DNA of 64,000 nucleotides from contig REGJ01000003.1 in the NCBI GenBank assembly GCA_003702525.1, forward strand, positions 16,093 through 80,092, in the 5' to 3' direction. Positions within the stretch are counted from its first letter, which is position 1, and every line of letters begins with the position of its first letter. Below are positions 1 through 64,000 of this stretch, piece after piece. Both the position numbers and the translations under genes were made by a program. This DNA is from Candidatus Nitrosopumilus sp. (GTDB taxonomy: Archaea; Thermoproteota; Nitrososphaeria; Nitrososphaerales; Nitrosopumilaceae). Below the pieces are notes generated by a model, which was not told the origin of the DNA, did not search any database, and saw only the letters and a program-made list of their open reading frames with translations.

Positions 1-1132
1 CATTTTCTGGACTATCCCAGCTTGTCATGAAAATTCTCCACATAGGGGAATAGTTTTCATTACCAGGAGCTCCTGCAGCAATACCTGGTTGGAATCCTAG
101 TGGACCAGTACCAGTTAAGCCGTTCTTGAATTGAAATAGATCAACAGCAGCTGAATTTGCAATTAAACTTGCAGATGTTGGTGAACTAACAATCCCCATC
201 ATACCTGCAGGACCGCTTGGTGTAGCATCTGTTACAATGTAATAGATGGTTCTACCATCAGGACCCCAACCACGATGAGCTATGAAAGTTACATTCATCT
301 CTTCTGTATCAATATCAAGAACTTGTCCGCCACCATAAGGTGTGTCATCAGTCAAAGTTTTGTTTTCCTTTACCATCATTTGCCCATCAGGCCAAACAAT
401 CTGAGGCATATTCAAAACTACATCAACAGATGTTAATGTGATTTCACCATTATCAGCAGCTTCGATTACCATTGCATCAGAATTTAAAATTCTTGGAGTA
501 GAACCTTCATTCCATGTTACATGAACATGAGATGTTAATGCACTGTATACATCGGGTTGTGCCGGAGTACTAGTAAAAACTTCTCCTTGGAAACCATGTA
601 CACCGTCACCTTCAATACCATTAGTGAACATGTAAGTTTTTGAAAGTGCTTCATCAGGTGCATTCTTTAGCAATGGCGCAAGTTCAACTTTCCAACCTTG
701 ATTATTTGTAATCAAATCTGCATGAGTAGGGTCACTTGAATCAGTGATGATATAGTAAACATCTCCACCATCATAGAAACCTTGATGCATTGGGATTATA
801 GCTGGAACGTTTGCTCTTGATAATCTGAGTACAGACCCCAAGTCTTCTTCAGTGATTTCTTCCATCATGGGTTTTTCTTCCATTTTTTCAGAAGACTCAC
901 TTACTGGAATTACAGATTTGAATTTTCCTTGCTCTGCCATCCATGCGGCTTTACCACCTGAGATTTCAGAACATAGTTGCAATCCACAAACATCAGTGCT
1001 AGAACCATATTTTGAAGAACCAACACCCTTACCTTTCAAGGCTTCAGCATCTGTGAATGAACCAGTGGTTATTCCTACTGTAAACAAGGGGAGAATTGCA
1101 AGTAATGCAATGTATCTTAGACTCTTGTTCAT
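1..1132 (-). CDS. Secreted protein (3' end truncated by window edge), N-terminus MNKSLRYIALLAILPLFTVGITTG...
   Basis: Reverse strand is open from ATG at 1132 to the window edge; hydrophobic signal-like N-terminus followed by KGKGVGSSKYGSSTDVCGLQLCSE. Missing from ORF track because no stop lies inside the window. Confidence 0.85.
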   Translation of the reverse strand, partial: MNKSLRYIALLAILPLFTVGITTGSFTDAEALKGKGVGSSKYGSSTDVCGLQLCSEISGGKAAWMAEQGKFKSVIPVSESSEKMEEKPMMEEITEEDLGSVLRLSRANVPAIIPMHQGFYDGGDVYYIITDSSDPTHADLITNNQGWKVELAPLLKNAPDEALSKTYMFTNGIEGDGVHGFQGEVFTSTPAQPDVYSALTSHVHVTWNEGSTPRILNSDAMVIEAADNGEITLTSVDVVLNMPQIVWPDGQMMVKENKTLTDDTPYGGGQVLDIDTEEMNVTFIAHRGWGPDGRTIYYIVTDATPSGPAGMMGIVSSPTSASLIANSAAVDLFQFKNGLTGTGPLGFQPGIAAGAPGNENYSPMWRIFMTSWDSPEN

Positions 1133-1181
1133 TGAATAAAAAGTCGGATTTTTGTTTAAAAGAATTTGTCCAAATCAGACA

Positions 1182-1805
1182 TTATCCTGCAAGTTCTGAA
1201 AAGCGGTTTTCCACATAATCCCAATTTACAAGATTCCACCAATCCTTAACATAATCAGGTCTACGGTTTTGATATTTTAGATAGTAAGCATGTTCCCAAA
1301 CATCCAATCCTAACAAAGGTATTTTTTGTAAAGTCCAAGGACTAGTTTGATTTTCAGTAGAAAGAATTTCAATTCTGTTGTATGTAGAGTTAAAAACTAA
1401 CCAACACCATCCACTACCTTGAATTCCAATTGCAGTTTCTGAAAAAATTTGTTTGAAATTATCAAAATTATCAAAATAGACATCAATTGCATCTTCAATC
1501 TTTCCACCGGGTGAACCATCACCATTAGGGGTCATGATTTCCCAAAATAATCTATGATTCTCAAAACCTCCACCAAAAAAATTGATTTTACTTCTACCAG
1601 ATTCAGGAATGGCTTTTAGATCAGAGAGAATAGATGTAATGTATTGAGGATGAAACGCACTTCCCACATCTTCAAGAGATTTGTTTAATCCATCAACATA
1701 TGATTGATGATGTTTTTGGTGATGAATTTTCATTGTTTCAGCATCAATGTATGGTTCCAATTCATCATACCCATAAGGCAATCTAGGAAGTTCATACTGA
1801 ACCAT
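1182..1805 (-). CDS. sodA: Superoxide dismutase (Fe/Mn family)
   Basis: YELPRLPYGYDELEPYIDAETMKIHHQKHHQSYVDGLN and GLDVWEHAYYLKYQNRRPDYV are classic Fe/Mn SOD motifs; probable start MVQYELP inside ORF 1182..1829. Confidence 0.95.
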   Translation of the reverse strand: MVQYELPRLPYGYDELEPYIDAETMKIHHQKHHQSYVDGLNKSLEDVGSAFHPQYITSILSDLKAIPESGRSKINFFGGGFENHRLFWEIMTPNGDGSPGGKIEDAIDVYFDNFDNFKQIFSETAIGIQGSGWCWLVFNSTYNRIEILSTENQTSPWTLQKIPLLGLDVWEHAYYLKYQNRRPDYVKDWWNLVNWDYVENRFSELAG

Positions 1806-1864
1806 GAAAAAAATATCTATAATCCACATATAATCCTCAAGAAAGAATCAAGTTTTTATTCAAA

Positions 1865-2446
1865 ATGAAAGGGTTCCAAGTATTGGTTCATCCGGTTATT
1901 ACAGAAATTTTTTCAAATGATGAAAGGGCAATGTCATTTTTTGAATGGATATCAAATGAAATAGAGAAAAAAGAAGAACTGCAACAATTCTTCAAATGGC
2001 ATTTAGAGGTCATTTCAGAAGTAATTGATGAAATAGATAGAACTGCAACAATTGATTTTTCAAATAAGAATGAAGCCAAAAAGTGGGCAAAGGAGTTTTT
2101 GGAAAATTACGATGAAAAAATAAGAAAAATGAGAAAAAATAGTAACCGAGTGTTTAAACGATTTCATGAATTAAAATCAGAATTTACAAAGATTATTCCA
2201 AAAGACCACGAATATGATAAAGAGTCAAAGAGTATAATGCAGGTATTTCTTAGCAGGCAAGAACTACTTGTTGGAAAAATCATTTTTTCATATAGAGAAT
2301 TGTGGTTTTTAGCAAACCAAATTACCAATTCTAATTTCAAAATAGGTTCAGTTGAGGATTATCAAGAATGGGTTAAAACTAATTATTCAAATCTAAAAAG
2401 TGTAAAAATAATGTTACAACAAATTGAAAGAGGGATTTCAAAGTAG
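1865..2446 (+). CDS. Hypothetical protein, charged/helical
   Basis: Long ORF, co-directional with next gene. Confidence 0.6.
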   Translation: MKGFQVLVHPVITEIFSNDERAMSFFEWISNEIEKKEELQQFFKWHLEVISEVIDEIDRTATIDFSNKNEAKKWAKEFLENYDEKIRKMRKNSNRVFKRFHELKSEFTKIIPKDHEYDKESKSIMQVFLSRQELLVGKIIFSYRELWFLANQITNSNFKIGSVEDYQEWVKTNYSNLKSVKIMLQQIERGISK

Positions 2447-2480
2447 AAAAGATGATAAGAGTTGAAAGGGCAAAAAAAAT

Positions 2481-3095
2481 ATGAGAAAACTAGGAACAAT
2501 TGATTTAGAAATTTTGCATTTAGCAGTTAAAGAAAATGGAACATTTGATGAAACACATCTTGAAAATTCAGAACTAAAAAGACTAGGAGTAGGAAAAATT
2601 CTAGACACATTAGGATCATTAAAGGATAGAAAATTTATTTCACTAAATAGCAACGGTTCATTTTCAATAACTCCAGTTGCTAAAGAGATTCTTTGGGGAG
2701 ATAATATTCCAGTTTGGGCCAAAGTGTTACGATTACTTCAGATAAAATCGTGTAGTATGGAACAAATTATAGATATACTACAAATTCCAGAGACTGAAAT
2801 TCTTCAAGAAGTAGAAAAATTAAGACAAAATCAGTTTGTTCTAATGTCACCCCAGAGACAAGATGAAAAGATCATCAAGGTCTATGAAATATTACCTGAG
2901 GGAATAGAAGAAATTGACAAAACAGAGACAGAAGGATTTGACAAAATAAAATTTGGAGAAATAAAGCCTGAAATTGAAATTCTTAGTTTGATTGATGAAA
3001 TAGTAAAAGAAATACAAGATTCTCAAATGGAAATTGAAAAGAAAACTTCGATCATTGAAAAATTATCAAAACTCAAAACAAAACTGAATGTTTAG
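2481..3095 (+). CDS. Hypothetical protein, probable winged-helix-like domains with C-terminal coiled coil
   Basis: ORF; sequence pattern (KILDTLGSLKDRKFISLNSNGSFSITPVAKEIL) resembles wHTH. Confidence 0.6.
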   Translation: MRKLGTIDLEILHLAVKENGTFDETHLENSELKRLGVGKILDTLGSLKDRKFISLNSNGSFSITPVAKEILWGDNIPVWAKVLRLLQIKSCSMEQIIDILQIPETEILQEVEKLRQNQFVLMSPQRQDEKIIKVYEILPEGIEEIDKTETEGFDKIKFGEIKPEIEILSLIDEIVKEIQDSQMEIEKKTSIIEKLSKLKTKLNV

Positions 3096-4820
3096 TTATT
3101 TTGAACGTATTTTGTCTTGAATTTGAGCAAGAATCAATTCTGCCTTGTCCTTATTTTCAAAGTTCTCAACACTTTCATCCATGATTTCATCAATTTCATA
3201 ACTTTTGTCTACCAAGACATTTGCCACATGATCATCAAGGGTACCATTACCAATCAAATAATATGCAAATACAGTATTTTTTTGTCCAATTCTATGCAAT
3301 CTATCTTCAGCTTGTCTATGAATAGCAGGACTCCAATCAAGTTCTGCAAAAATAACATATTTTGCTTTAGTCAAGTTGATTCCGACATTTCCTGCACGAA
3401 TTCCTGCAATCATTAATTTTGATTCACCTTTTTGGAATTTGTCTATTTGATCTTGTCTTATTGTATCAGATTGTCCTCCAATGATAGATACGGGTGCAAA
3501 CTCTTGAAGACTTTCATGAAGTAATTTGTGAATTACTTTGTGGTGACAAAAGACTACAACACTTTCTTCAATTTCCATGATATTTTTTACAAAATTGATA
3601 ACATGTGGAAGTTTTGCCAAGCCTGCAATTTGTCTTTCGCTTTGAATTGCTCTATGATAAGAGGCAGATTTTGAAAATTCAGAATCAGCAGTTTTTTGTT
3701 CTTCTTCCAAACGTTTCCAGATTTTATCTAATTCCTCAACATAGTAATCAGTGTCAGCTGCAATAACTTCTTTGTAACGTACTTTATCTTTGAGTTCTTT
3801 TAAAACGTCAGATTTCTTTCGTCTAAGCATTACATGATTTTGTAAATTGTTTCTTAAGGATGCACGTTTATTTTCCAAAACAATGGCCTTGCCTTTTTCA
3901 TTTACATAACAAAAGTATTCACAGAATTCCTTAAAGCTTCCAAGCAATCCAGGTTTTAGAATATCAATAATTGGCCAAATTTCAGACCCGCGATTGTAAA
4001 TAGGAGTTCCAGATAGACCGATTCTGTAAGATACAGATGGTAATGCAGCTAATTTTTTTATTGATTTGTATTTTTGAGTTGTTTTAGATCTTAAGTTATG
4101 GACTTCATCACACACAACAGTTTTGATTCCAACCTTTGCCAAATCATCATATCTTTTGAAGAGTAATTCATAATTTATCACATAAATGTCAGTTTTGGGG
4201 AGTTCTTTTTTCTTTCCAGTTCTGATTAATGTGACACTAGGAGATTCAGATTCAATTAATCTTCCATTTCTACTTTTTTTCTTAAGGAATTTTTCAATTT
4301 CACGTTCCCAATTGTTGAGTGTTACCAAAGGTGCAACAACTAAGACTGGAAATGTTTGTTTTTCAGTTGCAACATAAGACAATGTTTGTACAGTTTTTCC
4401 AAGACCCATTTCATCAGCTAGTAATGCATTACCAGATGATTTCATCAAGAAATCCAATCCCTCTTTTTGGAAGTTTAGTAATTTTCCTCTAAATTGGTCT
4501 CCAGTTTTTGCTCGTTTTAGCTTATGCTTGACAGGAGGCAAAGTAGGTTTTGGAGCATATGTCTTTACAATTTTTCTCTGCCAAGTCGTTTTTGATAAAA
4601 TTTCTAGAGGGTATCTATCAAGGATCAATTTGATTTGTTTTACATTTTCAGAGGTATCATCAACAATGACTTCGTTTACAGTTTCACCATACCAGGCCTT
4701 AGGAACCAATCTAGAGATCATGCTCACAGCACGCTCACCAGTAATCTTCCAGCACCAGTTTTTAGAGTATTTGTCTTGAACATGCTCTAATGTTCCAATG
4801 TTTTCCATGGATGTTTCCAT
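3096..4820 (-). CDS. SNF2-family DEAD/DEAH helicase
   Basis: ALLADEMGLGKTVQTL (Walker A), VVCDEVHNLRS (motif II), GLSGTPIYNR, RLHRIGQKNTVFAYYLI. Confidence 0.92.
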   Translation of the reverse strand: METSMENIGTLEHVQDKYSKNWCWKITGERAVSMISRLVPKAWYGETVNEVIVDDTSENVKQIKLILDRYPLEILSKTTWQRKIVKTYAPKPTLPPVKHKLKRAKTGDQFRGKLLNFQKEGLDFLMKSSGNALLADEMGLGKTVQTLSYVATEKQTFPVLVVAPLVTLNNWEREIEKFLKKKSRNGRLIESESPSVTLIRTGKKKELPKTDIYVINYELLFKRYDDLAKVGIKTVVCDEVHNLRSKTTQKYKSIKKLAALPSVSYRIGLSGTPIYNRGSEIWPIIDILKPGLLGSFKEFCEYFCYVNEKGKAIVLENKRASLRNNLQNHVMLRRKKSDVLKELKDKVRYKEVIAADTDYYVEELDKIWKRLEEEQKTADSEFSKSASYHRAIQSERQIAGLAKLPHVINFVKNIMEIEESVVVFCHHKVIHKLLHESLQEFAPVSIIGGQSDTIRQDQIDKFQKGESKLMIAGIRAGNVGINLTKAKYVIFAELDWSPAIHRQAEDRLHRIGQKNTVFAYYLIGNGTLDDHVANVLVDKSYEIDEIMDESVENFENKDKAELILAQIQDKIRSK

Positions 4821-5020
4821 AATTTGTCGATAGAAAGTTTTTTTGCCTTATGAATCTTCATGTTTTTCTCGATCAGTAAAAAAAGAAACAAAAATCTCCA
4901 AGAGTTAAAATATGATAGTGTTTTTACATTCTAGAAAAAATCACATTTTCGAATACAGGCTCAAAATAACAAATTGACAAATCAGCATATGTTTAAAATT
5001 GATGAAAATTGTAACGAAAC

Positions 5021-5701
5021 ATGGATTTCCAACAAGAACAAGAACCTGATGTTGAGAAACCCATCATCATTGCAGCAATGCAAGACATGGGAAATGTTGG
5101 AAGTATTGTAATTAATTTTATCAATGAATCATTAAGAACTAAAACATTTAGAATTTCAAAAACACCATTCCCAACATATGTTGTAGACAGAGGAGGATAC
5201 ATTGACCTTCCAGATGAAAGTTGGGAGTACAAATACACAGATGATTTAATTATTTTCGGAGGAGGCAAAGGACAACCACAAAGTACCAGCGAATTAAATG
5301 CATTATGTCAAGACGTCATTGATGTTGCAAAGAAATATTCTGCTAAATTCATTTACACACTTGGAGGATTTCACACTAACAGACAATTCATGAATAATCC
5401 AAAGACATACATCACTACAACATCTAGAGAGTTGACAAAGCAGATGGAAGGGTTAGGAGTAGATATTACTCCACAAAAATCAATTATTACAGGTTTTAAT
5501 GGATTAATCTTGGGATTTGCAAAAAAGAATGAAATTCAGGGAATTGGTATGTATGGAGAATTAAATGAACCCGAAATACCTCAATATCGTGCTGCAATCA
5601 GCATAATTAAGACTCTTGAAAAATTGACCTACAGAAAATTCGGGGATACAGATAGGTTAGAAATGATGGCTCAGGAAATTGAAAGAAAATTTAAAGATTA
5701 A
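5021..5701 (+). CDS. PAC2 family protein (proteasome assembly chaperone-like)
   Basis: KPIIIAAMQDMGNVGSIVINFINE, YTLGGFHTNR: PAC2/COG2047-like motifs. Confidence 0.75.
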   Translation: MDFQQEQEPDVEKPIIIAAMQDMGNVGSIVINFINESLRTKTFRISKTPFPTYVVDRGGYIDLPDESWEYKYTDDLIIFGGGKGQPQSTSELNALCQDVIDVAKKYSAKFIYTLGGFHTNRQFMNNPKTYITTTSRELTKQMEGLGVDITPQKSIITGFNGLILGFAKKNEIQGIGMYGELNEPEIPQYRAAISIIKTLEKLTYRKFGDTDRLEMMAQEIERKFKD

Positions 5702-5704
5702 TTT

Positions 5705-5839
5705 TTAATGAGAATTTCCTATTGGGTGAGGTTCAGTATTTTCATCATGGCAATCACATGAACATAGATAGGTTTTGTGATTATTCATACAGTCAATGCA
5801 TTCAAAATGTTTTCTAGTTTCACAAGCAGCACAGATCAT
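5705..5839 (-). CDS. Short Cys/His-rich protein MICAACETRKHFECIDCMNNHKTYLCSCDCHDENTEPHPIGNSH
   Basis: 44-aa ORF read by hand; CxxC...CxxC...CxCxCH; below the ORF-track length cutoff. Confidence 0.6.
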   Translation of the reverse strand: MICAACETRKHFECIDCMNNHKTYLCSCDCHDENTEPHPIGNSH

Positions 5840-5891
5840 CTTATTATAGATATTTCAGTAGATGAATTTGAATTTTTTCTTGGTTTTGAAC

Positions 5892-6551
5892 CTAATATTC
5901 TATTTCACTTCTGCTAAGTAGATCATTAGTTAAATCCACATATCCCTGCGGATCTAATTCTTTTACAAATCCACCATCAATGTTTATCAAATAAACAGAG
6001 TGAAGGTGTGCATTTAAGATGTCATCATATTCTATTGGTGGGTTTTTGTAATATCTATCACAAAGATCCTTGACTTTTTGAACATCCTCTTTTTTTCGAG
6101 CATTTGGAGGAAGTAAGAAGATTTTGGGAATAGGTAAAATTCCAGTTGCAGGACTAGCTAGAGAAAATTTTGTACAGTGTTGACTATACCTTGCAATCTT
6201 GCTCATTATTCTTGCAGTAAAATAATCTATAGTATCCATTGCATGTTCAGGCGGAGTAAAACCTGTTTCAATTTCAATAATTGTATTGCCACCACCTTTC
6301 TTGGCAAAAAGATCACAAACTAGAATTTCAGAAATATCTTTTTCTACTTCAACAGCATAACCTCTGGAAATTAAATTATTAGCACAAATTAACTCCAGAA
6401 TAGAATGGTTGATTTTTACCAAGTTTTTTTGATACATTTCAATTAGTTGTTGTCTAACATAGTTTAGTTTTGGAAGGTCTTTTTCGCGTAGATTCGTGGA
6501 TAGTTTCTCAGTCATATGATTTACATCGTTTTGGAATTTTTCTAAATCCAT
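5892..6551 (-). CDS. Hypothetical protein, possible restriction-endonuclease-like fold
   Basis: 219-aa ORF; ELICANNLISRGYAVEVEK...CDLFAKKGGGNTIIEIETGF resembles a D-x(n)-ExE/K core. Confidence 0.6.
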   Translation of the reverse strand: MDLEKFQNDVNHMTEKLSTNLREKDLPKLNYVRQQLIEMYQKNLVKINHSILELICANNLISRGYAVEVEKDISEILVCDLFAKKGGGNTIIEIETGFTPPEHAMDTIDYFTARIMSKIARYSQHCTKFSLASPATGILPIPKIFLLPPNARKKEDVQKVKDLCDRYYKNPPIEYDDILNAHLHSVYLINIDGGFVKELDPQGYVDLTNDLLSRSEIEY

Positions 6552-6705
6552 AATTCAAGATTAGATGAATTTGGGGGTTTAAGAATAGTCTGGAATTAAA
6601 CTATCATCTCAAGCACAAAATGGTCAAAATTAATCAAATAAAATTGAAAATTAGCAAACTTTTCTTCATACTTTGTCTTAACAATAGAAATCAACACAAC
6701 TTCAA

Positions 6706-7620
6706 GTGTACAAAAAAGTAGGGTTAGTAGGAATATTTTCATTTTTGATGATATTTTCAGCCATGCAGACATCAGAGGCGGAATTATGGGAATTAATCAT
6801 AGACCTCAACGTAGAGAAAGGTGCAATTGTATCAGGTGAAACACTAGTTGTAACGGGTAAAGTCGTAGACCATGCATACAAGCCTATTCGTGGTGCAGAA
6901 GTACTAGTTAGAACAGGTTCTGAGACAACAAAAGCATTCACTGACCCATGGGGTGTTTTTAGAGGAGAGTTTGAAAACTTTGAAAGAGTTCCAGGAACTT
7001 ATACAATTAATGTAGTTGCAACTTGGTATGGAATGACAGGATTAGAAACTACACAAGTACAAGTAAAGGGTGATGCATCACAGGTTTCATTATTACAACA
7101 AAAATTGGACACAGAGGAGGCAAGAAAATATCTTAGTTCACATGAAAGTGATTTTGAGAAAAACCCAATAGGACAAACCCTCTTCAAATATTATCACGGA
7201 TTACTACAAGAATTAATTTTAGAAAATAAAGAAGCAATGCAACCAAACTTAGATGAGTTGTATGTGGAAGAACAAAGAAGCATTGCAGAAGAACTTAAAG
7301 AGCAAGCAATTGAAGAATACAATCCAGGATATGGAATATTTGATGGGTTAAACTATGAGTACTATGTTAGTAGTTTGAATCCGGAAATACAAGATATTGT
7401 ATCAAGCCAGCTAAACTTTACAAAAAATATTTTTGAGCAAGCACAAATAGTAAAAGCACAAATCATTGCAGATGGTGGAACATATGAAGAAGCTCAGCAA
7501 GCATATCTAGAAATGCTTTCAATTCCAAAAGAGAAACTAGAAGAATTCAATGATCAGAAACTTGAAGAATTAGAAGAAACTGAATCATCTGAAGATAATT
7601 CTGAAGAAAAGAATGATTGA
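6706..7620 (+). CDS. Secreted protein with Ig-like/carboxypeptidase-regulatory-like domain and acidic C-terminus
   Basis: Signal-like N-terminus; EKGAIVSGETLVVTGKVVDHAYKPIRGAEVLVRTGSETTKAFTDPWGVFRGEF. Confidence 0.75.
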   Translation: MYKKVGLVGIFSFLMIFSAMQTSEAELWELIIDLNVEKGAIVSGETLVVTGKVVDHAYKPIRGAEVLVRTGSETTKAFTDPWGVFRGEFENFERVPGTYTINVVATWYGMTGLETTQVQVKGDASQVSLLQQKLDTEEARKYLSSHESDFEKNPIGQTLFKYYHGLLQELILENKEAMQPNLDELYVEEQRSIAEELKEQAIEEYNPGYGIFDGLNYEYYVSSLNPEIQDIVSSQLNFTKNIFEQAQIVKAQIIADGGTYEEAQQAYLEMLSIPKEKLEEFNDQKLEELEETESSEDNSEEKND

Positions 7621-7665
7621 TAAATTCTACGTGCTCCTTATATTCAAAATTCGCCTAAATTACTT

Positions 7666-7833
7666 ATGAAAATAGATATTCCAATACCCTGTCCAAGTTG
7701 CGGTGGAAAAATGTATTCAGTTTGTTATGAATCATCTTTTTCTCTTCTAAAGAAAAGAAGTTGGCAAGTATGCAAAGAATGCAACTTTGAAAGAAATTCT
7801 GAAGATTTCAAAAAATCAATTTGCTGTGCTTAG
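7666..7833 (+). CDS. Short zinc-ribbon protein MKIDIPIPCPSCGGKMYSVCYESSFSLLKKRSWQVCKECNFERNSEDFKKSICCA
   Basis: ATG 7666 to TAG 7833, two CxxC pairs; below ORF-track cutoff. Confidence 0.65.
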   Translation: MKIDIPIPCPSCGGKMYSVCYESSFSLLKKRSWQVCKECNFERNSEDFKKSICCA

Positions 7834-7931
7834 CAGCATCATTTTTTCTAAACGATTCAAAATCTTTGAGTTAGTTTTTGTGAAATTAGGCTCTAAACAA
7901 TTTTTAACCATATCTTAGAACAAATTACAGA

Positions 7932-8267
7932 TTGAAGGTATTTCACAAGCCTACTTGTATCACTTGCAAAAAGACAATATCAGAAATTGAAAGAATGCAA
8001 GCAGATATTGAAAAACGAGATTTCTTTAAAGAACCATTTTCAGAATCAGAGTTAAAAAAGATCATAAAAATGACTGGAAAAAAACCATCAGAATTATTGA
8101 GAAAACGAGACAAGATGTACAAAGAGTTTGACTTGGAAAATAATAAAAAAACAGATGCTCAAATAATCAAATTAATGGTAAAACATCCTGGTTTAATTTT
8201 GAGGCCAATAATCATATCAAAAAACAAAGCATATGTTGGTAAAGTAGACGTATCCAAAATAAAATAA
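7932..8267 (+). CDS. ArsC/Spx-family (arsenate reductase-like, thioredoxin fold) protein
   Basis: KVFHKPTCITCKKTISEIE...LKKIIKMTGKKPSELLRKRDKMYKE...GLILRPIIISKNKAYVG. Confidence 0.8.
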   Translation: MKVFHKPTCITCKKTISEIERMQADIEKRDFFKEPFSESELKKIIKMTGKKPSELLRKRDKMYKEFDLENNKKTDAQIIKLMVKHPGLILRPIIISKNKAYVGKVDVSKIK

Positions 8268-8269
8268 TT

Positions 8270-8512
8270 CTAAGGGTTTTCTTTTTTGAAAATCCTAATT
8301 GCTTCTAAATGAGAACAATTTGCTTTGATTCCTTTTCCATGATGAAATTTGTAAAAATTTTTGAAACCAGGACATTCGCAAGTATCAGATGTTACAACAT
8401 ATGATTGCTCAGGGTTAGAGGAGGATTTCACTTGAAAAAGATCATCTTCCAATTTGACAACGCCACCAGATTCAACTAATTTTTTTGCTTTACGAATGGT
8501 GTTTGTACTCAT
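8270..8512 (-). CDS. Small SWIM-type zinc-finger-like protein
   Basis: YVVTSDTCECPGFKNFYKFHHGKGIKANCSHLEAIR: CxC...CxH arrangement. Confidence 0.7.
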   Translation of the reverse strand: MSTNTIRKAKKLVESGGVVKLEDDLFQVKSSSNPEQSYVVTSDTCECPGFKNFYKFHHGKGIKANCSHLEAIRIFKKENP

Positions 8513-8530
8513 AATTATACAAAAAAGATG

Positions 8531-8854
8531 TTATTTTTTATTCTTTAATTTTTTTAGGATGTTTGTCCATTCAGTATCTTGTGCCATTGCATTCTCATAA
8601 AGAAGTTCAAAAGTCCACGCAATAATTTCACCCCATATTGCTTTAAGAGAGTCATCATCAGTCCATAAAACACTAGTCTTAACAGCATTCATTGCAAGGA
8701 TATTTTTTGCATTTTTGGAGGGGTTTTTGTTCCATTTTTTTATTACTCGGTCACAAAATTGCAAAATCTCAGTTTTTGTAAGTACTAATTCATCAGGATC
8801 AAACAAATCTTTGTTACCAGTTTTACCATTTTTTACCATATCATACCAATACAT
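8531..8854 (-). CDS. Hypothetical protein
   Basis: ORF only. Confidence 0.5.
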   Translation of the reverse strand: MYWYDMVKNGKTGNKDLFDPDELVLTKTEILQFCDRVIKKWNKNPSKNAKNILAMNAVKTSVLWTDDDSLKAIWGEIIAWTFELLYENAMAQDTEWTNILKKLKNKK

Positions 8855-8921
8855 AATGGAAGTATAATTTTTTAGAGTAAGATATTCATAAATTCTTAAA
8901 TAACTTTGATACTATAATATA

Positions 8922-8990
8922 TTGACGAGAGACCTGCTTTTCTGCCCAAATTATGCCTAGAGTTCGTTTCACTCTCGTCAAATTGTTTTT
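8922..8990 (+). ncRNA. Candidate hairpin small RNA
   Basis: 10-bp perfect inverted repeat TTGACGAGAG (8922-8931)/CTCTCGTCAA (8972-8981), TTGTTTTT tail, TTAAATAA TATA-like box about 26 nt upstream. Confidence 0.4.
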
Positions 8991-9043
8991 GAGGCTATTT
9001 TCAAATGATTATAAACTGATTTTTGTATTTGTGGGTAGTGAGC

Positions 9044-10090
9044 ATGAAAAGATATGTTGCAACAAGGGCTGCAACAATGTTTGGAGTTTTAATGATTACA
9101 TTGCTAATCACAATTTCATTGGTTGGATCAAATATGGATACCATTCTAAAACAAGGAATAGTATTTCAGGTCCGTTCAGAAATTACTGAAAATCCTGCTA
9201 TTGCAGAAAGTTTTTCATCAGTAGAAGAATTTGAAGGATTCATTCAAAGTCAGATTGAACAAAGAACCAAAATTTTAGGATTGGATGAACCATGGTACTC
9301 ACCCCAAAGAATTGGTCTTACAATGTACAAGATTTTATTGTTAGATTTTGGTCATGCTACGTTTCTTACTAGTGATGCAGGTTCATCAGATGTAAAAGAT
9401 ATAATATTTGAAAAACTTCCCAGAACAATTCTTCTGTTCACCACAGCAACAATAATTATTTCAGTTATTGGAATTTTCTTAGGAGCATTATCAGCTAGTA
9501 AGGTGGGTTCAGTAATAGATAGAATCACATCAAGTTTTGCAATCATCAGTTCAAGTTTTCCAGTTTGGTGGATAGGAATGTTGATGATATTTTTATTTGC
9601 ATTCACATATCAGATATTTCCTGCAAGAGCAACACCAGACATTCCTTCTTCAGACCCAGGGTACATTGGTTCATTATTGTATCATATGGCATTGCCACTA
9701 ATTACAATCGTAATGATTGGTTTTGGTTCATGGGCATATTTGGTAAGAAATTTCATGGTAGGAATTATGCAAGAGGATTTCATCATGGCAAAAAGAACAA
9801 TTGGAATCAAGCAAAAAAAGATAATCTATACTCATGCATTAAAAAATGCAGCACCTCCAATTGTAACGATTCTAGCTCTGAGTTTATCAGGTTCTCTAGG
9901 AGGGGCAATCATTACAGAGGCAGTATTTGATTGGCCAGGAATGGGAAGGTTGTACTTTGAGGCAATTACAGTCATGGATTTACCAGTAATTATTGGAGCA
10001 ACATACATCCTAACGGTGTTCTTTCTAGTTAGCATATTCATTGCAGATTTGTTGTACGGATACTTTGATCCGAGGATGAGAACAGGATAA
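9044..10090 (+). CDS. Dipeptide/oligopeptide-type ABC transporter permease (DppB-like)
   Basis: Multi-TM; EAA-like loop QEDFIMAKRTIGIKQKKIIYTHALKNAAPPIVT; ATG at 9044 preferred, TATA-like TTATAAA about 30 nt upstream. Confidence 0.88.
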   Translation: MKRYVATRAATMFGVLMITLLITISLVGSNMDTILKQGIVFQVRSEITENPAIAESFSSVEEFEGFIQSQIEQRTKILGLDEPWYSPQRIGLTMYKILLLDFGHATFLTSDAGSSDVKDIIFEKLPRTILLFTTATIIISVIGIFLGALSASKVGSVIDRITSSFAIISSSFPVWWIGMLMIFLFAFTYQIFPARATPDIPSSDPGYIGSLLYHMALPLITIVMIGFGSWAYLVRNFMVGIMQEDFIMAKRTIGIKQKKIIYTHALKNAAPPIVTILALSLSGSLGGAIITEAVFDWPGMGRLYFEAITVMDLPVIIGATYILTVFFLVSIFIADLLYGYFDPRMRTG

Positions 10091-11457
10091 TGAGCAGTAT
10101 AACTCCACAAGAAATCAAGCAAGAGTTTCTAAAAAGCAAGATAGGAATAGTAGGAATTACAATCCTAGGAATCCTTATTGCGACATCAATTATTGCAATT
10201 ATTGCAATTCCAGTAGAAACATTTCAAGAATGGAACAATCCAGGAAATTGGATTTCATATCCAAAGGTAGCAATTCCAATTTGGGTAAATATTTTCATGA
10301 CTGAAAAAATTCCAGAACATAAAATTCTAGAAAACCCCAACATTCAGACAAATTCAGAAGGAGAAATTATGTTATTATCTCATAAATTTGGAGTAAATTT
10401 TGATTATGAGTTCTTTCCAAATGATTTCATCTATGTTTTTTCATCAGAATATTCTGAATCAGCACTATTACAAATGTCTGTGATAAGACCTGATGGAATA
10501 GAATTAGAATTATTATCTACATCATTGCCATATTCAAACACCAAAACAATTCACAGTGAAAGAATTTTTTCAACAGATGAAGCAGTGAAGAAAAATTTGT
10601 TACTGCAATCAGAAATGTTTGATTTTGATTTAGAAAGATTATCAGTAGAAGATATTGTATTTTCAGATACTAAAACAAATGAACCACTTAAAGGAGATTA
10701 TGTTTTTTCAATTGACACATACTCTGTCAATTCAGAAATCAAAAGTCATGAATCAAAACTAATCATTGGCGGAAAAGCATTTGGAATGATGGGAACAGAT
10801 GAACTAAGACGAGACTTAGCAATAGGGCTGTTATGGGGAACACCGCTTGCATTGTTTATCGGTTTGGTTGTATCTATTGCATCAGTGATAGCAGGTTTGT
10901 TGTACGGAGTATATGCAGGCTACAAGGGTAAAAAAACAGACGAGGTAATGATGAGATTCAATGATGTAATCTATGCATTACCGGCACTCCCATTCTTGAT
11001 TATTTTATCAGTCACAATTAGTAACAGTATATTCGTTTTAGTTGGATTCTTGATGATTTTTGGGTGGGTAGGCATTGCAAAAGTTGCAAGAAGCATGTCG
11101 TTACAAATCAAAACAAGAGGCTACGTGGATGCTGCAAATATGATGGGGCAAAAAAATTCCAAAATTGTCCTCAAACACATCTTACCACAATTACTCCCAT
11201 ATGCATTTGCAAGTATTGCAATATCAGTTCCAGCAGCAATCACAACAGAAGCTGGTTTGAGTTTTCTAGGACTAGGTGATCCATCATTTCCAACATGGGG
11301 GCACATTCTTCATGATGCAAATACGTTTGGGGCAGCTGCAAGGGGGTTGTGGTGGTGGATAATGCCACCAGGAGTAATGATTGCCATTGCAGGACTTGCG
11401 TTTGTGTTTATAGGAAATGCACTTGATGCAATTGTCAATCCGAAATTGAAAAGATAA
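10090..11457 (+). CDS. Dipeptide/oligopeptide-type ABC transporter permease (DppC-like) with large extracytoplasmic insertion
   Basis: ATGA-type overlap with upstream permease; GYVDAANMMGQKNSKIVLKHILPQLLPYAFASIAISVPAAITTEAGLSFLGLGDPSFPTWG. Confidence 0.88.
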   Translation: MSSITPQEIKQEFLKSKIGIVGITILGILIATSIIAIIAIPVETFQEWNNPGNWISYPKVAIPIWVNIFMTEKIPEHKILENPNIQTNSEGEIMLLSHKFGVNFDYEFFPNDFIYVFSSEYSESALLQMSVIRPDGIELELLSTSLPYSNTKTIHSERIFSTDEAVKKNLLLQSEMFDFDLERLSVEDIVFSDTKTNEPLKGDYVFSIDTYSVNSEIKSHESKLIIGGKAFGMMGTDELRRDLAIGLLWGTPLALFIGLVVSIASVIAGLLYGVYAGYKGKKTDEVMMRFNDVIYALPALPFLIILSVTISNSIFVLVGFLMIFGWVGIAKVARSMSLQIKTRGYVDAANMMGQKNSKIVLKHILPQLLPYAFASIAISVPAAITTEAGLSFLGLGDPSFPTWGHILHDANTFGAAARGLWWWIMPPGVMIAIAGLAFVFIGNALDAIVNPKLKR

Positions 11458-11769
11458 TCAAAAATAACTTCGAATTGTGTTTATTGCTGAATCATTTAGT
11501 TTGATAGTATAGGTTTGAGAGTTTGGATCAGTTGCTTTTGTTTGGGCCAGAATTTCAGTAAATTTTGTTTTTTCTTCTTCAGTAGCTCCGGCTTCGTGAG
11601 TACAAAGATTGAATGCTTTGAGATTAAGATTATTTTTTAGTAAATGTGCTATGAATTGTTTATACTCTTCAGGATTTGTCCAGTCTTTGTTCTTTTCACC
11701 ACATGCAGTGATCCATACATCAACAGAATTGTGAAAGATTACCTTTTGGCGGATTTCATCAAGAGACAT
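11458..11769 (-). CDS. Hypothetical protein
   Basis: ORF only. Confidence 0.5.
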   Translation of the reverse strand: MSLDEIRQKVIFHNSVDVWITACGEKNKDWTNPEEYKQFIAHLLKNNLNLKAFNLCTHEAGATEEEKTKFTEILAQTKATDPNSQTYTIKLNDSAINTIRSYF

Positions 11770-11771
11770 AT

Positions 11772-12104
11772 TTAGAAGTCAGCACGTTGCATTTTAGAGC
11801 CACATCGGGGACAAGAACCACCTTTGTGTTTGTTGTTACATACAAGACATACGTAACGAACTCCACCAGAACTACCTTGTGAGCCCATTCCAAAGAATCC
11901 ACCGCCTCCTCCAGCGCCAGAGTCACTACCACCATAACCGCCCCTCATGCGATTCATGTATCGTCTTCTCAAAATTAATGGAAATGCGATAAAGATTGCA
12001 AGTGCAGCACCCAATCCATATGGGAATGGCAGCACCATTTGCAGTCCTATGCTGATAGCTAGTGAAGCAAATAAGAAAATCAAATAAGTTTTGTAATTAA
12101 ACAA
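11772..12104 (-). CDS. Membrane protein with Gly-rich linker and C-terminal zinc ribbon
   Basis: N-terminal TM segments; GGGGGFFGMG linker; CLVCNNKHKGGSCPRCGSKM. Confidence 0.75.
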   Translation of the reverse strand: MFNYKTYLIFLFASLAISIGLQMVLPFPYGLGAALAIFIAFPLILRRRYMNRMRGGYGGSDSGAGGGGGFFGMGSQGSSGGVRYVCLVCNNKHKGGSCPRCGSKMQRADF

Positions 12105-12175
12105 TTCATAGAAAGTACCTTCAAAAAGGTTATAAAGTTTTGTCAGTTTTTTTCAGGTTCCACTAGAATTTTGAA

Positions 12176-12574
12176 TTATTTTATAGAGAGAGAAATAGTG
12201 TTTCCGCCACTATCCCAAGCAAAAACAGATTCATCATCATATGGAGATTTGACAATCAAAGAAACCAAGCCAAAGAAGTTATTCAAATCAGTAACAGAAG
12301 GCTCAGCAGTACCATCGGGATGAGAGTGTACAATTCCAACATAACTCATGTCTAAAGGCAAGAACGAATTTGGGATTCCTGCAAATGTATCTCCAGTGTA
12401 ATTGAAGGGAGGAATTACAAGACCATCAACATTAATCTCTCCATTTTTTGATTTTCCTTTTAGAATTAAGACTATTTCTTCAGGATGTTTCATTTGACAA
12501 TATGAAAGAATGCTATCAAGAACTTCTTTTTGAAGAATGACCTTGCGTTCAATTTTTTTCTTTTTGAACAACAT
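12176..12574 (-). CDS. JAMM/MPN+ domain metalloprotease-like protein
   Basis: E...HSHPDGTAEPSVTD matches the E-x(n)-HxH-x7-S-x2-D JAMM consensus. Confidence 0.85.
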   Translation of the reverse strand: MLFKKKKIERKVILQKEVLDSILSYCQMKHPEEIVLILKGKSKNGEINVDGLVIPPFNYTGDTFAGIPNSFLPLDMSYVGIVHSHPDGTAEPSVTDLNNFFGLVSLIVKSPYDDESVFAWDSGGNTISLSIK

Positions 12575-12605
12575 GAGAGTAATCAAATTTTGAACTAATT
12601 TAATT

Positions 12606-13886
12606 TTAAGACATCAAAACGGTATATTTTGTGTTAGAAAATGTTCTAAGTTTTTTCTCAATTTGAGACACAAGTTGAGGGACACTAGCATCAATTTCAT
12701 CAACTTCACCTTGAAAAGTCTCAGATTTTAGTTCCAAATCATTCTTGGCATCAGAAGTTTTAGTGAGTTCAGATTCAAGTGAGATCAGTTTTTCAGAACG
12801 AAGTGAATCCAAATCATCAGACATTTTTTGATATTTTTGGAAATATTCTGAAACCTGAGAGATGAATCCATCCAATGCTTCTTCAGTTTCAGTGATTTGT
12901 GACAATGTTTTATCAACATCTTTTACAGAGATGGAACCTGAAGTGATACCTTTTCGTACATTTTCCAATATCATAATTACGGGGTCTTTGTTTTGAGAAG
13001 TGAGTACTTCAAATGGATTTTCAACTAATTTACTGAGTATGTTTTTTTGTTCTTTGTCTAAAGATGATGCATATTCGTATCGTCCAAGTGGTCTAGAAAT
13101 TTTTGTAAATTGAGAGTCAATTTCATTTTTGATTTTTGTTTTTTCATTTTCAAAAGATTTCAGAGATTTTTTCGATTCGGTGTATTTTCTATATTCATCA
13201 GAAGATTTAATTTCAGAAATTGATTTTTCTAACGTAGTAAAACTTTCTTTTGTTGATTCCAATTCATTATTTGTGTCAGTAATTTTTTGGGTTTTCTCTA
13301 TCTTAGTGGATTTGAGAGTTTCAATTTTTTTTAGAGCATCAAGAATTTCGGCAGAAGTGGATTTTGTGTTTTCAAAGTTTTGAAGTATATCATGAATGTT
13401 AGAATGGTTTTGATTCATGACTTCCAAATTATCTTTTAATTGAGTAGCATACTTTTTTGCAAAAATATGAATGACTCTGGTTTGTCGTCCTAAAACATCT
13501 CCAACTTTTTTTAATATTTGATTCAAAGAGTTATCCAATTTTTTTGCATCATCAATTGAAGAGACTTCAGGAAGTGAGACGACTCCTTTCTTAATTACAT
13601 CAATTACCTGTTTTTTTCCTCTAACGACAATTATTGCAAGGTGCTTATCAATATCATCTACATTTAGAGTGTCTTTTTCAAGCATACTTCCAACTTTGAT
13701 TAAATCATCAATTAGTGGTGCAGTGCTATTTCTAAGATGTTTCACTTCAGAGACAGTTTGAGATTCACGTAATTCTTGAAGATCAGAGACAATATTCTCC
13801 ACATCACCCAAAGAGACATCTTTAGTTTGAGGAACCTCTTCTACCGGTTTTTCTTCTTGCTTCTTTTTACCCCATCCAAAGACCAT
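12606..13886 (-). CDS. Coiled-coil protein, 426 aa
   Basis: Long ORF with heptad-rich regions. Confidence 0.65.
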   Translation of the reverse strand: MVFGWGKKKQEEKPVEEVPQTKDVSLGDVENIVSDLQELRESQTVSEVKHLRNSTAPLIDDLIKVGSMLEKDTLNVDDIDKHLAIIVVRGKKQVIDVIKKGVVSLPEVSSIDDAKKLDNSLNQILKKVGDVLGRQTRVIHIFAKKYATQLKDNLEVMNQNHSNIHDILQNFENTKSTSAEILDALKKIETLKSTKIEKTQKITDTNNELESTKESFTTLEKSISEIKSSDEYRKYTESKKSLKSFENEKTKIKNEIDSQFTKISRPLGRYEYASSLDKEQKNILSKLVENPFEVLTSQNKDPVIMILENVRKGITSGSISVKDVDKTLSQITETEEALDGFISQVSEYFQKYQKMSDDLDSLRSEKLISLESELTKTSDAKNDLELKSETFQGEVDEIDASVPQLVSQIEKKLRTFSNTKYTVLMS

Positions 13887-13946
13887 TTGATAGTATTTGC
13901 TAAAGGGGATTAAAAATGGTTGTACAAAATTTAAAACTCACAAGAT

Positions 13947-14420
13947 TTGAGGGGTCATATGGCAAAATCTGTAAAAAAATCATTTCACACAGGTACCGTC
14001 AAAAAAACGATAAAGATCAAAGCATCAAAAGACAAAGTTTGGAGAAAAGTCAGCAATATTATCGGACTTCCTACATGGTTAGTTGATGTAAAAAAGACAG
14101 TTTATCTTTCTAAAAAGAAAAAAGGTATTGGAGCAATAAGATTAATCACGTTTGCAGATGGAAACAAAATAGAAGAACATGTAGTTGCATGGGATACAGG
14201 AAAATATTTCACATATGTTGCAACTGAAGGATTGCCATTAAGAGCATATGTGGCAACAATATCCATCAAACCAAAGTCACGAAATCTTGTAGAATTAACA
14301 TGGCAATCATACATCAATAGTAAAAAAATGTCAGAAAAACAATTTACAGATTTCCTAGTGTTCATGGGATCATTTTATGAGGCATCACTTGAAAATCTAA
14401 AAACATTATTAGAAAAATAA
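13947..14420 (+). CDS. SRPBCC (START/polyketide cyclase-like) family protein
   Basis: TIKIKASKDKVWRKVSNIIGLPTWLVDVKKT...IGAIRLITFADGNKIEEHVVAWD...YVATISIKP. Confidence 0.75.
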   Translation: MRGHMAKSVKKSFHTGTVKKTIKIKASKDKVWRKVSNIIGLPTWLVDVKKTVYLSKKKKGIGAIRLITFADGNKIEEHVVAWDTGKYFTYVATEGLPLRAYVATISIKPKSRNLVELTWQSYINSKKMSEKQFTDFLVFMGSFYEASLENLKTLLEK

Positions 14421-14474
14421 CACTAGAGTATTTTTGGGTTAAAATGTAAATACTGTGAATCGACAAAATAGATT

Positions 14475-14816
14475 ATGACTGATATGAGATTTATCCTGAT
14501 TGGTGTAGGTCTAACTTTCGTAGGATTTCTCGTGTTAGGAGTGATGGGAGGACAGTATCAAGCTGCAACATTTGAGGAAAATGAGTTTGGAACATGTTAC
14601 GAATATTTTGAAGACAAACCCCCACAGCAAATTAATTGTTCATTTAAAGTAATGGACCAGACAGTATTTTTTGCACTAGTGATAGGATTACTCGGAGCAG
14701 GGGTAATTGCATTAGTTAAAGGTGCAAGAGGGGACTGGGATAGTAAAGTAAAACCAGAAGACATTGTAGGTCCTGGAAATTCACGAAATGAAGATTCTGA
14801 GGGAAAACAAGACTAA
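14475..14816 (+). CDS. Small membrane protein, two predicted TM helices
   Basis: Hydrophobic segments ILIGVGLTFVGFLVLGVMGG and FFALVIGLLGAGVIALV. Confidence 0.65.
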   Translation: MTDMRFILIGVGLTFVGFLVLGVMGGQYQAATFEENEFGTCYEYFEDKPPQQINCSFKVMDQTVFFALVIGLLGAGVIALVKGARGDWDSKVKPEDIVGPGNSRNEDSEGKQD

Positions 14817-14899
14817 CAAGTTTTCTTAGATTTTATTTTTGAATACACTTCAGGATCATCTTCTTCCAATCTTTGAAAATATACTTCTTCGTATGGCAT
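14813..14899 (-). CDS. Possible very short peptide MPYEEVYFQRLEEDDPEVYSKIKSKKTC
   Basis: Hand-read ORF filling a convergent intergenic gap; could extend to a TTG at 14953. Confidence 0.3.
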   Translation of the reverse strand: MPYEEVYFQRLEEDDPEVYSKIKSKKTC

Positions 14900-14969
14900 T
14901 TTTATCAACACATTATATCCAAATTTGTTTTTAAGCTTAAGGAATGATTTCAACTTGACCTAGGCTCAG

Positions 14970-15347
14970 CTAGGATGATTCGATGATTTGTTTCATGTTG
15001 TTAACCAGTTCACCAATCTCTTCTACTCTTTTATTGAATTGATCATCAGATAATTCATCTGGTTTGTTCAAAGTAATCAAAATTTCAGAATAATCACCAT
15101 TTGAAACAACTCTCATAGGAACATCCCACACAGATTCTTCATCAACATATTTGTGGTCTAAAATTCCAAGAGGTTTGTTTTCGTTGAATTTTAGTTTAGA
15201 TTTTCCATGAGGACCAGTAAAAGACCACCAACCATCATCATTGATTTTTGCATCAGGCATCATTTTAGGTGGAAGTTGTAAAATTGCATCAAAGGCATCA
15301 CCTGTCTTTTTCTTTACAGCGATGGTAATTGTTCTAGATCTTGACAC
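14970..15347 (-). CDS. Hypothetical protein (SRPBCC-like size)
   Basis: ORF; RTITIAVKKKTGDAFDAILQLPPKMMPDAKINDDGWWSFTGPHGKSKL. Confidence 0.6.
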   Translation of the reverse strand: MSRSRTITIAVKKKTGDAFDAILQLPPKMMPDAKINDDGWWSFTGPHGKSKLKFNENKPLGILDHKYVDEESVWDVPMRVVSNGDYSEILITLNKPDELSDDQFNKRVEEIGELVNNMKQIIESS

Positions 15348-15410
15348 GATTTCAAATCCAACTAATGATTAAAAAGGATATAGCAGTAATGACACGAATT
15401 TGTTTGAAAT

Positions 15411-15587
15411 CTATTTGTTGAGAAATTCTTTGATTTTTTTCAAATTTTCGACATTTGATTCGTGAAACATAACCATTGATTCAGCAAGAGAATTGGGAAG
15501 AACGGTTTTAAGATTATCTACTAATTCATCTCCACTAGTAATCATATTGTCAATGAGTTTGTCTATCTCGTTTTTATCCTCAACCAT
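15411..15587 (-). CDS. Short helical protein MVEDKNEIDKLIDNMITSGDELVDNLKTVLPNSLAESMVMFHESNVENLKKIKEFLNK
   Basis: 58-aa ORF found by hand, coherent helix pattern. Confidence 0.55.
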   Translation of the reverse strand: MVEDKNEIDKLIDNMITSGDELVDNLKTVLPNSLAESMVMFHESNVENLKKIKEFLNK

Positions 15588-15609
15588 CTAAGTTAGATGA
15601 TGTCTAATC

Positions 15610-15843
15610 TTAATTATCTTTTTTTATGAGAGTTGCAGTGGAGCGAACTTTATCTAATTTTTGGATATTCCATGAAACAATCTCTCGAATCTTCTCAAAA
15701 TTTTCTGCCTGTAGTTTAACTAGCATATCATGAGTTCCGATAGTTTCAAAGACATCAACAACTTGTTCAAGTTCTTTGAGTTTTTCAATGATTTCAGCCT
15801 CAGCACCCAACTCACAATTTAGCATAACGTAAGCGTCAGTCAT
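15610..15843 (-). CDS. Stand-alone Lrp/AsnC ligand-binding (RAM) domain protein
   Basis: AYVMLNCELGAEAEIIEKLKELEQVVDVFETIGTHDMLVKLQAEN, no HTH. Confidence 0.85.
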   Translation of the reverse strand: MTDAYVMLNCELGAEAEIIEKLKELEQVVDVFETIGTHDMLVKLQAENFEKIREIVSWNIQKLDKVRSTATLIKKDN

Positions 15844-15895
15844 GAATCTAACAAATAGTATTGATTATTTAAAGATGGATAATTTTAGGTGCAGC

Positions 15896-16543
15896 TTACC
15901 ATGTAACATGAACCAAGTCTTTGAGGTTTCGTCTTGGTTTTGGGAATTTGGTTTGTTTTGGATATCCAATACAAAGTACAGAAGAAGGTACCAAATCAGT
16001 TCCTATAACATCCATTACTTTTTGCTCATCAAACATTCCAATCCAAATAGAACTTAAACCCAAAGCTTGAGCTGCCAACTGAGAATAGCCAGCTGCCAAT
16101 GTTGCGTCTTGAATAGCAAATTTCTTTAAAACATATTCAGGAAAATCAAATTTTACTCTAGAGGGGTTTTTGCAAAAAACCAATACCACCGGGGCATTAA
16201 CGTAAGGTTGATTGTTACATGCTTCAATCAGTTGTTTTTTCTTTTCAGGACTTTTTACATAAAAAATTTCGAATCCTTGATAGTTACCTGCAGTAGGAGC
16301 AGTGTCAGCTGCTGCAATTATTTTATCAATTTTTGCAGTTTCAACAGGTTTATCTAAAAATTTTCTAGTTGAACGTCTCTTTGCCATTACAGCAAATAGA
16401 TCAGTGTCAACAACTTCTGTAGGTCCAGATTTTAAGATGAAATTAATTAACTGATTTCTAACATTTGGATCAGTTGATTCAGGAGTAATTTCAGGTTCAT
16501 AACCTAAAGGATAGATTTTCTCTTCTTTGATATCAGGAACCAT
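15896..16543 (-). CDS. Nitroreductase family protein
   Basis: RRSTRKFLDKPVETAKIDKIIAAADTAPTAGNYQGFEIFYV...LGLSSIWIGMF...CIGYP. Confidence 0.88.
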   Translation of the reverse strand: MVPDIKEEKIYPLGYEPEITPESTDPNVRNQLINFILKSGPTEVVDTDLFAVMAKRRSTRKFLDKPVETAKIDKIIAAADTAPTAGNYQGFEIFYVKSPEKKKQLIEACNNQPYVNAPVVLVFCKNPSRVKFDFPEYVLKKFAIQDATLAAGYSQLAAQALGLSSIWIGMFDEQKVMDVIGTDLVPSSVLCIGYPKQTKFPKPRRNLKDLVHVTW

Positions 16544-16581
16544 GAAAGAATTAGAGAAATAAAGTATTAAAGAATTTGAAA

Positions 16582-16767
16582 TTATTCTGCTTCAAACTTA
16601 TCACAACCAGAATTGCAAGGTTTGTTCATAACACCTTCACATTTTCCAACGTCATTATGCATTATTCTGTGATGACCACAAATTTTGCACTTTTCTCTAA
16701 AATGAGAAATTAATTCGGCAGTAAGAATTCCAGATTGTTGAATTTTTGATTCAGTCTCTGCAGTCAT
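16582..16767 (-). CDS. Small Cys/His-rich protein
   Basis: CKICGHHRIMHNDVGKCEGVMNKPCNSGC; ATG at 16767 preferred because the longer ORF runs toward the tRNA. Confidence 0.65.
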   Translation of the reverse strand: MTAETESKIQQSGILTAELISHFREKCKICGHHRIMHNDVGKCEGVMNKPCNSGCDKFEAE

Positions 16768-16805
16768 GTTGAATCTCAATCGATGTACTTTAAAAATTGT
16801 AAACA

Positions 16806-16887
16806 CGCCGGGAAAGGGACTCGAACCCCTGCACGCTTGCACGTAGCCGTTTTCGAGACGGCCGCCTTACCACTTGGCTACCCCGGC
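16806..16887 (-). tRNA. tRNA-Ser (CGA)
   Basis: Hand-folded: acceptor GCCGGGG/TCCCGGC, anticodon stem-loop GCCGT-CTCGAAA-ACGGC (CGA), long variable arm, T-arm AGGGGTTCGAGTCCCTT; no encoded CCA. Confidence 0.95.
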
Positions 16888-16927
16888 AATTAATATGAGA
16901 TCATCTCTATAATAAAGCAAATCAGAA

Positions 16928-17191
16928 CTAGGATTTTTTATCAATTCTAAACAGTTCATCTTTGAATCTTTTTTTGATTTGTTCTTTAGTACGATTCCAT
17001 TCTTCATCTGAAACAGTATCAGTGAAAATAGAATGATAACCTGAAAAATCCATATTCAGAATAGAGTTAATTTCTTGTTTTTCAGACTCGGTTAATGGAA
17101 AATACGAAGTTATTTTCAGCACATTATCATCATTGTATTTTATTTCAAAGATTTTGTCTTCAAGATAAGAAGGCAAGGTTAGTTTTGACAC
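16928..17191 (-). CDS. Hypothetical protein
   Basis: ORF only. Confidence 0.5.
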   Translation of the reverse strand: MSKLTLPSYLEDKIFEIKYNDDNVLKITSYFPLTESEKQEINSILNMDFSGYHSIFTDTVSDEEWNRTKEQIKKRFKDELFRIDKKS

Positions 17192-17290
17192 AACACACTA
17201 GAAATAAAATCAATATTAAAATCGATTTTTTCAAATTCCGATCTATTTGAAAAGATAAACACAAAATAGCACAAAATTTCAACAAAAACC

Positions 17291-18313
17291 ATGGGATTAA
17301 ATCTCAAAGATTTAGTTGTCAGAGAAAAAACGACGTTAGAAGCATTTTCAAACAAAGTTATTGCAATAGATGCATACAATGCAATCTACCAGTTTCTAGC
17401 AAGTATTAGAGGTCCAGACGGACTACAATTGTCAGATTCAGAGGGCAGGATTACAAGCCATCTAAGTGGATTACTGTATAGAAATGTGAATTTTCTTTCC
17501 TTAGGAATAAAACCAGTTTATGTTTTTGATGGAAAACCACCATCACTAAAAACAGCAGAAATTGAGCGTAGAAAGCAAATCAAAATGGATGCTACCATCA
17601 AATACGAAAAAGCAATCGCAGATGGAAATATGGAAGATGCTAGAAAATATGCTCAACAAACAACAAGTATGAAAGACGGAATGGTAAAAGAGTCAAAACA
17701 ACTTTTGACATATTTTGGAATTCCCTATATCGAAGCTCCATCAGAAGGAGAAGCAACTGCAGCTCATCTAACAAACACAGGTCAAGCATATGCTTCAGCA
17801 AGTCAAGATTTTGATTCTATTTTGTGTGGGGCAAAAAGACTAGTAAGAAATTTTACAAACAGTGGTAGAAGAAAAATTCCAAACAAGAATACATACATCG
17901 ACATTGTTCCAGAAGTTATTGAAACTCAAAAAACTTTAGACTCGTTAGGATTAACACGTGAAGAATTAATTGATGTGGGGATTTTGATTGGAACTGACTT
18001 TAATCCAAATGGATTTGAAAGAGTTGGTCCAAAGACTGCATTAAAAATGATCAAACAACATTCAAAATTAGAAGACATTCCACAAATTCAAGAGCAATTA
18101 GAAGAAATTGATTATCAAGAGATTAGAAAAATATTTTTGAATCCTGAAGTTGCAGATGTAGAAGAAATTGTTTTTAAAAATGTAGATTATGAAGGAATGA
18201 CAAATTATCTTGTAAAAGAAAGAAGTTTCTCTGAAGACAGAGTTAATTCAACATTAAACAGATTAAAAAAAGCACTAGAAAAGAAAAGCCAAAACTTGGA
18301 TCAGTGGTTTTGA
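17291..18313 (+). CDS. fen: Flap endonuclease FEN-1
   Basis: GLNLKDLV...[18 protein letters not shown]...VYVFDGKPP...[13 protein letters not shown]...GTDFN; C-terminal PIP-like QNLDQWF. Confidence 0.96.
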
Positions 18314-18354
18314 AAAGATTTCAATTTAATAACTAGTTATTACAATTTTAAAAA

Positions 18355-18879
18355 ATGCCTCAAACAGAAGCACGAAAAACCCTCAAAGATGCACCAGTGA
18401 TGTGGAGAAGAATCAACTCCATTGGAGCAATACTGGACTGCAACTCCACATATGCAGCAAATCTAGGATATGCAAAATCAGAGATTCTAGGCAAGACAAT
18501 CTTTGAACACGTGCCTAAGGAGGAATGGCAGGACATGAATAATTCACTCAAAACATGGTTTGAGACAGGAAAAGTAACTGATAGAAAAATTATCTTCAAG
18601 AGGCAAGATGGCAGTACATTTCCAGGAGTATTGCATGCAACAAGTCTATATGATGAAAACAAAAATCTTCTTGGAAGTAATACAGTAATTTTTGACTTGA
18701 CTCAAATGAATGATGAAAAAATTAAAGAATATGAAGAATTTTTCAAAGATGCAAATAGTAGATTAGATGAAATTAAAGAAAAAGAGTATAACGAATTAGA
18801 TGAAGAATCAAAATCAGAATATGATGGACTCAAAGATATGTTTGAAATGCTATCTACAATTGATTTAAGAAAAATCTAG
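18355..18879 (+). CDS. PAS domain protein
   Basis: [40 protein letters not shown]...[31 protein letters not shown]. Confidence 0.85.
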
Positions 18880-20795
18880 TTTGACTCTTTGATTGATTTT
18901 TGAATTTCATCAAATGCAGTTTGTACTTCAGTAACTGCTGCTCCATCTTCTAATGTACTGATATCACCAATCTTTTCATTATTTCCTATTGCCTTTAGTA
19001 AGCGTCTCATGATTTTTCCACTTCTAGTCTTTGGCAGTTTTGAGACAAAGTAGATTTGTTTAGGTGTAGCAATAGCACCAATATCAGTTCTAATTTTTTC
19101 AACAAGTTCTTTTTCTAAAACTTTGTTTTCAGTTGTAACACCTTCTTTTAGTACAACAAATGCAATAATGACTTCACCTTTTACTTCATCAGGAATTCCA
19201 CATGCAGCAGATTCAGCAACATCATCATGAGACACAATGCAACTTTCAAGTTCTGCAGTTCCAATTCGGTGACCTGCGACTTTTAGAACATCATCAGCAC
19301 GTCCAAGAAGCCAAAGATAACCATCTGAATCTTTTAGGGCATAGTCACCAGGATAATAGTAATTTTCGTATTTTGACCAATAGACTGTCTTGTATTTTTC
19401 ATCATCACCCCACAGGGTCAAAAGCATGCCAGGCCATGGATTCTTGACTACAAGATAGCCTTTGGTATTAGGCTCTACATCCTCTCCATTTTCATCTACT
19501 ACAGTGATATTCACGCCTGGAATAGGAAGGGTTCCAGAGCCAGGTTTGAGAGGAATGGTCTCAAGACCAGGAAGTGGGGAAATTAACATTCCCCCAGTTT
19601 CAGTCTGCCACCAAGTATCAATAATTGGACATTTTTCTTTTCCAATAGTTTTGTAATACCATCTCCAAACTTCAGGATTGATTGGTTCACCAACTGTTCC
19701 AAGTAATCGCAATGTGGAAAGATCAAATGAGTTTGGAATATCATCACCGAATTTCATAAACATTCTAAGTGCAGTCGGAGTAGTGTAGAAGATTGTTGCT
19801 TTGTATTTTTGTAATATATCCCACATTCTTGATGCATCAGGAAAGTCAGGAGCTCCTTCATACATAATTTCAGTTGCACCATGTAACAGTGGAGCATAAA
19901 CAACATAACTATGTCCGGTTACCCAACCAATATCCGCAGTACAGAAAAATACATCAGAATCTTTAATGTCAAATGCCCATTTGAAAGTTGAATGAAGATG
20001 AGTCAAATATCCACCAGTACCATGTAGAACACCTTTTGGTTTTCCGGTAGTTCCAGAAGTATACAAAATGTAAAGTGGATGTGTACTATCTAATTTTTCT
20101 GCAGGATAATTATCAGATGCATTGTTCATTAAATCATTCCAAAGTTTATCCTTTGAATTCATTGAAATTTCATTTTTTGTTCTCTCTACAACAACCACAT
20201 TTTTAACAAAATCAAATCCTTCAATTGCTTCATCAACTACTTCTTTGAGTTTTACAATTTTTCCACGGCGATAACCACCATCTGCAGTTACAATTACTTT
20301 AGATTTTGAATCGTCAACTCTATCTCTAATTGATGTTGCACTAAATCCTGAAAAGATAACAGTGTGAGTTGCACCAATTCGGGCACATGCTAACATTGCA
20401 ATTGGCAATTCAGGGATCATTGGAAGGTACAAAGTTACACGGTCTCCTTTTTCAACACCAAGAGATTTTAGTACATTTGAGAATTTTTGAACTTCAGTTA
20501 GCATTTGACCATATGTGAGAATTCTAGAATCCCCATTTTCACCCTCCCACAAAATGGCAGATTTTTGCGATTTTGTGTCCTGATGAACATCTAGGGCGTT
20601 GTAAGAGGCATTAATCGTGCCTCCAACAAACCATCTTGCAAAGGGAGGCTGCCAATCCAAGGTCTTTTCCCAAGGAGAAAACCAAGTGAGATTTTTTGCC
20701 TGATCGTCCCAAAAAGAGACAAAGTCAGAATCAGCCTTTTTTCGGATATCAGTGTCATTATTTCCAAGCCCAATATTGTAGGTATCAGACATCAA
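18876..20795 (-). CDS. acs: Acetyl-CoA synthetase (AMP-forming)
   Basis: [56 protein letters not shown]. Confidence 0.93.
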
Positions 20796-20846
20796 AAAGT
20801 GTATGAGCTATGATCTTTCTAAATGTTAAAAAAATAATTAAAAAAA

Positions 20847-21758
20847 TTATTGTGCTTCCATTCTAGCAAGCCAATCATTATCGTTGTCGTCTTTTGGAGT
20901 CTCTGCGGTCACCTGTTGGGGTGGTTCTGGAAATGCAAATGTTACTTCAGATTCTGTTGGTGGTTCTGGTACAGGGGATGCACTTACCTCAATTGGTTCT
21001 GAAGGTGTTGTAACGGGTTCTGTTGGTGCTTCCGGAAGACTTGTTTGAACTACTTGTTGTGGTTCATTTGTCTCCAGATATGAAACGGCTGATTCTTGGA
21101 TGTCTGGTGTAGGAGGGGCTGTTATCTCTTGTACTTCTAATCCAAGGTCTGCAATTCTACTCTTAACATTTTCAATTTCTGCTACTTCGTGAGTTACATG
21201 CTCAATTACCTCAGTTGTGCATGATTTCACAGTTTCAAATGTTTCTTCAGAGATTTCATTGCTCTTGAATTGTACTTTTGCATCAAATGATAACATCTTT
21301 GCAGACTTCATTTGTTCATCTAGCTCAGTCAATCTTGCCTCAAGTTTGGCTTTGATTTCACTTTCTGTTTCATCCAATGATACAAGTTTTGACTTGTATT
21401 TTTCATGAATTATTTCTGCATCTTCTTTCATGTCATCATTTTCTGAAACAATATCAATCAAGGCCTTTAGACGACGTAGAGTTAGTTGTTTTTCACGAAT
21501 GAGTCTTTGAGAGTCGAGTCTCCATTTTGGAATAAAAATAACTACATCGCCTTGAACTACTAGTTGCTCATATTGGATTTGCTGTAATCCTTGAGAACCG
21601 CAGTCAACGCCAACGGATTGAATACTTCCGTCAATGTCAGTTATTGTTCCTGCGACTTTACCCATGAATGTTCCGTACATGTCTTTGACGTTTTTACCGA
21701 TTATCTCGATATCGTCTTGGGTCATGTGTGTAACTTTAGAGATATGTATAACCGACAA
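20847..21758 (-). CDS. cdvA: Cell division protein CdvA
   Basis: N-terminal PRC-barrel-like GTFMGKVAGTITDIDGSIQSVGVDCG, coiled coil, Pro/Thr-rich linker, C-terminal DNDWLARMEAQ. Confidence 0.85.
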   Translation of the reverse strand: MSVIHISKVTHMTQDDIEIIGKNVKDMYGTFMGKVAGTITDIDGSIQSVGVDCGSQGLQQIQYEQLVVQGDVVIFIPKWRLDSQRLIREKQLTLRRLKALIDIVSENDDMKEDAEIIHEKYKSKLVSLDETESEIKAKLEARLTELDEQMKSAKMLSFDAKVQFKSNEISEETFETVKSCTTEVIEHVTHEVAEIENVKSRIADLGLEVQEITAPPTPDIQESAVSYLETNEPQQVVQTSLPEAPTEPVTTPSEPIEVSASPVPEPPTESEVTFAFPEPPQQVTAETPKDDNDNDWLARMEAQ

Positions 21759-21858
21759 AGTGTAAGGAATCTTTTTAGTTTTAGTAAGATTATTTTTACT
21801 AACTTAAAATCCAGTCATTTTTAGTAATTTTAAAATTTAGAGGCTAATTAGTAGGCTC

Positions 21859-22152
21859 ATGATTCAAAGAGAAGAACTTGAACAGATTTTGAATTTTGTG
21901 TCAAGCAGATGGTCTGAAGTCGCTAAAGAAAAAGATAGTAAAGTTATGGAGAATTTGCCAAGTGATTTCTGGATGAACTCTGTTGGAGGGAAAACTGCCA
22001 ACAATGGTTTTTGGGTGACCACTTTGATGTACACTGAAAATGAAGCTGATGCAGCTGCATTCAAAGAAGTATTACTTAGATGGCAAGCAAAAGGTCAAGA
22101 AGGCAACAAAGACAAAGGTCCCGATCTAATTCAAATTGGAAAAAAGAAATAG
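21859..22152 (+). CDS. Conserved hypothetical protein
   Basis: ORF. Confidence 0.6.
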   Translation: MIQREELEQILNFVSSRWSEVAKEKDSKVMENLPSDFWMNSVGGKTANNGFWVTTLMYTENEADAAAFKEVLLRWQAKGQEGNKDKGPDLIQIGKKK

Positions 22153-22163
22153 ACTATTAATAA

Positions 22164-23801
22164 TTGAATTACTTGACACCATTATTGTCAGAATTTTCAG
22201 TTAAAGAAAAAAAGATTCTATCAGATCATTTTTCAAATACTGATGGCAATGTGTTTGCCATAATCACACCACAACAAGTTGATCGTGGTGCATTGATGTC
22301 AAGATATAGTAGAACAGATAAAAGTATGCGACGAATTTTTCTTGACGAATTTCTAAAAAACAAAAACAGGGGGGAGGAATTTTACAACAGAGTACTTTTA
22401 GAATATGGAGATGATTCAGTTGCAGAACTTGGTGAAGCACAAATTGCAATTGAAGGATTGTCAAACATTGCAGTAAAAAAAATTGAAGATAGAAGGATTG
22501 GATTATCATATTTAGAAAAATCATCAAGATATGTTGCATGGAACAAAAAGGAAAATGGAAAGTACAGATTTTACAGAGATCCAGAAATCATGAAATCAAA
22601 ATTTGCAGACTTGTATGAAGAGACATGTAATTTTTCATTTGATGTTTATTCAAGAAACATTGAACCGATGATAAATTATGTAAGAGAAAAATATCCAATT
22701 GAAAAATATAATTTTAAAGATTCTATAGATGGAAAAGAAAAATCATTTTCAAAATTGAAAAATGAAAGTGACATAAAATCTGCAAACATGATTTACAAAG
22801 GTTCAACAAAAGCCAAAGCATTAGATATTCTAAGAGGATTGTTACCGGCATCAACTTTAACCAATGTTGGCATCACAGGTAATGGCAGAGCATTTGAGTA
22901 TCTACTAACAGTTCTAGGCTCATCTGACCTCAAAGAAGAGCAAGATTTAGCCTCAAAAATCAAAAAAGAACTCGATAAAATTATCAAATCATTTGTTCGA
23001 AGAGCTGATGACAAACATGGAAAAGCATTTCAAAAATATCTCAGAGATGTAAAAAATAAATCAAGAATAATTTCAAATAAACAAATCAAATCAAATCCAA
23101 AGAAAGGGACAAGAACAAAACTAGTAGATTATGAGTCTGAAAAAACTGCAATTGATAAAATAATTACGAGTATAATGTATGAACAATCTCCTAGCACATC
23201 ATACCAAGATATTTTACAACAAGTCAAAAAAATGTCAATAAAAAATAAAACTAAAATCATTGATGAATTTGCAAAACTTCGAACAAATAGAAGACATAGA
23301 CCATCACGTGCATTTGAAAATGTCTACTATACATTTGATTTATACAATAACTTTGGAATGTTCAGAGATTTTCATAGACATAGAGCACTAACATTAGAAA
23401 GACAACTACTTACAACAGATCACGGATATAACATGCCAAATGAGATAAAGATTCTTGGAATCGAGAAGGATTTTAAAGATTGTATGAACAAAACAAAAGA
23501 AACATTTGATAAAATTAGTAAAAAATATCCTGAACAAGGACAATATGTTGTAAACTTTGCATACAATTATCCATACTTTATTAAATTCAATCTAAGAGAA
23601 GCATGTCATCTGTTAGAATTAAGAACAGTTCCTCAAGGACATGTAGATTACAGAAAAGTTGCACAGCAAATGTTTTTGCAAATCAACAAGGTACATCCAA
23701 ACTTGAGTAAAATTATGAAATTTGTGGATATGAAAGAATATGATTTGGAGAGATTTGAATCAGAGAAAAGAACAGAAGAAAAAAGAAAGAAGTTAAAATA
23801 G
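22164..23801 (+). CDS. Two-domain ThyX-like (FAD-dependent thymidylate synthase family) protein
   Basis: N-half [14 protein letters not shown] and C-half [19 protein letters not shown] each resemble part of the ThyX signature RHRxxSxNExSxRY. Confidence 0.75.
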
Positions 23802-23836
23802 AAAATATTCAAATAATTTTAAAGTGAAAATAAGAC

Positions 23837-24244
23837 ATGTCAGAGAAAGTTAGAAAATCACCAGAAGAATGGAAAGAGCAGTTAACGCCAGATCAATACG
23901 AAATTTGCATTAATCATGGAACAGAACCACCATTTTCAGGAAAATACAACAATACAAAACTAGAAGGCAAGTTCAAATGCACATGTTGTGGAGAAGAACT
24001 CTTCTCATCAGATGCAAAATTTGATTCAGGTTCAGGTTGGCCAAGTTTCTGGGAGCCAGTTTCAGAAGAAAAGATCGAATATATTTCAGATACATCATAT
24101 GGAATGGTAAGAACCGAAGTCAATTGCAATAAGTGTGGAGCACATTTAGGACATGTTTTTGATGATGGGCCCAAGCCTACAAACCAAAGATATTGTATCA
24201 ACTCTGTTTCATTACAACATGAAAAAGATGAAGAGGGTCAATAA
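23837..24244 (+). CDS. msrB: Peptide-methionine (R)-S-oxide reductase
   Basis: CTCCGEELFSSDAKFDSGSGWPSFWEP...CNKCGAHLGHVFDDGPKPTNQRYCINSVSL. Confidence 0.95.
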   Translation: MSEKVRKSPEEWKEQLTPDQYEICINHGTEPPFSGKYNNTKLEGKFKCTCCGEELFSSDAKFDSGSGWPSFWEPVSEEKIEYISDTSYGMVRTEVNCNKCGAHLGHVFDDGPKPTNQRYCINSVSLQHEKDEEGQ

Positions 24245-24336
24245 TTTCAAAAATTATTAATAAAACACATTTAATGATAAGAAAATCAAATGAAAAAGAA
24301 AATGAGCAACAATCATAGTAAAAGGAATGACGTAAT

Positions 24337-25347
24337 TTGAGAATAATATTATGTGGATTTGGTGTTGTTGGCCAAAGTTTAGTGAAATTATTTGAATCAA
24401 GAGCAGAGGATCTGTATGCAAAATATGGACTCAAGCCAAGAATAGTTGGAGTCTTTGATAGTAAAGGAAGTGCAGTAAACCCATCAGGGTTAGACTTGAA
24501 CAAACTCATCGAAGTCAAGAAAAAATTTGGAACGGTAAGAAATTATGCAGATACCAAAAATACAATGTCAGGCATTGATATGCTCAAAAATGTTGAAGCA
24601 GACGTTCTCATTGAAACTACTGCCAGCAATTACAAAGACGCAGAGCCAGGTATGACACACATTACAACTGCAATGAAAAAAGGAATGCATGTGATATCAG
24701 TAAACAAAGGGCCGCTTGCACTTGCATTTCCATCATTAATGGAGCTTGCAACATACAATCAAGTCATGTTCAAGTTTAGTGGAACCGTAGGTGGAGGAAC
24801 ACCAATTCTAGATTATGCAAAAAACAGCCTAAGTGGTGAAAGAATCACATCATTTGCAGGCATTTTGAATGGAACTACAAACTATATCCTAACTAATATG
24901 GCAACAGGGGTTTCATATGAAGACGCACTAAAAGACGCCCAGGACAAGGGATACGTCGAAGCAGATGAATCCCTAGATTTGGATGGTCTTGATGCTGCAG
25001 CCAAATTAGTAATTCTTGCAAATTGGATTATGGGAATGAAAGTTACATTGCCAGACATTAATTGTACAGGGATTCGTAAAGTTACAACAGAAGATATCAA
25101 AAAGGCAGAGAAAAATAATTGTGCAATAAAACTAATCGCATCATGCAATAAAGAACTAATTGTTGGACCAAAAGAGATTCCAAATGATGACCCACTTTGT
25201 GTAAATGGAACACTCAATGCAATTGCATTTACATCAGAGCATTCAGGCACACAAACAATCATTGGACGAGGTGCTGGAGGCATGGAAACTGCCAGTTCCA
25301 TTCTAAGAGATTTGCTAGACATTAGACAAGAGATTGCTAGAACTTGA
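24337..25347 (+). CDS. Homoserine dehydrogenase
   Basis: IILCGFGVVGQSLVKLF...VISVNKGPLA...GTVGGGTPILDYAKNSLSGERITSFAGILNGTTNYILT...DLDGLDAAAKLVILAN. Confidence 0.92.
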   Translation: MRIILCGFGVVGQSLVKLFESRAEDLYAKYGLKPRIVGVFDSKGSAVNPSGLDLNKLIEVKKKFGTVRNYADTKNTMSGIDMLKNVEADVLIETTASNYKDAEPGMTHITTAMKKGMHVISVNKGPLALAFPSLMELATYNQVMFKFSGTVGGGTPILDYAKNSLSGERITSFAGILNGTTNYILTNMATGVSYEDALKDAQDKGYVEADESLDLDGLDAAAKLVILANWIMGMKVTLPDINCTGIRKVTTEDIKKAEKNNCAIKLIASCNKELIVGPKEIPNDDPLCVNGTLNAIAFTSEHSGTQTIIGRGAGGMETASSILRDLLDIRQEIART

Positions 25348-25820
25348 AATCAAATTTAATTTCAAAGAGTGAGACATCTGCACTCTTAAAGACAGTTTCA
25401 GAACAATGGGGAATTGAATTTCCTAAAATAAAAAATCTCAAAGTACATCAGATTTTGGATGATGCACAAATCATTACAGGAAAAGGAATCAAAATTCTAA
25501 AAATCAATGATGATTACTTGCCATTTTTATCAGAAACAGAAACTCTAGAGAAATTTCCTAGTGTTACAGTAGATATGGGTGCAATCAAATTCATGTGCAA
25601 AGGTGCAAACTTGATGAGACCAGGAATTAGATCATTTACAGAATTTGAAAAAGACAAACTAGTTTGTATTGTTGAAGAATCACAACACAAGTTTTTGGCA
25701 GTAGGAAAATCAGTTATCTCAAGTCAAGAAGTAGAAAACATGGACAAGGGAGAAGTATTGAAAAACCTACATTACATTTCTGATAAATTCTGGGAGACTG
25801 GAAAAACGATTTATGATTAG
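25344..25820 (+). CDS. PUA domain RNA-binding protein (MCT-1/pre-PUA type)
   Basis: VTVDMGAIKFMCKGANLMRPGIRSFTEFEKDKLVCIVEESQHKFLAVG. Confidence 0.85.
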   Translation: MKSNLISKSETSALLKTVSEQWGIEFPKIKNLKVHQILDDAQIITGKGIKILKINDDYLPFLSETETLEKFPSVTVDMGAIKFMCKGANLMRPGIRSFTEFEKDKLVCIVEESQHKFLAVGKSVISSQEVENMDKGEVLKNLHYISDKFWETGKTIYD

Positions 25821-25829
25821 TTCTAAAGT

Positions 25830-26426
25830 CTATTTGATATCTTCTGTAAATTCTTCAGTGCCATCTTTGGTAATGACAAGAACATCTACACCATCACCAC
25901 TTGCAGAATCTCTAAGGGATGCTGCACGTACTGCACGTTTTGCTAAATCAATTGCCTCATCTTTAGTCATGTTTGGTTTGAATTGAGGATCAAGAACACC
26001 TAATGCCATCTCAGCACCAGTTCCAACTGCAGCATATTCATCTGGCAATACAGAACCTAGTGGGTCTAGAGTATACATAATTGGTTTATCAACAACACCA
26101 CCAACGATTACCTGAGTCAATAATGGGAAGTATCTTCTTTCATACATCATATTAGACATCATTTTGGCAACAGTATTTGGAGGAACATCTCTTTTCAACT
26201 CCATTTTTCGGATTTTAGCAAGGGCTGCAATTTGTAGGGATAAAATCTGCATATCGGCTACAAGACCAGCACATGTTGCTCCGACTTTGGGAGTAATAGG
26301 GAATGTCTTTTTTGTGGTTTTGCTTACGAGGAAGTTTCCAAATGCGATCCTTTTTTCGCTAGCAAAAACTACGCCACCATCAAAAGTAATTCCAACAGCA
26401 GTTGCTCCTGGCATATACATTGACAT
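25830..26426 (-). CDS. psmB: Proteasome beta subunit, predicted non-catalytic
   Basis: GATAVGITFDGGVVFASEKRIAFGNFLVSKTTKKTF...GTGAEMALGVLD...SASGDGVDVLVI; Thr1 position is Ala. Confidence 0.9.
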   Translation of the reverse strand: MSMYMPGATAVGITFDGGVVFASEKRIAFGNFLVSKTTKKTFPITPKVGATCAGLVADMQILSLQIAALAKIRKMELKRDVPPNTVAKMMSNMMYERRYFPLLTQVIVGGVVDKPIMYTLDPLGSVLPDEYAAVGTGAEMALGVLDPQFKPNMTKDEAIDLAKRAVRAASLRDSASGDGVDVLVITKDGTEEFTEDIK

Positions 26427-26522
26427 ATTTCAAATAATTTTGCAGCATAATAAAGGGCTTTCTACATTTTACGAACAAACCATAGGCAAGATAGTTATAC
26501 TAAAAAAAATTCGTATGAGGAT

Positions 26523-26939
26523 ATGACTACAGCCGAGATTAAAGGAAGTATTCTCAATGATGTAGTCTTTATGGGTTTAAGATCTGCAGTAGGAGTAATT
26601 TTCATACTTCATGGAATGATGAAATTTAATCCAGGCTTTGCAAATGCTTTGCCAAACATGGGATTACCACCAGAGATGCAAATTCCAATTGCACTTGCAG
26701 AAGTGGTACCAGGTATTTTGTTAATAATTGGAGTTCTCAGTAGATTTTCAGGAGCACTGCTTTCAATTGTTATGATTGGCGCAATCTTCCATGTGAAAGG
26801 AGCACAAAGCATGACAGGAGACGGAGGAGTAGAAATTGATGTGATTTTACTTGCTGCATCCCTAGTAATCATGATTGCAGGGCCAGGAAGGATATCACTA
26901 TCACAAGCAATCAAAAAAATTCCTAGGTGTATTCACTAG
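26523..26939 (+). CDS. DoxX family membrane protein
   Basis: RSAVGVIFILHGMMKFNP...LPPEMQIPIALAEVVPGILLIIGVLSRFSGALLSIVMIGAIFHVK. Confidence 0.85.
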   Translation: MTTAEIKGSILNDVVFMGLRSAVGVIFILHGMMKFNPGFANALPNMGLPPEMQIPIALAEVVPGILLIIGVLSRFSGALLSIVMIGAIFHVKGAQSMTGDGGVEIDVILLAASLVIMIAGPGRISLSQAIKKIPRCIH

Positions 26940-28291
26940 GATTTTCCAAAATTATCCATTATCAAACATGCACATTTTGTCATTTTCTTGAGTAAATCAA
27001 CTCGTGCAAATTCATTTGGAGAATGGATTCTTGCAAACATGTAGGTACTTCCAATTGCAATACAAGGAGCTTTTAGAAGTTCAACAAAGGGATACATAGG
27101 ACCAGTACCAGCATTAGAGACATTAAGAATAGATTTTCCAAATGATTTGTCAGCTGCTTTTTTTACTTGAGAAACAAATGGATTTGAAGAATTTGTTCTG
27201 GCTGCTGCTTCACCATGATAGACTTTGACTCCAATATCAGAGAATCCTTTTGATTTTAGATGTTTTTTCAAACGCTGAACTTGTTTTTTTGGGTCCATTT
27301 TAGGAACCAATCTAAAATCAATTTTGACTAGAGATTCAGAGGGAAGGACCGTTTTAGCACCATCACCAGTATAACCAGACACAAATCCTGCAATATTACA
27401 AGTAGCACCTCCAACTAGGGCCTTTTTTGCATCAATTCCTTTCTTATTTCCAACAAAAGATTTGATGCCAAACTCTTTTTTGAAATCATTTTCATCAAAT
27501 GGTTCACTTTGAATTAACTTCAAATCTTGTTTTGAGAAAGGAGTCACCTCCTTGTACCAATCTTTAATCAGTATCTTTCCATTAGAATCACGTAGAGAAT
27601 GAACTGCTTCAATTAATCTCCAAGCAGGGTTTTTGATCAATACTGCCAAACTAGAGTGAGCGTCTCGGATTGATTCTTTTACAGACAATTCAACAAAAAG
27701 TAATCCCTTCATTCCAAGTCCAATGATAGGTCTATTCTTTGCATCGACATAACCAAATTCCCAGATAACACCATCGCATGAAAATTTCTTTTGATATTTT
27801 TTTAGATAATCTTCAATGTGTGCGCTACCAGTCTCCTCTTCACCTTCAATTACAAATTTGATATTACATGGAACATCACCAGTTGTTTTCAGACATGCCT
27901 CAACTGCTTTGATTCGAGTGATTAGTTCACCTTTATCATCAGTTGCACCACGTCCAAAGATTTTGTTCCCCTTTCTTGTCCCACTAAATGGCGGAGAGTT
28001 CCATAAATCAAATGGTTCAGCTGGTTGGACATCATAATGATTGTAAAACAACAGAGTTTTGTTTGGGTTTTGTTTTGATTTTACTTCACCATATACAATA
28101 GGAGCAACACCTTTTTTCAATCGCAGAAGTTCAGATTTTACCCCAGATTTTTTTAATAATTTTTGGACTAGTTTTGCACATTCTTCAATCCCTTCGTTTT
28201 TTGCTGAAACACTAGGCTGTCTAATCAACATTTGAAGATCTGAAATCAAATCTTCCATGTGAGCATCAACATGTTTTAGAGGATTCATCAT
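26936..28291 (-). CDS. M20 family peptidase (dipeptidase-like)
   Basis: LLFYNHYDVQPAEPFDLWNSPPFSG...GRGATDDKGEL...IEGEEETGS. Confidence 0.9.
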   Translation of the reverse strand: MMNPLKHVDAHMEDLISDLQMLIRQPSVSAKNEGIEECAKLVQKLLKKSGVKSELLRLKKGVAPIVYGEVKSKQNPNKTLLFYNHYDVQPAEPFDLWNSPPFSGTRKGNKIFGRGATDDKGELITRIKAVEACLKTTGDVPCNIKFVIEGEEETGSAHIEDYLKKYQKKFSCDGVIWEFGYVDAKNRPIIGLGMKGLLFVELSVKESIRDAHSSLAVLIKNPAWRLIEAVHSLRDSNGKILIKDWYKEVTPFSKQDLKLIQSEPFDENDFKKEFGIKSFVGNKKGIDAKKALVGGATCNIAGFVSGYTGDGAKTVLPSESLVKIDFRLVPKMDPKKQVQRLKKHLKSKGFSDIGVKVYHGEAAARTNSSNPFVSQVKKAADKSFGKSILNVSNAGTGPMYPFVELLKAPCIAIGSTYMFARIHSPNEFARVDLLKKMTKCACLIMDNFGKS

Positions 28292-28292
28292 A

Positions 28293-29156
28293 TCACACTA
28301 TTTTATCAAAGGGCTTCATGACAATAGGAATCTCAGGTAAGAGATCCATCGAAGTCATGTGTAATCCTAATTTCTTTTGGACTGCTTTTCCTGCCAATCC
28401 ATTAATGAATGCAGCAGCTGCTGCAGATTCTAAGGGTTTTCTGTTTTTAGATAATATTCCTGCAACCAATCCAGACAATACATCGCCAGTTCCACCAACA
28501 GTCATTGCAGGGATTTTTTTCTCATAAAGATAGGTAGAACTTCCATTAGAGATAACGTCAGTTGGACCCTTGAGCAAAACTGTGATTCCAAATTCTTTTG
28601 CTTTTTCTTCCACTAGTTTGATTCGTTCATTTTTAGAATTTGAAGGAGCTTGTCCAAATAATCTCTTAAACTCACCAGCATGAGGAGTAACTACCACATT
28701 CTTGTTTGCTAATAACGGTAAGACTTCTGGAATTAGGGCACTTGCATCAAGTGACAATCTAACATCCCTATCTAAAAGAGATTTTACAAGATGTAAAAGT
28801 GCATTTTTTTCTTGAATAGCAAGACCCATTCCAATTGTTGCCGAATCAAGTTTTCTTGGTAATGCACCTAAGAGTTTGTTTACAGCACCACGTGTTAATT
28901 TTTGATCAACTAGAGGAATTACAATAAGATTTGGAGAAACAGAGCGAGTAGATGCTACATTGATTTTTGGAACAGAAGTGTAAACTAGATCAGTACCAGA
29001 GCGCAGTGCTGCAATTGAGGATAATATTGGAGCACCATGGTAAATGTAACTGCCACCAACAACTAGAACAATACCATTCTCGCCTTTTCGGGATTTAGAT
29101 TTTCTAGCAGGAATGAATTTTTTTACAAGTGTAGTTGTGATTGTTTTTCGTGCCAA
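28293..29156 (-). CDS. nnrD: ADP/ATP-dependent NAD(P)H-hydrate dehydratase
   Basis: GIVLVVGGSYIYHGAPILSSIAALRSGTDLVY...VVTPHAGEFKRLFG...VLLKGPTDVI...GGTGDVLSGLVAGIL. Confidence 0.9.
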   Translation of the reverse strand: MARKTITTTLVKKFIPARKSKSRKGENGIVLVVGGSYIYHGAPILSSIAALRSGTDLVYTSVPKINVASTRSVSPNLIVIPLVDQKLTRGAVNKLLGALPRKLDSATIGMGLAIQEKNALLHLVKSLLDRDVRLSLDASALIPEVLPLLANKNVVVTPHAGEFKRLFGQAPSNSKNERIKLVEEKAKEFGITVLLKGPTDVISNGSSTYLYEKKIPAMTVGGTGDVLSGLVAGILSKNRKPLESAAAAAFINGLAGKAVQKKLGLHMTSMDLLPEIPIVMKPFDKIV

Positions 29157-29201
29157 TATAATATACCTCTAAAGAATAGATGAATAAATCTTGTTTTAAG
29201 A

Positions 29202-30077
29202 TTAAGAGGCTTTCTTGCTTGTTTTCTTGGTAGTTTTCTTTGTTGTCTTCTTGCTGGTTTTAGATGTGCTAGTTTTTGAGGAAGATTTCTTTGTCTCCCT
29301 TCCAAAAAATGCCTTTCTTGCAAAGCAAAGGTATGTAGTATGACCTATTCCTTGAAATGAATGTCTTGTTTTTCCTTCACGAGCTTCAATTGTTCTCAAA
29401 ATATGTTCAGTGGATTCAATATCAGTAAACTCATTTTCAACTAGAGCCATAGTTAGTTTCTCTAATTGGTTCATTGTAGGACATATTGCAAAGATAGAAC
29501 CACTTCCCTTGAGCATCTCTCGTACCTGTGGAATTACTACCCAAGGATCACCAAGATCAATTAATGCAACATCCATGTCTTTGAATGGCATCTTCTTTGC
29601 AGTTTTCAAATCTTGATTGTGTTGTGTTACATATTTTGAAACTCCAGCCTTTTCAATATTTTTTGCTGCAATCTTCATGAAATTTTCATCAACATCAAAA
29701 GTGTAAACGTGTCCACGTGGTTTTACAATACTTGCAACACATGAAGTAAGTGATCCACTACCAGTTCCAATTTCTAGAATTTTTTGACCACTTTCAATTC
29801 CGGCTCTTGCAATAATGTAACCAATATCTTTAGGATAAACGATCTGAGTTCCATGTTGGATTTTCATTACATAGTCATACATTGTAGGTTTGAGAAGATA
29901 GACATACTTGTCCTTGTTTGTGGTTAATCTTGAACCATATTCTTTTCCAATAGCATCAGAGTGTTTGATGACTCCAATATGAGTATGAAGGGAATCCTTT
30001 TTTGAAATTTTAACAAGCCATTTTTTTGAATGATTAAAGTAGAATAACACAGATGAGTTTTGCTTAATTTTATCCAT
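29202..30077 (-). CDS. tRNA (adenine-N1)-methyltransferase, TrmI-like, with Lys/Thr/Ser-rich tail
   Basis: QIVYPKDIGYIIARAGIESGQKILEIGTGSGSLTSCVA...DVALIDLGDPW...TRHSFQGIGHTTYL; tail KKSSSKTSTSKTSKKTTKKTTKKTSKKAS. Confidence 0.9.
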   Translation of the reverse strand: MDKIKQNSSVLFYFNHSKKWLVKISKKDSLHTHIGVIKHSDAIGKEYGSRLTTNKDKYVYLLKPTMYDYVMKIQHGTQIVYPKDIGYIIARAGIESGQKILEIGTGSGSLTSCVASIVKPRGHVYTFDVDENFMKIAAKNIEKAGVSKYVTQHNQDLKTAKKMPFKDMDVALIDLGDPWVVIPQVREMLKGSGSIFAICPTMNQLEKLTMALVENEFTDIESTEHILRTIEAREGKTRHSFQGIGHTTYLCFARKAFFGRETKKSSSKTSTSKTSKKTTKKTTKKTSKKAS

Positions 30078-30151
30078 GAATTCTGCTAAAAAATTTTAGA
30101 TAAGAACCTATGGTTTGATAGAACAAGGACTACGCTTAAGTTCACAAATAG

Positions 30152-30283
30152 ATGAGAAAAATTATGGATCTTAATGAATTACATCAAATGGAGATTGATT
30201 CACTTCGAGACGAAAACATAGAATTAAGAAAAAAAGTTCAAGAACTTGAGGCTAAAATAAAAGAATTAGAGAGTAAAAATTGA
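30152..30283 (+). CDS. Short coiled-coil peptide MRKIMDLNELHQMEIDSLRDENIELRKKVQELEAKIKELESKN
   Basis: 43-aa leucine-heptad ORF read by hand; stop overlaps the TTG start of the next ORF. Confidence 0.55.
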   Translation: MRKIMDLNELHQMEIDSLRDENIELRKKVQELEAKIKELESKN

Positions 30284-30468
30284 ATTTTAATTGTGTGTTT
30301 CCAGAATGTAATTTCAAAGAAAATAATATCGAAGAAGAAGAGTTTCTAGAACATTTGCGAGAAGAACATCATAGGGAATTGCTATCGATTTCAGAAAAAG
30401 AAGAAATTCCAATTAACATGGCTGAAATGATAACAATATCAAACTCCAAAGTGTTTATCAATTCATGA
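30280..30468 (+). CDS. Small C2H2-like zinc-finger protein
   Basis: CVFPECNFKENNIEEEEFLEHLREEHHREL: C-x4-C-x12-H-x(4-5)-H. Confidence 0.65.
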   Translation: MNFNCVFPECNFKENNIEEEEFLEHLREEHHRELLSISEKEEIPINMAEMITISNSKVFINS

Positions 30469-30536
30469 CTAATGCAAAATTAGCATTAGGTGAGAATCAA
30501 GATCATTGTTAAATATCATTTTGACGTACATTACGT

Positions 30537-30643
30537 AACGAGAAAACCATGGTTCTGCGTCGTAGAATAATGGTATGGAAAGCGTTTCATGTTAGGTGAA
30601 CGTCCTAGGAAAAAATACGCTTTCCGTGTATCTCGTTGTTTTT
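30537..30643 (+). ncRNA. Candidate structured small RNA (multi-helix)
   Basis: Closing helix AACGAGA/TCTCGTT, inner helix GGAAAGCGT/ACGCTTTCC, ACCAT/ATGGT arm capped by TTCT/AGAA, TTAGG/CCTAG apical hairpin, TTGTTTTT tail, TATA-like TTAAATAT at 30509-30516. Confidence 0.6.
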
Positions 30644-30700
30644 AGAATTATCATTTTAACACAAATAGTATTTTAATAACTAAAAAAAGAACAATGTGAA

Positions 30701-31042
30701 ATGGCAGAATTAAAAGTTCAAGGTTCTGGAGGATATGTTATTGCGGACCTTACTGATGAACAAGCAAAAAAAGCAGATTTGGGAGTTGGAAAATTATTCT
30801 TAGCACCAATTGGGAAGATTGAAACTGAAAAAATGCTCAAACATTATTGTAACAACTGTGAGATAGAATTTGATAATCCACCAAAGATTCAGTTAGAAGA
30901 AAGTCCTAATGAAGAAGTTGCAGATAATTTGATCTTAATTGAAAGAGGTCAATATGTCTGTGAGAAATGCAGTGGGGTTATTGGTGAATATAGAGAATTC
31001 CAAAAGAAAGGCGAAGTTGGAAGCGCCAGACCAAGTGGATAA
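30701..31042 (+). CDS. Hypothetical protein with two CxxC zinc-ribbon pairs
   Basis: HYCNNCEIEF...QYVCEKCSGVIGEYREF; TATA-like TTTTAATAA about 26 nt upstream. Confidence 0.7.
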   Translation: MAELKVQGSGGYVIADLTDEQAKKADLGVGKLFLAPIGKIETEKMLKHYCNNCEIEFDNPPKIQLEESPNEEVADNLILIERGQYVCEKCSGVIGEYREFQKKGEVGSARPSG

Positions 31043-31081
31043 ATCAGTATTCAATAAATACAGCAATTTTTCAATAAATCC

Positions 31082-31219
31082 ATGGCAAATCAAAAATGCG
31101 TTTCTTGTGGCATAGGATTTTTCTCACCAACAGGTTCAGACAAATGTTCTAGATGTGCAGGAAAAGAAACAGAGGGTCATGGTGGGCATGATTCCTGCGG
31201 TTGTGGACACAGCCATTAA
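31082..31219 (+). CDS. Short Cys/His-rich protein MANQKCVSCGIGFFSPTGSDKCSRCAGKETEGHGGHDSCGCGHSH
   Basis: 45-aa ORF read by hand; CxxC..CxxC and His/Gly/Cys tail. Confidence 0.65.
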   Translation: MANQKCVSCGIGFFSPTGSDKCSRCAGKETEGHGGHDSCGCGHSH

Positions 31220-31257
31220 ATTCTTTTTTTCTCTAACATGCATATATTGCAGATATT

Positions 31258-31779
31258 ATGAGATGTTTCATGACAAAAACCTCTGAAGAAATGAAAAATC
31301 TTGTTGAAGAATTCATTAAAGTAACTAACATCAATTACGAAGACCAAACAGACAAAGTAAGAGAGAAGAGCAACCTAATTGAATGGCAATTTCGAGTTGG
31401 GACTAATGTCATTGTAAGTAAAAATGCAAACAGAACAGATAGAATTCATTTGAATGTAAATATGCGATTTCCTCCAGATGATTCAAAATTGTTAGTAATG
31501 AAAAATCCATCATTTTCAAAAGCAGTTATGGACATTAGTGAGATTTGTACAATTTGTAATGTTGGACATCAATGGGTAAAAGACAAAGAAGACATTGTAG
31601 GCCTGGCAATATTTTCACATGTAGATGAACAAGTTTTAGACAGAATCTCATTTCATAATACTTGGGATAATGTAGCAAGAGTAACTGCACATATTCAAAA
31701 AATTCTTCGCTCAAACTTTAGTGGTTTTTCAGGACAAGCAAATTCTGATGAGACTACTGAAAAATCCATGTATGGATAA
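31258..31779 (+). CDS. Conserved hypothetical protein (possibly DUF2299-like)
   Basis: ORF; family assignment from memory only; likely start MTKTSEE at 31270. Confidence 0.6.
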   Translation: MRCFMTKTSEEMKNLVEEFIKVTNINYEDQTDKVREKSNLIEWQFRVGTNVIVSKNANRTDRIHLNVNMRFPPDDSKLLVMKNPSFSKAVMDISEICTICNVGHQWVKDKEDIVGLAIFSHVDEQVLDRISFHNTWDNVARVTAHIQKILRSNFSGFSGQANSDETTEKSMYG

Positions 31780-31847
31780 TATAGTGAAAAGTAAGGTTTA
31801 TTGACTTAGAATTACCTAATTTTCTTAATTGGTTTGCACGCCAACAA

Positions 31848-31891
31848 CCCAGTGAGACAGCCAGCATTCGTGCAGTGCACTCACTGGGACA
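31848..31891 (+). other. Strong hairpin in convergent intergenic gap, H/ACA-like geometry
   Basis: CCCAGTGAG (31848-31856)/CTCACTGGG (31880-31888), internal GCA-TTCG-TGC, ACA immediately 3'. Confidence 0.4.
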
Positions 31892-33778
31892 TTACATCTT
31901 ATCAGGAGCAGTTATTCCCAAAAGATTCAGTGCTTTTTCAATAGTAATTTTGAATGAATGAACCAAGCATAAACGAGAGTTTTCTAGTTGTTCATCACCT
32001 AAATCAAGAACCTTTGATTTTTCATAAAATGAGTTAAAGGCTACAGCCAAATCATGACAATATCTAGAAATTACTTTTGGAGACAAATTGTTTGCAGCGT
32101 CACGAACTTGTAAATTGAAAAGACCAATTGTCTTTACCAAGTCAATTTCAGAGGGCTCTTTTAGCAAAGAGAAATCAACATCAATAGAAGGGGTCATTCC
32201 AGATTTCTCTAAAATTCTAGATGCACGGGCATGAGTGTATTGTATGTAAGGAGCAGTGTCACCTTCCAAGCTGAGGGATTTTGTTAAATCAAATGCAATT
32301 ATTTTGTCCAAGTCTTGTTTGATCATCTCATAACGTAATGTTGCAACAGATACAGAGTGAGCAATTTTTTCAATTTCTGAATCACCCATCTCAGGATGTC
32401 TTTTCTTAGTTTCTTCAGTTGTTTTCTGTTTTAGTAAATCATAAACAGAATCAGCATTGACATACAGTCCTTTTCTGCCAGACATTTGAGCTTGTTTACC
32501 GTCAGTTTCCAACCCAAGAACTTTTGCGGTTTCAGAACTTAGGGTAACTGATTCATATCCTAAATGAACATATGCATCAGGAACTGACTTGAATTTTCCC
32601 ATCAATGAAGTGATGATTTTTTGTAATCTTGCTTGTCGAGAATCAATTACAGTAATTACTTTGTCACCTGAAAAGTTTTGAGATTCAGAACTAGAATCAT
32701 TTAGAGTTGTTTGCCACAAAACACGAGCATTGGGTTGTTCTTTTTCATATTTTTCATAATGGAATGGATCATCAAGTAATCCTAGTTTCCAGGCGGCATA
32801 CGGGATATCCTTTGCAATGTATGTAGCAGTACCATTACTTCTGACAATTACTTTATCCTCTTCTTTTCCGTCACCACGAATAACCCAACATCCAGCATTT
32901 TTTCCATCATTTTCAAATTCTACAAGATTCATTTCTTTGAGTTTCTCAAATATCCCATCCCACAGACCTGAACGGATTATCTGAGATTCAAAATTTAGGC
33001 AATCATAAGAAACTGCTAGATTCCAACACGTTTCAAGTTGATTTGACAGTACACGACGAGTGATTTTATCGGCAAATTGTGCAGTTTCAGAAGTACCGTC
33101 TTCTAATTCTTTGAGGACATTTTTTCTAATTTCTTCAAGACTAGAGTCTTGTTCATATTTCTCAGTGGTTTTCACATAGACATCATCACCACAATAATGA
33201 TCAAATTTCTTTCCTTGAGGAGGTTCTATTTCATATCCAAAGTGTTTGAATCCAACAATAATGTCTGCAACTTGAAGACCAGAGTCATCAACATAGTTTA
33301 AGACATTAACTTTGTAGTTTGCTTTTAGTAAAATTCTAGATATAGTATCACCAATTATGATGTTACGTATATGACCAATGTGAAGAGCCTTGTTTGGGTT
33401 AACACTGGTATGCTCAACTACAATTGTAGAATTATTTCCAATATCTACATCTCCGAACTCAGGTAAATTAGATTCAGATAAAATTAATTGATTGAGTTTT
33501 GGCCAGTCAGCATAAAAATTCAGATATCCTGATTGATGTGATTCAGATTTTGAAACTAAAGTACTAGTACATTGAGAATACTTTTCAGACAACATTTCAG
33601 AGATTTCTTTAGGACTCTTCTTGAGTTGTTTTGCAAGTAGAAACGAAATGTTGGAACTAACATCACCAAATCCAGGTTTTGCAGGATCTACAGAAAATTT
33701 TACATCATAAACAGAAAGATCATTTAGAATCTTGTTGAGATTGTTTTCAATTTCATCAAGTATAGATTTGAAAGTCAT
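31892..33778 (-). CDS. argS: Arginyl-tRNA synthetase
   Basis: VEHTSVNPNKALHIGHIRNIIIGDTISRIL...NVLNYVDDSGLQVADIIVGF...QMSGRKGLYV...YIQYTHARASRIL. Confidence 0.95.
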   Translation of the reverse strand: MTFKSILDEIENNLNKILNDLSVYDVKFSVDPAKPGFGDVSSNISFLLAKQLKKSPKEISEMLSEKYSQCTSTLVSKSESHQSGYLNFYADWPKLNQLILSESNLPEFGDVDIGNNSTIVVEHTSVNPNKALHIGHIRNIIIGDTISRILLKANYKVNVLNYVDDSGLQVADIIVGFKHFGYEIEPPQGKKFDHYCGDDVYVKTTEKYEQDSSLEEIRKNVLKELEDGTSETAQFADKITRRVLSNQLETCWNLAVSYDCLNFESQIIRSGLWDGIFEKLKEMNLVEFENDGKNAGCWVIRGDGKEEDKVIVRSNGTATYIAKDIPYAAWKLGLLDDPFHYEKYEKEQPNARVLWQTTLNDSSSESQNFSGDKVITVIDSRQARLQKIITSLMGKFKSVPDAYVHLGYESVTLSSETAKVLGLETDGKQAQMSGRKGLYVNADSVYDLLKQKTTEETKKRHPEMGDSEIEKIAHSVSVATLRYEMIKQDLDKIIAFDLTKSLSLEGDTAPYIQYTHARASRILEKSGMTPSIDVDFSLLKEPSEIDLVKTIGLFNLQVRDAANNLSPKVISRYCHDLAVAFNSFYEKSKVLDLGDEQLENSRLCLVHSFKITIEKALNLLGITAPDKM

Positions 33779-33779
33779 G

Positions 33780-34475
33780 TTATATCTCAGATAATTTAGG
33801 TGCTAATTTATCTAATGCTTCAAGTACACCATCACCTGCATGTGCAGATACAGTAATTGTAGCCTCAGATTTTACATCATCAGATGCATTACCTAATGCA
33901 ACACTTGTTTTTGACACTTTGAATAACGGAACATCAGTTGCACTATCACCTATTGCAATAACATCATCTCTAGAGATCGAGAATCTTTTCATAATTTCAG
34001 TAAACCCAGTTCCTTTATCTATTCCTGGAGAGTTTATGTGAAAAGCATACTGACTATCAGACAATACAACATCAATGTTGTTCTCAGACAAAATTTTTCG
34101 TGCATGATCTAGATCAAATGTTCTTTGAAGGACAACCTCAGTCATTCGAGGAAAAACATACTTTTCTTCTACATTTTCCATGTTTTTTTTCAAAATATCA
34201 AGAGCATTTTTGCACTCTTCAAGATTCCCCAATAAAATATGATCATTAGAGTCAAGAGTGATGCAACCACCATTTTCACCTACAGCAACTTTAGTCGTTC
34301 CACCAAACACTGAAAGTAAAAATCCCTCGACAGAAGATCGCCCAGTTACAAAAATTACATCATGACCCATGTTAACAAGACGTCGCAGCGATTCTAAAGC
34401 CTCAAGATGGATTCTTCCTCCACCATTTTCAGTGATTGTTCCATCAATATCTACTGCAAAAGTTCTTTTTTTCAC
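33780..34475 (-). CDS. HAD-superfamily phosphatase (phosphoglycolate phosphatase-like)
   Basis: FAVDIDGTITENGG...IFVTGRSS...DVIAIGDSATDVPLFKVSKTSVALGNA. Confidence 0.82.
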   Translation of the reverse strand: MKKRTFAVDIDGTITENGGGRIHLEALESLRRLVNMGHDVIFVTGRSSVEGFLLSVFGGTTKVAVGENGGCITLDSNDHILLGNLEECKNALDILKKNMENVEEKYVFPRMTEVVLQRTFDLDHARKILSENNIDVVLSDSQYAFHINSPGIDKGTGFTEIMKRFSISRDDVIAIGDSATDVPLFKVSKTSVALGNASDDVKSEATITVSAHAGDGVLEALDKLAPKLSEI

Positions 34476-34567
34476 ATCAGATGTTTTTTGTACTGAATAA
34501 TATTTGCTACGTATGAAACAAAAAACAAATGCGTATTGTTCATTAATGTAGTGATTTTACTCAAAAC

Positions 34568-34795
34568 ATGGCAAAAAAAGGAATAATTGCAGAGATTTTT
34601 AGCAAAGCAAAATTTGCAGATGAATCTCAATCATACAAAATTTTCTATAGAAATTTTGAAAGGATAGTTGAAACCACTTTGCCAGAGTTCTTGGTTCAGT
34701 CAGAAAATTTGCAGACCATACCAATTAGTAGAATAAAGAAAATTAAAAAAAATAATACGGTTTTATTTGAAAAGAAATTAGCAAGGAGTGAATAG
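34568..34795 (+). CDS. Small protein, possible DUF504/MJ1316 domain
   Basis: KGIIAEIFSKAKF...YKIFYRNFERIVETTLPEF...TIPISRIKKIKKNNTVLFEK. Confidence 0.5.
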   Translation: MAKKGIIAEIFSKAKFADESQSYKIFYRNFERIVETTLPEFLVQSENLQTIPISRIKKIKKNNTVLFEKKLARSE

Positions 34796-34797
34796 TA

Positions 34798-35907
34798 TTG
34801 GGAATTCCTGAAAAAATTAAAGCCATTCAAGATGAAATGGCAAGAACACAGATTAACAAAGCTACAGAACACCATCTTGGATTACTAAAAGCAAAGATTG
34901 CAAAACTAAAACGAGAGCAAGAAGATACCGCTGCAAAAAAATCCGGAATGAAATCAGATGGATTTGATGTTAGAAGAACAGGAGATGCAACAGTGGTGTT
35001 TATTGGGTTGCCAAGTGTTGGAAAATCTACATTACTTAACAAATTAACTGGAGCAAAATCAGCAGTAGGAGCTTTCCAATTTACAACATTAACTGTTGTG
35101 CCAGGAATGATGGAATATAGAGGAGCAAAAATTCAGGTTCTGGATTTACCAGGAATTATCAAAGGGGCATCCACAGGAAAAGGATTAGGAAAGAGAATCC
35201 TTTCAGTAGCAAGAACAGCGGATTTAGTATTGTTGGTTTTAGATGTATTCCAGCCATATCACGAAGATGTACTAGTTAACGAATTAGGGAATATTGGGAT
35301 TAGGTTAAACCAACTCCCCCCAAACATAACAATTGAAAAAGCAGCAATGGGAGGAATTGCAATTGCTCAACAAGTTAAACTTACAAAAATTACAGAAAAA
35401 CACTTGAAGGATATTTTACATCTTTATGGAATTGTTAGTGCAAGAGTAGTAGTCAGGGAAGATGTTACATCAGAACAATTATCTGATCATATTGCAGGAA
35501 ACATTAGTTATTCAAAAGCACTTACAGTTTTAAATAAAATTGATTTAGTGGATGAGAAATTCTTGAAAGATTTGAAAACAAAAATAAAATCAGACGTGAT
35601 TGAAGTATCTGCAAATTCAGATATCAATATAGAAACACTACAAGAAAAAATTTACGAGAAATTAAAATTCATCAGAATATACATGCGTCCAAAAGGTGGC
35701 GAGACAGATTTCAAAGAGCCATTAATTGCAAGAGAAGGTGACACTGTTGAAGACATTTGTAACAAATTACATCGAAGAATGAGAAGAGAGTTTAGATACG
35801 GAATGGTTTGGGGAAAAAGTGTAAAGTTTGGAGGACAAAGAGTAGGTTTGAGTCATATTTTACAAGATGAAGATGTATTAACAATTATCAAAACACGTGG
35901 AACATAA
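34798..35907 (+). CDS. OBG/DRG-family GTP-binding protein with TGS domain
   Basis: VVFIGLPSVGKSTLLNKLTGAKSAVGAFQFTTLTVVPGMMEYRGAKIQVLDLPGIIKGASTGKGLGKRILSVAR, NKID, C-terminal TGS. Confidence 0.95.
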   Translation: MGIPEKIKAIQDEMARTQINKATEHHLGLLKAKIAKLKREQEDTAAKKSGMKSDGFDVRRTGDATVVFIGLPSVGKSTLLNKLTGAKSAVGAFQFTTLTVVPGMMEYRGAKIQVLDLPGIIKGASTGKGLGKRILSVARTADLVLLVLDVFQPYHEDVLVNELGNIGIRLNQLPPNITIEKAAMGGIAIAQQVKLTKITEKHLKDILHLYGIVSARVVVREDVTSEQLSDHIAGNISYSKALTVLNKIDLVDEKFLKDLKTKIKSDVIEVSANSDINIETLQEKIYEKLKFIRIYMRPKGGETDFKEPLIAREGDTVEDICNKLHRRMRREFRYGMVWGKSVKFGGQRVGLSHILQDEDVLTIIKTRGT

Positions 35908-35925
35908 TTTTAAAAAAAGTATGAT

Positions 35926-36102
35926 ATGGATCAAGAATTTGAACATCGTTGGTGCAAATTTTGCATAACAAAAACAAAACAAGAGTTAATTTTCTTACCA
36001 GAAATGGCAACATACAAGCGTAGAAGGAAATACAAATGCACAATTTGTGGAAAAACAAGTTGGCTGCAAGGCAGAAGACCATCAGCTGAGGGTGTTTATT
36101 GA
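35926..36102 (+). CDS. Short zinc-ribbon protein MDQEFEHRWCKFCITKTKQELIFLPEMATYKRRRKYKCTICGKTSWLQGRRPSAEGVY
   Basis: 58-aa ORF read by hand; CxxC..CxxC; too short for ORF track. Confidence 0.65.
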   Translation: MDQEFEHRWCKFCITKTKQELIFLPEMATYKRRRKYKCTICGKTSWLQGRRPSAEGVY

Positions 36103-36217
36103 AAATTTTACGATCAAAAATTATTTTTTGAAAAAAAATTACTTGAGAAATTGTAATCACTTTGTGTAAATTTCTTTAGTTTAACCACTGAAAAAGAATG
36201 AAAATGTCGTTCAAAAC

Positions 36218-36460
36218 ATGGCAGCTAAACGAAAAGCCACTCCAAAGAGAAAAGCAGCTCCAAAGAGAAAGGCAGCAAAAAGAAAGACTGCAGCTAAAAA
36301 AGCAGCTCCAAAGAGAAAGGCAGCAGCAAAACGCAAAGCCGCTCCAAAGAGAAAGGCAGCAAAAAGAAAGACTGCAGCTAAAAAAGCAGCTCCAAAGAGA
36401 AAGGCAGCAGCAAAACGCAAAGCCGCTCCAAAGAGAAAAGCAGCAAAAAGACGAAGATAA
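36218..36460 (+). CDS. Lys/Ala/Arg/Pro-rich basic (histone H1-like) protein
   Basis: MAAKRKATPKRKAAPKRKAAKRKTAAKKAAPKRKAAAKRKAA...; 28-residue repeat. Confidence 0.75.
   Translation: MAAKRKATPKRKAAPKRKAAKRKTAAKKAAPKRKAAAKRKAAPKRKAAKRKTAAKKAAPKRKAAAKRKAAPKRKAAKRRR
36257..36424 (+). repeat. Exact 84-bp tandem duplication (2 copies plus partial third) inside the basic protein gene
   Basis: GCTCCAAAGAGAAAGGCAGCAAAAAGAAAGACTGCAGC... at 36257 recurs at 36341. Confidence 0.85.
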
Positions 36461-36476
36461 ACTCGTCAAAAAATTA

Positions 36477-36506
36477 ACAATCGTCAGAAGGCGAATTGTT
36501 TTCCAT
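36477..36506 (+). terminator. Probable hairpin terminator after basic protein gene
   Basis: ACAATCGTC-AGAA-GGCGAATTGT (one bulged A) followed by TTTTCCATTTTT. Confidence 0.4.
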
Positions 36507-36598
36507 TTTTCTAAAACCGATTAGTGGAAACTGCGTAAAAATATTTTCAATGAAAAAAAAATTGTAAGAAAAATATTTTGAAAAATTATTTTAGAAAG

Positions 36599-38251
36599 TT
36601 AGTAAAGATAACTCATTAGTTTGATTTGTTCTTCTGTGCTAATGACATTTTTCTCAGTCAATATCTCCAACAATTCTTTGAACAATGCTTTTTGTTCAGA
36701 AGACATTCCACCTGCAGGACCTTTTTCTCCGGGTGGACCTGGTGGACCTCTTGGACCTGCAGGACCTAATGGACCTTGTTCACCGGGTGGACCAGCTTCG
36801 CCAATAGAACCTATTGGACCTGTGGGACCACGTTCTCCTTGTGGACCTTGGATTCCTTGTGGACCTTGTGGACCTTTTTCTCCAGTTGGGCCTGTCATTC
36901 CACGTTCTCCTTGAGAGCCTTGTGGACCTTGTGGACCTTTGTCACCGGGTGGACCGATTGGACCTGTTTGTCCTTTTTCTCCCTGTTGACCTAGTGGACC
37001 TTTTTCTCCTTTCTCTCCTTGTGGACCTGGAACTCCAGTTAGACCTTTTGAGCCAGCTGGACCTTGTGGACCTTGTGGACCTTTTTCTCCAATAGGACCT
37101 TCAGTTCCTTTAGGACCTTTTTCTCCAATAGGACCTGGAGGACCGATTGGACCTTTGTCACCGGGTGGACCTGTTATACCTGTTAATCCTTTTTCTCCAA
37201 TAGGACCTGGAGGACCGATTGGACCTTTGTCACCGGGTGGACCGATTGGACCTTTTTCTCCAATAGGACCTGGCGCTCCTTGAATTCCTTTTTCTCCTTG
37301 AACACCTGCTTGTCCTGTTGGACCTTTTTCTCCAGGAGTTCCAATTGGACCTGTTAATCCTTTGTCACCGGGTGGACCAGATGGACCTTTTTCTCCTTTC
37401 TCTCCAGGAGAACCTCTTAATCCAGTCAATCCTTTGTCACCGGGTGGACCTGTTGGACCTTTTTCTCCTTTCTCTCCAGTTGGACCTTTTAATCCAGTTG
37501 GGCCTTTGTCACCAATAGGACCTGTTGCACCTTTGTCACCTTTTTCTCCAACGGGACCAGGGATTCCCTTGTCGCCTTTGTCACCTTTATCTCCAGTAAT
37601 TCCTTTATCTCCAGTTAATCCTTTATCGCCAGTAATTCCTTTGTCTCCAGACGGACCTTTGTCACCAGTTGGGCCTTTGTTACCAGTTGGGCCTGTTGGA
37701 CCTTCAGGACCTTTGTCACCAGGGGGACCTACTTGTCCAGGAGGACCTTGTGGACCTTTGTCACCTTCAAGACCTTGTTGTCCAGGAGGACCTTTGTCAC
37801 CAGGGACTCCTTGAGGACCGGCAGCACCAACAGTTGATTTTATTGAACGTTTTTGTTTTGGAGTTTCAGAAGTTGATTTTGTTTCAGTTGTAGTTTTTGA
37901 TGATGTAGTTTTTGATGTGGGATTTGGTTTTGATAATGGAACATCAAATACAGAATGAAGTGATGAAAATAGATCAGTTACAACTATCCAAATTGTTTCC
38001 AATTCCAATACAGATGATGGAAGGGGGTTTTCAAGAGAGCCAATTGTTTCAGAAAACACTCCATCTTTAACTCTAAGATGGAAATTTCCACGCCAAAGTG
38101 AAGTAAATTGTTTAGATTTAATTTGTTCATCAGAAGGTCTGCTGCCAACGATTGCAATTTGGGCTTCATATACGCCTGATTGCTTGAATGGTGCCTGACC
38201 TTGGATTTCTAATTTAGATTGAGATGACACATTCGATTGTTTATACTTCAA
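36599..38251 (-). CDS. Collagen-like Gly-X-Y repeat protein
   Basis: Continuous GXY from about [10 protein letters not shown] to GPAGG, with an N-terminal globular region, Ser/Thr/Lys linker and 35-residue C-terminal helical cap. Confidence 0.93.
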
Positions 38252-38352
38252 GTATTTCTGTATTTAGATCGCATGATTAGGTTCTAAATTAAATTATTTT
38301 TTAGGCTCACGGAGCGATAGTATTTATCTAGATTAAACTGTATTTTGGGCTA

Positions 38353-39477
38353 GTGAAGAAACCTTTCGGAAAAAAATCAGAGGAAAAAGAGGAAGAAGTA
38401 CCTCAAGTAGAAAAAAAGTCTAATGAGACTGCGCTAGTAGATGTAGATTACAATCGTAAGAAATTATTCAAGAAAGGAGTTAATCTGATGGCAGATGAAA
38501 AACTTGAAGAGGCCATCACAGTTTTTGAGCAAGCACTAAGAATAGACCCAGACAATGTTGAAACATTATTGAAATTAGGATATGCAAGATTCCATCTTGA
38601 TGATTACCATGAAGCATTGAGAGTTTATGATAAAATTTTAGACATTGATGTTACAAATCCAGAAGCTTGGAATCTAAAAGGTTTAGTACATTATGAACAA
38701 AAAAATTATTCCAAGGCTCTTGATTCAGTTGAAAAAGCAATTGAAACAGATCCAACATATGGTATGGCATGGTACAACAAAGCATGTTTCCTATCATTGT
38801 TGAATCAAGTTCCAGAATCATTAGAATCATTGAAACGTTCAATTGAAATTGATGTGAAGAATGCAAGAAAGTCAATCAGAGACAAAGATTTTGTTAATGT
38901 TAGAATTGAAGAAGGGTTCAAAAGAATTCAAGAAGTAGTGGTTTTAGAATCAGTCAGACAAGGTTATCATACAATTGGTTCAATTGTGTGGACAACATTT
39001 CTAGATAAAAAAGATGCAGAGGATGCATTAAGAAAATTAATGGAGAAAGGACTAATTATTCAAAACGAGAAGAGAGATGGTCTAAGCAGAATTCCAGTAT
39101 ATGATCTTGCTCCAAATGTTGCAGAAAAAATGGGCAAAGAAAAGAAAGGACTGTTTGGAATTACAAGAAAGAAATTACCAAAACCGGTAAAGAATCTAAA
39201 AGAGTTAAGTCAAGCAATTCAAGATGCTAAAGAAGCAATTGAAGAAGAGAATGCAGAAAAAGCAATTGAAATATTTGACGAGTTTGTAGATCCTAAAAAA
39301 TCAGGAGAGCCAATGATTGAAAACTTCTTTGACGAACACAGAGAAATTAGATTATGGAAAATTAGATTAAAAGATAGAGGTAACGACTACTTTGCAGAAA
39401 ACAAAGAAAAGATGTTAATCTTGTTTAACAACGTAGAAGTTACAATTACTAAAAAACTTAGAAACGAAATTTCTTAA
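38353..39477 (+). CDS. TPR-repeat protein with C-terminal winged-helix-like region
   Basis: AITVFEQALRIDPDNVETLLKLGYARFHLDDYHEALRVYDKILDIDVTNPEAWNLKGLVHYEQKNYSKALDSVEKAIETDP. Confidence 0.85.
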   Translation: MKKPFGKKSEEKEEEVPQVEKKSNETALVDVDYNRKKLFKKGVNLMADEKLEEAITVFEQALRIDPDNVETLLKLGYARFHLDDYHEALRVYDKILDIDVTNPEAWNLKGLVHYEQKNYSKALDSVEKAIETDPTYGMAWYNKACFLSLLNQVPESLESLKRSIEIDVKNARKSIRDKDFVNVRIEEGFKRIQEVVVLESVRQGYHTIGSIVWTTFLDKKDAEDALRKLMEKGLIIQNEKRDGLSRIPVYDLAPNVAEKMGKEKKGLFGITRKKLPKPVKNLKELSQAIQDAKEAIEEENAEKAIEIFDEFVDPKKSGEPMIENFFDEHREIRLWKIRLKDRGNDYFAENKEKMLILFNNVEVTITKKLRNEIS

Positions 39478-40284
39478 TTACTCAGCAGAAAGATCCCAAT
39501 AATTTGCATCTTCTTGTTTTGCAGTAGGTTTTTGAAGATTTTTCCATTCTTTGAAAGAACGAACGTATAGTTTTGCATTTGGCAAGCCTGCAGTTTTTAG
39601 TGCATAGTATGCCAATCCAGAAAGTGTACCTACACTTCCACAATAAGTTATGATTTCAGCATCTCCAGTAACACCACGATTATCAAGTAAGCGTTTCATG
39701 TCTTCTTTTGGACGTAAAATTTTGTCATTGGATGCAAGTGTTCTGTATGGAAGACTAATTGCACCAGGAATATGTTGTTCAAGGAAGTTCAATCTCTCCC
39801 TATTATCAATTAGAACAACATCATCACGTTCTTTTGCAGATTCCAGGTAATCCGAAGTAGCCAAAATATCAGATTGTAACTTCACAGAGTGTTCTTTACT
39901 TTGAATATCAGGTGTTTGAGAATCACTTTCCAAACCAAGGGATTTCCAGTTGCTGTAAGTAGTTTCAAGTAAACTTACATCTGAATGTCCAAGATATTCC
40001 AAAGTCCATGCAACTCTAGAGGCTAATGCACCAAAGGTGTCATCATAAACTACAACACGAGTTTCATCATCAATTCCCATTGAGTTTACTAATTTTACAA
40101 CACGTTCAGGACTATCATCAGACAAAAGATTTGCCAAAGGTAGATTTACTGCAGTAGAAATATGATCTTTTTTGTAATCATCTTCTCGTCTGACATCAAT
40201 TACTCTAACACTTTTGTCCCTTATTTCTGAACGTAAAGAGTCTACATCCGTTGTAATGTTACCAGATCCTGTCAAGCAGCACAC
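39478..40284 (-). CDS. Two-domain rhodanese (thiosulfate/3-mercaptopyruvate sulfurtransferase-like)
   Basis: RVIDVRREDDYKKDHISTAVNLP; second domain VVLIDNRERLNFLEQHIPGAISLPYRTL...IITYCGSVGTLSGLAYYALK. True start probably TTG overlapping the upstream stop. Confidence 0.88.
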   Translation of the reverse strand: MCCLTGSGNITTDVDSLRSEIRDKSVRVIDVRREDDYKKDHISTAVNLPLANLLSDDSPERVVKLVNSMGIDDETRVVVYDDTFGALASRVAWTLEYLGHSDVSLLETTYSNWKSLGLESDSQTPDIQSKEHSVKLQSDILATSDYLESAKERDDVVLIDNRERLNFLEQHIPGAISLPYRTLASNDKILRPKEDMKRLLDNRGVTGDAEIITYCGSVGTLSGLAYYALKTAGLPNAKLYVRSFKEWKNLQKPTAKQEDANYWDLSAE

Positions 40285-42080
40285 TCACCTTTTCCAGTTT
40301 TAGTATGGTAACTAGTGTCACTGCCATAATCAAGATAGAAATCAGGATCCTCTTCTTTTGTTGGAGGGATTGTTAATGGATCAATTGCTTTTTTGACATC
40401 ATTAAGAGTTTTAATTTCAGAATCCTCAGCATTTGTTGCAACTCTGTGAATCCAAGACTTTAGAGTATCATCGGGTTTCTTGTGTTCTTTAAACAACTCT
40501 ATGATTTTCAAAATTACAGGAATTACTCTTTTAGCAGGAACTCTGTGACAGATTTGTCCCAACATCGCATCACCGTCAGAACGTCCACCTAACAACATTT
40601 GATAATTTGCATACATGTCTTTGCCAACACGTGCACCACCTCCAAAGAATCCAATTGTTGCGATTCCATGCTGACCACAAGAGTTTGGACATCCACTAAT
40701 CTTGATAGATGCATCACGCAAATCGTCATCTTCATCAAGTTTTAGTTCCAAGAATTTTCTTTGGATTTCTTTAGCTAATCTATGAGAATTTGTTAATGCC
40801 AAATTACAGGAAGTTGTTCCAGAGCATCCTATAGGGGCAGTCATGGTGAGGGCGCCAGATTTAGCAAGGCCGATTTCAAGTAGTTTAGAATACAAACGTG
40901 GTAAATCATCTTCATGAACATAACGTAATGCAATATTTTGTACAAAGCCAGCACGAGCCTTGCCTTCTGCAGAGAAATCACGAATAATGTCAGCTAATGC
41001 TTGTAATTGACTTGAAGTGATATCTCCGGCTTCAAGAGTGATGTATGCAGTTCTATAATCAGATTGTTTTTGTGTTTCAGTGTTAGTTTTTAGCCATCTT
41101 GCATAACCATCAGGAGAACCACTTCCACTTTCATCACTTACTCTGATTGGGTGTTTAATTTCGTCAGGAGTGTGATCAACATCAAGTTGTGTAATTACAG
41201 ATTGAGTAGCTCTTACTACGGCTCTTTCTTTCAGTACAAGATTTTGGAATTTTTCCCAACCCATGTCATTTACAAGATAACGCATTCTATTTCTTGCAAG
41301 ATTTTTTCTATCTCCTAATCTATCAAAGATTTTTACTACAGCAATTGAAGTGTAAAGTAAATCTTCTTCAGGAGTAAAGTCTTCTAATTGATGACCAACA
41401 AATGATCTGTTTCCTAATCCCCCACCAAGAAATATTTTGAATCCTTTTTGAGTAGTTCCATCTATTTCTCTAATTTGAGGAATTAATCCAACATCAACAA
41501 TTCTCACCATTCCATGTTTCTCACAACACGTGAAAGTAAATTTGAATTTACGAGGTAAATTTTGACTCATAGGATTTCTCAAAAAGAATTTTGCAGTAGC
41601 ACGTGCATATGGAGTTGAATCAAATTCTTCATTAGGACAAACACCAGTCATAGGACTGCACATTACATTTCTTACACTATTTCCACATGCCTCTCTCGAT
41701 GTCATTCCAACATCAGCAAGGCCACGAAGAATTTCTGAGACATCTTCAAGAATTACCCAGTGTAGTTGAATACTTTCTCTAGTTGTAATATGTGCACTTC
41801 CAATAGAATATTGCTCACTTAATTGAGATAGTTTTTCAATTTGGTGAGGATAAATTTCACCTGCAGGGAGTTTAATCCTGACCATAGCATAATCACTAGT
41901 CATTCTAGTACCATATGCACCGTGTTGAAGTCTATATCGTCTAAAACTATCTTCATCATATTTTCCTTGACGATATAGTTTTACAGTTTTTGCAAAATCA
42001 TCAGCCTCTTCAATTCTTGCCCAATTAATTTTATGCTTAGGAGAATCAGATGCAGATTGTTTAAGATCCGATACTGTCAA
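40272..42080 (-). CDS. Siroheme/4Fe-4S nitrite/sulfite reductase
   Basis: TREAGNS-type TSREACGNSVRNVMCSPMTGVC; APIGCSGTTSCNLAL...ISGCPNSCGQHGIATIGFFGGG. Confidence 0.92.
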   Translation of the reverse strand: MTVSDLKQSASDSPKHKINWARIEEADDFAKTVKLYRQGKYDEDSFRRYRLQHGAYGTRMTSDYAMVRIKLPAGEIYPHQIEKLSQLSEQYSIGSAHITTRESIQLHWVILEDVSEILRGLADVGMTSREACGNSVRNVMCSPMTGVCPNEEFDSTPYARATAKFFLRNPMSQNLPRKFKFTFTCCEKHGMVRIVDVGLIPQIREIDGTTQKGFKIFLGGGLGNRSFVGHQLEDFTPEEDLLYTSIAVVKIFDRLGDRKNLARNRMRYLVNDMGWEKFQNLVLKERAVVRATQSVITQLDVDHTPDEIKHPIRVSDESGSGSPDGYARWLKTNTETQKQSDYRTAYITLEAGDITSSQLQALADIIRDFSAEGKARAGFVQNIALRYVHEDDLPRLYSKLLEIGLAKSGALTMTAPIGCSGTTSCNLALTNSHRLAKEIQRKFLELKLDEDDDLRDASIKISGCPNSCGQHGIATIGFFGGGARVGKDMYANYQMLLGGRSDGDAMLGQICHRVPAKRVIPVILKIIELFKEHKKPDDTLKSWIHRVATNAEDSEIKTLNDVKKAIDPLTIPPTKEEDPDFYLDYGSDTSYHTKTGKGECAA

Positions 42081-42203
42081 TACAACGAAATTCCTTTTTG
42101 TTCGGATATAAATTTTTGAGAAATGGAGGTTTTGGGACTCAAACTTTCAAGGCTGACGCAATATTTCCTATATTTTCAGGAAAAATTCGTTTCACAGACA
42201 TGA

Positions 42204-42227
42204 AATAATTAGTACATCCTAATTATT
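42204..42227. promoter_or_regulatory. 9-bp dyad AATAATTAG-N6-CTAATTATT upstream of thi4
   Basis: Perfect inverted repeat in the divergent reductase/thi4 intergenic region. Confidence 0.35.
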
Positions 42228-42269
42228 GATGTGGGAAAGTATTAATGGGTTCTAGACAGGAAATTTTTC

Positions 42270-43088
42270 ATGCAAGAAGCAACTGTAGCAGAACAATCAT
42301 CAAAAATATTTACAGACATTCGTGAAGTTGAAATCACACAAGCAATAGCAAATGAATTTCACGAAGTGTTAATTGACAGAGCAGAGTCAGACGTAATCAT
42401 TATCGGTGCAGGTCCAGCAGGACTTACAGCAAGTAGAGAACTTTCAAACCTAGGTTTCAAAGTTTTAGTTATTGAACAAAACAACTACCTAGGCGGAGGA
42501 TATTGGTTAGGGGGTTACATGATGAATCCAGTTACAGTTAGAGAACCTGCACAAAAAATTTGGGATGAATTAGGTGTACCATACAAAAAAGTAAAAGATG
42601 GATTGTATTTGACACCAGGTCCACATGCAGTTTCAAAATTAATTGCAGGGGCATGTGATGCAGGAGTAAAATTCTTACAGTTAACAAAATTTGATGACTT
42701 GGTTCTAAAGAACGGAAGAGTTGCAGGAATTGTTGTTAACTGGATGCCAGTTTCAGCATTGCCACGGAACATTACATGCGTTGATCCAGTAGCATTTGAA
42801 GCTAAAATAATCATTGATGCATCAGGACATGATTCTGTTGCAGTGAAAAGACTAGTTGACAGAGGTTTAGCTGAATGGAAAGGAATGGAGCCAATGTTTG
42901 TAAATGACGGTGAAGAACATGTAGTTCACAAAACAGGTGAAATTTACCCAGGACTAATTGCAGCAGGAATGTCAGTCACAGAAACTCACGGGTTAGCAAG
43001 AATGGGACCAACCTTTGGTTCAATGTTGTACTCTGGAAAGAGAGCAGCAGAAATTGCAGCTGAGAAAATCAAAGAGTTAGAAAGATAA
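42270..43088 (+). CDS. thi4: Thiamine thiazole synthase Thi4 (sulfide/Cys-dependent)
   Basis: SDVIIIGAGPAGLTASRELSNLGFKVLVIEQNNYLGGGYWLGGYMMNP...NITCVDPVAFEAKIIIDASGHD...GPTFGSMLYSGKRAAEIA. Confidence 0.92.
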   Translation: MQEATVAEQSSKIFTDIREVEITQAIANEFHEVLIDRAESDVIIIGAGPAGLTASRELSNLGFKVLVIEQNNYLGGGYWLGGYMMNPVTVREPAQKIWDELGVPYKKVKDGLYLTPGPHAVSKLIAGACDAGVKFLQLTKFDDLVLKNGRVAGIVVNWMPVSALPRNITCVDPVAFEAKIIIDASGHDSVAVKRLVDRGLAEWKGMEPMFVNDGEEHVVHKTGEIYPGLIAAGMSVTETHGLARMGPTFGSMLYSGKRAAEIAAEKIKELER

Positions 43089-43111
43089 GCAATCAATCCA
43101 TTGTTTTTCTA

Positions 43112-43882
43112 GTGAAAATAAGTAAAATTATCATTTATGACGAACCCACAGTTCCAGAAATTCAGATATACAACATAGAGAAATTTCTTAAAAAAACATT
43201 TCATGTAGATATAGAAATACGAAAAAACTTTTTTAAAAATACAAATGACAAATTATTTCAAGAAATTGCCACTACAAGAATTTTTGAATTAAAAAAACAA
43301 TTTTCAAGACACATTCCAACAGAAGCAGAAATACAAATGGAAAAAGAAAACACAGATAATTCGCAAAATGAAGAAAAAATTCTTTATGATGGGTTTGAAT
43401 TTCAGAAAATAATTTCAAAGTTTATTCCTGTAGATGAAAGTAATCAAGATGTTCTAAGCATAATTTTTACAAACAAACTAACTTGTACATTTGATGAAAG
43501 TGACTCCAGATATCATGCAAGAGCACTAATTGGAACAAATCCTGCAATAATTTCAACAACAGGAATAATTGAAGCGCCAGCAAAGCCTAAAGAATACTAC
43601 CTTGAATTAATGACAAATTTTAGTGAAGAGAACATAGAAAAAATCAAAGAGAAGTACAAAGGTGAATTTTTGGAATACAATGATCCAAGATTATCAGAAG
43701 TCGTAGAAAGTTATCTGTTGCAGATGATCATGTATTATGAAACAGGAGATGCATTTTGTGAAGAAAAAGAATGTAGGTTGTATAATGCACATTGGCAAAA
43801 AGATCTTCTTTACACACAATTAAGCAAGAAATTTTGTAAAAAACATGAAAAGAGTTTTGAAAAAATAACCAGTCATCCTTAA
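43112..43882 (+). CDS. Hypothetical archaeal protein, 256 aa
   Basis: ORF; RYHARALIGTNPAIISTTGIIEAPAKPKEYY and Cys/His C-terminal region. Confidence 0.6.
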   Translation: MKISKIIIYDEPTVPEIQIYNIEKFLKKTFHVDIEIRKNFFKNTNDKLFQEIATTRIFELKKQFSRHIPTEAEIQMEKENTDNSQNEEKILYDGFEFQKIISKFIPVDESNQDVLSIIFTNKLTCTFDESDSRYHARALIGTNPAIISTTGIIEAPAKPKEYYLELMTNFSEENIEKIKEKYKGEFLEYNDPRLSEVVESYLLQMIMYYETGDAFCEEKECRLYNAHWQKDLLYTQLSKKFCKKHEKSFEKITSHP

Positions 43883-44784
43883 ACAGATTTGATATCTTTA
43901 CGTATTTTTTCAGAGGATTTTTTGAGAGAAGAAGATTCAATATCATCAAGTTTCAGTTGTTGGATTTCAATCACACCGTTTTGATTGATTTTTACAGGAA
44001 CACCCATTGCAACATTATGTTCGCCATACTCACCCTCAAGAACAATAGAAGCAGGAATAGAGATTTCTTTTTTGTTTGAAATAGCATCAATTACATCAAA
44101 TGTATTTTTAGCAATACCAAACTGAGATCTACTCTTAAAATTTCTCAAAGTTCTCCAATAGTTTCGTACATTTTCTGTAATAGTATCACGGCTATCAATC
44201 ATAGAAAAGAGAGGATTGCCACCAACAGAAACACCAGAAAAGATTGGAACCATAGAATCACCGTGTTCACCTAAAACAAGAGCATTTGAGACAGATGATT
44301 GTGGGACAGATAATGTTTCAGAGATATAATAACGAAATCTACTGGTGTCAAGACTAGATGCAATTCCAATTACTTTGAATCTAGAAAATCCACTTGTTTT
44401 TTGAAAAAAGTAAGTTAAAACATCAAGAGGGTTTGAAACTATCAAAACTATTGCGGAAGGGCAATACTGTTTTATTTTTTCTGCAATGTCTTTTATCATT
44501 GCCACTTGATAGTCAATGTTTTCAGCACGATCTTTTGTGTAAACACCAACACTTGCAGCAATAACAACAATATCAGAGCCTACTAATTCAGAATAATCAT
44601 CAGTGCCACGAATAGAAAATTTAGAATTTGCAGGAATTGCACTTGCAACATCCAAGGATTCACCAATTGCTTTTTCTTTCGTAGTGTTTACAAGGAGAAC
44701 ATCATCTAACCCATTTGAAATACAAAGAAATGCAATAGATGCACCAACTCTACCAGTTCCAACAATGGAAATCAACAGTATCAC
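43879..44784 (-). CDS. mdh: Malate/lactate dehydrogenase family
   Basis: ISIVGTGRVGASIAFLC...IVIVSNPLDVLTYFFQKTSGFSRFKVIGIASSLDTSRFR...ALVLGEHGDSMVPIFSG. Confidence 0.9.
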   Translation of the reverse strand: MILLISIVGTGRVGASIAFLCISNGLDDVLLVNTTKEKAIGESLDVASAIPANSKFSIRGTDDYSELVGSDIVVIAASVGVYTKDRAENIDYQVAMIKDIAEKIKQYCPSAIVLIVSNPLDVLTYFFQKTSGFSRFKVIGIASSLDTSRFRYYISETLSVPQSSVSNALVLGEHGDSMVPIFSGVSVGGNPLFSMIDSRDTITENVRNYWRTLRNFKSRSQFGIAKNTFDVIDAISNKKEISIPASIVLEGEYGEHNVAMGVPVKINQNGVIEIQQLKLDDIESSSLKKSSEKIRKDIKSV

Positions 44785-44788
44785 TAGA

Positions 44789-45220
44789 TTATTTTACTAT
44801 AAGAACTGGACATTTTGCTTTTTGAGAAACACCATTTGCAACACTGCCCAAGATGACCTTGTCTAATCCTGTACGTCCATGAGAACCAATCACGATAAGG
44901 TCATGTTTTCTAGATTTTGCAAAAATCACAATATCAGTTACAACGGATTTTGATTTGATGATATGGGATTTTACTGAAATATTATTTTTTTTAGCAATTG
45001 CTTCTAATTTTTCAAGATGTTTTTCTGAAACCTTTTTTTGCTTTTTGATTAATTCATTGTCAGCTCGAGAATCATAGTACTTATGATGCCAAGCATCTCC
45101 TTCAAGACAAGTTAACAAAGTTAGTTTTGAGTCATATTTTTTTGCAATGTCAACTGCGACTTTGAAAGATCTAGTAGACGGTGTAGATAAATCAAAGGGG
45201 ATCAGAATATTCTTAAACAA
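44789..45220 (-). CDS. Universal stress protein
   Basis: NILIPFDLSTPSTRSFKVAVDIAKKY...DLIVIGSHGRTGLDKVILGSVANGVSQKAKCPVLIV. Confidence 0.92.
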   Translation of the reverse strand: MFKNILIPFDLSTPSTRSFKVAVDIAKKYDSKLTLLTCLEGDAWHHKYYDSRADNELIKKQKKVSEKHLEKLEAIAKKNNISVKSHIIKSKSVVTDIVIFAKSRKHDLIVIGSHGRTGLDKVILGSVANGVSQKAKCPVLIVK

Positions 45221-45225
45221 TTTTT

Positions 45226-45567
45226 CTAAACCTCTCTTTTACGTACACTATCTCTTTGACGTTTATCATCATGTTTTGATAATTCTCGTTCTAGTTTTCT
45301 AGACAACTCATCGGCAATTTTGAGAATATCCCAATCAGATTCAGTATAGACAAGTTGGTTTTTGGATGTCTTTATTGTAGCTGTGACATCATAATGGGTT
45401 CTACTGCCTTCAGAATTTTGAGATTTGACATCAATTTTAGCCTCAATGATATTAGACAGAACAGGTTGAACTTTCTCAAGGGCTGCACCAAATTTTGAAT
45501 AAAGTACTTCATTTGCAGGTTCATCTTTAGATAAACCAACTATGTATAATGGGGTTTTTTTGCTCAT
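45226..45567 (-). CDS. Possible HPF/YfiA-like ribosome-associated protein
   Basis: EAKIDVKSQNSEGSRTHYDVTATIKTSKNQLVYTESDWDILKIADELSRKLERELSKHDDKRQRD resembles the HPF fold; shorter start MSKKTPLY preferred. Confidence 0.5.
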   Translation of the reverse strand: MSKKTPLYIVGLSKDEPANEVLYSKFGAALEKVQPVLSNIIEAKIDVKSQNSEGSRTHYDVTATIKTSKNQLVYTESDWDILKIADELSRKLERELSKHDDKRQRDSVRKREV

Positions 45568-45678
45568 AAAATATATCTTTAAAATGTGATTAAATACTTT
45601 ATAGTAATTATTAGTCGTGATTTTCATTCATGATACTGGAAAAGACATGTTTTTAATGAATATCCCAAAAAGTTCAGT

Positions 45679-46533
45679 GTGAACCTAAAAAATTCAAAAT
45701 TAACAAAACTTTTGACAAAACCAATTGCAGTAGAACCAAATTCAACATTGGTAAAAGTTAGAGATGCATTACTCAAAAACAAAGTCAAAAGAGTGGTGGT
45801 GGTAGAAAAGAAAAAACCAATTGCAGTAATTACTGAAAAAGACATTGCAAAGAAAATTTACGAGTTAGGAAATAAGCCGATCAAATCAGTACTTGCAAAA
45901 AGTTTCAAACCAAAAAAACTATTCACACTAACTAGAGAAAATACAGTTAAAGAATGTGCAAAGATGATGAAAAAACACAGAATTAGTGTTGTGATTATTT
46001 TAAATGAAGATAAGACACTTGGAGGAATTATAACAAAAACTGACCTAGTTAAGATATTCCTAACAAAAGGTTCTGAATCACTCAAAGTATCTCAAGTGAT
46101 GAAGAAAAATCTAGTAACAGCGTCACCAAGTGATCCCATATTACATGTTGAAAGTTTGTTGTTAAAATATGGAATATCAAGGGTAGTTATAAAGAGAAAC
46201 CAAAAACCAGTAGGAATTATTACATTCAGAGATTTTGTGCCTGCAAAAATACCTCAATGGATTGCAGAATCAGCAGACCCAAAAGAAGTGCAAGAGTACA
46301 AGTTCAAAAAAGGATTAGAAGAGAGTCATGCAAACCAAATGAGTTACCTGTTCCCATTTCATGCAACAGACATTATGGCTTCAAAACCAATTACAGTTGG
46401 GGCCGATAAAGAAATCAGAGTAGCAATTACACTTATGATTAAACACAACATTAGCGGATTGCCAGTTGTAAAGAATTCAAAATTAGTAGGAATTATTACA
46501 AAATCAGATATTGTTGGAGTTCTTGCCAGTTAA
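45679..46533 (+). CDS. CBS-domain protein (four CBS motifs)
   Basis: KLLTKPIAVEPNSTLVKVRDALLKNKVKRVVVVE...GIITKSDIVGVL. Confidence 0.92.
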   Translation: MNLKNSKLTKLLTKPIAVEPNSTLVKVRDALLKNKVKRVVVVEKKKPIAVITEKDIAKKIYELGNKPIKSVLAKSFKPKKLFTLTRENTVKECAKMMKKHRISVVIILNEDKTLGGIITKTDLVKIFLTKGSESLKVSQVMKKNLVTASPSDPILHVESLLLKYGISRVVIKRNQKPVGIITFRDFVPAKIPQWIAESADPKEVQEYKFKKGLEESHANQMSYLFPFHATDIMASKPITVGADKEIRVAITLMIKHNISGLPVVKNSKLVGIITKSDIVGVLAS

Positions 46534-46959
46534 TTATTTTATAATTAGTAATGAACAGTTTGAATGTTGAGCAAGTTTATTTGAAACACTTCCAAGAAAA
46601 AATCCTGTAATTGCACCAAGGCCCTTATTTCCAACAATTACTAAATCACATTTTTCAGATTTGGCAATTTTTTCAATTTCAGATACAATATTTCTCCCTT
46701 CTTTAAGGAAAGATTTTGCAGTGATTCCTTTTTTTGCAGCTCTTAATTTTGCATCATCAAGAGTTTTTTTACCAAATTTTCTAAGCATACCCATGTACTC
46801 TTTACGATCAAGTAAATTAATTGATGATTTTTCTGCAACATAAAGTAGAATTATCTTAGAATCAAATGCATGAGCAATTTCAATTGCACGTTGTAATGCT
46901 TTTTTAGAACACCTAGAGCCATCGACGGGAACAAGAATTGTTTTAAAATTGTTAGTCAT
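46534..46959 (-). CDS. Universal stress protein
   Basis: KTILVPVDGSRCSKKALQRAIEIA...DLVIVGNKGLGAITGFFLGSVSNKLAQHSNCSLLII. Confidence 0.92.
   Translation of the reverse strand: MTNNFKTILVPVDGSRCSKKALQRAIEIAHAFDSKIILLYVAEKSSINLLDRKEYMGMLRKFGKKTLDDAKLRAAKKGITAKSFLKEGRNIVSEIEKIAKSEKCDLVIVGNKGLGAITGFFLGSVSNKLAQHSNCSLLIIK
46722..46770. repeat. 49-bp direct repeat copy 1 (copy 2 at 47147-47195)
   Basis: TGATTCCTTTTTTTGCAGCTCTTAATTTTGCATCATCAAGAGTTTTTTT identical in both USP genes. Confidence 0.9.
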
Positions 46960-47387
46960 TTTACAACAAGCACTGGTTTTTTGGACTTGTGTAATACATA
47001 GTTTGAAACACTACCCAAGAAAAGCTCTTTTGCAGAACTTCTTCCACGAGCACCAATAACAACTAAGTCAATTCCATTTCTTTTATTATTTACAAATCGT
47101 GCAATATCATATCCAGGATCACCCGACAATGATTTTGAAATCAATTTGATTCCTTTTTTTGCAGCTCTTAATTTTGCATCATCAAGAGTTTTTTTCATTT
47201 CTTTTGAGGTGTTGAAATCTAAAAATCCCAAAGGGTGAATTGCATAAATCCCAGGCACAGATTTTATACTCAATGCAACAATTACACCCTGAGATTGTCT
47301 TGCTAAATGAATAGCCATGTCTAATCCACGAATAGAATTTTTTGAACCATCAAGAGGTACAAGAATCTTCTTGGTTTTAATGACCAT
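46956..47387 (-). CDS. Universal stress protein
   Basis: KKILVPLDGSKNSIRGLDMAIHLAR...DLVVIGARGRSSAKELFLGSVSNYVLHKSKKPVLVV. Confidence 0.92.
   Translation of the reverse strand: MVIKTKKILVPLDGSKNSIRGLDMAIHLARQSQGVIVALSIKSVPGIYAIHPLGFLDFNTSKEMKKTLDDAKLRAAKKGIKLISKSLSGDPGYDIARFVNNKRNGIDLVVIGARGRSSAKELFLGSVSNYVLHKSKKPVLVVK
47147..47195. repeat. 49-bp direct repeat copy 2
   Basis: Identical to 46722-46770. Confidence 0.9.
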
Positions 47388-47498
47388 GTTTTAAAATAGT
47401 CAAATTGAACATTAAAAGGCTTTAGTAATTATCCTGACTGATTTTCAATTATGATAATTTAGAATTTATATGATATAATTGAAGATAGTCAAAAAATT

Positions 47499-47936
47499 AT
47501 GGATAATACATTTGTCAATCAAGTTATGAGCAAAAATGTCTTGACAGCAGAAAAATCTACATCACTACAAGATGCAGCAGAAAAAATGAACCAACTCAAT
47601 GTTGGTTGTGTAATCGTAACAGAGGAATCAAAACCGGTAGGAATCATTACTGAAAGAGATTTTGTAACAAAAGTGGCAGCAGAAGGAAGGCCATTGTTTA
47701 CTGAAATTTCAGAAGTGATGTCGTCTCCTTTGATAACAATAGATCCTGAAGAAACAATATGGGAAGCATCAGAAATTATGAAAGAAAAGTTAATTCATAA
47801 ACTTCCAGTTATCGAAAATGAAAGAATTGTAGGAGTCATTACAACATCAGACATTGTAAGAATCTCTAGTGTTGGATCTGATTCTCAAATGCGTAAAATA
47901 TGTGACCAAATTCTGATGAGAATGAAAGACGAATAA
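47499..47936 (+). CDS. CBS-pair protein
   Basis: VNQVMSKNVLTAEKSTSLQDAAEKMNQLNVGCVIVTE...VGIITERDFV...GVITTSDIVRI. Confidence 0.92.
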   Translation: MDNTFVNQVMSKNVLTAEKSTSLQDAAEKMNQLNVGCVIVTEESKPVGIITERDFVTKVAAEGRPLFTEISEVMSSPLITIDPEETIWEASEIMKEKLIHKLPVIENERIVGVITTSDIVRISSVGSDSQMRKICDQILMRMKDE

Positions 47937-47986
47937 TCAAAAAAAGGATATTCACTTAAATTATTGAAATTAAGAGATGAGTTACT

Positions 47987-48991
47987 ATGATGGCAGCAGA
48001 CGCAGGTTCCACAGTTCTAGAATCAAAAGATGAAGGACCGAAAATGCCAGATAAGAAAAAAACAAAATTTGATGTAGTAATTATCGGAGCAGGTCCTTCT
48101 GGATATACAGCAGGAATTTATTGTTCCAGGGCAGGGTACGATACTTTGATTTTATCAGGAATCTTACCTGGAGGTCAACTAGTAAACACAACTGAAGTTG
48201 AAAATTATCCTGGATTTGAAAATGGGATCATGGGCCCAGACTTGATGATAGAAATGAGAAAACAATGCCAAAGAATGGGAACAACTATTGTAGATGATGA
48301 GGCTGTAGATGTAGATTTTAGAAGAAAACCATTGAAGGTTTTAACAGCATCAGAAGAATATGAAGGTCGTGCAATCATTATTGCAACAGGTGCAAACCCA
48401 AGAAAATTAGGATTAGAAGGTGAAGAAACTTTTGGAGGAAAGGGTGTCTCATACTGTGCAACATGTGATGGACCATTTTTTAGAAATCAAGAGTTAGTGG
48501 TAGTAGGAGGAGGAGATTCTGCAGTAGAAGAAGCAACATTTCTTACAAAATTTGCAACTACAGTTCATTTAGTTCACAGAAGAGACGAATTACGTGCAAG
48601 TAAAGTGATGCAAGAAAGAGCTGAAAATAATGAAAAAATAAAATTCCATTGGGATTCTGCTGTAATTGATATTAAGGGTGATCAAAAAATGCAACAAGCA
48701 GTTTTGAAGAATCTCAAAAGTAATGAAGAGACAACATTAGATGTAGGAGGTCTTTTTGTTGCAATCGGGCACGAACCAAATACAAAATTATTCAAAAATC
48801 AAATTGATTTGGATGATGAGGGATATGTAGTGTTGAAAGATAGAACTTACACTAATGTTGAAGGAGTTTTTGCAGCAGGAGATGTTCATGATAGAAATTA
48901 TAGACAAGCAATTACTGCTGCAGGATATGGTTGCATGGCAGCAATTGATGTTGATAAATATCTAACAGAAAGTGCAGATAAACAAGAATGA
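47987..48991 (+). CDS. trxB: Thioredoxin reductase
   Basis: DVVIIGAGPSGYTAGIYCSRAGYDTLIL...YCATCDGPFFRNQELVVVGGGDSAVEEATFL...VFAAGDVHDRNYRQAITAAGYGCMAA. Confidence 0.94.
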   Translation: MMAADAGSTVLESKDEGPKMPDKKKTKFDVVIIGAGPSGYTAGIYCSRAGYDTLILSGILPGGQLVNTTEVENYPGFENGIMGPDLMIEMRKQCQRMGTTIVDDEAVDVDFRRKPLKVLTASEEYEGRAIIIATGANPRKLGLEGEETFGGKGVSYCATCDGPFFRNQELVVVGGGDSAVEEATFLTKFATTVHLVHRRDELRASKVMQERAENNEKIKFHWDSAVIDIKGDQKMQQAVLKNLKSNEETTLDVGGLFVAIGHEPNTKLFKNQIDLDDEGYVVLKDRTYTNVEGVFAAGDVHDRNYRQAITAAGYGCMAAIDVDKYLTESADKQE

Positions 48992-49200
48992 AAAATGCAC
49001 AATGTAAAAAATGCTTAAACAAGTTTTTTGAAAAAGATATCTATACAATCCAGCAGTTTCAATACAGAGATAAACCACCATACAGTTGGTCATTAGAATA
49101 TTTTAAAAAATTGAACATAGGTGAATGGGATTCATTTTGTGAAAAGTGCATATTAGAATATTCCAATGAATCTTTTGATGTATGGAAGACAAAGATCTAA
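48988..49200 (+). CDS. Small protein with two CxxC pairs, overlapping trxB
   Basis: AQCKKCLNKFF...SFCEKCILEY; ATGA overlap with trxB. Confidence 0.65.
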   Translation: MKNAQCKKCLNKFFEKDIYTIQQFQYRDKPPYSWSLEYFKKLNIGEWDSFCEKCILEYSNESFDVWKTKI

Positions 49201-49706
49201 ACTCTTTATGGGTGCAAAATCTATTAACCCACATGAGTGATGAAGTAGAAAATAAGAGAAATACAGTAAAAGAACACAGTGATAAACTGGCAAAATTAGG
49301 CATGGAATTAAGCAAAATTCAATTCAGTTACAAAGTTGAAGAAAAAATATCAAAAGAGTATTGGCAAAAAAGAATTCAAAGTTTTGAAGAATATAACAAA
49401 AAAGCTTTGGAATATTATAATCAAATTTTCTCATTAATCAAAACCATTGATAAAGAAGAATCAGAAAGATTTCTTTTACAAATTAGCAGATTTAGACAAT
49501 TAACATCATCATTAATAGAAATTATGAAAAAAATTGAAGAAAATCCTTCAATCATCAATTCTAAAGATAGACAACAGAGTCAATGGAGCAGAGAACTCAA
49601 AAACAACATTACAGAAGAGAGTAACAAATGTCTGCATCATGAAAGAGATATGAATTCACATTTTAGAGATTTTTATGATAAACAACTGAAAAATATTTTA
49701 GAGTGA
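49182..49706 (+). CDS. Coiled-coil hypothetical protein
   Basis: ORF; overlaps previous ORF by 19 nt. Confidence 0.6.
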   Translation: MEDKDLNSLWVQNLLTHMSDEVENKRNTVKEHSDKLAKLGMELSKIQFSYKVEEKISKEYWQKRIQSFEEYNKKALEYYNQIFSLIKTIDKEESERFLLQISRFRQLTSSLIEIMKKIEENPSIINSKDRQQSQWSRELKNNITEESNKCLHHERDMNSHFRDFYDKQLKNILE

Positions 49707-50699
49707 CTAATATGCTAATTCAGACATGTGTTTTGCGTCTTTAAGGCAATTTTCAAAATTTTCTTCAGACATTACGTTTTGTTTAGCATAAACACTCTTG
49801 AATTTTCTACCATCATCAGCAAAAATTCCGACAACACATGCATTACCCTCAATAGAGTATTTTTTCATACAAGCATAAACTGCAGCAGAGGAAGGACTGA
49901 TCAAGAGGCGATCTTTTTCAAAAACATCTTTTACAACAGAAAATGCTTCTTCATTATCAACAGAAACCCAATCATCAACCACATTCTCTCGTTTCAAAAA
50001 TAGATCAGGTTTTGCAGATTCTTCAAAATTTCTCCATCCTTGAATAAGGTGATTTTGTTGTGGTTGACATCCAATGATTTTCACATCAGGGTTTTTCTCT
50101 TTAAGGAATGCGCCAATGCCAGTAATGGTTCCACCAGTACCCACACCAGTAAAGAAATGAGTAACCTTACCTTCAGTTTGTCTCCAAATTTCAGGTCCTG
50201 TTCCATTGTAATGACCTTTGAAGTTTGCTTCATTTGCATATTGATTTGGAGAATAGTATGTGTCTGGTCGTGAAGAAGCAATAGAAGTTGCAAGTGCAAT
50301 ACTTTGATCAGTTCCTGCACCAACTTTAGGACACAAATCATCACTTGTTTCAAACACTTTTGCGCCTAGATTTCGAATAATTTCTTTAGTTTCATTACTT
50401 GCTTTTTCAGGAATAACTATCTCAACTTTGTATCCCAATAGATTTGCAATTCCGGTTAAAGCAATTCCAGTATTTCCAGAAGTTGGTTCAATTATGATAC
50501 TCTTACCTTTAGTCAAAATTCCTTTTTCTTCACCATCTTTAATCATCCAATATGAAGCTCTATCTTTGACTGAGCCAAACGGATTGTGACCTTCCAACTT
50601 TGCAAAATAATCTACATTGTCATGTGAAAGAGAATCTAATTTTACAAGAGGAGTGTTACCTACACGATTCAATACATCTGTGTCAGTTACAGTAGTCAT
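49707..50699 (-). CDS. Cysteine synthase family PLP enzyme
   Basis: VGNTPLVKLDSL...NPFGSVKDRASYWMI...EPTSGNTGIALTGIANLLGYKVEIV...TGVGTGGTITGIGAFLKEKNP. Confidence 0.92.
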   Translation of the reverse strand: MTTVTDTDVLNRVGNTPLVKLDSLSHDNVDYFAKLEGHNPFGSVKDRASYWMIKDGEEKGILTKGKSIIIEPTSGNTGIALTGIANLLGYKVEIVIPEKASNETKEIIRNLGAKVFETSDDLCPKVGAGTDQSIALATSIASSRPDTYYSPNQYANEANFKGHYNGTGPEIWRQTEGKVTHFFTGVGTGGTITGIGAFLKEKNPDVKIIGCQPQQNHLIQGWRNFEESAKPDLFLKRENVVDDWVSVDNEEAFSVVKDVFEKDRLLISPSSAAVYACMKKYSIEGNACVVGIFADDGRKFKSVYAKQNVMSEENFENCLKDAKHMSELAY

Positions 50700-50707
50700 G
50701 ATATTGG

Positions 50708-50944
50708 TTATTTCACCTTTTTAATTTGAAATGTTATTACATCTCCATCTTTGGACATGTCTAGTAATTCATGACCCTGTCTTGTAACCCATCTAGATAT
50801 ATCATCTTCAGCTGCAGGATCATCAGCTGAAACAGTTAATGTTTCGCCTACTTGCATTCTTTCAATTTCAATTTTTGTTCTAAAGACAGGTTCTGGACAA
50901 AATAATCCAGTTGCATCTAATTTTTTTTCTGTTGATTCGGACAT
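50708..50944 (-). CDS. TusA-like sulfurtransferase
   Basis: LDATGLFCPEPVFRTKIEIERMQVGETLTVSADDPAAEDDISRW. Confidence 0.92.
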   Translation of the reverse strand: MSESTEKKLDATGLFCPEPVFRTKIEIERMQVGETLTVSADDPAAEDDISRWVTRQGHELLDMSKDGDVITFQIKKVK

Positions 50945-51010
50945 TTACCTAATTGAAAAAGAGCGTTTTGTCATATTAAAATCTATTCGAGTTTTTCAGA
51001 GTCATCTTGC

Positions 51011-51931
51011 TTACAATGCCATTTTGAACATGGTTGCAAGATTTCTATCTTTCATAAAACTTGGATCCTGATTCTGAAAATTGATTTTTTGAGAAATTCT
51101 CTTCATCAGATAAATTGCAATTTTGTAAAAGATGGACCACATGTGACTATTTTGATTTGAATCATAAATTCTCAGTAAAAATGTCAAAAGCCATTTTGCG
51201 TTTGGATAATGTTCAGAAATGTAATCAATTAGATATTCTTTTGAATTATTGATTTTGTATCGTAGATGATCAAGTGTTTCTGCTTGGTGTGCATAACCAG
51301 TTTGAGAAATTTCAATTTTGCCATGTTTCATAGCAAACAAAATGTCATCAAGACTATTTTCAGAGTCAATTACATTAACACACCGTCCAAGAGTGGATAA
51401 AACATGAGAATCACTTCCAGCAACTTGAATCATATTATTATCTAAAGCAAATTCTGTTGCACGTGCATTTGATAAAATATCGACGTTGTTGCTGTTGAAT
51501 ACTTCAACCATATCACATTTTTTAGCACCATCTCGTAATGCATCAAGTAAACTAAATGGATGAGGCGCAGATGAAACGCCACCTTGTTTTCGAACTTCAT
51601 CTATAACTTCATCAAGTGAAAGTCCAGGAGAAATTGCATCATGAATTCCATATGCTAGTACATGAGCACCTGTATCAGTGGTAATTTCTTCAGCAGGGAA
51701 AACATCAATGTTTTTGAATTTTGAGTGATCATTTTTGTATTCTAATAATTGATGGTAACCATCCAAAGTATTGTGATTTGTAACAAAAATTGCATCCAAA
51801 CCTAGATGATATGATCGCTCAAGTTGGTCTCTTATAGAAATATCACAATCGTATGGAGGTTCATCATCACCTACATGAAAATTGGAAAATGAATTATGAC
51901 AATGTAATTCAACATTTATTGGCATTTTCAA
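51011..51931 (-). CDS. PHP-domain metal-dependent phosphoesterase-like protein
   Basis: NVELHCHNSFSNF...LDAIFVTNHNTLDGY...GVSSAPHPFSLLDALRDG...VAGSDSHVLSTLGR. Confidence 0.85.
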   Translation of the reverse strand: MKMPINVELHCHNSFSNFHVGDDEPPYDCDISIRDQLERSYHLGLDAIFVTNHNTLDGYHQLLEYKNDHSKFKNIDVFPAEEITTDTGAHVLAYGIHDAISPGLSLDEVIDEVRKQGGVSSAPHPFSLLDALRDGAKKCDMVEVFNSNNVDILSNARATEFALDNNMIQVAGSDSHVLSTLGRCVNVIDSENSLDDILFAMKHGKIEISQTGYAHQAETLDHLRYKINNSKEYLIDYISEHYPNAKWLLTFLLRIYDSNQNSHMWSIFYKIAIYLMKRISQKINFQNQDPSFMKDRNLATMFKMAL

Positions 51932-51979
51932 ATGAAATTTTTCATCTTTAGGTAATAATCTTATGGAATCAAATGTAGA

Positions 51980-52705
51980 TTATCTGAAAAGATCTTCATG
52001 TTCTGGACGAATTAATTCATCAGTTCCATGATCACCTTTTTTGAATGAATAGTCTCGAACTATTGCCACAGGAGTTTTCAATGTTTTTCCCATAACTAAT
52101 TCAGATGCTGCAGAGAGTTCATCAGCAATAGCAATTGCAGTAACTCGTAAAGTTTTTCCAAATGTGTCTTGAGTCCCTTCATAGTCAATTATGGGAGAGA
52201 ATCCTGCAATTCCAATTGCACAGTTAGTTTGTCCCATTCTAAACGGACGTCCAAAGGTATCAGATATTACAACAGCAACATCTTTGTTTATTTTTTTAAT
52301 AATTTTTTCACGTATATTTTTTGCAGAGTGGTCAGAATTCAGCGGCAATAATGTTGCAAATCCTTCTTCCACATTACTTTCATCAATCCCCGCATTTGCA
52401 CAGATTATTCCATCATTCGTTTCAACAATCAAAATTCCATTCTTCATACGTATGATACGTTTTGATTCAGATAAAATTAATTCAGTAATTCTAGGATCTT
52501 TTTGATATTGAGAGCTTATTCCTTCAGAAAGCAATGAAGGTTTTACAGTAGACAAATCAACTAGACGTCCTTCTTGTTTCGAAATTATTTTTTGAGCAAT
52601 TACTAAAATATCTCCATCTTCAATTTGGCTTGAAGACATGATCAATTCTGAAATATCATCAGAAGGTTCAATTTCTTTTTCTATATGTACAGGTAGAATT
52701 TGCAA
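51980..52705 (-). CDS. cofE: Coenzyme F420-0:L-glutamate ligase
   Basis: DGDILVIAQKIISKQEGRLVDLS...IIRMKNGILIVETNDGIICANAGIDESN...AVVISDTFGRPFRMGQTNCAIGIAG. Confidence 0.93.
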   Translation of the reverse strand: MQILPVHIEKEIEPSDDISELIMSSSQIEDGDILVIAQKIISKQEGRLVDLSTVKPSLLSEGISSQYQKDPRITELILSESKRIIRMKNGILIVETNDGIICANAGIDESNVEEGFATLLPLNSDHSAKNIREKIIKKINKDVAVVISDTFGRPFRMGQTNCAIGIAGFSPIIDYEGTQDTFGKTLRVTAIAIADELSAASELVMGKTLKTPVAIVRDYSFKKGDHGTDELIRPEHEDLFR

Positions 52706-52739
52706 TTATAATGTGTGGGAGTATGGACTAAAAAATTGT

Positions 52740-53408
52740 TTATGCTGGTGCTGGAGCTTCTAATTCTAATTTGTAGTGTTTGTTAATGATATCCAAAATT
52801 TTGGAAAGATCTTTTTCCTCCAAAGTCGTGGTTGCCAAATCTTTTACCAAATCTTGTGCACGATATGCAATTCCCAATCCACAGATATCAAATAATTTGA
52901 CATCATTTGCTCCATCGACAACACAGACGATATTTTCTTTCTGTTCTCCCCATTCTTCAATTTTGACTCTTGCAGATTTTGATTTATCTGAATCTACATT
53001 GATCTTTACACCGTCTAATTTACCATCTTTGAAAATCAATTCATTAGAATAGACATAATCTAATCCTAATTCTTCTTTTAGTCTGTCCATCATCAGAGTA
53101 AATCCACCTGAAACAGCCATCAATTTCCAACCAGCAGATTTTAGAGCACGACATGCTTCTTTTGCACCAGTCATGATTGGCAATCCATCAGAAACTTCTT
53201 GACATGTTTTTTCATCGAGTCCTTTTAGAGCAGCAACTCTAGTTTGAAGTCCTTCTTCCCAGTTGATTTTTCCTTGAATTCCTTGTTTTGTGATTTCCCA
53301 AATTTCATCTTGCTTGTTGAGTTTTTCTGCAAGGATTGGAAGGTATTCTTCATCATACAAAACACCTTCAACATCAAAAATTACTAACAATTGATTTCTA
53401 TTTTGCAA
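52740..53408 (-). CDS. HAD phosphoserine phosphatase-like protein
   Basis: LVIFDVEGVLYDEEYLP...GWKLMAVSGGFTLMMDRLKEELGLDYVYSNEL...VCVVDGANDVKLFDICGLGIAYRA. Confidence 0.82.
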   Translation of the reverse strand: MQNRNQLLVIFDVEGVLYDEEYLPILAEKLNKQDEIWEITKQGIQGKINWEEGLQTRVAALKGLDEKTCQEVSDGLPIMTGAKEACRALKSAGWKLMAVSGGFTLMMDRLKEELGLDYVYSNELIFKDGKLDGVKINVDSDKSKSARVKIEEWGEQKENIVCVVDGANDVKLFDICGLGIAYRAQDLVKDLATTTLEEKDLSKILDIINKHYKLELEAPAPA

Positions 53409-53599
53409 AAATTTGCTAATTATATTAAAGTTGGGTGAAAGGTTTTAGACAATATACACCCGATCCGAATGATTTTCGAGAATATTTTTGCATTTTAAAA
53501 AAGGCATTTTTTCTCTTAGTGTGATTATACAGAGCGAACGTAGTTTTTAGGAGTAACAAAAAACGCTAGTAATAAATCACCGAAGTTAATGGTATAGTT

Positions 53600-53884
53600 A
53601 TGGGCGAATTAGAACACAAATACGAAGTGGACATCAAAGAAAGAGAAGGAAGACAAAAACTACCAGATAATGTTAAAGCAGAATTAAAAGCATCAGGAAT
53701 GATGGACGATAAAGGAAAATTGAAGTTAAAAGGTGTCAGTCCAAAAATGCTCAAAAGAATGAAACAAGAATTTGTAGAATGTCCAGTTTTGAAGGATGAT
53801 ATACATTTTATCCAATGTTTTGTATGTCCAAATTTCCAAAGTAGAGTTACAGGGCAAGTACTTTGTAAAGGCGACAAATTATAA
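53600..53884 (+). CDS. Conserved hypothetical Cys-containing protein
   Basis: ORF; CPVLKDDIHFIQCFVCPNF. Confidence 0.65.
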   Translation: MGELEHKYEVDIKEREGRQKLPDNVKAELKASGMMDDKGKLKLKGVSPKMLKRMKQEFVECPVLKDDIHFIQCFVCPNFQSRVTGQVLCKGDKL

Positions 53885-53937
53885 TCAAAAATTTCTCACG
53901 AAAGGCTCATTAGTTATTTTATTCTGATAAATTCAGT

Positions 53938-55380
53938 TTGAGTAAAGAAGACGTTGGAATTACAGTTTCAAAAAATGATGATTTTAGTGAGTGGTATACT
54001 CAAGTTGTACTTAAAGCCAAATTAGCAGATTACGCACCAGTTAAAGGATTAATTGTGCTCAGACCAGATGGATACTCCATTTGGGAATCATTGAAAACCA
54101 CATTTGATAAAAAATTTGCAAAAAATGGAATCAGAAATGGGTTTCTTCCAGTATTAATTCCTGAGTCATTATTAGGAAAAGAACAAAAACACTTTGCAGG
54201 TTTCAATCCAGAAGTATTTTGGGTAACACATTCAGGAACAAATGAAGTTGGAGATAGATTAGCATTAAGACCAACATCCGAGACATTAGCATATACACTA
54301 TATTCAAAATGGATTCAAAGTTGGAGAGATTTACCTCTAAAGATCAATTTTTGGAATACCGCACTACGTGCAGAAATTAAAGCAACCAAACCGTTCCTTA
54401 GAACATCAGAATTCTTGTGGCAAGAAGGACATACAGTACATGTAACACAAGAGGAAGCAGAAGAAGAAGTAATGAAGATTTTAGAAATTTACAAGAATAC
54501 TGTTGAGGAAGAATTAGCAATTCCTGTAACTACTGGAAAGAAAAGCGAGAAAGAAAAGTTTGTTGGTGCAGTGTACACAACTACAATGGAATCAATCATG
54601 CCAGATGGTAAGGCATTACAAATGGGAACATCACATTTTTTGGGACAGAATTTCTCAAAACCATTTGAAGTAAAATTTGCAGATAAGGATAATGTAGAAC
54701 ATTTTGCATGGCAAACATCTTGGGGGGTATCATGGAGATTAATTGGTGCAATGATTATGGCTCACGGAGATGATCAAGGTCTTGTTTTACCACCTAAAGT
54801 TGCACCAACACAAGTAGTGATTGTTCCAATTTACAGAAATGATGAAGGAAGAGACAAAGTATTACCAAAAGTAAAAGAAATCCAAGAAAGTTTAGAGTCA
54901 CAAGATATTCGAGTTCAGGTAGATGATAGACAAGGATTATCGCCAGGTTACAAATTCAATGACTGGGAGATGAAAGGAGTACCTATACGCATAGAAATTG
55001 GACCTAAAGATATTGAAAAACAAAGCATAGTTGTGGCAAAAAGATACAATCGTGAAAAAATTAATCTTGAGTTTAGTCAAATTGAAAAAATTGTTTCGGT
55101 ATTAGATGAAATACAAAAAAACATGTTAGAAAATGCAAGAAAACAAGCAAAAGAAAATACAAAAAATATTTTAGATTATACAGAATTTAAATCAAAAATC
55201 GAAGAGGGAGGATTCTTCAATGCACCTTGGTGTGGAAAACTAGAATGTGAAGAGAAGATAAAAGAAGATACGGGTGCAGACATACGAGTAATTCCATTTG
55301 GAAGTGAAGATACTAATTCAAAATGCATGTATTGTAAAGAACAAAGTAAATCAATCCCAATTTTTGCTAGAGGGTACTAA
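53938..55380 (+). CDS. proS: Prolyl-tRNA synthetase (archaeal/eukaryotic type)
   Basis: RPDGYSIWESLKTTFDKKFAKNGIRNGFLPVLIPESLL...LRPTSETLAYTLYSKWIQSWRDLP...FLRTSEFLWQEGHTVH. Confidence 0.96.
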   Translation: MSKEDVGITVSKNDDFSEWYTQVVLKAKLADYAPVKGLIVLRPDGYSIWESLKTTFDKKFAKNGIRNGFLPVLIPESLLGKEQKHFAGFNPEVFWVTHSGTNEVGDRLALRPTSETLAYTLYSKWIQSWRDLPLKINFWNTALRAEIKATKPFLRTSEFLWQEGHTVHVTQEEAEEEVMKILEIYKNTVEEELAIPVTTGKKSEKEKFVGAVYTTTMESIMPDGKALQMGTSHFLGQNFSKPFEVKFADKDNVEHFAWQTSWGVSWRLIGAMIMAHGDDQGLVLPPKVAPTQVVIVPIYRNDEGRDKVLPKVKEIQESLESQDIRVQVDDRQGLSPGYKFNDWEMKGVPIRIEIGPKDIEKQSIVVAKRYNREKINLEFSQIEKIVSVLDEIQKNMLENARKQAKENTKNILDYTEFKSKIEEGGFFNAPWCGKLECEEKIKEDTGADIRVIPFGSEDTNSKCMYCKEQSKSIPIFARGY

Positions 55381-55739
55381 GGACTTTCAATAGAGCAGAT
55401 ATTCATTATTTTACGTGCAGTTTGATCAATATCCACATCAGGTTCTGCAGAAATAAAAAGAACCATGTTATCTAATGAAAAAGTAAATGTTACAACTTTT
55501 TTTCTTCTTGCAGCCGCATAACTTACAGATCCTAAATTATCATCAAAATCTTGTCTTGTTCTAATTCTTAGTACAGCTTCAATGAACATTTTTTTTCGTT
55601 CATCATCATTTTTGAGTGGTTTAACATTATCACGAAAGGATCCAACAACCAAATTTCCCATCATATCTAAAAATCCTGCAAAACGAATTTCAGGTTCTTT
55701 AAGTAATTGTTCACACTTTACAGATAAATCATCAGGCAT
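55377..55739 (-). CDS. Thaumarchaeal hypothetical protein, possibly roadblock/LC7-like
   Basis: RFAGFLDMMGNLVVGSFRDNVKPL...VTFTFSLDNMVLFISAEPDVD; likely start MPDDLSV. Confidence 0.65.
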   Translation of the reverse strand: MPDDLSVKCEQLLKEPEIRFAGFLDMMGNLVVGSFRDNVKPLKNDDERKKMFIEAVLRIRTRQDFDDNLGSVSYAAARRKKVVTFTFSLDNMVLFISAEPDVDIDQTARKIMNICSIESP

Positions 55740-55835
55740 GTTTTTTGAAAATAAAGTCAAGATAAAAAGAATTTTCAAATTTTCACTAATGATATCATGG
55801 TCAAATATAATAGTGGAAAAAAATGATTAACAGTT

Positions 55836-57146
55836 GTGACTAGCAATCCACAATTAGAAGAAAAAAAGCCACTCTTAGAACAATTCAGAGAGACTAGAAA
55901 TCGAACTTTGGAGTTGGTGAAAACTCTAGAAAAAGATGATTTTGTAGTACAAACTGCTTTTTTCATGAGCCCACCAAAATGGCATGTAGGACATGTTAGT
56001 TGGATTTACGAAGCAATCATGAGTAAATTAGACAAAAATTATGAGTTTTATTCAAAAGAATTTTCAGAATATCTAAATTCCTATTATCAACAATTCGGGA
56101 TTCCACATGATAAAGGATTACGAGGAGTAATTTCCAGACCCACTGTTGATCAGATTTTTCAATATTTCAATACAATCAATCAAAGAGTAGAGAAATTTAT
56201 CGAAACAGAGTCTTTAGATGAAAATGCAGTCAGATTAATCACAATGGGATTTCATCATGAATGTCAACATCAAGAATTGTTAGTGTATGATTTACAACAT
56301 CTTCTTGCAGAACAATACAGACCAGTTAAGAAAAATCAAATTCAAAAACAAGAGAGTGCTAAGCAAAGAACTGTTGAGATGAAAGGAGGATTATACATTA
56401 TGGGGTTCAATGGAAAAGAATTCTGTTATGATATTGAACTTCCAGAGCACAAAGTGTATTTGAATGATTACAAGATAGATGTTTTTCCAATTACAAATAA
56501 GCAATATCTACAATTCATTGAAGATGGAGGATATGAAACATACAAGTATTGGTTATCAGACGGATGGGAAAAAGTAAAAACTAACAAATGGAATGCACCA
56601 ATGTATTGGGAAAAAGCAGATGATAAATGGCATGTTAGAGACTTTTTAGGAATTAGAGAAATTAATCCAAATGAACCAGTATGTCATGTTAGTTTCTATG
56701 AAGCTGATGCATATTGTAAGTGGGCAGGAAAAAGATTACCAACAGAAGCAGAATGGGAAAAAGCTGCTTGTTGGAATGAATCAAAACAAGAAAAAACGGT
56801 ATTCCCATGGGGAAATGAACAGCCTACTGAGAACAAATGCAATCTCCTTGAATCATATCATTGGGGATGTACAGAGATTGGGACATATTCAGAGGGAGTT
56901 AGTCCTTCAGGTTGTCATCAAATGATAGGGGATGTGTGGGAATGGACATCATCAGAATTTACAGGTTATCCAGGCTTCAAAACAGGATTTGACGAGTATA
57001 ACGATAAATGGTTTACAAATCAAAAAGTTTTGAGAGGAGGTTCATTTGGAACACCAAAAATGTCAATTCGTGGAAGTTATAGGAATTTCTTTAGATTAGA
57101 TGAAAGATGGTTATTTTCAGGTTTTAGGTGTGCTGAAGATATCTAA
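55836..57146 (+). CDS. egtB: Ergothioneine biosynthesis protein EgtB (DinB plus FGE-sulfatase domains)
   Basis: PPKWHVGHVSWIYEAIM; HHECQHQELL (HxxxHxE); GGLYIMGFNGKEFCYDIELPEHKVYLNDYKIDVFPITNKQYLQFIEDGGYE; GDVWEWTSSEF. Confidence 0.92.
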   Translation: MTSNPQLEEKKPLLEQFRETRNRTLELVKTLEKDDFVVQTAFFMSPPKWHVGHVSWIYEAIMSKLDKNYEFYSKEFSEYLNSYYQQFGIPHDKGLRGVISRPTVDQIFQYFNTINQRVEKFIETESLDENAVRLITMGFHHECQHQELLVYDLQHLLAEQYRPVKKNQIQKQESAKQRTVEMKGGLYIMGFNGKEFCYDIELPEHKVYLNDYKIDVFPITNKQYLQFIEDGGYETYKYWLSDGWEKVKTNKWNAPMYWEKADDKWHVRDFLGIREINPNEPVCHVSFYEADAYCKWAGKRLPTEAEWEKAACWNESKQEKTVFPWGNEQPTENKCNLLESYHWGCTEIGTYSEGVSPSGCHQMIGDVWEWTSSEFTGYPGFKTGFDEYNDKWFTNQKVLRGGSFGTPKMSIRGSYRNFFRLDERWLFSGFRCAEDI

Positions 57147-58165
57147 TTTTTAGATACAAGAGTTAATGAAAAGTATTTTTTTTCATCAAACCACGTATGT
57201 TTTAATTCAAATCCAACATCATCAAGTAAATCATGAATTTGAGATAGACGGTATTTGTGAGAGTATTCAGTATGAATCAACTCATCTTTTTGCAATTTTA
57301 ACTCCAAGTCAGATTTTGATATAATGATTGACTGATCAACCAAAGATTTCAAATACATCTCAATTCGTTGATCTTTTTCATTGTAAATAGAATGATGTGA
57401 AAAGTTATTGAGATTAAAATCGGCATCAAGTTCATCATTAATTCTAGATAAAACATTAAGATTGAATTTGGCAGTTACACCTTCAGAATCATCATAAGCT
57501 GATTCAAGGATTACTTTGTCTTTTACAAGATCAAGTCCAATCAAAAATAGATCACCAGGTTTCATAGTTGCATAAATTTTTTCCAAAAATTTGTAACCAT
57601 CAATTGGTGAAAAATTACCAAAACTAGAACCCAAAAAAATTATGAGATTGTTTTTGTCATCATATGTTTTTAAAAATTCTAAACCGCCTTCATAGGTATC
57701 AATAATGCCAGTAATTGAGAGATTTTTGTAATCATTTAGAAGTTCTTCAGAACTTTCTGTAAGAATTTCAGAAATATCTATTGGGAAATATTCAGTAGTT
57801 TTTTGAGAGGATGTCAAAAAATCCAAAATCAACCTAGTCTTTGTAGAAGAACCACTGCCCAACTCTACTAATCTAAAGTCTACATCCAAAAAGGAATCTA
57901 ATTCACTTTGTAATCTTTTGAGAATAGAAATTTCGGTTCTTGTAGGGTAATATTCAGGTACAGCGCAGATTTTCTCGAATAAATCAGAGCCTTTTTTGTC
58001 ATAGAAAAACTTGGGATGGATAGACTTTGAACCAGTTCCCAGGCTTGAAGAAATTTCTTCTGAGAATGTTTTTTCAATTTTTGTAGCATGAGGTTTGAAA
58101 TATTGTAATCTTGAATCAACAACAAATTTTTTGTATTCTTTGTTTTTTTGAAAAGAGTTATTCAA
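57143..58165 (-). CDS. egtD: L-histidine N(alpha)-methyltransferase EgtD
   Basis: SIHPKFFYDKKGSDLFEKICAVPEYYPTRTEISIL; LVELGSGSSTKTRLILDFL; IIFLGSSFGNFSP. Confidence 0.92.
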   Translation of the reverse strand: MNNSFQKNKEYKKFVVDSRLQYFKPHATKIEKTFSEEISSSLGTGSKSIHPKFFYDKKGSDLFEKICAVPEYYPTRTEISILKRLQSELDSFLDVDFRLVELGSGSSTKTRLILDFLTSSQKTTEYFPIDISEILTESSEELLNDYKNLSITGIIDTYEGGLEFLKTYDDKNNLIIFLGSSFGNFSPIDGYKFLEKIYATMKPGDLFLIGLDLVKDKVILESAYDDSEGVTAKFNLNVLSRINDELDADFNLNNFSHHSIYNEKDQRIEMYLKSLVDQSIIISKSDLELKLQKDELIHTEYSHKYRLSQIHDLLDDVGFELKHTWFDEKKYFSLTLVSKN

Positions 58166-58258
58166 GTATTAAAATCACCAAAATAGGGCATAAAAGCCTT
58201 AACCTAATTCTTTACGCACAAACTATATCTCTTGATATACTTCTAAATTCAACGATAT

Positions 58259-59227
58259 TTGTTGGGTGAAATTCTTAGAATAGAAAATTTGAAAAAATAT
58301 TTTACAAAAAAAGGAATGTTTGGTAAACAATCAGATACAGTAAGGGCAACTGATGGTATTTCTTTTTCTGTAAAAAAAGGAGAGGTGTTTGTGTTAGCTG
58401 GGGAATCAGGTTCAGGTAAATCAACAATTGCAAAATTAATTTTAAGATCAATACAACCAGACTCTGGAAAAATATTTTTTGAAAATCAAGAAATCAATAA
58501 CAATCCAGAGAATTTACAAAAAATTAGAATGGGATGTCAAATGATTCATCAAGATCCATATGATTCAATAAATCCAAGAATGAAAATTGGAGACATTGTT
58601 TCAGAACCATTAGAAGTTCACAATGTAGGAGACAAGGGTGAAAGAAAAAAAAGAGTAATTGAAGTACTTCACGAAGTCAAGTTAGAACCTGCTGAAGAAA
58701 TTATTAAAAAATATCCACATATGTTATCAGGAGGACAAAGACAAAGAGTTGTTTTAGCAAGAGCATTGTCATTAAAACCCAAAGTCATTTTAGCAGACGA
58801 ACCAGTTTCAATGCTTGATGTGTCAATAAGAGCTGAAATGCTAGAATTGATGCACGAATTACAAAAAAAATACAACATATCATTCATCTATATTACACAT
58901 GATTTAGCAACTGCAAGATACTTTGGTCAAAGAATTGGGATTTTGTATCTAGGAAAAATTGTAGAAATAGGACCAATTGATCAGGTTTTGCTTAGTCCCA
59001 AGCACCCATACACACAGGCGTTAATTGATGCAATATCAGAACCAAACCCAGACAATTTACACAAAGAAAAGGAAATCAGAATTAATGAGCCATCGGATAT
59101 GGATATTCTACAAGGCTGTAGATTCAGAAATAGGTGTCCATATGTCATAGATGAATGTAAAACAGAGCCAGATTTAGAGAGAATAAGTGATGAACATTAT
59201 TCTGCTTGTCACGTAAAAATCAACTAA
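58259..59227 (+). CDS. Oligopeptide/dipeptide ABC transporter ATP-binding protein (DppF/OppF-like)
   Basis: LAGESGSGKSTIAKLILR...HMLSGGQRQRVVLARALSLKPKVILADEPVSMLDVSIRAEML; C-terminal oligopeptide-type Cys-rich CRFRNRCPYVIDECKTEPDL...HYSACH. Confidence 0.93.
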   Translation: MLGEILRIENLKKYFTKKGMFGKQSDTVRATDGISFSVKKGEVFVLAGESGSGKSTIAKLILRSIQPDSGKIFFENQEINNNPENLQKIRMGCQMIHQDPYDSINPRMKIGDIVSEPLEVHNVGDKGERKKRVIEVLHEVKLEPAEEIIKKYPHMLSGGQRQRVVLARALSLKPKVILADEPVSMLDVSIRAEMLELMHELQKKYNISFIYITHDLATARYFGQRIGILYLGKIVEIGPIDQVLLSPKHPYTQALIDAISEPNPDNLHKEKEIRINEPSDMDILQGCRFRNRCPYVIDECKTEPDLERISDEHYSACHVKIN

Positions 59228-62200
59228 GAAGTTCTAACTGAAGGCATTCGTTTGTCTTTGTAAGTGACAACATTTGAGACACCATTCTTTGGGAAGACAC
59301 CATAGATCAGTTTTGCTTTTTGGACAACAGAGTCTTTTAGAGAAACCATGATGAATTGACTCTCTTTTGCTCGTTCTTCTAAAATATTTGATAGTCTTTC
59401 AGAGTTTGGAGCATCCAGGTGTGCATCTACTTCATCAAACAAGTAGAAGGGGGAAGGTTTGAGTTTCTGTAAAGCAAGAACAAACACAATTGCAGCTAAT
59501 GTTTTCTCACCACCACTAATTGAGGTAGATTCTCTTTTTGGTTTATTTGGAAATTGTATCAGATAAGAAATTCCAGAGTTGAATATGTCATCCTCATTTT
59601 GTAATTCTAACCAAGCATTTCCACCAGTCATTTTATTGAAAATTAATTTAATTTCTTTATCGACCTTGTCAAATGCATCCAAGAATGTTTGACGTTTGTC
59701 TTTCTCAATATCTTCAATGAATTTAACAATAGAGTTTCTTTCTTCTTCAAGAGAATTCTTTCTAGTAGACATCGAACGATAACCATAAGATACTTCAAGA
59801 TATGTTTCAGGTGCTTTTGCGTTTAGTGCATTTAGAGAAGCAAGTTCTGCAGATAGTCCTTGAACAATTGATTCAACATCAAATGTTTCCATGTCCTTAT
59901 CAAAGCCAAATGCAGATAGAATTTGTTGTAATTTTACTTCATTTTCAACTAAATCATGCAAATCTCGGTTCAAAGAGTCAGATTGCCTCTCCAAAGTATT
60001 GATTTGTTTTGTCAATTCCCTATCATTATCACTTAATACTTTGAGTTTATCATCAAATTCTTTGAGTTGTCCTATCGAGGAACCAGATGTTTCAATAAGT
60101 TCTTGTTCTTTTTCTCTTAATTTTACAAGTATTTCATTCTTTGATTCTTTTTGTATTTCTAGTTCGTTGATTTTTGTTTGTAATTCTTCTTTTTCAGTAT
60201 TCAAAGAAAGTTCTTCATCATGAAGACGGTTAGATTGCGATTTTTCACGATTATCTTGGGTTTCTAATGTTGTTAGTTGAGAAGCCTTGTCGCGGTATTC
60301 GTTTGTAATGGTTGTGTATAGTTTTTCAATTTCCGTTTTCTTTGCATTAATTCTAGATAATTCATTTGCAATACGGACTTGTTCGCCACTTGCATAGTTA
60401 TCTTCTACAATGGCAATACGTTCTGATAGAGATTCAACATGGGATTCATTGGTTAAAACTTCAGATTCAATACTTTGATCACGTGAAGTTAAAGTGGCAA
60501 TTCTTTCAGTAAGTTGTTTTTTCATATCCATTGCAGATTCGATTCTAGGTGTAAGATTAGAGTAGTTTTCATTGGTAGATGCAAATGATTGTTCTGAAAT
60601 TGATAGTCGTTCAGAATTTAATTGGATAGAGTCATCTAATTTTTTAATTGCGTTCTTTTTCAATAGGAGATACTTCTTTACGGCATTAATTGATTGGAAT
60701 AATCCATCAACGTCACTACTCATAGAAATTAATTTTGTAAGTTTAGAAATCTTTGAATCAATATCAATAACAACAGTTCCACCTTTTGCTTCAAAGTATT
60801 CACCATCCATAGTTACTGCTTTGTATCCAGATTGAGAAACATTGTAAGCAGATTCTCTAGTTTCAGTGAGAACAATGTTGCCAAACAGGAAGGTTTTGAG
60901 TTCAGCATAGGCAGGTTTACAGCGTACAAAATCTGAAAGGATGCCTATTATGCCTGACTCAGTAGGTAGTTTGAGTTTGAATTTGGGAATAGAATCCATA
61001 GGAATAATTTTGAGTTTAGATAATTTTCTAGACCTTGCAAACTCTGCAATTCCAAGAAGAGTCGCAAAGTCTTTTACAACTATTGCTTTAATCCAATCAG
61101 AACTTACAGCTAAGATAGAACGTTCGTATTGTTTATCCCAGGAAATCATTTCGTAAACTAAACCTTCGATTCCAAGTTGTTCAGCATCTTCTTTTAATTT
61201 TGCAACAGTGTAATCTTCATGCATAAATCCTTTAACAGTTTTAATTTTTGATTCATAACGAGTTGCAGCTTGGTTTGATTTTTCTAAAATTTCACCCCAT
61301 TCATCCATATCAGAAACAATTTTAGATTTTTTTGATTGTAATTTTTGTATTCTAGATTTTAATTCAGTAATTGTTGCGTCATGATTTTTCATCATAGATT
61401 CTAGTTTTGATTTTGAGGAAGTTAATTCTTCAATTCCACTTTCAAGTCCTCGTAATTTTTGAGTATTTGATTCAACTTTGATTTTTGATTCATCCTTTTC
61501 ATGTTGAAGTTTTGAGAGTTTGAGTTGCGCATCATTAAGTTGAGTTGTTAATTCTTTAATTTTTTGATCAATCTCAGATTTTTTAGCGGCAGCTTGTGAT
61601 TGCTCATCTAAAATTTTACTTCTTTGAGTATCAACAAGTTCTAAATCAGAATTAATCTTATTTTTCTTAACATTAGTTTCTTCAATAGATTCTTTAATTT
61701 TTAAAATCTGAGTGTCGATATCACTTCGTGCAATATCAACATCTTCAAGTTCTTTTTGAATTTCAGGAACCCTAGAATCAATTTGTTCAATTCTTTTCTT
61801 TGATGCAGAGATTGAACTGTTGTCAATTTCGTATTGCTCCATAGCAGTAGCAATTTCAGTATCAAGGGCAGATTTTGCTTGAGTGTAATCATTAGCTTCT
61901 GCCATTAGTTTTGATTTTTCAGATTCCAAAGTTCCAATTTCAGTTCTAAGGGTACTTCTTTCAGTGTCAAATGTGGTGATTTCAGTAGTGATTGAGTGTA
62001 AAGTTGATTCTTTTGACTCTTTTTGACTTGAAATTACCTTTAGTTTATTGGCAGCAGCGATTGCTTTGTATCGATTTAGTTCACGCTCAAGGATATCATG
62101 GCGTAATTTCTGGTTACGTTCTTCTTCAAGTTCATCTATTCGTTTTTTGATTTCACCCATTTTTGCCAGAGCAATTTCTAATCTTCTATCTGCCTCATCA

Positions 62201-62748
62201 AGTTGTTTTACTGATTCAGCCTTTTTTTCATCAAAATATGAAAGTCCAATCAAATCTTCAATTGTCTTTCTTTTTTCTTCAGATGTAAATTCAGAAATTC
62301 TTGTAACGGTTCCTTGTTGTACAGCATTTAGTTGACCCAGTCCTGCATTTGCCATATCAAGCAAATCAAGGATGTGACTACGGTTGGTTTTCTTTTTGTT
62401 TAGATAGTAGGTGTTTTCTCCATTTGCATCCATCTCTCGGGTAATTTCAACGGTATCAGTATCAACAGGGATTTTTCTATCAGAATTATCAAAGTGAACA
62501 CTCGATCTTGCCATTTTTGGTCCGCGTCTATTTCCCTCAATATCATGAATTAGTGATCGTAATTTGTCAACTCTCATGACCTTTGGTTTGTTTTCACCCA
62601 TTGCAAAAATGATGGCATCTAAAATGTTACTTTTACCAGAACCGTTAGGACCTGAGATCGATACAAGTCCAGGTTCAAAGTGAACAGTAGTATTCTTAAA
62701 GCCAAATGATTTGAAACCAAAGATCTCAACTTTTTTTACATGAACCAA
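59224..62748 (-). CDS. smc: Chromosome segregation protein SMC
   Basis: FGFKSFGFKNTTVHFEPGLVSISGPNGSGKSNILDAIIFAMGE; hinge; SISGGEKTLAAIVFVLALQKLKPSPFYLFDEVDAHLDAPN. Confidence 0.97.
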   Translation of the reverse strand: MVHVKKVEIFGFKSFGFKNTTVHFEPGLVSISGPNGSGKSNILDAIIFAMGENKPKVMRVDKLRSLIHDIEGNRRGPKMARSSVHFDNSDRKIPVDTDTVEITREMDANGENTYYLNKKKTNRSHILDLLDMANAGLGQLNAVQQGTVTRISEFTSEEKRKTIEDLIGLSYFDEKKAESVKQLDEADRRLEIALAKMGEIKKRIDELEEERNQKLRHDILERELNRYKAIAAANKLKVISSQKESKESTLHSITTEITTFDTERSTLRTEIGTLESEKSKLMAEANDYTQAKSALDTEIATAMEQYEIDNSSISASKKRIEQIDSRVPEIQKELEDVDIARSDIDTQILKIKESIEETNVKKNKINSDLELVDTQRSKILDEQSQAAAKKSEIDQKIKELTTQLNDAQLKLSKLQHEKDESKIKVESNTQKLRGLESGIEELTSSKSKLESMMKNHDATITELKSRIQKLQSKKSKIVSDMDEWGEILEKSNQAATRYESKIKTVKGFMHEDYTVAKLKEDAEQLGIEGLVYEMISWDKQYERSILAVSSDWIKAIVVKDFATLLGIAEFARSRKLSKLKIIPMDSIPKFKLKLPTESGIIGILSDFVRCKPAYAELKTFLFGNIVLTETRESAYNVSQSGYKAVTMDGEYFEAKGGTVVIDIDSKISKLTKLISMSSDVDGLFQSINAVKKYLLLKKNAIKKLDDSIQLNSERLSISEQSFASTNENYSNLTPRIESAMDMKKQLTERIATLTSRDQSIESEVLTNESHVESLSERIAIVEDNYASGEQVRIANELSRINAKKTEIEKLYTTITNEYRDKASQLTTLETQDNREKSQSNRLHDEELSLNTEKEELQTKINELEIQKESKNEILVKLREKEQELIETSGSSIGQLKEFDDKLKVLSDNDRELTKQINTLERQSDSLNRDLHDLVENEVKLQQILSAFGFDKDMETFDVESIVQGLSAELASLNALNAKAPETYLEVSYGYRSMSTRKNSLEEERNSIVKFIEDIEKDKRQTFLDAFDKVDKEIKLIFNKMTGGNAWLELQNEDDIFNSGISYLIQFPNKPKRESTSISGGEKTLAAIVFVLALQKLKPSPFYLFDEVDAHLDAPNSERLSNILEERAKESQFIMVSLKDSVVQKAKLIYGVFPKNGVSNVVTYKDKRMPSVRTS

Positions 62749-62923
62749 TAAGATTATTGTCTCAATTGACGAGATAATCGATGTTTAACAAGTTTAGTTG
62801 ACACTATTGCATAATTTTTCTTGTTTTACTATGAGATTTTTCGTAATGGTTGTTCACATCAGGTCAACAATGTAGATCGTAATGTGTGCCTACTTATAAT
62901 TACCAAATGTTCATTCTAAAAAC

Positions 62924-63661
62924 ATGGTAAAATTAGGAATGATTCAAACCATTTCATATCAGAATAATCAGAAAGGGATCGCCAGAGTTTCACAAATTTT
63001 ACGAAAATTAGGAAAGCAAGAAACAGACATTGTTTGCCTTCCAGAACAATGGCTAAAAGAAAATATAATTTCAGACTTGGATTTAGAATTTGCAGAATTC
63101 AAAGAGATAGCCAGAGATTTTTCAATGACCATAATTCCAGGAGCATTTTATGAAAAGAACATGAAAAATACCTCAATAATTGCACCTGTGATAGGCCCCA
63201 AAGGGGAATTCATAGGTAGGCAGGAAAAAATACACCCATTTGATTACGAGCGAGATACAGTCAAGCCTGGAAAAGAGGCTAAAATTTTCAATACTGCCTG
63301 CAAATTTGGAGTGATAATTTGCTACGACATGGTATTTCCACAAGTGGCAAATACTTTGACTAAAAAAGGGGCCCAAGTTCTTTTCTCACCCAGTAGAATT
63401 GTGAGAAGAGGGATAGAATCATGGCAAATGTATGTTCAAGTCAGGGCACTTGAGAATAGAATTCCAATACTTGCAGCAAATGTAGAAAACAGAAGATTTG
63501 GAGGGAATAGCATCATGATAGATTTGACCGAAAACAACAAAGTAGTCAACACCAAACTAACTAAACTAAAAAAAGAAAATTCTGTTTCAAAAGAGTTCAA
63601 ACTAGAAAAATATCAAAAGAGTAGAAAAATTAGGTTTTCAGACGCAAACAAGTTTAGATAA
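62924..63661 (+). CDS. Carbon-nitrogen hydrolase (nitrilase superfamily)
   Basis: CLPEQWL...QEKIHPFDYER...CKFGVIICYDMVFPQVANTLTKKGAQVLFSPSRIVRRGIESWQMYVQVRALEN. Confidence 0.88.
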   Translation: MVKLGMIQTISYQNNQKGIARVSQILRKLGKQETDIVCLPEQWLKENIISDLDLEFAEFKEIARDFSMTIIPGAFYEKNMKNTSIIAPVIGPKGEFIGRQEKIHPFDYERDTVKPGKEAKIFNTACKFGVIICYDMVFPQVANTLTKKGAQVLFSPSRIVRRGIESWQMYVQVRALENRIPILAANVENRRFGGNSIMIDLTENNKVVNTKLTKLKKENSVSKEFKLEKYQKSRKIRFSDANKFR

Positions 63662-64000
63662 TTATTCGCCAGCTACAAACTTTTCACATGCAGTCTTTGC
63701 AGCAACATCAGAAGTTTGTTCAATTGGGTGTTTCATCAAATATGCACTAGCAGGTTTGATTGGTCCTCCAACCCCTCTATCAAGAGCAATCTTTGCAAGT
63801 CTAATTGCATCAATTACAATACCAGCAGAGTTTGCTTTATCATCAACATCTAAACGAACTTCCATATTGTAAGGAATGTTTGCCCATTGACGACCTTCAA
63901 TTCTCATAAACATCAATTTGGTGTTACCTAAGAATGGGATAAAGTCAGAAGGACCTACATAGATTTGATCATCATCTAGTCGTTCATCAAGTTGACTTTG
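63662..64000 (-). CDS. Inositol-3-phosphate synthase, C-terminal part (5' end beyond window)
   Basis: Reverse strand remains open past 63916 to the edge: SQLDERLDDDQIYVGPSDFIPFLGNTKLMFMRIEGRQWANIPYNMEVRLDVDDKANSAGIVIDAIRLAKIALDRG. Confidence 0.85.
   Translation of the reverse strand, partial: QSQLDERLDDDQIYVGPSDFIPFLGNTKLMFMRIEGRQWANIPYNMEVRLDVDDKANSAGIVIDAIRLAKIALDRGVGGPIKPASAYLMKHPIEQTSDVAAKTACEKFVAGE

Follow-up and report, generated by a model that had tools for sequence, protein, structure and literature searches.

What is encoded in the intergenic gap near position 30,600 of a Candidatus Nitrosopumilus sp. contig, and what might its product act on? We addressed this within a 64,000-nucleotide stretch of the contig (hereafter "the window"), for which a first-pass annotation had proposed a promoter-bearing, multi-helix small RNA candidate.

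A conserved three-way-junction RNA

No open reading frame of ≥30 aa was found in 30469-30700, consistent with the non-coding gap proposed earlier. The plus strand of 30535-30643 folds into a three-way junction with a minimum free energy of -39.2 kcal/mol, compared to -21.4 +/- 3.4 kcal/mol for dinucleotide shuffles (z -5.3), and 0 of 200 shuffles had an energy as good. The closing helix, arm, long helix and apical TTAGG/CCTAG hairpin of the first-pass annotation were all recovered, and the locus comprises the following features:

30501-30528, + strand: conserved promoter block GATCATTGTTAAATATCATTTTGACGTA, with a BRE-like GATCA, a TATA-like TTAAATAT at 30509-30516 and a proximal TTTTGACGTA (alignment A1; 97-copy PWM)
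30535-30643, + strand: small RNA gene, three-way junction, ~105 nt, ending in a U-run (fold z, covariation, family model R1)
30536-30542, + strand: 5' strand of closing helix P1, partner 30632-30638 (fold and covariation)
30546-30574, + strand: hairpin 1, with a near-invariant apical UCUGCGUMGUAGA (alignment and covariation)
30576-30585, + strand: 5' strand of helix P3, partner 30617-30626, with GC/AU swaps among species (covariation)
30586-30594, + strand: segment A, UUCAUGUUA, whose complement is UAACAUGAA at the S-layer start codon, -4 to +5 (sequence; relatives including N. maritimus)
30600-30607, + strand: segment B, ACGUCCUA, whose complement is UAGGACGU in the S-layer coding region, +14 to +21 (sequence; relatives)
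30617-30626, + strand: 3' strand of helix P3 (covariation)
30632-30638, + strand: 3' strand of closing helix P1 (fold and covariation)
30639-30643, + strand: T-run, likely terminator (sequence; conserved in alignment A1)

At this locus the RNA 3' end reads TTGTTTTT, and the apical TTAGG/CCTAG helix tops the long helix P3. This apical helix is the weakest element, paired in 77-83% of cells, and other genera carry different apical hairpins. The UCUGCGUMGUAGA of hairpin 1 (window 30546-30574) is kept across genera and no partner was found for it; hairpin 1 is possibly a protein site or the site for a second target.

The fold is accompanied by compensatory changes. In an alignment of 28 sequences that was not fitted to the model, both sides changed at 9 pairs, a value reached by 0 of 500 shuffles. 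Both-side changes were observed at 25 of 33 pairs across 99 sequences (0 of 500 shuffles as good), counts that lean towards the structure because this larger alignment was fitted to the model; the unfitted alignment agrees with it. Plain blastn detected the RNA in 41 of 101 relatives, all from the single genus Nitrosopumilus, and covariance model R1 extended this to 87 of 251 Nitrosopumilaceae genomes from four genera, with 1-4 copies per genome. On a sample of the wider class, every R1 match fell inside Nitrosopumilaceae, and a more diverse model (R2) applied to 38 genomes lacking an R1 match, mostly complete, returned one weak match only (G023). Copy number varies, and the gene is missing from many complete genomes of the family. 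At one locus (L127), two diverged copies (1886-1991 and 3904-4010) share a strand, separated by ~2 kb that includes protein genes. Thus, both the conservation and the compensatory changes on which the first-pass annotation had staked its candidate are present.

The same annotation had recognized no known RNA class here, and this held under systematic searches. Neither gathering nor permissive thresholds yielded an Rfam match to the window RNA (4227 families), ARAGORN found no tRNA or tmRNA in it, and no known guide family (H/ACA, C/D) scored above threshold by covariance model, the best being a worm H/ACA RNA (15 bits, E 7) on the other strand, with box motifs judged by eye. A literature search, with most subscription journals outside it, returned no description of this RNA. 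Overall, window 30535-30643 holds a genuine and conserved small RNA gene, and its nature as an RNA gene is nearly certain.

A dedicated promoter in varied genomic contexts

Upstream of the RNA, the promoter follows the layout GATCA-N3-TTAAATAT-N-ATTTTGACGTA. The TATA-like box had been placed at the distance expected for an archaeal start, and across the family it begins exactly 26 nt ahead of the RNA in 87 of 98 copies. When the promoter matrix was run on the complete genome G036, the RNA's own site scored 41.8 bits and the next best 16.2; in this genome the block is private to the RNA. Four copies (L024, L112, L134 and L135) depart from this layout, and their promoter instead contains a GGCATRCC-like element. 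The motif GGCATRCC(R)CA, ~50 nt upstream of the inferred start, is common to these second-type copies, neighboring small genes and alternate S-layer genes (Nmar_1201-type), and was seen at L024 (1449+, and two minus-strand sites), L112, L134, L135, L299 and L323.

The promoter and RNA recur as a unit in many unrelated gene neighborhoods, and neighbors differ between lineages. The order in which the RNA is followed by the gene at 30701 is kept in the window's clade, including N. maritimus. The product of this gene (window 30701-31042) is a 113-aa protein whose cysteine pairs resemble a zinc ribbon by eye. Were the RNA a cis-acting leader or riboswitch, the position of this gene in the window and close relatives would fit, on the same strand and 59 nt downstream of the RNA, but the downstream genes vary by lineage: in 44 copies the first downstream ORF of ≥100 aa runs opposite to the RNA, in 33 it shares the strand of the RNA, and no constant sense-oriented downstream gene was found across copies. 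Given these varied neighborhoods and mixed strands, the RNA is not the leader of the 30701 gene; the first-pass annotation had likewise leaned towards an independent RNA gene. We rejected the leader or riboswitch reading, to which the diversity of contexts leaves next to no probability.

Several copies per genome in unrelated locations, and a closing helix resembling terminal inverted repeats, could instead point to a non-autonomous mobile element (MITE) with a hairpin rather than a functional RNA. Yet the conserved unit extends beyond the repeats to include a promoter, compensatory changes accompany the divergence of the copies, and most RNA-bearing complete genomes have a single copy. Phage and plasmid collections contained no match to the RNA and viral contigs no match to its pattern, which also counts against a mobile element, and we regard this origin as highly improbable.

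Complementarity to the start of the main S-layer gene

The invariant unpaired segment A (UCAUGUUA) is the reverse complement of UAACAUGA, with which five genes of G036 start, and one of these is a 1725-aa S-layer gene. The other conserved segment, (U)ACGUCCU(A), likewise has its complement in the start of this gene, CAATAACATGAAYAACGARWTAGGACGT. The conserved unpaired stretches of the RNA are antisense to the opening ~30 nt of the major, Nmar_1547-type S-layer gene. The genome G184 is taken here as N. maritimus SCM1, and its two S-layer genes occupy the positions expected of Nmar_1201 and Nmar_1547; the ~105-nt RNA is predicted there at about 630,616-630,723 on the minus strand. The N-terminus of the G036 protein matches the N. 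maritimus S-layer structure (PDB 8c8k; PMC11153153). In both G036 and SCM1, the RNA gene and the S-layer gene are far apart; like a trans-acting small RNA, this is a gene with its own promoter, unlinked to its proposed target.

The S-layer candidate was first picked by inspecting genes starting with UAACAUGA, and was then scored over all genes and lineages. With a two-helix score for nine lineage RNAs against 1,782 G036 gene starts, the S-layer gene had the lowest sum of ln rank (-60.0; next -34.3). Shuffled loops did as well on the S-layer start in 1 of 2000 cases for one lineage and in 0 of 2000 for each of the other eight. Of 36,000 windows drawn at random from the genome, the only ones to reach the S-layer score lay on the S-layer start itself. 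Within single genomes, the S-layer gene ranked 1-3 for most lineages, 7-15 in the G053/G031/G013 group and 26 in G113. Single-genome duplex searches with the whole loop, hairpin 1 or the junction segments gave no target above shuffled controls, and exact antisense words were fewer than in shuffles. Overall, the complementarity of a conserved, mostly unpaired segment of the RNA to a translation start region exceeds what chance would give. The window assembly is without its own S-layer 5' end, and the pairing of the window RNA was read against close relatives; no S-layer gene of the Nmar_1547 type was found in G005 and G041, two draft assemblies with several RNA copies. Judging from these comparisons, the main S-layer mRNA is very probably the target.

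Complementarity is kept as the RNA changes between lineages

The same mRNA positions are paired in nearly all RNA copies examined. Segment A covers the AUG in all lineages, from about -8 to +6, and is extended either upstream (UCAUGUUAUUG, in g42 and g37, two genera other than Nitrosopumilus) or downstream (AUUCAUGUUA). The register in which segment B meets codons 2-9 of the S-layer mRNA varies by lineage, with complementarity kept. Specifically, the segment reads ACGUCCU in most Nitrosopumilus, pairing +13 to +22, and AUUUAUGUCC in the G006 group, pairing +16 to +25, where the mRNA has AAAU and not AAAA. It is shifted to +5 to +16 in g42 (UUCGUUGU, with mRNA AACAAC) and g37 (UUCGUUAU, with mRNA AAUAAC); in G126, a g37 genome, the S-layer gene lacks AGGACGU and the RNA lacks ACGUCCU. 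Pairing of an RNA with its own rather than a foreign S-layer start was better in 203 cases, tied in 142 and worse in 13, although such lineage counts do not equal independent events because the sequences are related.

These patterns bear on whether this could be a structural or housekeeping RNP RNA, in which proteins would bind the conserved loops and the S-layer match would be coincidental. The nearly invariant hairpin 1 loop, with no pairing partner detected, would be expected under such a reading. Against it, the S-layer gene is an outlier over nine lineages, segment B changes in sequence and stays complementary, and the patchy presence among complete genomes and variable copy number are unlike those of housekeeping RNAs; we consider it very unlikely.

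The S-layer 5' end is also conserved in genomes without a detected RNA, and therefore this RNA alone does not explain that conservation. The first 17 S-layer codons are nearly invariant in DNA across many genera, at synonymous sites too and also in genomes that yielded no RNA (L228-L248, L297-L340), and the first ~50 nt of the gene appear to be under an RNA-level constraint of their own. In addition, the main S-layer promoters (L230, L228, L322 and others) share GGACaawtyGTCC, a conserved inverted repeat immediately preceding the TATA-like box and ~40-60 nt before the ATG, which is likely a regulator site.

A predicted two-segment interaction with a nearly leaderless mRNA

The RNA gene, its structure, its promoter, and its complementarity to the S-layer start with the accompanying co-variation were each shown computationally. 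From these, we propose, with a probability of roughly 0.8, that this is a trans-acting Nitrosopumilaceae sRNA whose pairing with the nearly leaderless S-layer mRNA, at the 5' end, probably blocks translation. The RNA would be transcribed from its dedicated promoter and fold as a three-way junction, displaying at the tip of P3 the unpaired segment A (UCAUGUUA) together with segment B, which lies within or beside the apical hairpin. Segment A would then pair over the start codon (about -8 to +6) and segment B over the codons that follow (+5 to +16 or +13 to +25, depending on lineage). The spacing of the TATA-like box suggests an S-layer mRNA leader of only ~6-8 nt, so that the pairing would cover the whole mRNA 5' end. 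Most simply, this would block ribosome loading and lower S-layer synthesis; the RNA thus seems a reasonably likely repressor of the S-layer, and would probably set the amount of S-layer protein made.

Since segments A and B occur in the same 5'-3' order as their sites, simultaneous pairing would be crossing, i.e., an intermolecular H-type pseudoknot, which is an unusual pairing order. Linkers of ~5 nt in the RNA and ~9-10 nt in the mRNA make such a pseudoknot plausible in Nitrosopumilus. The sites abut in g42, and therefore only part of the pairs could form together there.

The same complementarity would fit an RNA that protects the S-layer 5' end from 5' exonucleases or aids initiation, raising S-layer output, and the covered 5' end is where a 5'-3' nuclease would start. 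Segment A lying over the AUG in all lineages should nevertheless hinder initiation, and we judge this activating role quite unlikely. A more elaborate form of the repressor reading is a coat-switching circuit, in which the RNA would silence the main S-layer gene via the intermolecular pseudoknot and the alternate coat and the silencer would be switched on together. The GGCATRCCRCA element common to the second-promoter-type RNA copies and alternate S-layer promoters makes such joint switching-on possible, and the N. maritimus RNA is predicted to pair at -24.3 kcal/mol with the alternate S-layer start (AUGUAC instead of AUGAAU), compared to -27.2 kcal/mol with the main one. Among the 251 genomes searched, the alternate start was found exactly in two only, and in neither was a second-promoter-type RNA found; the idea is weak because the alternate start was found in just these two genomes, and we hold such a circuit to be speculative and on balance unlikely.

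Relation to known small RNAs and significance

In bacteria, start-codon-blocking sRNAs repress abundant surface proteins by seed pairing over the translation start. The proposed interaction shares with these the pairing across the translation start of an abundant surface protein, and differs in an apparently nearly leaderless mRNA and in two loop segments used in crossing order; we know of no Hfq dependence of the Nitrosopumilaceae RNA. Among archaea, the closest parallel in mode of action is sRNA162 of Methanosarcina mazei, a trans-acting sRNA in which an unpaired region pairs with an mRNA and masks the translation start (PMC3510493). Its lineage, target and fold are unrelated, and in trans it acts on an internal ribosome-binding site within a bicistronic mRNA rather than at an S-layer mRNA 5' end; mobility shifts and in vivo mutants demonstrated its pairing (PMC3510493). 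Like sRNA132 of Haloferax volcanii and other archaeal intergenic sRNAs, the RNA is intergenic and proposed to act on a specific mRNA. The target of sRNA132 is a phosphate-transporter operon (PMC6560208), and sequence relation between the two was judged only by the absent Rfam match of the RNA described here. Another lineage-specific structured RNA of marine archaea is Tan1 from MG-II Euryarchaeota, reported as an unknown ncRNA; it is 229 nt long and from another phylum, and the description consulted proposes no target (PMC5069720).

Our literature search returned no small-RNA target described in this phylum. Marine ammonia-oxidizing archaea rank among the ocean's most abundant cells. Ammonium is concentrated at their surface by the S-layer (PMC11153153). 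This conserved RNA, with a specific proposed target, offers a candidate S-layer regulator directly testable in cultured N. maritimus, and may serve as a model for antisense control of nearly leaderless archaeal mRNAs via a two-segment crossing interaction.
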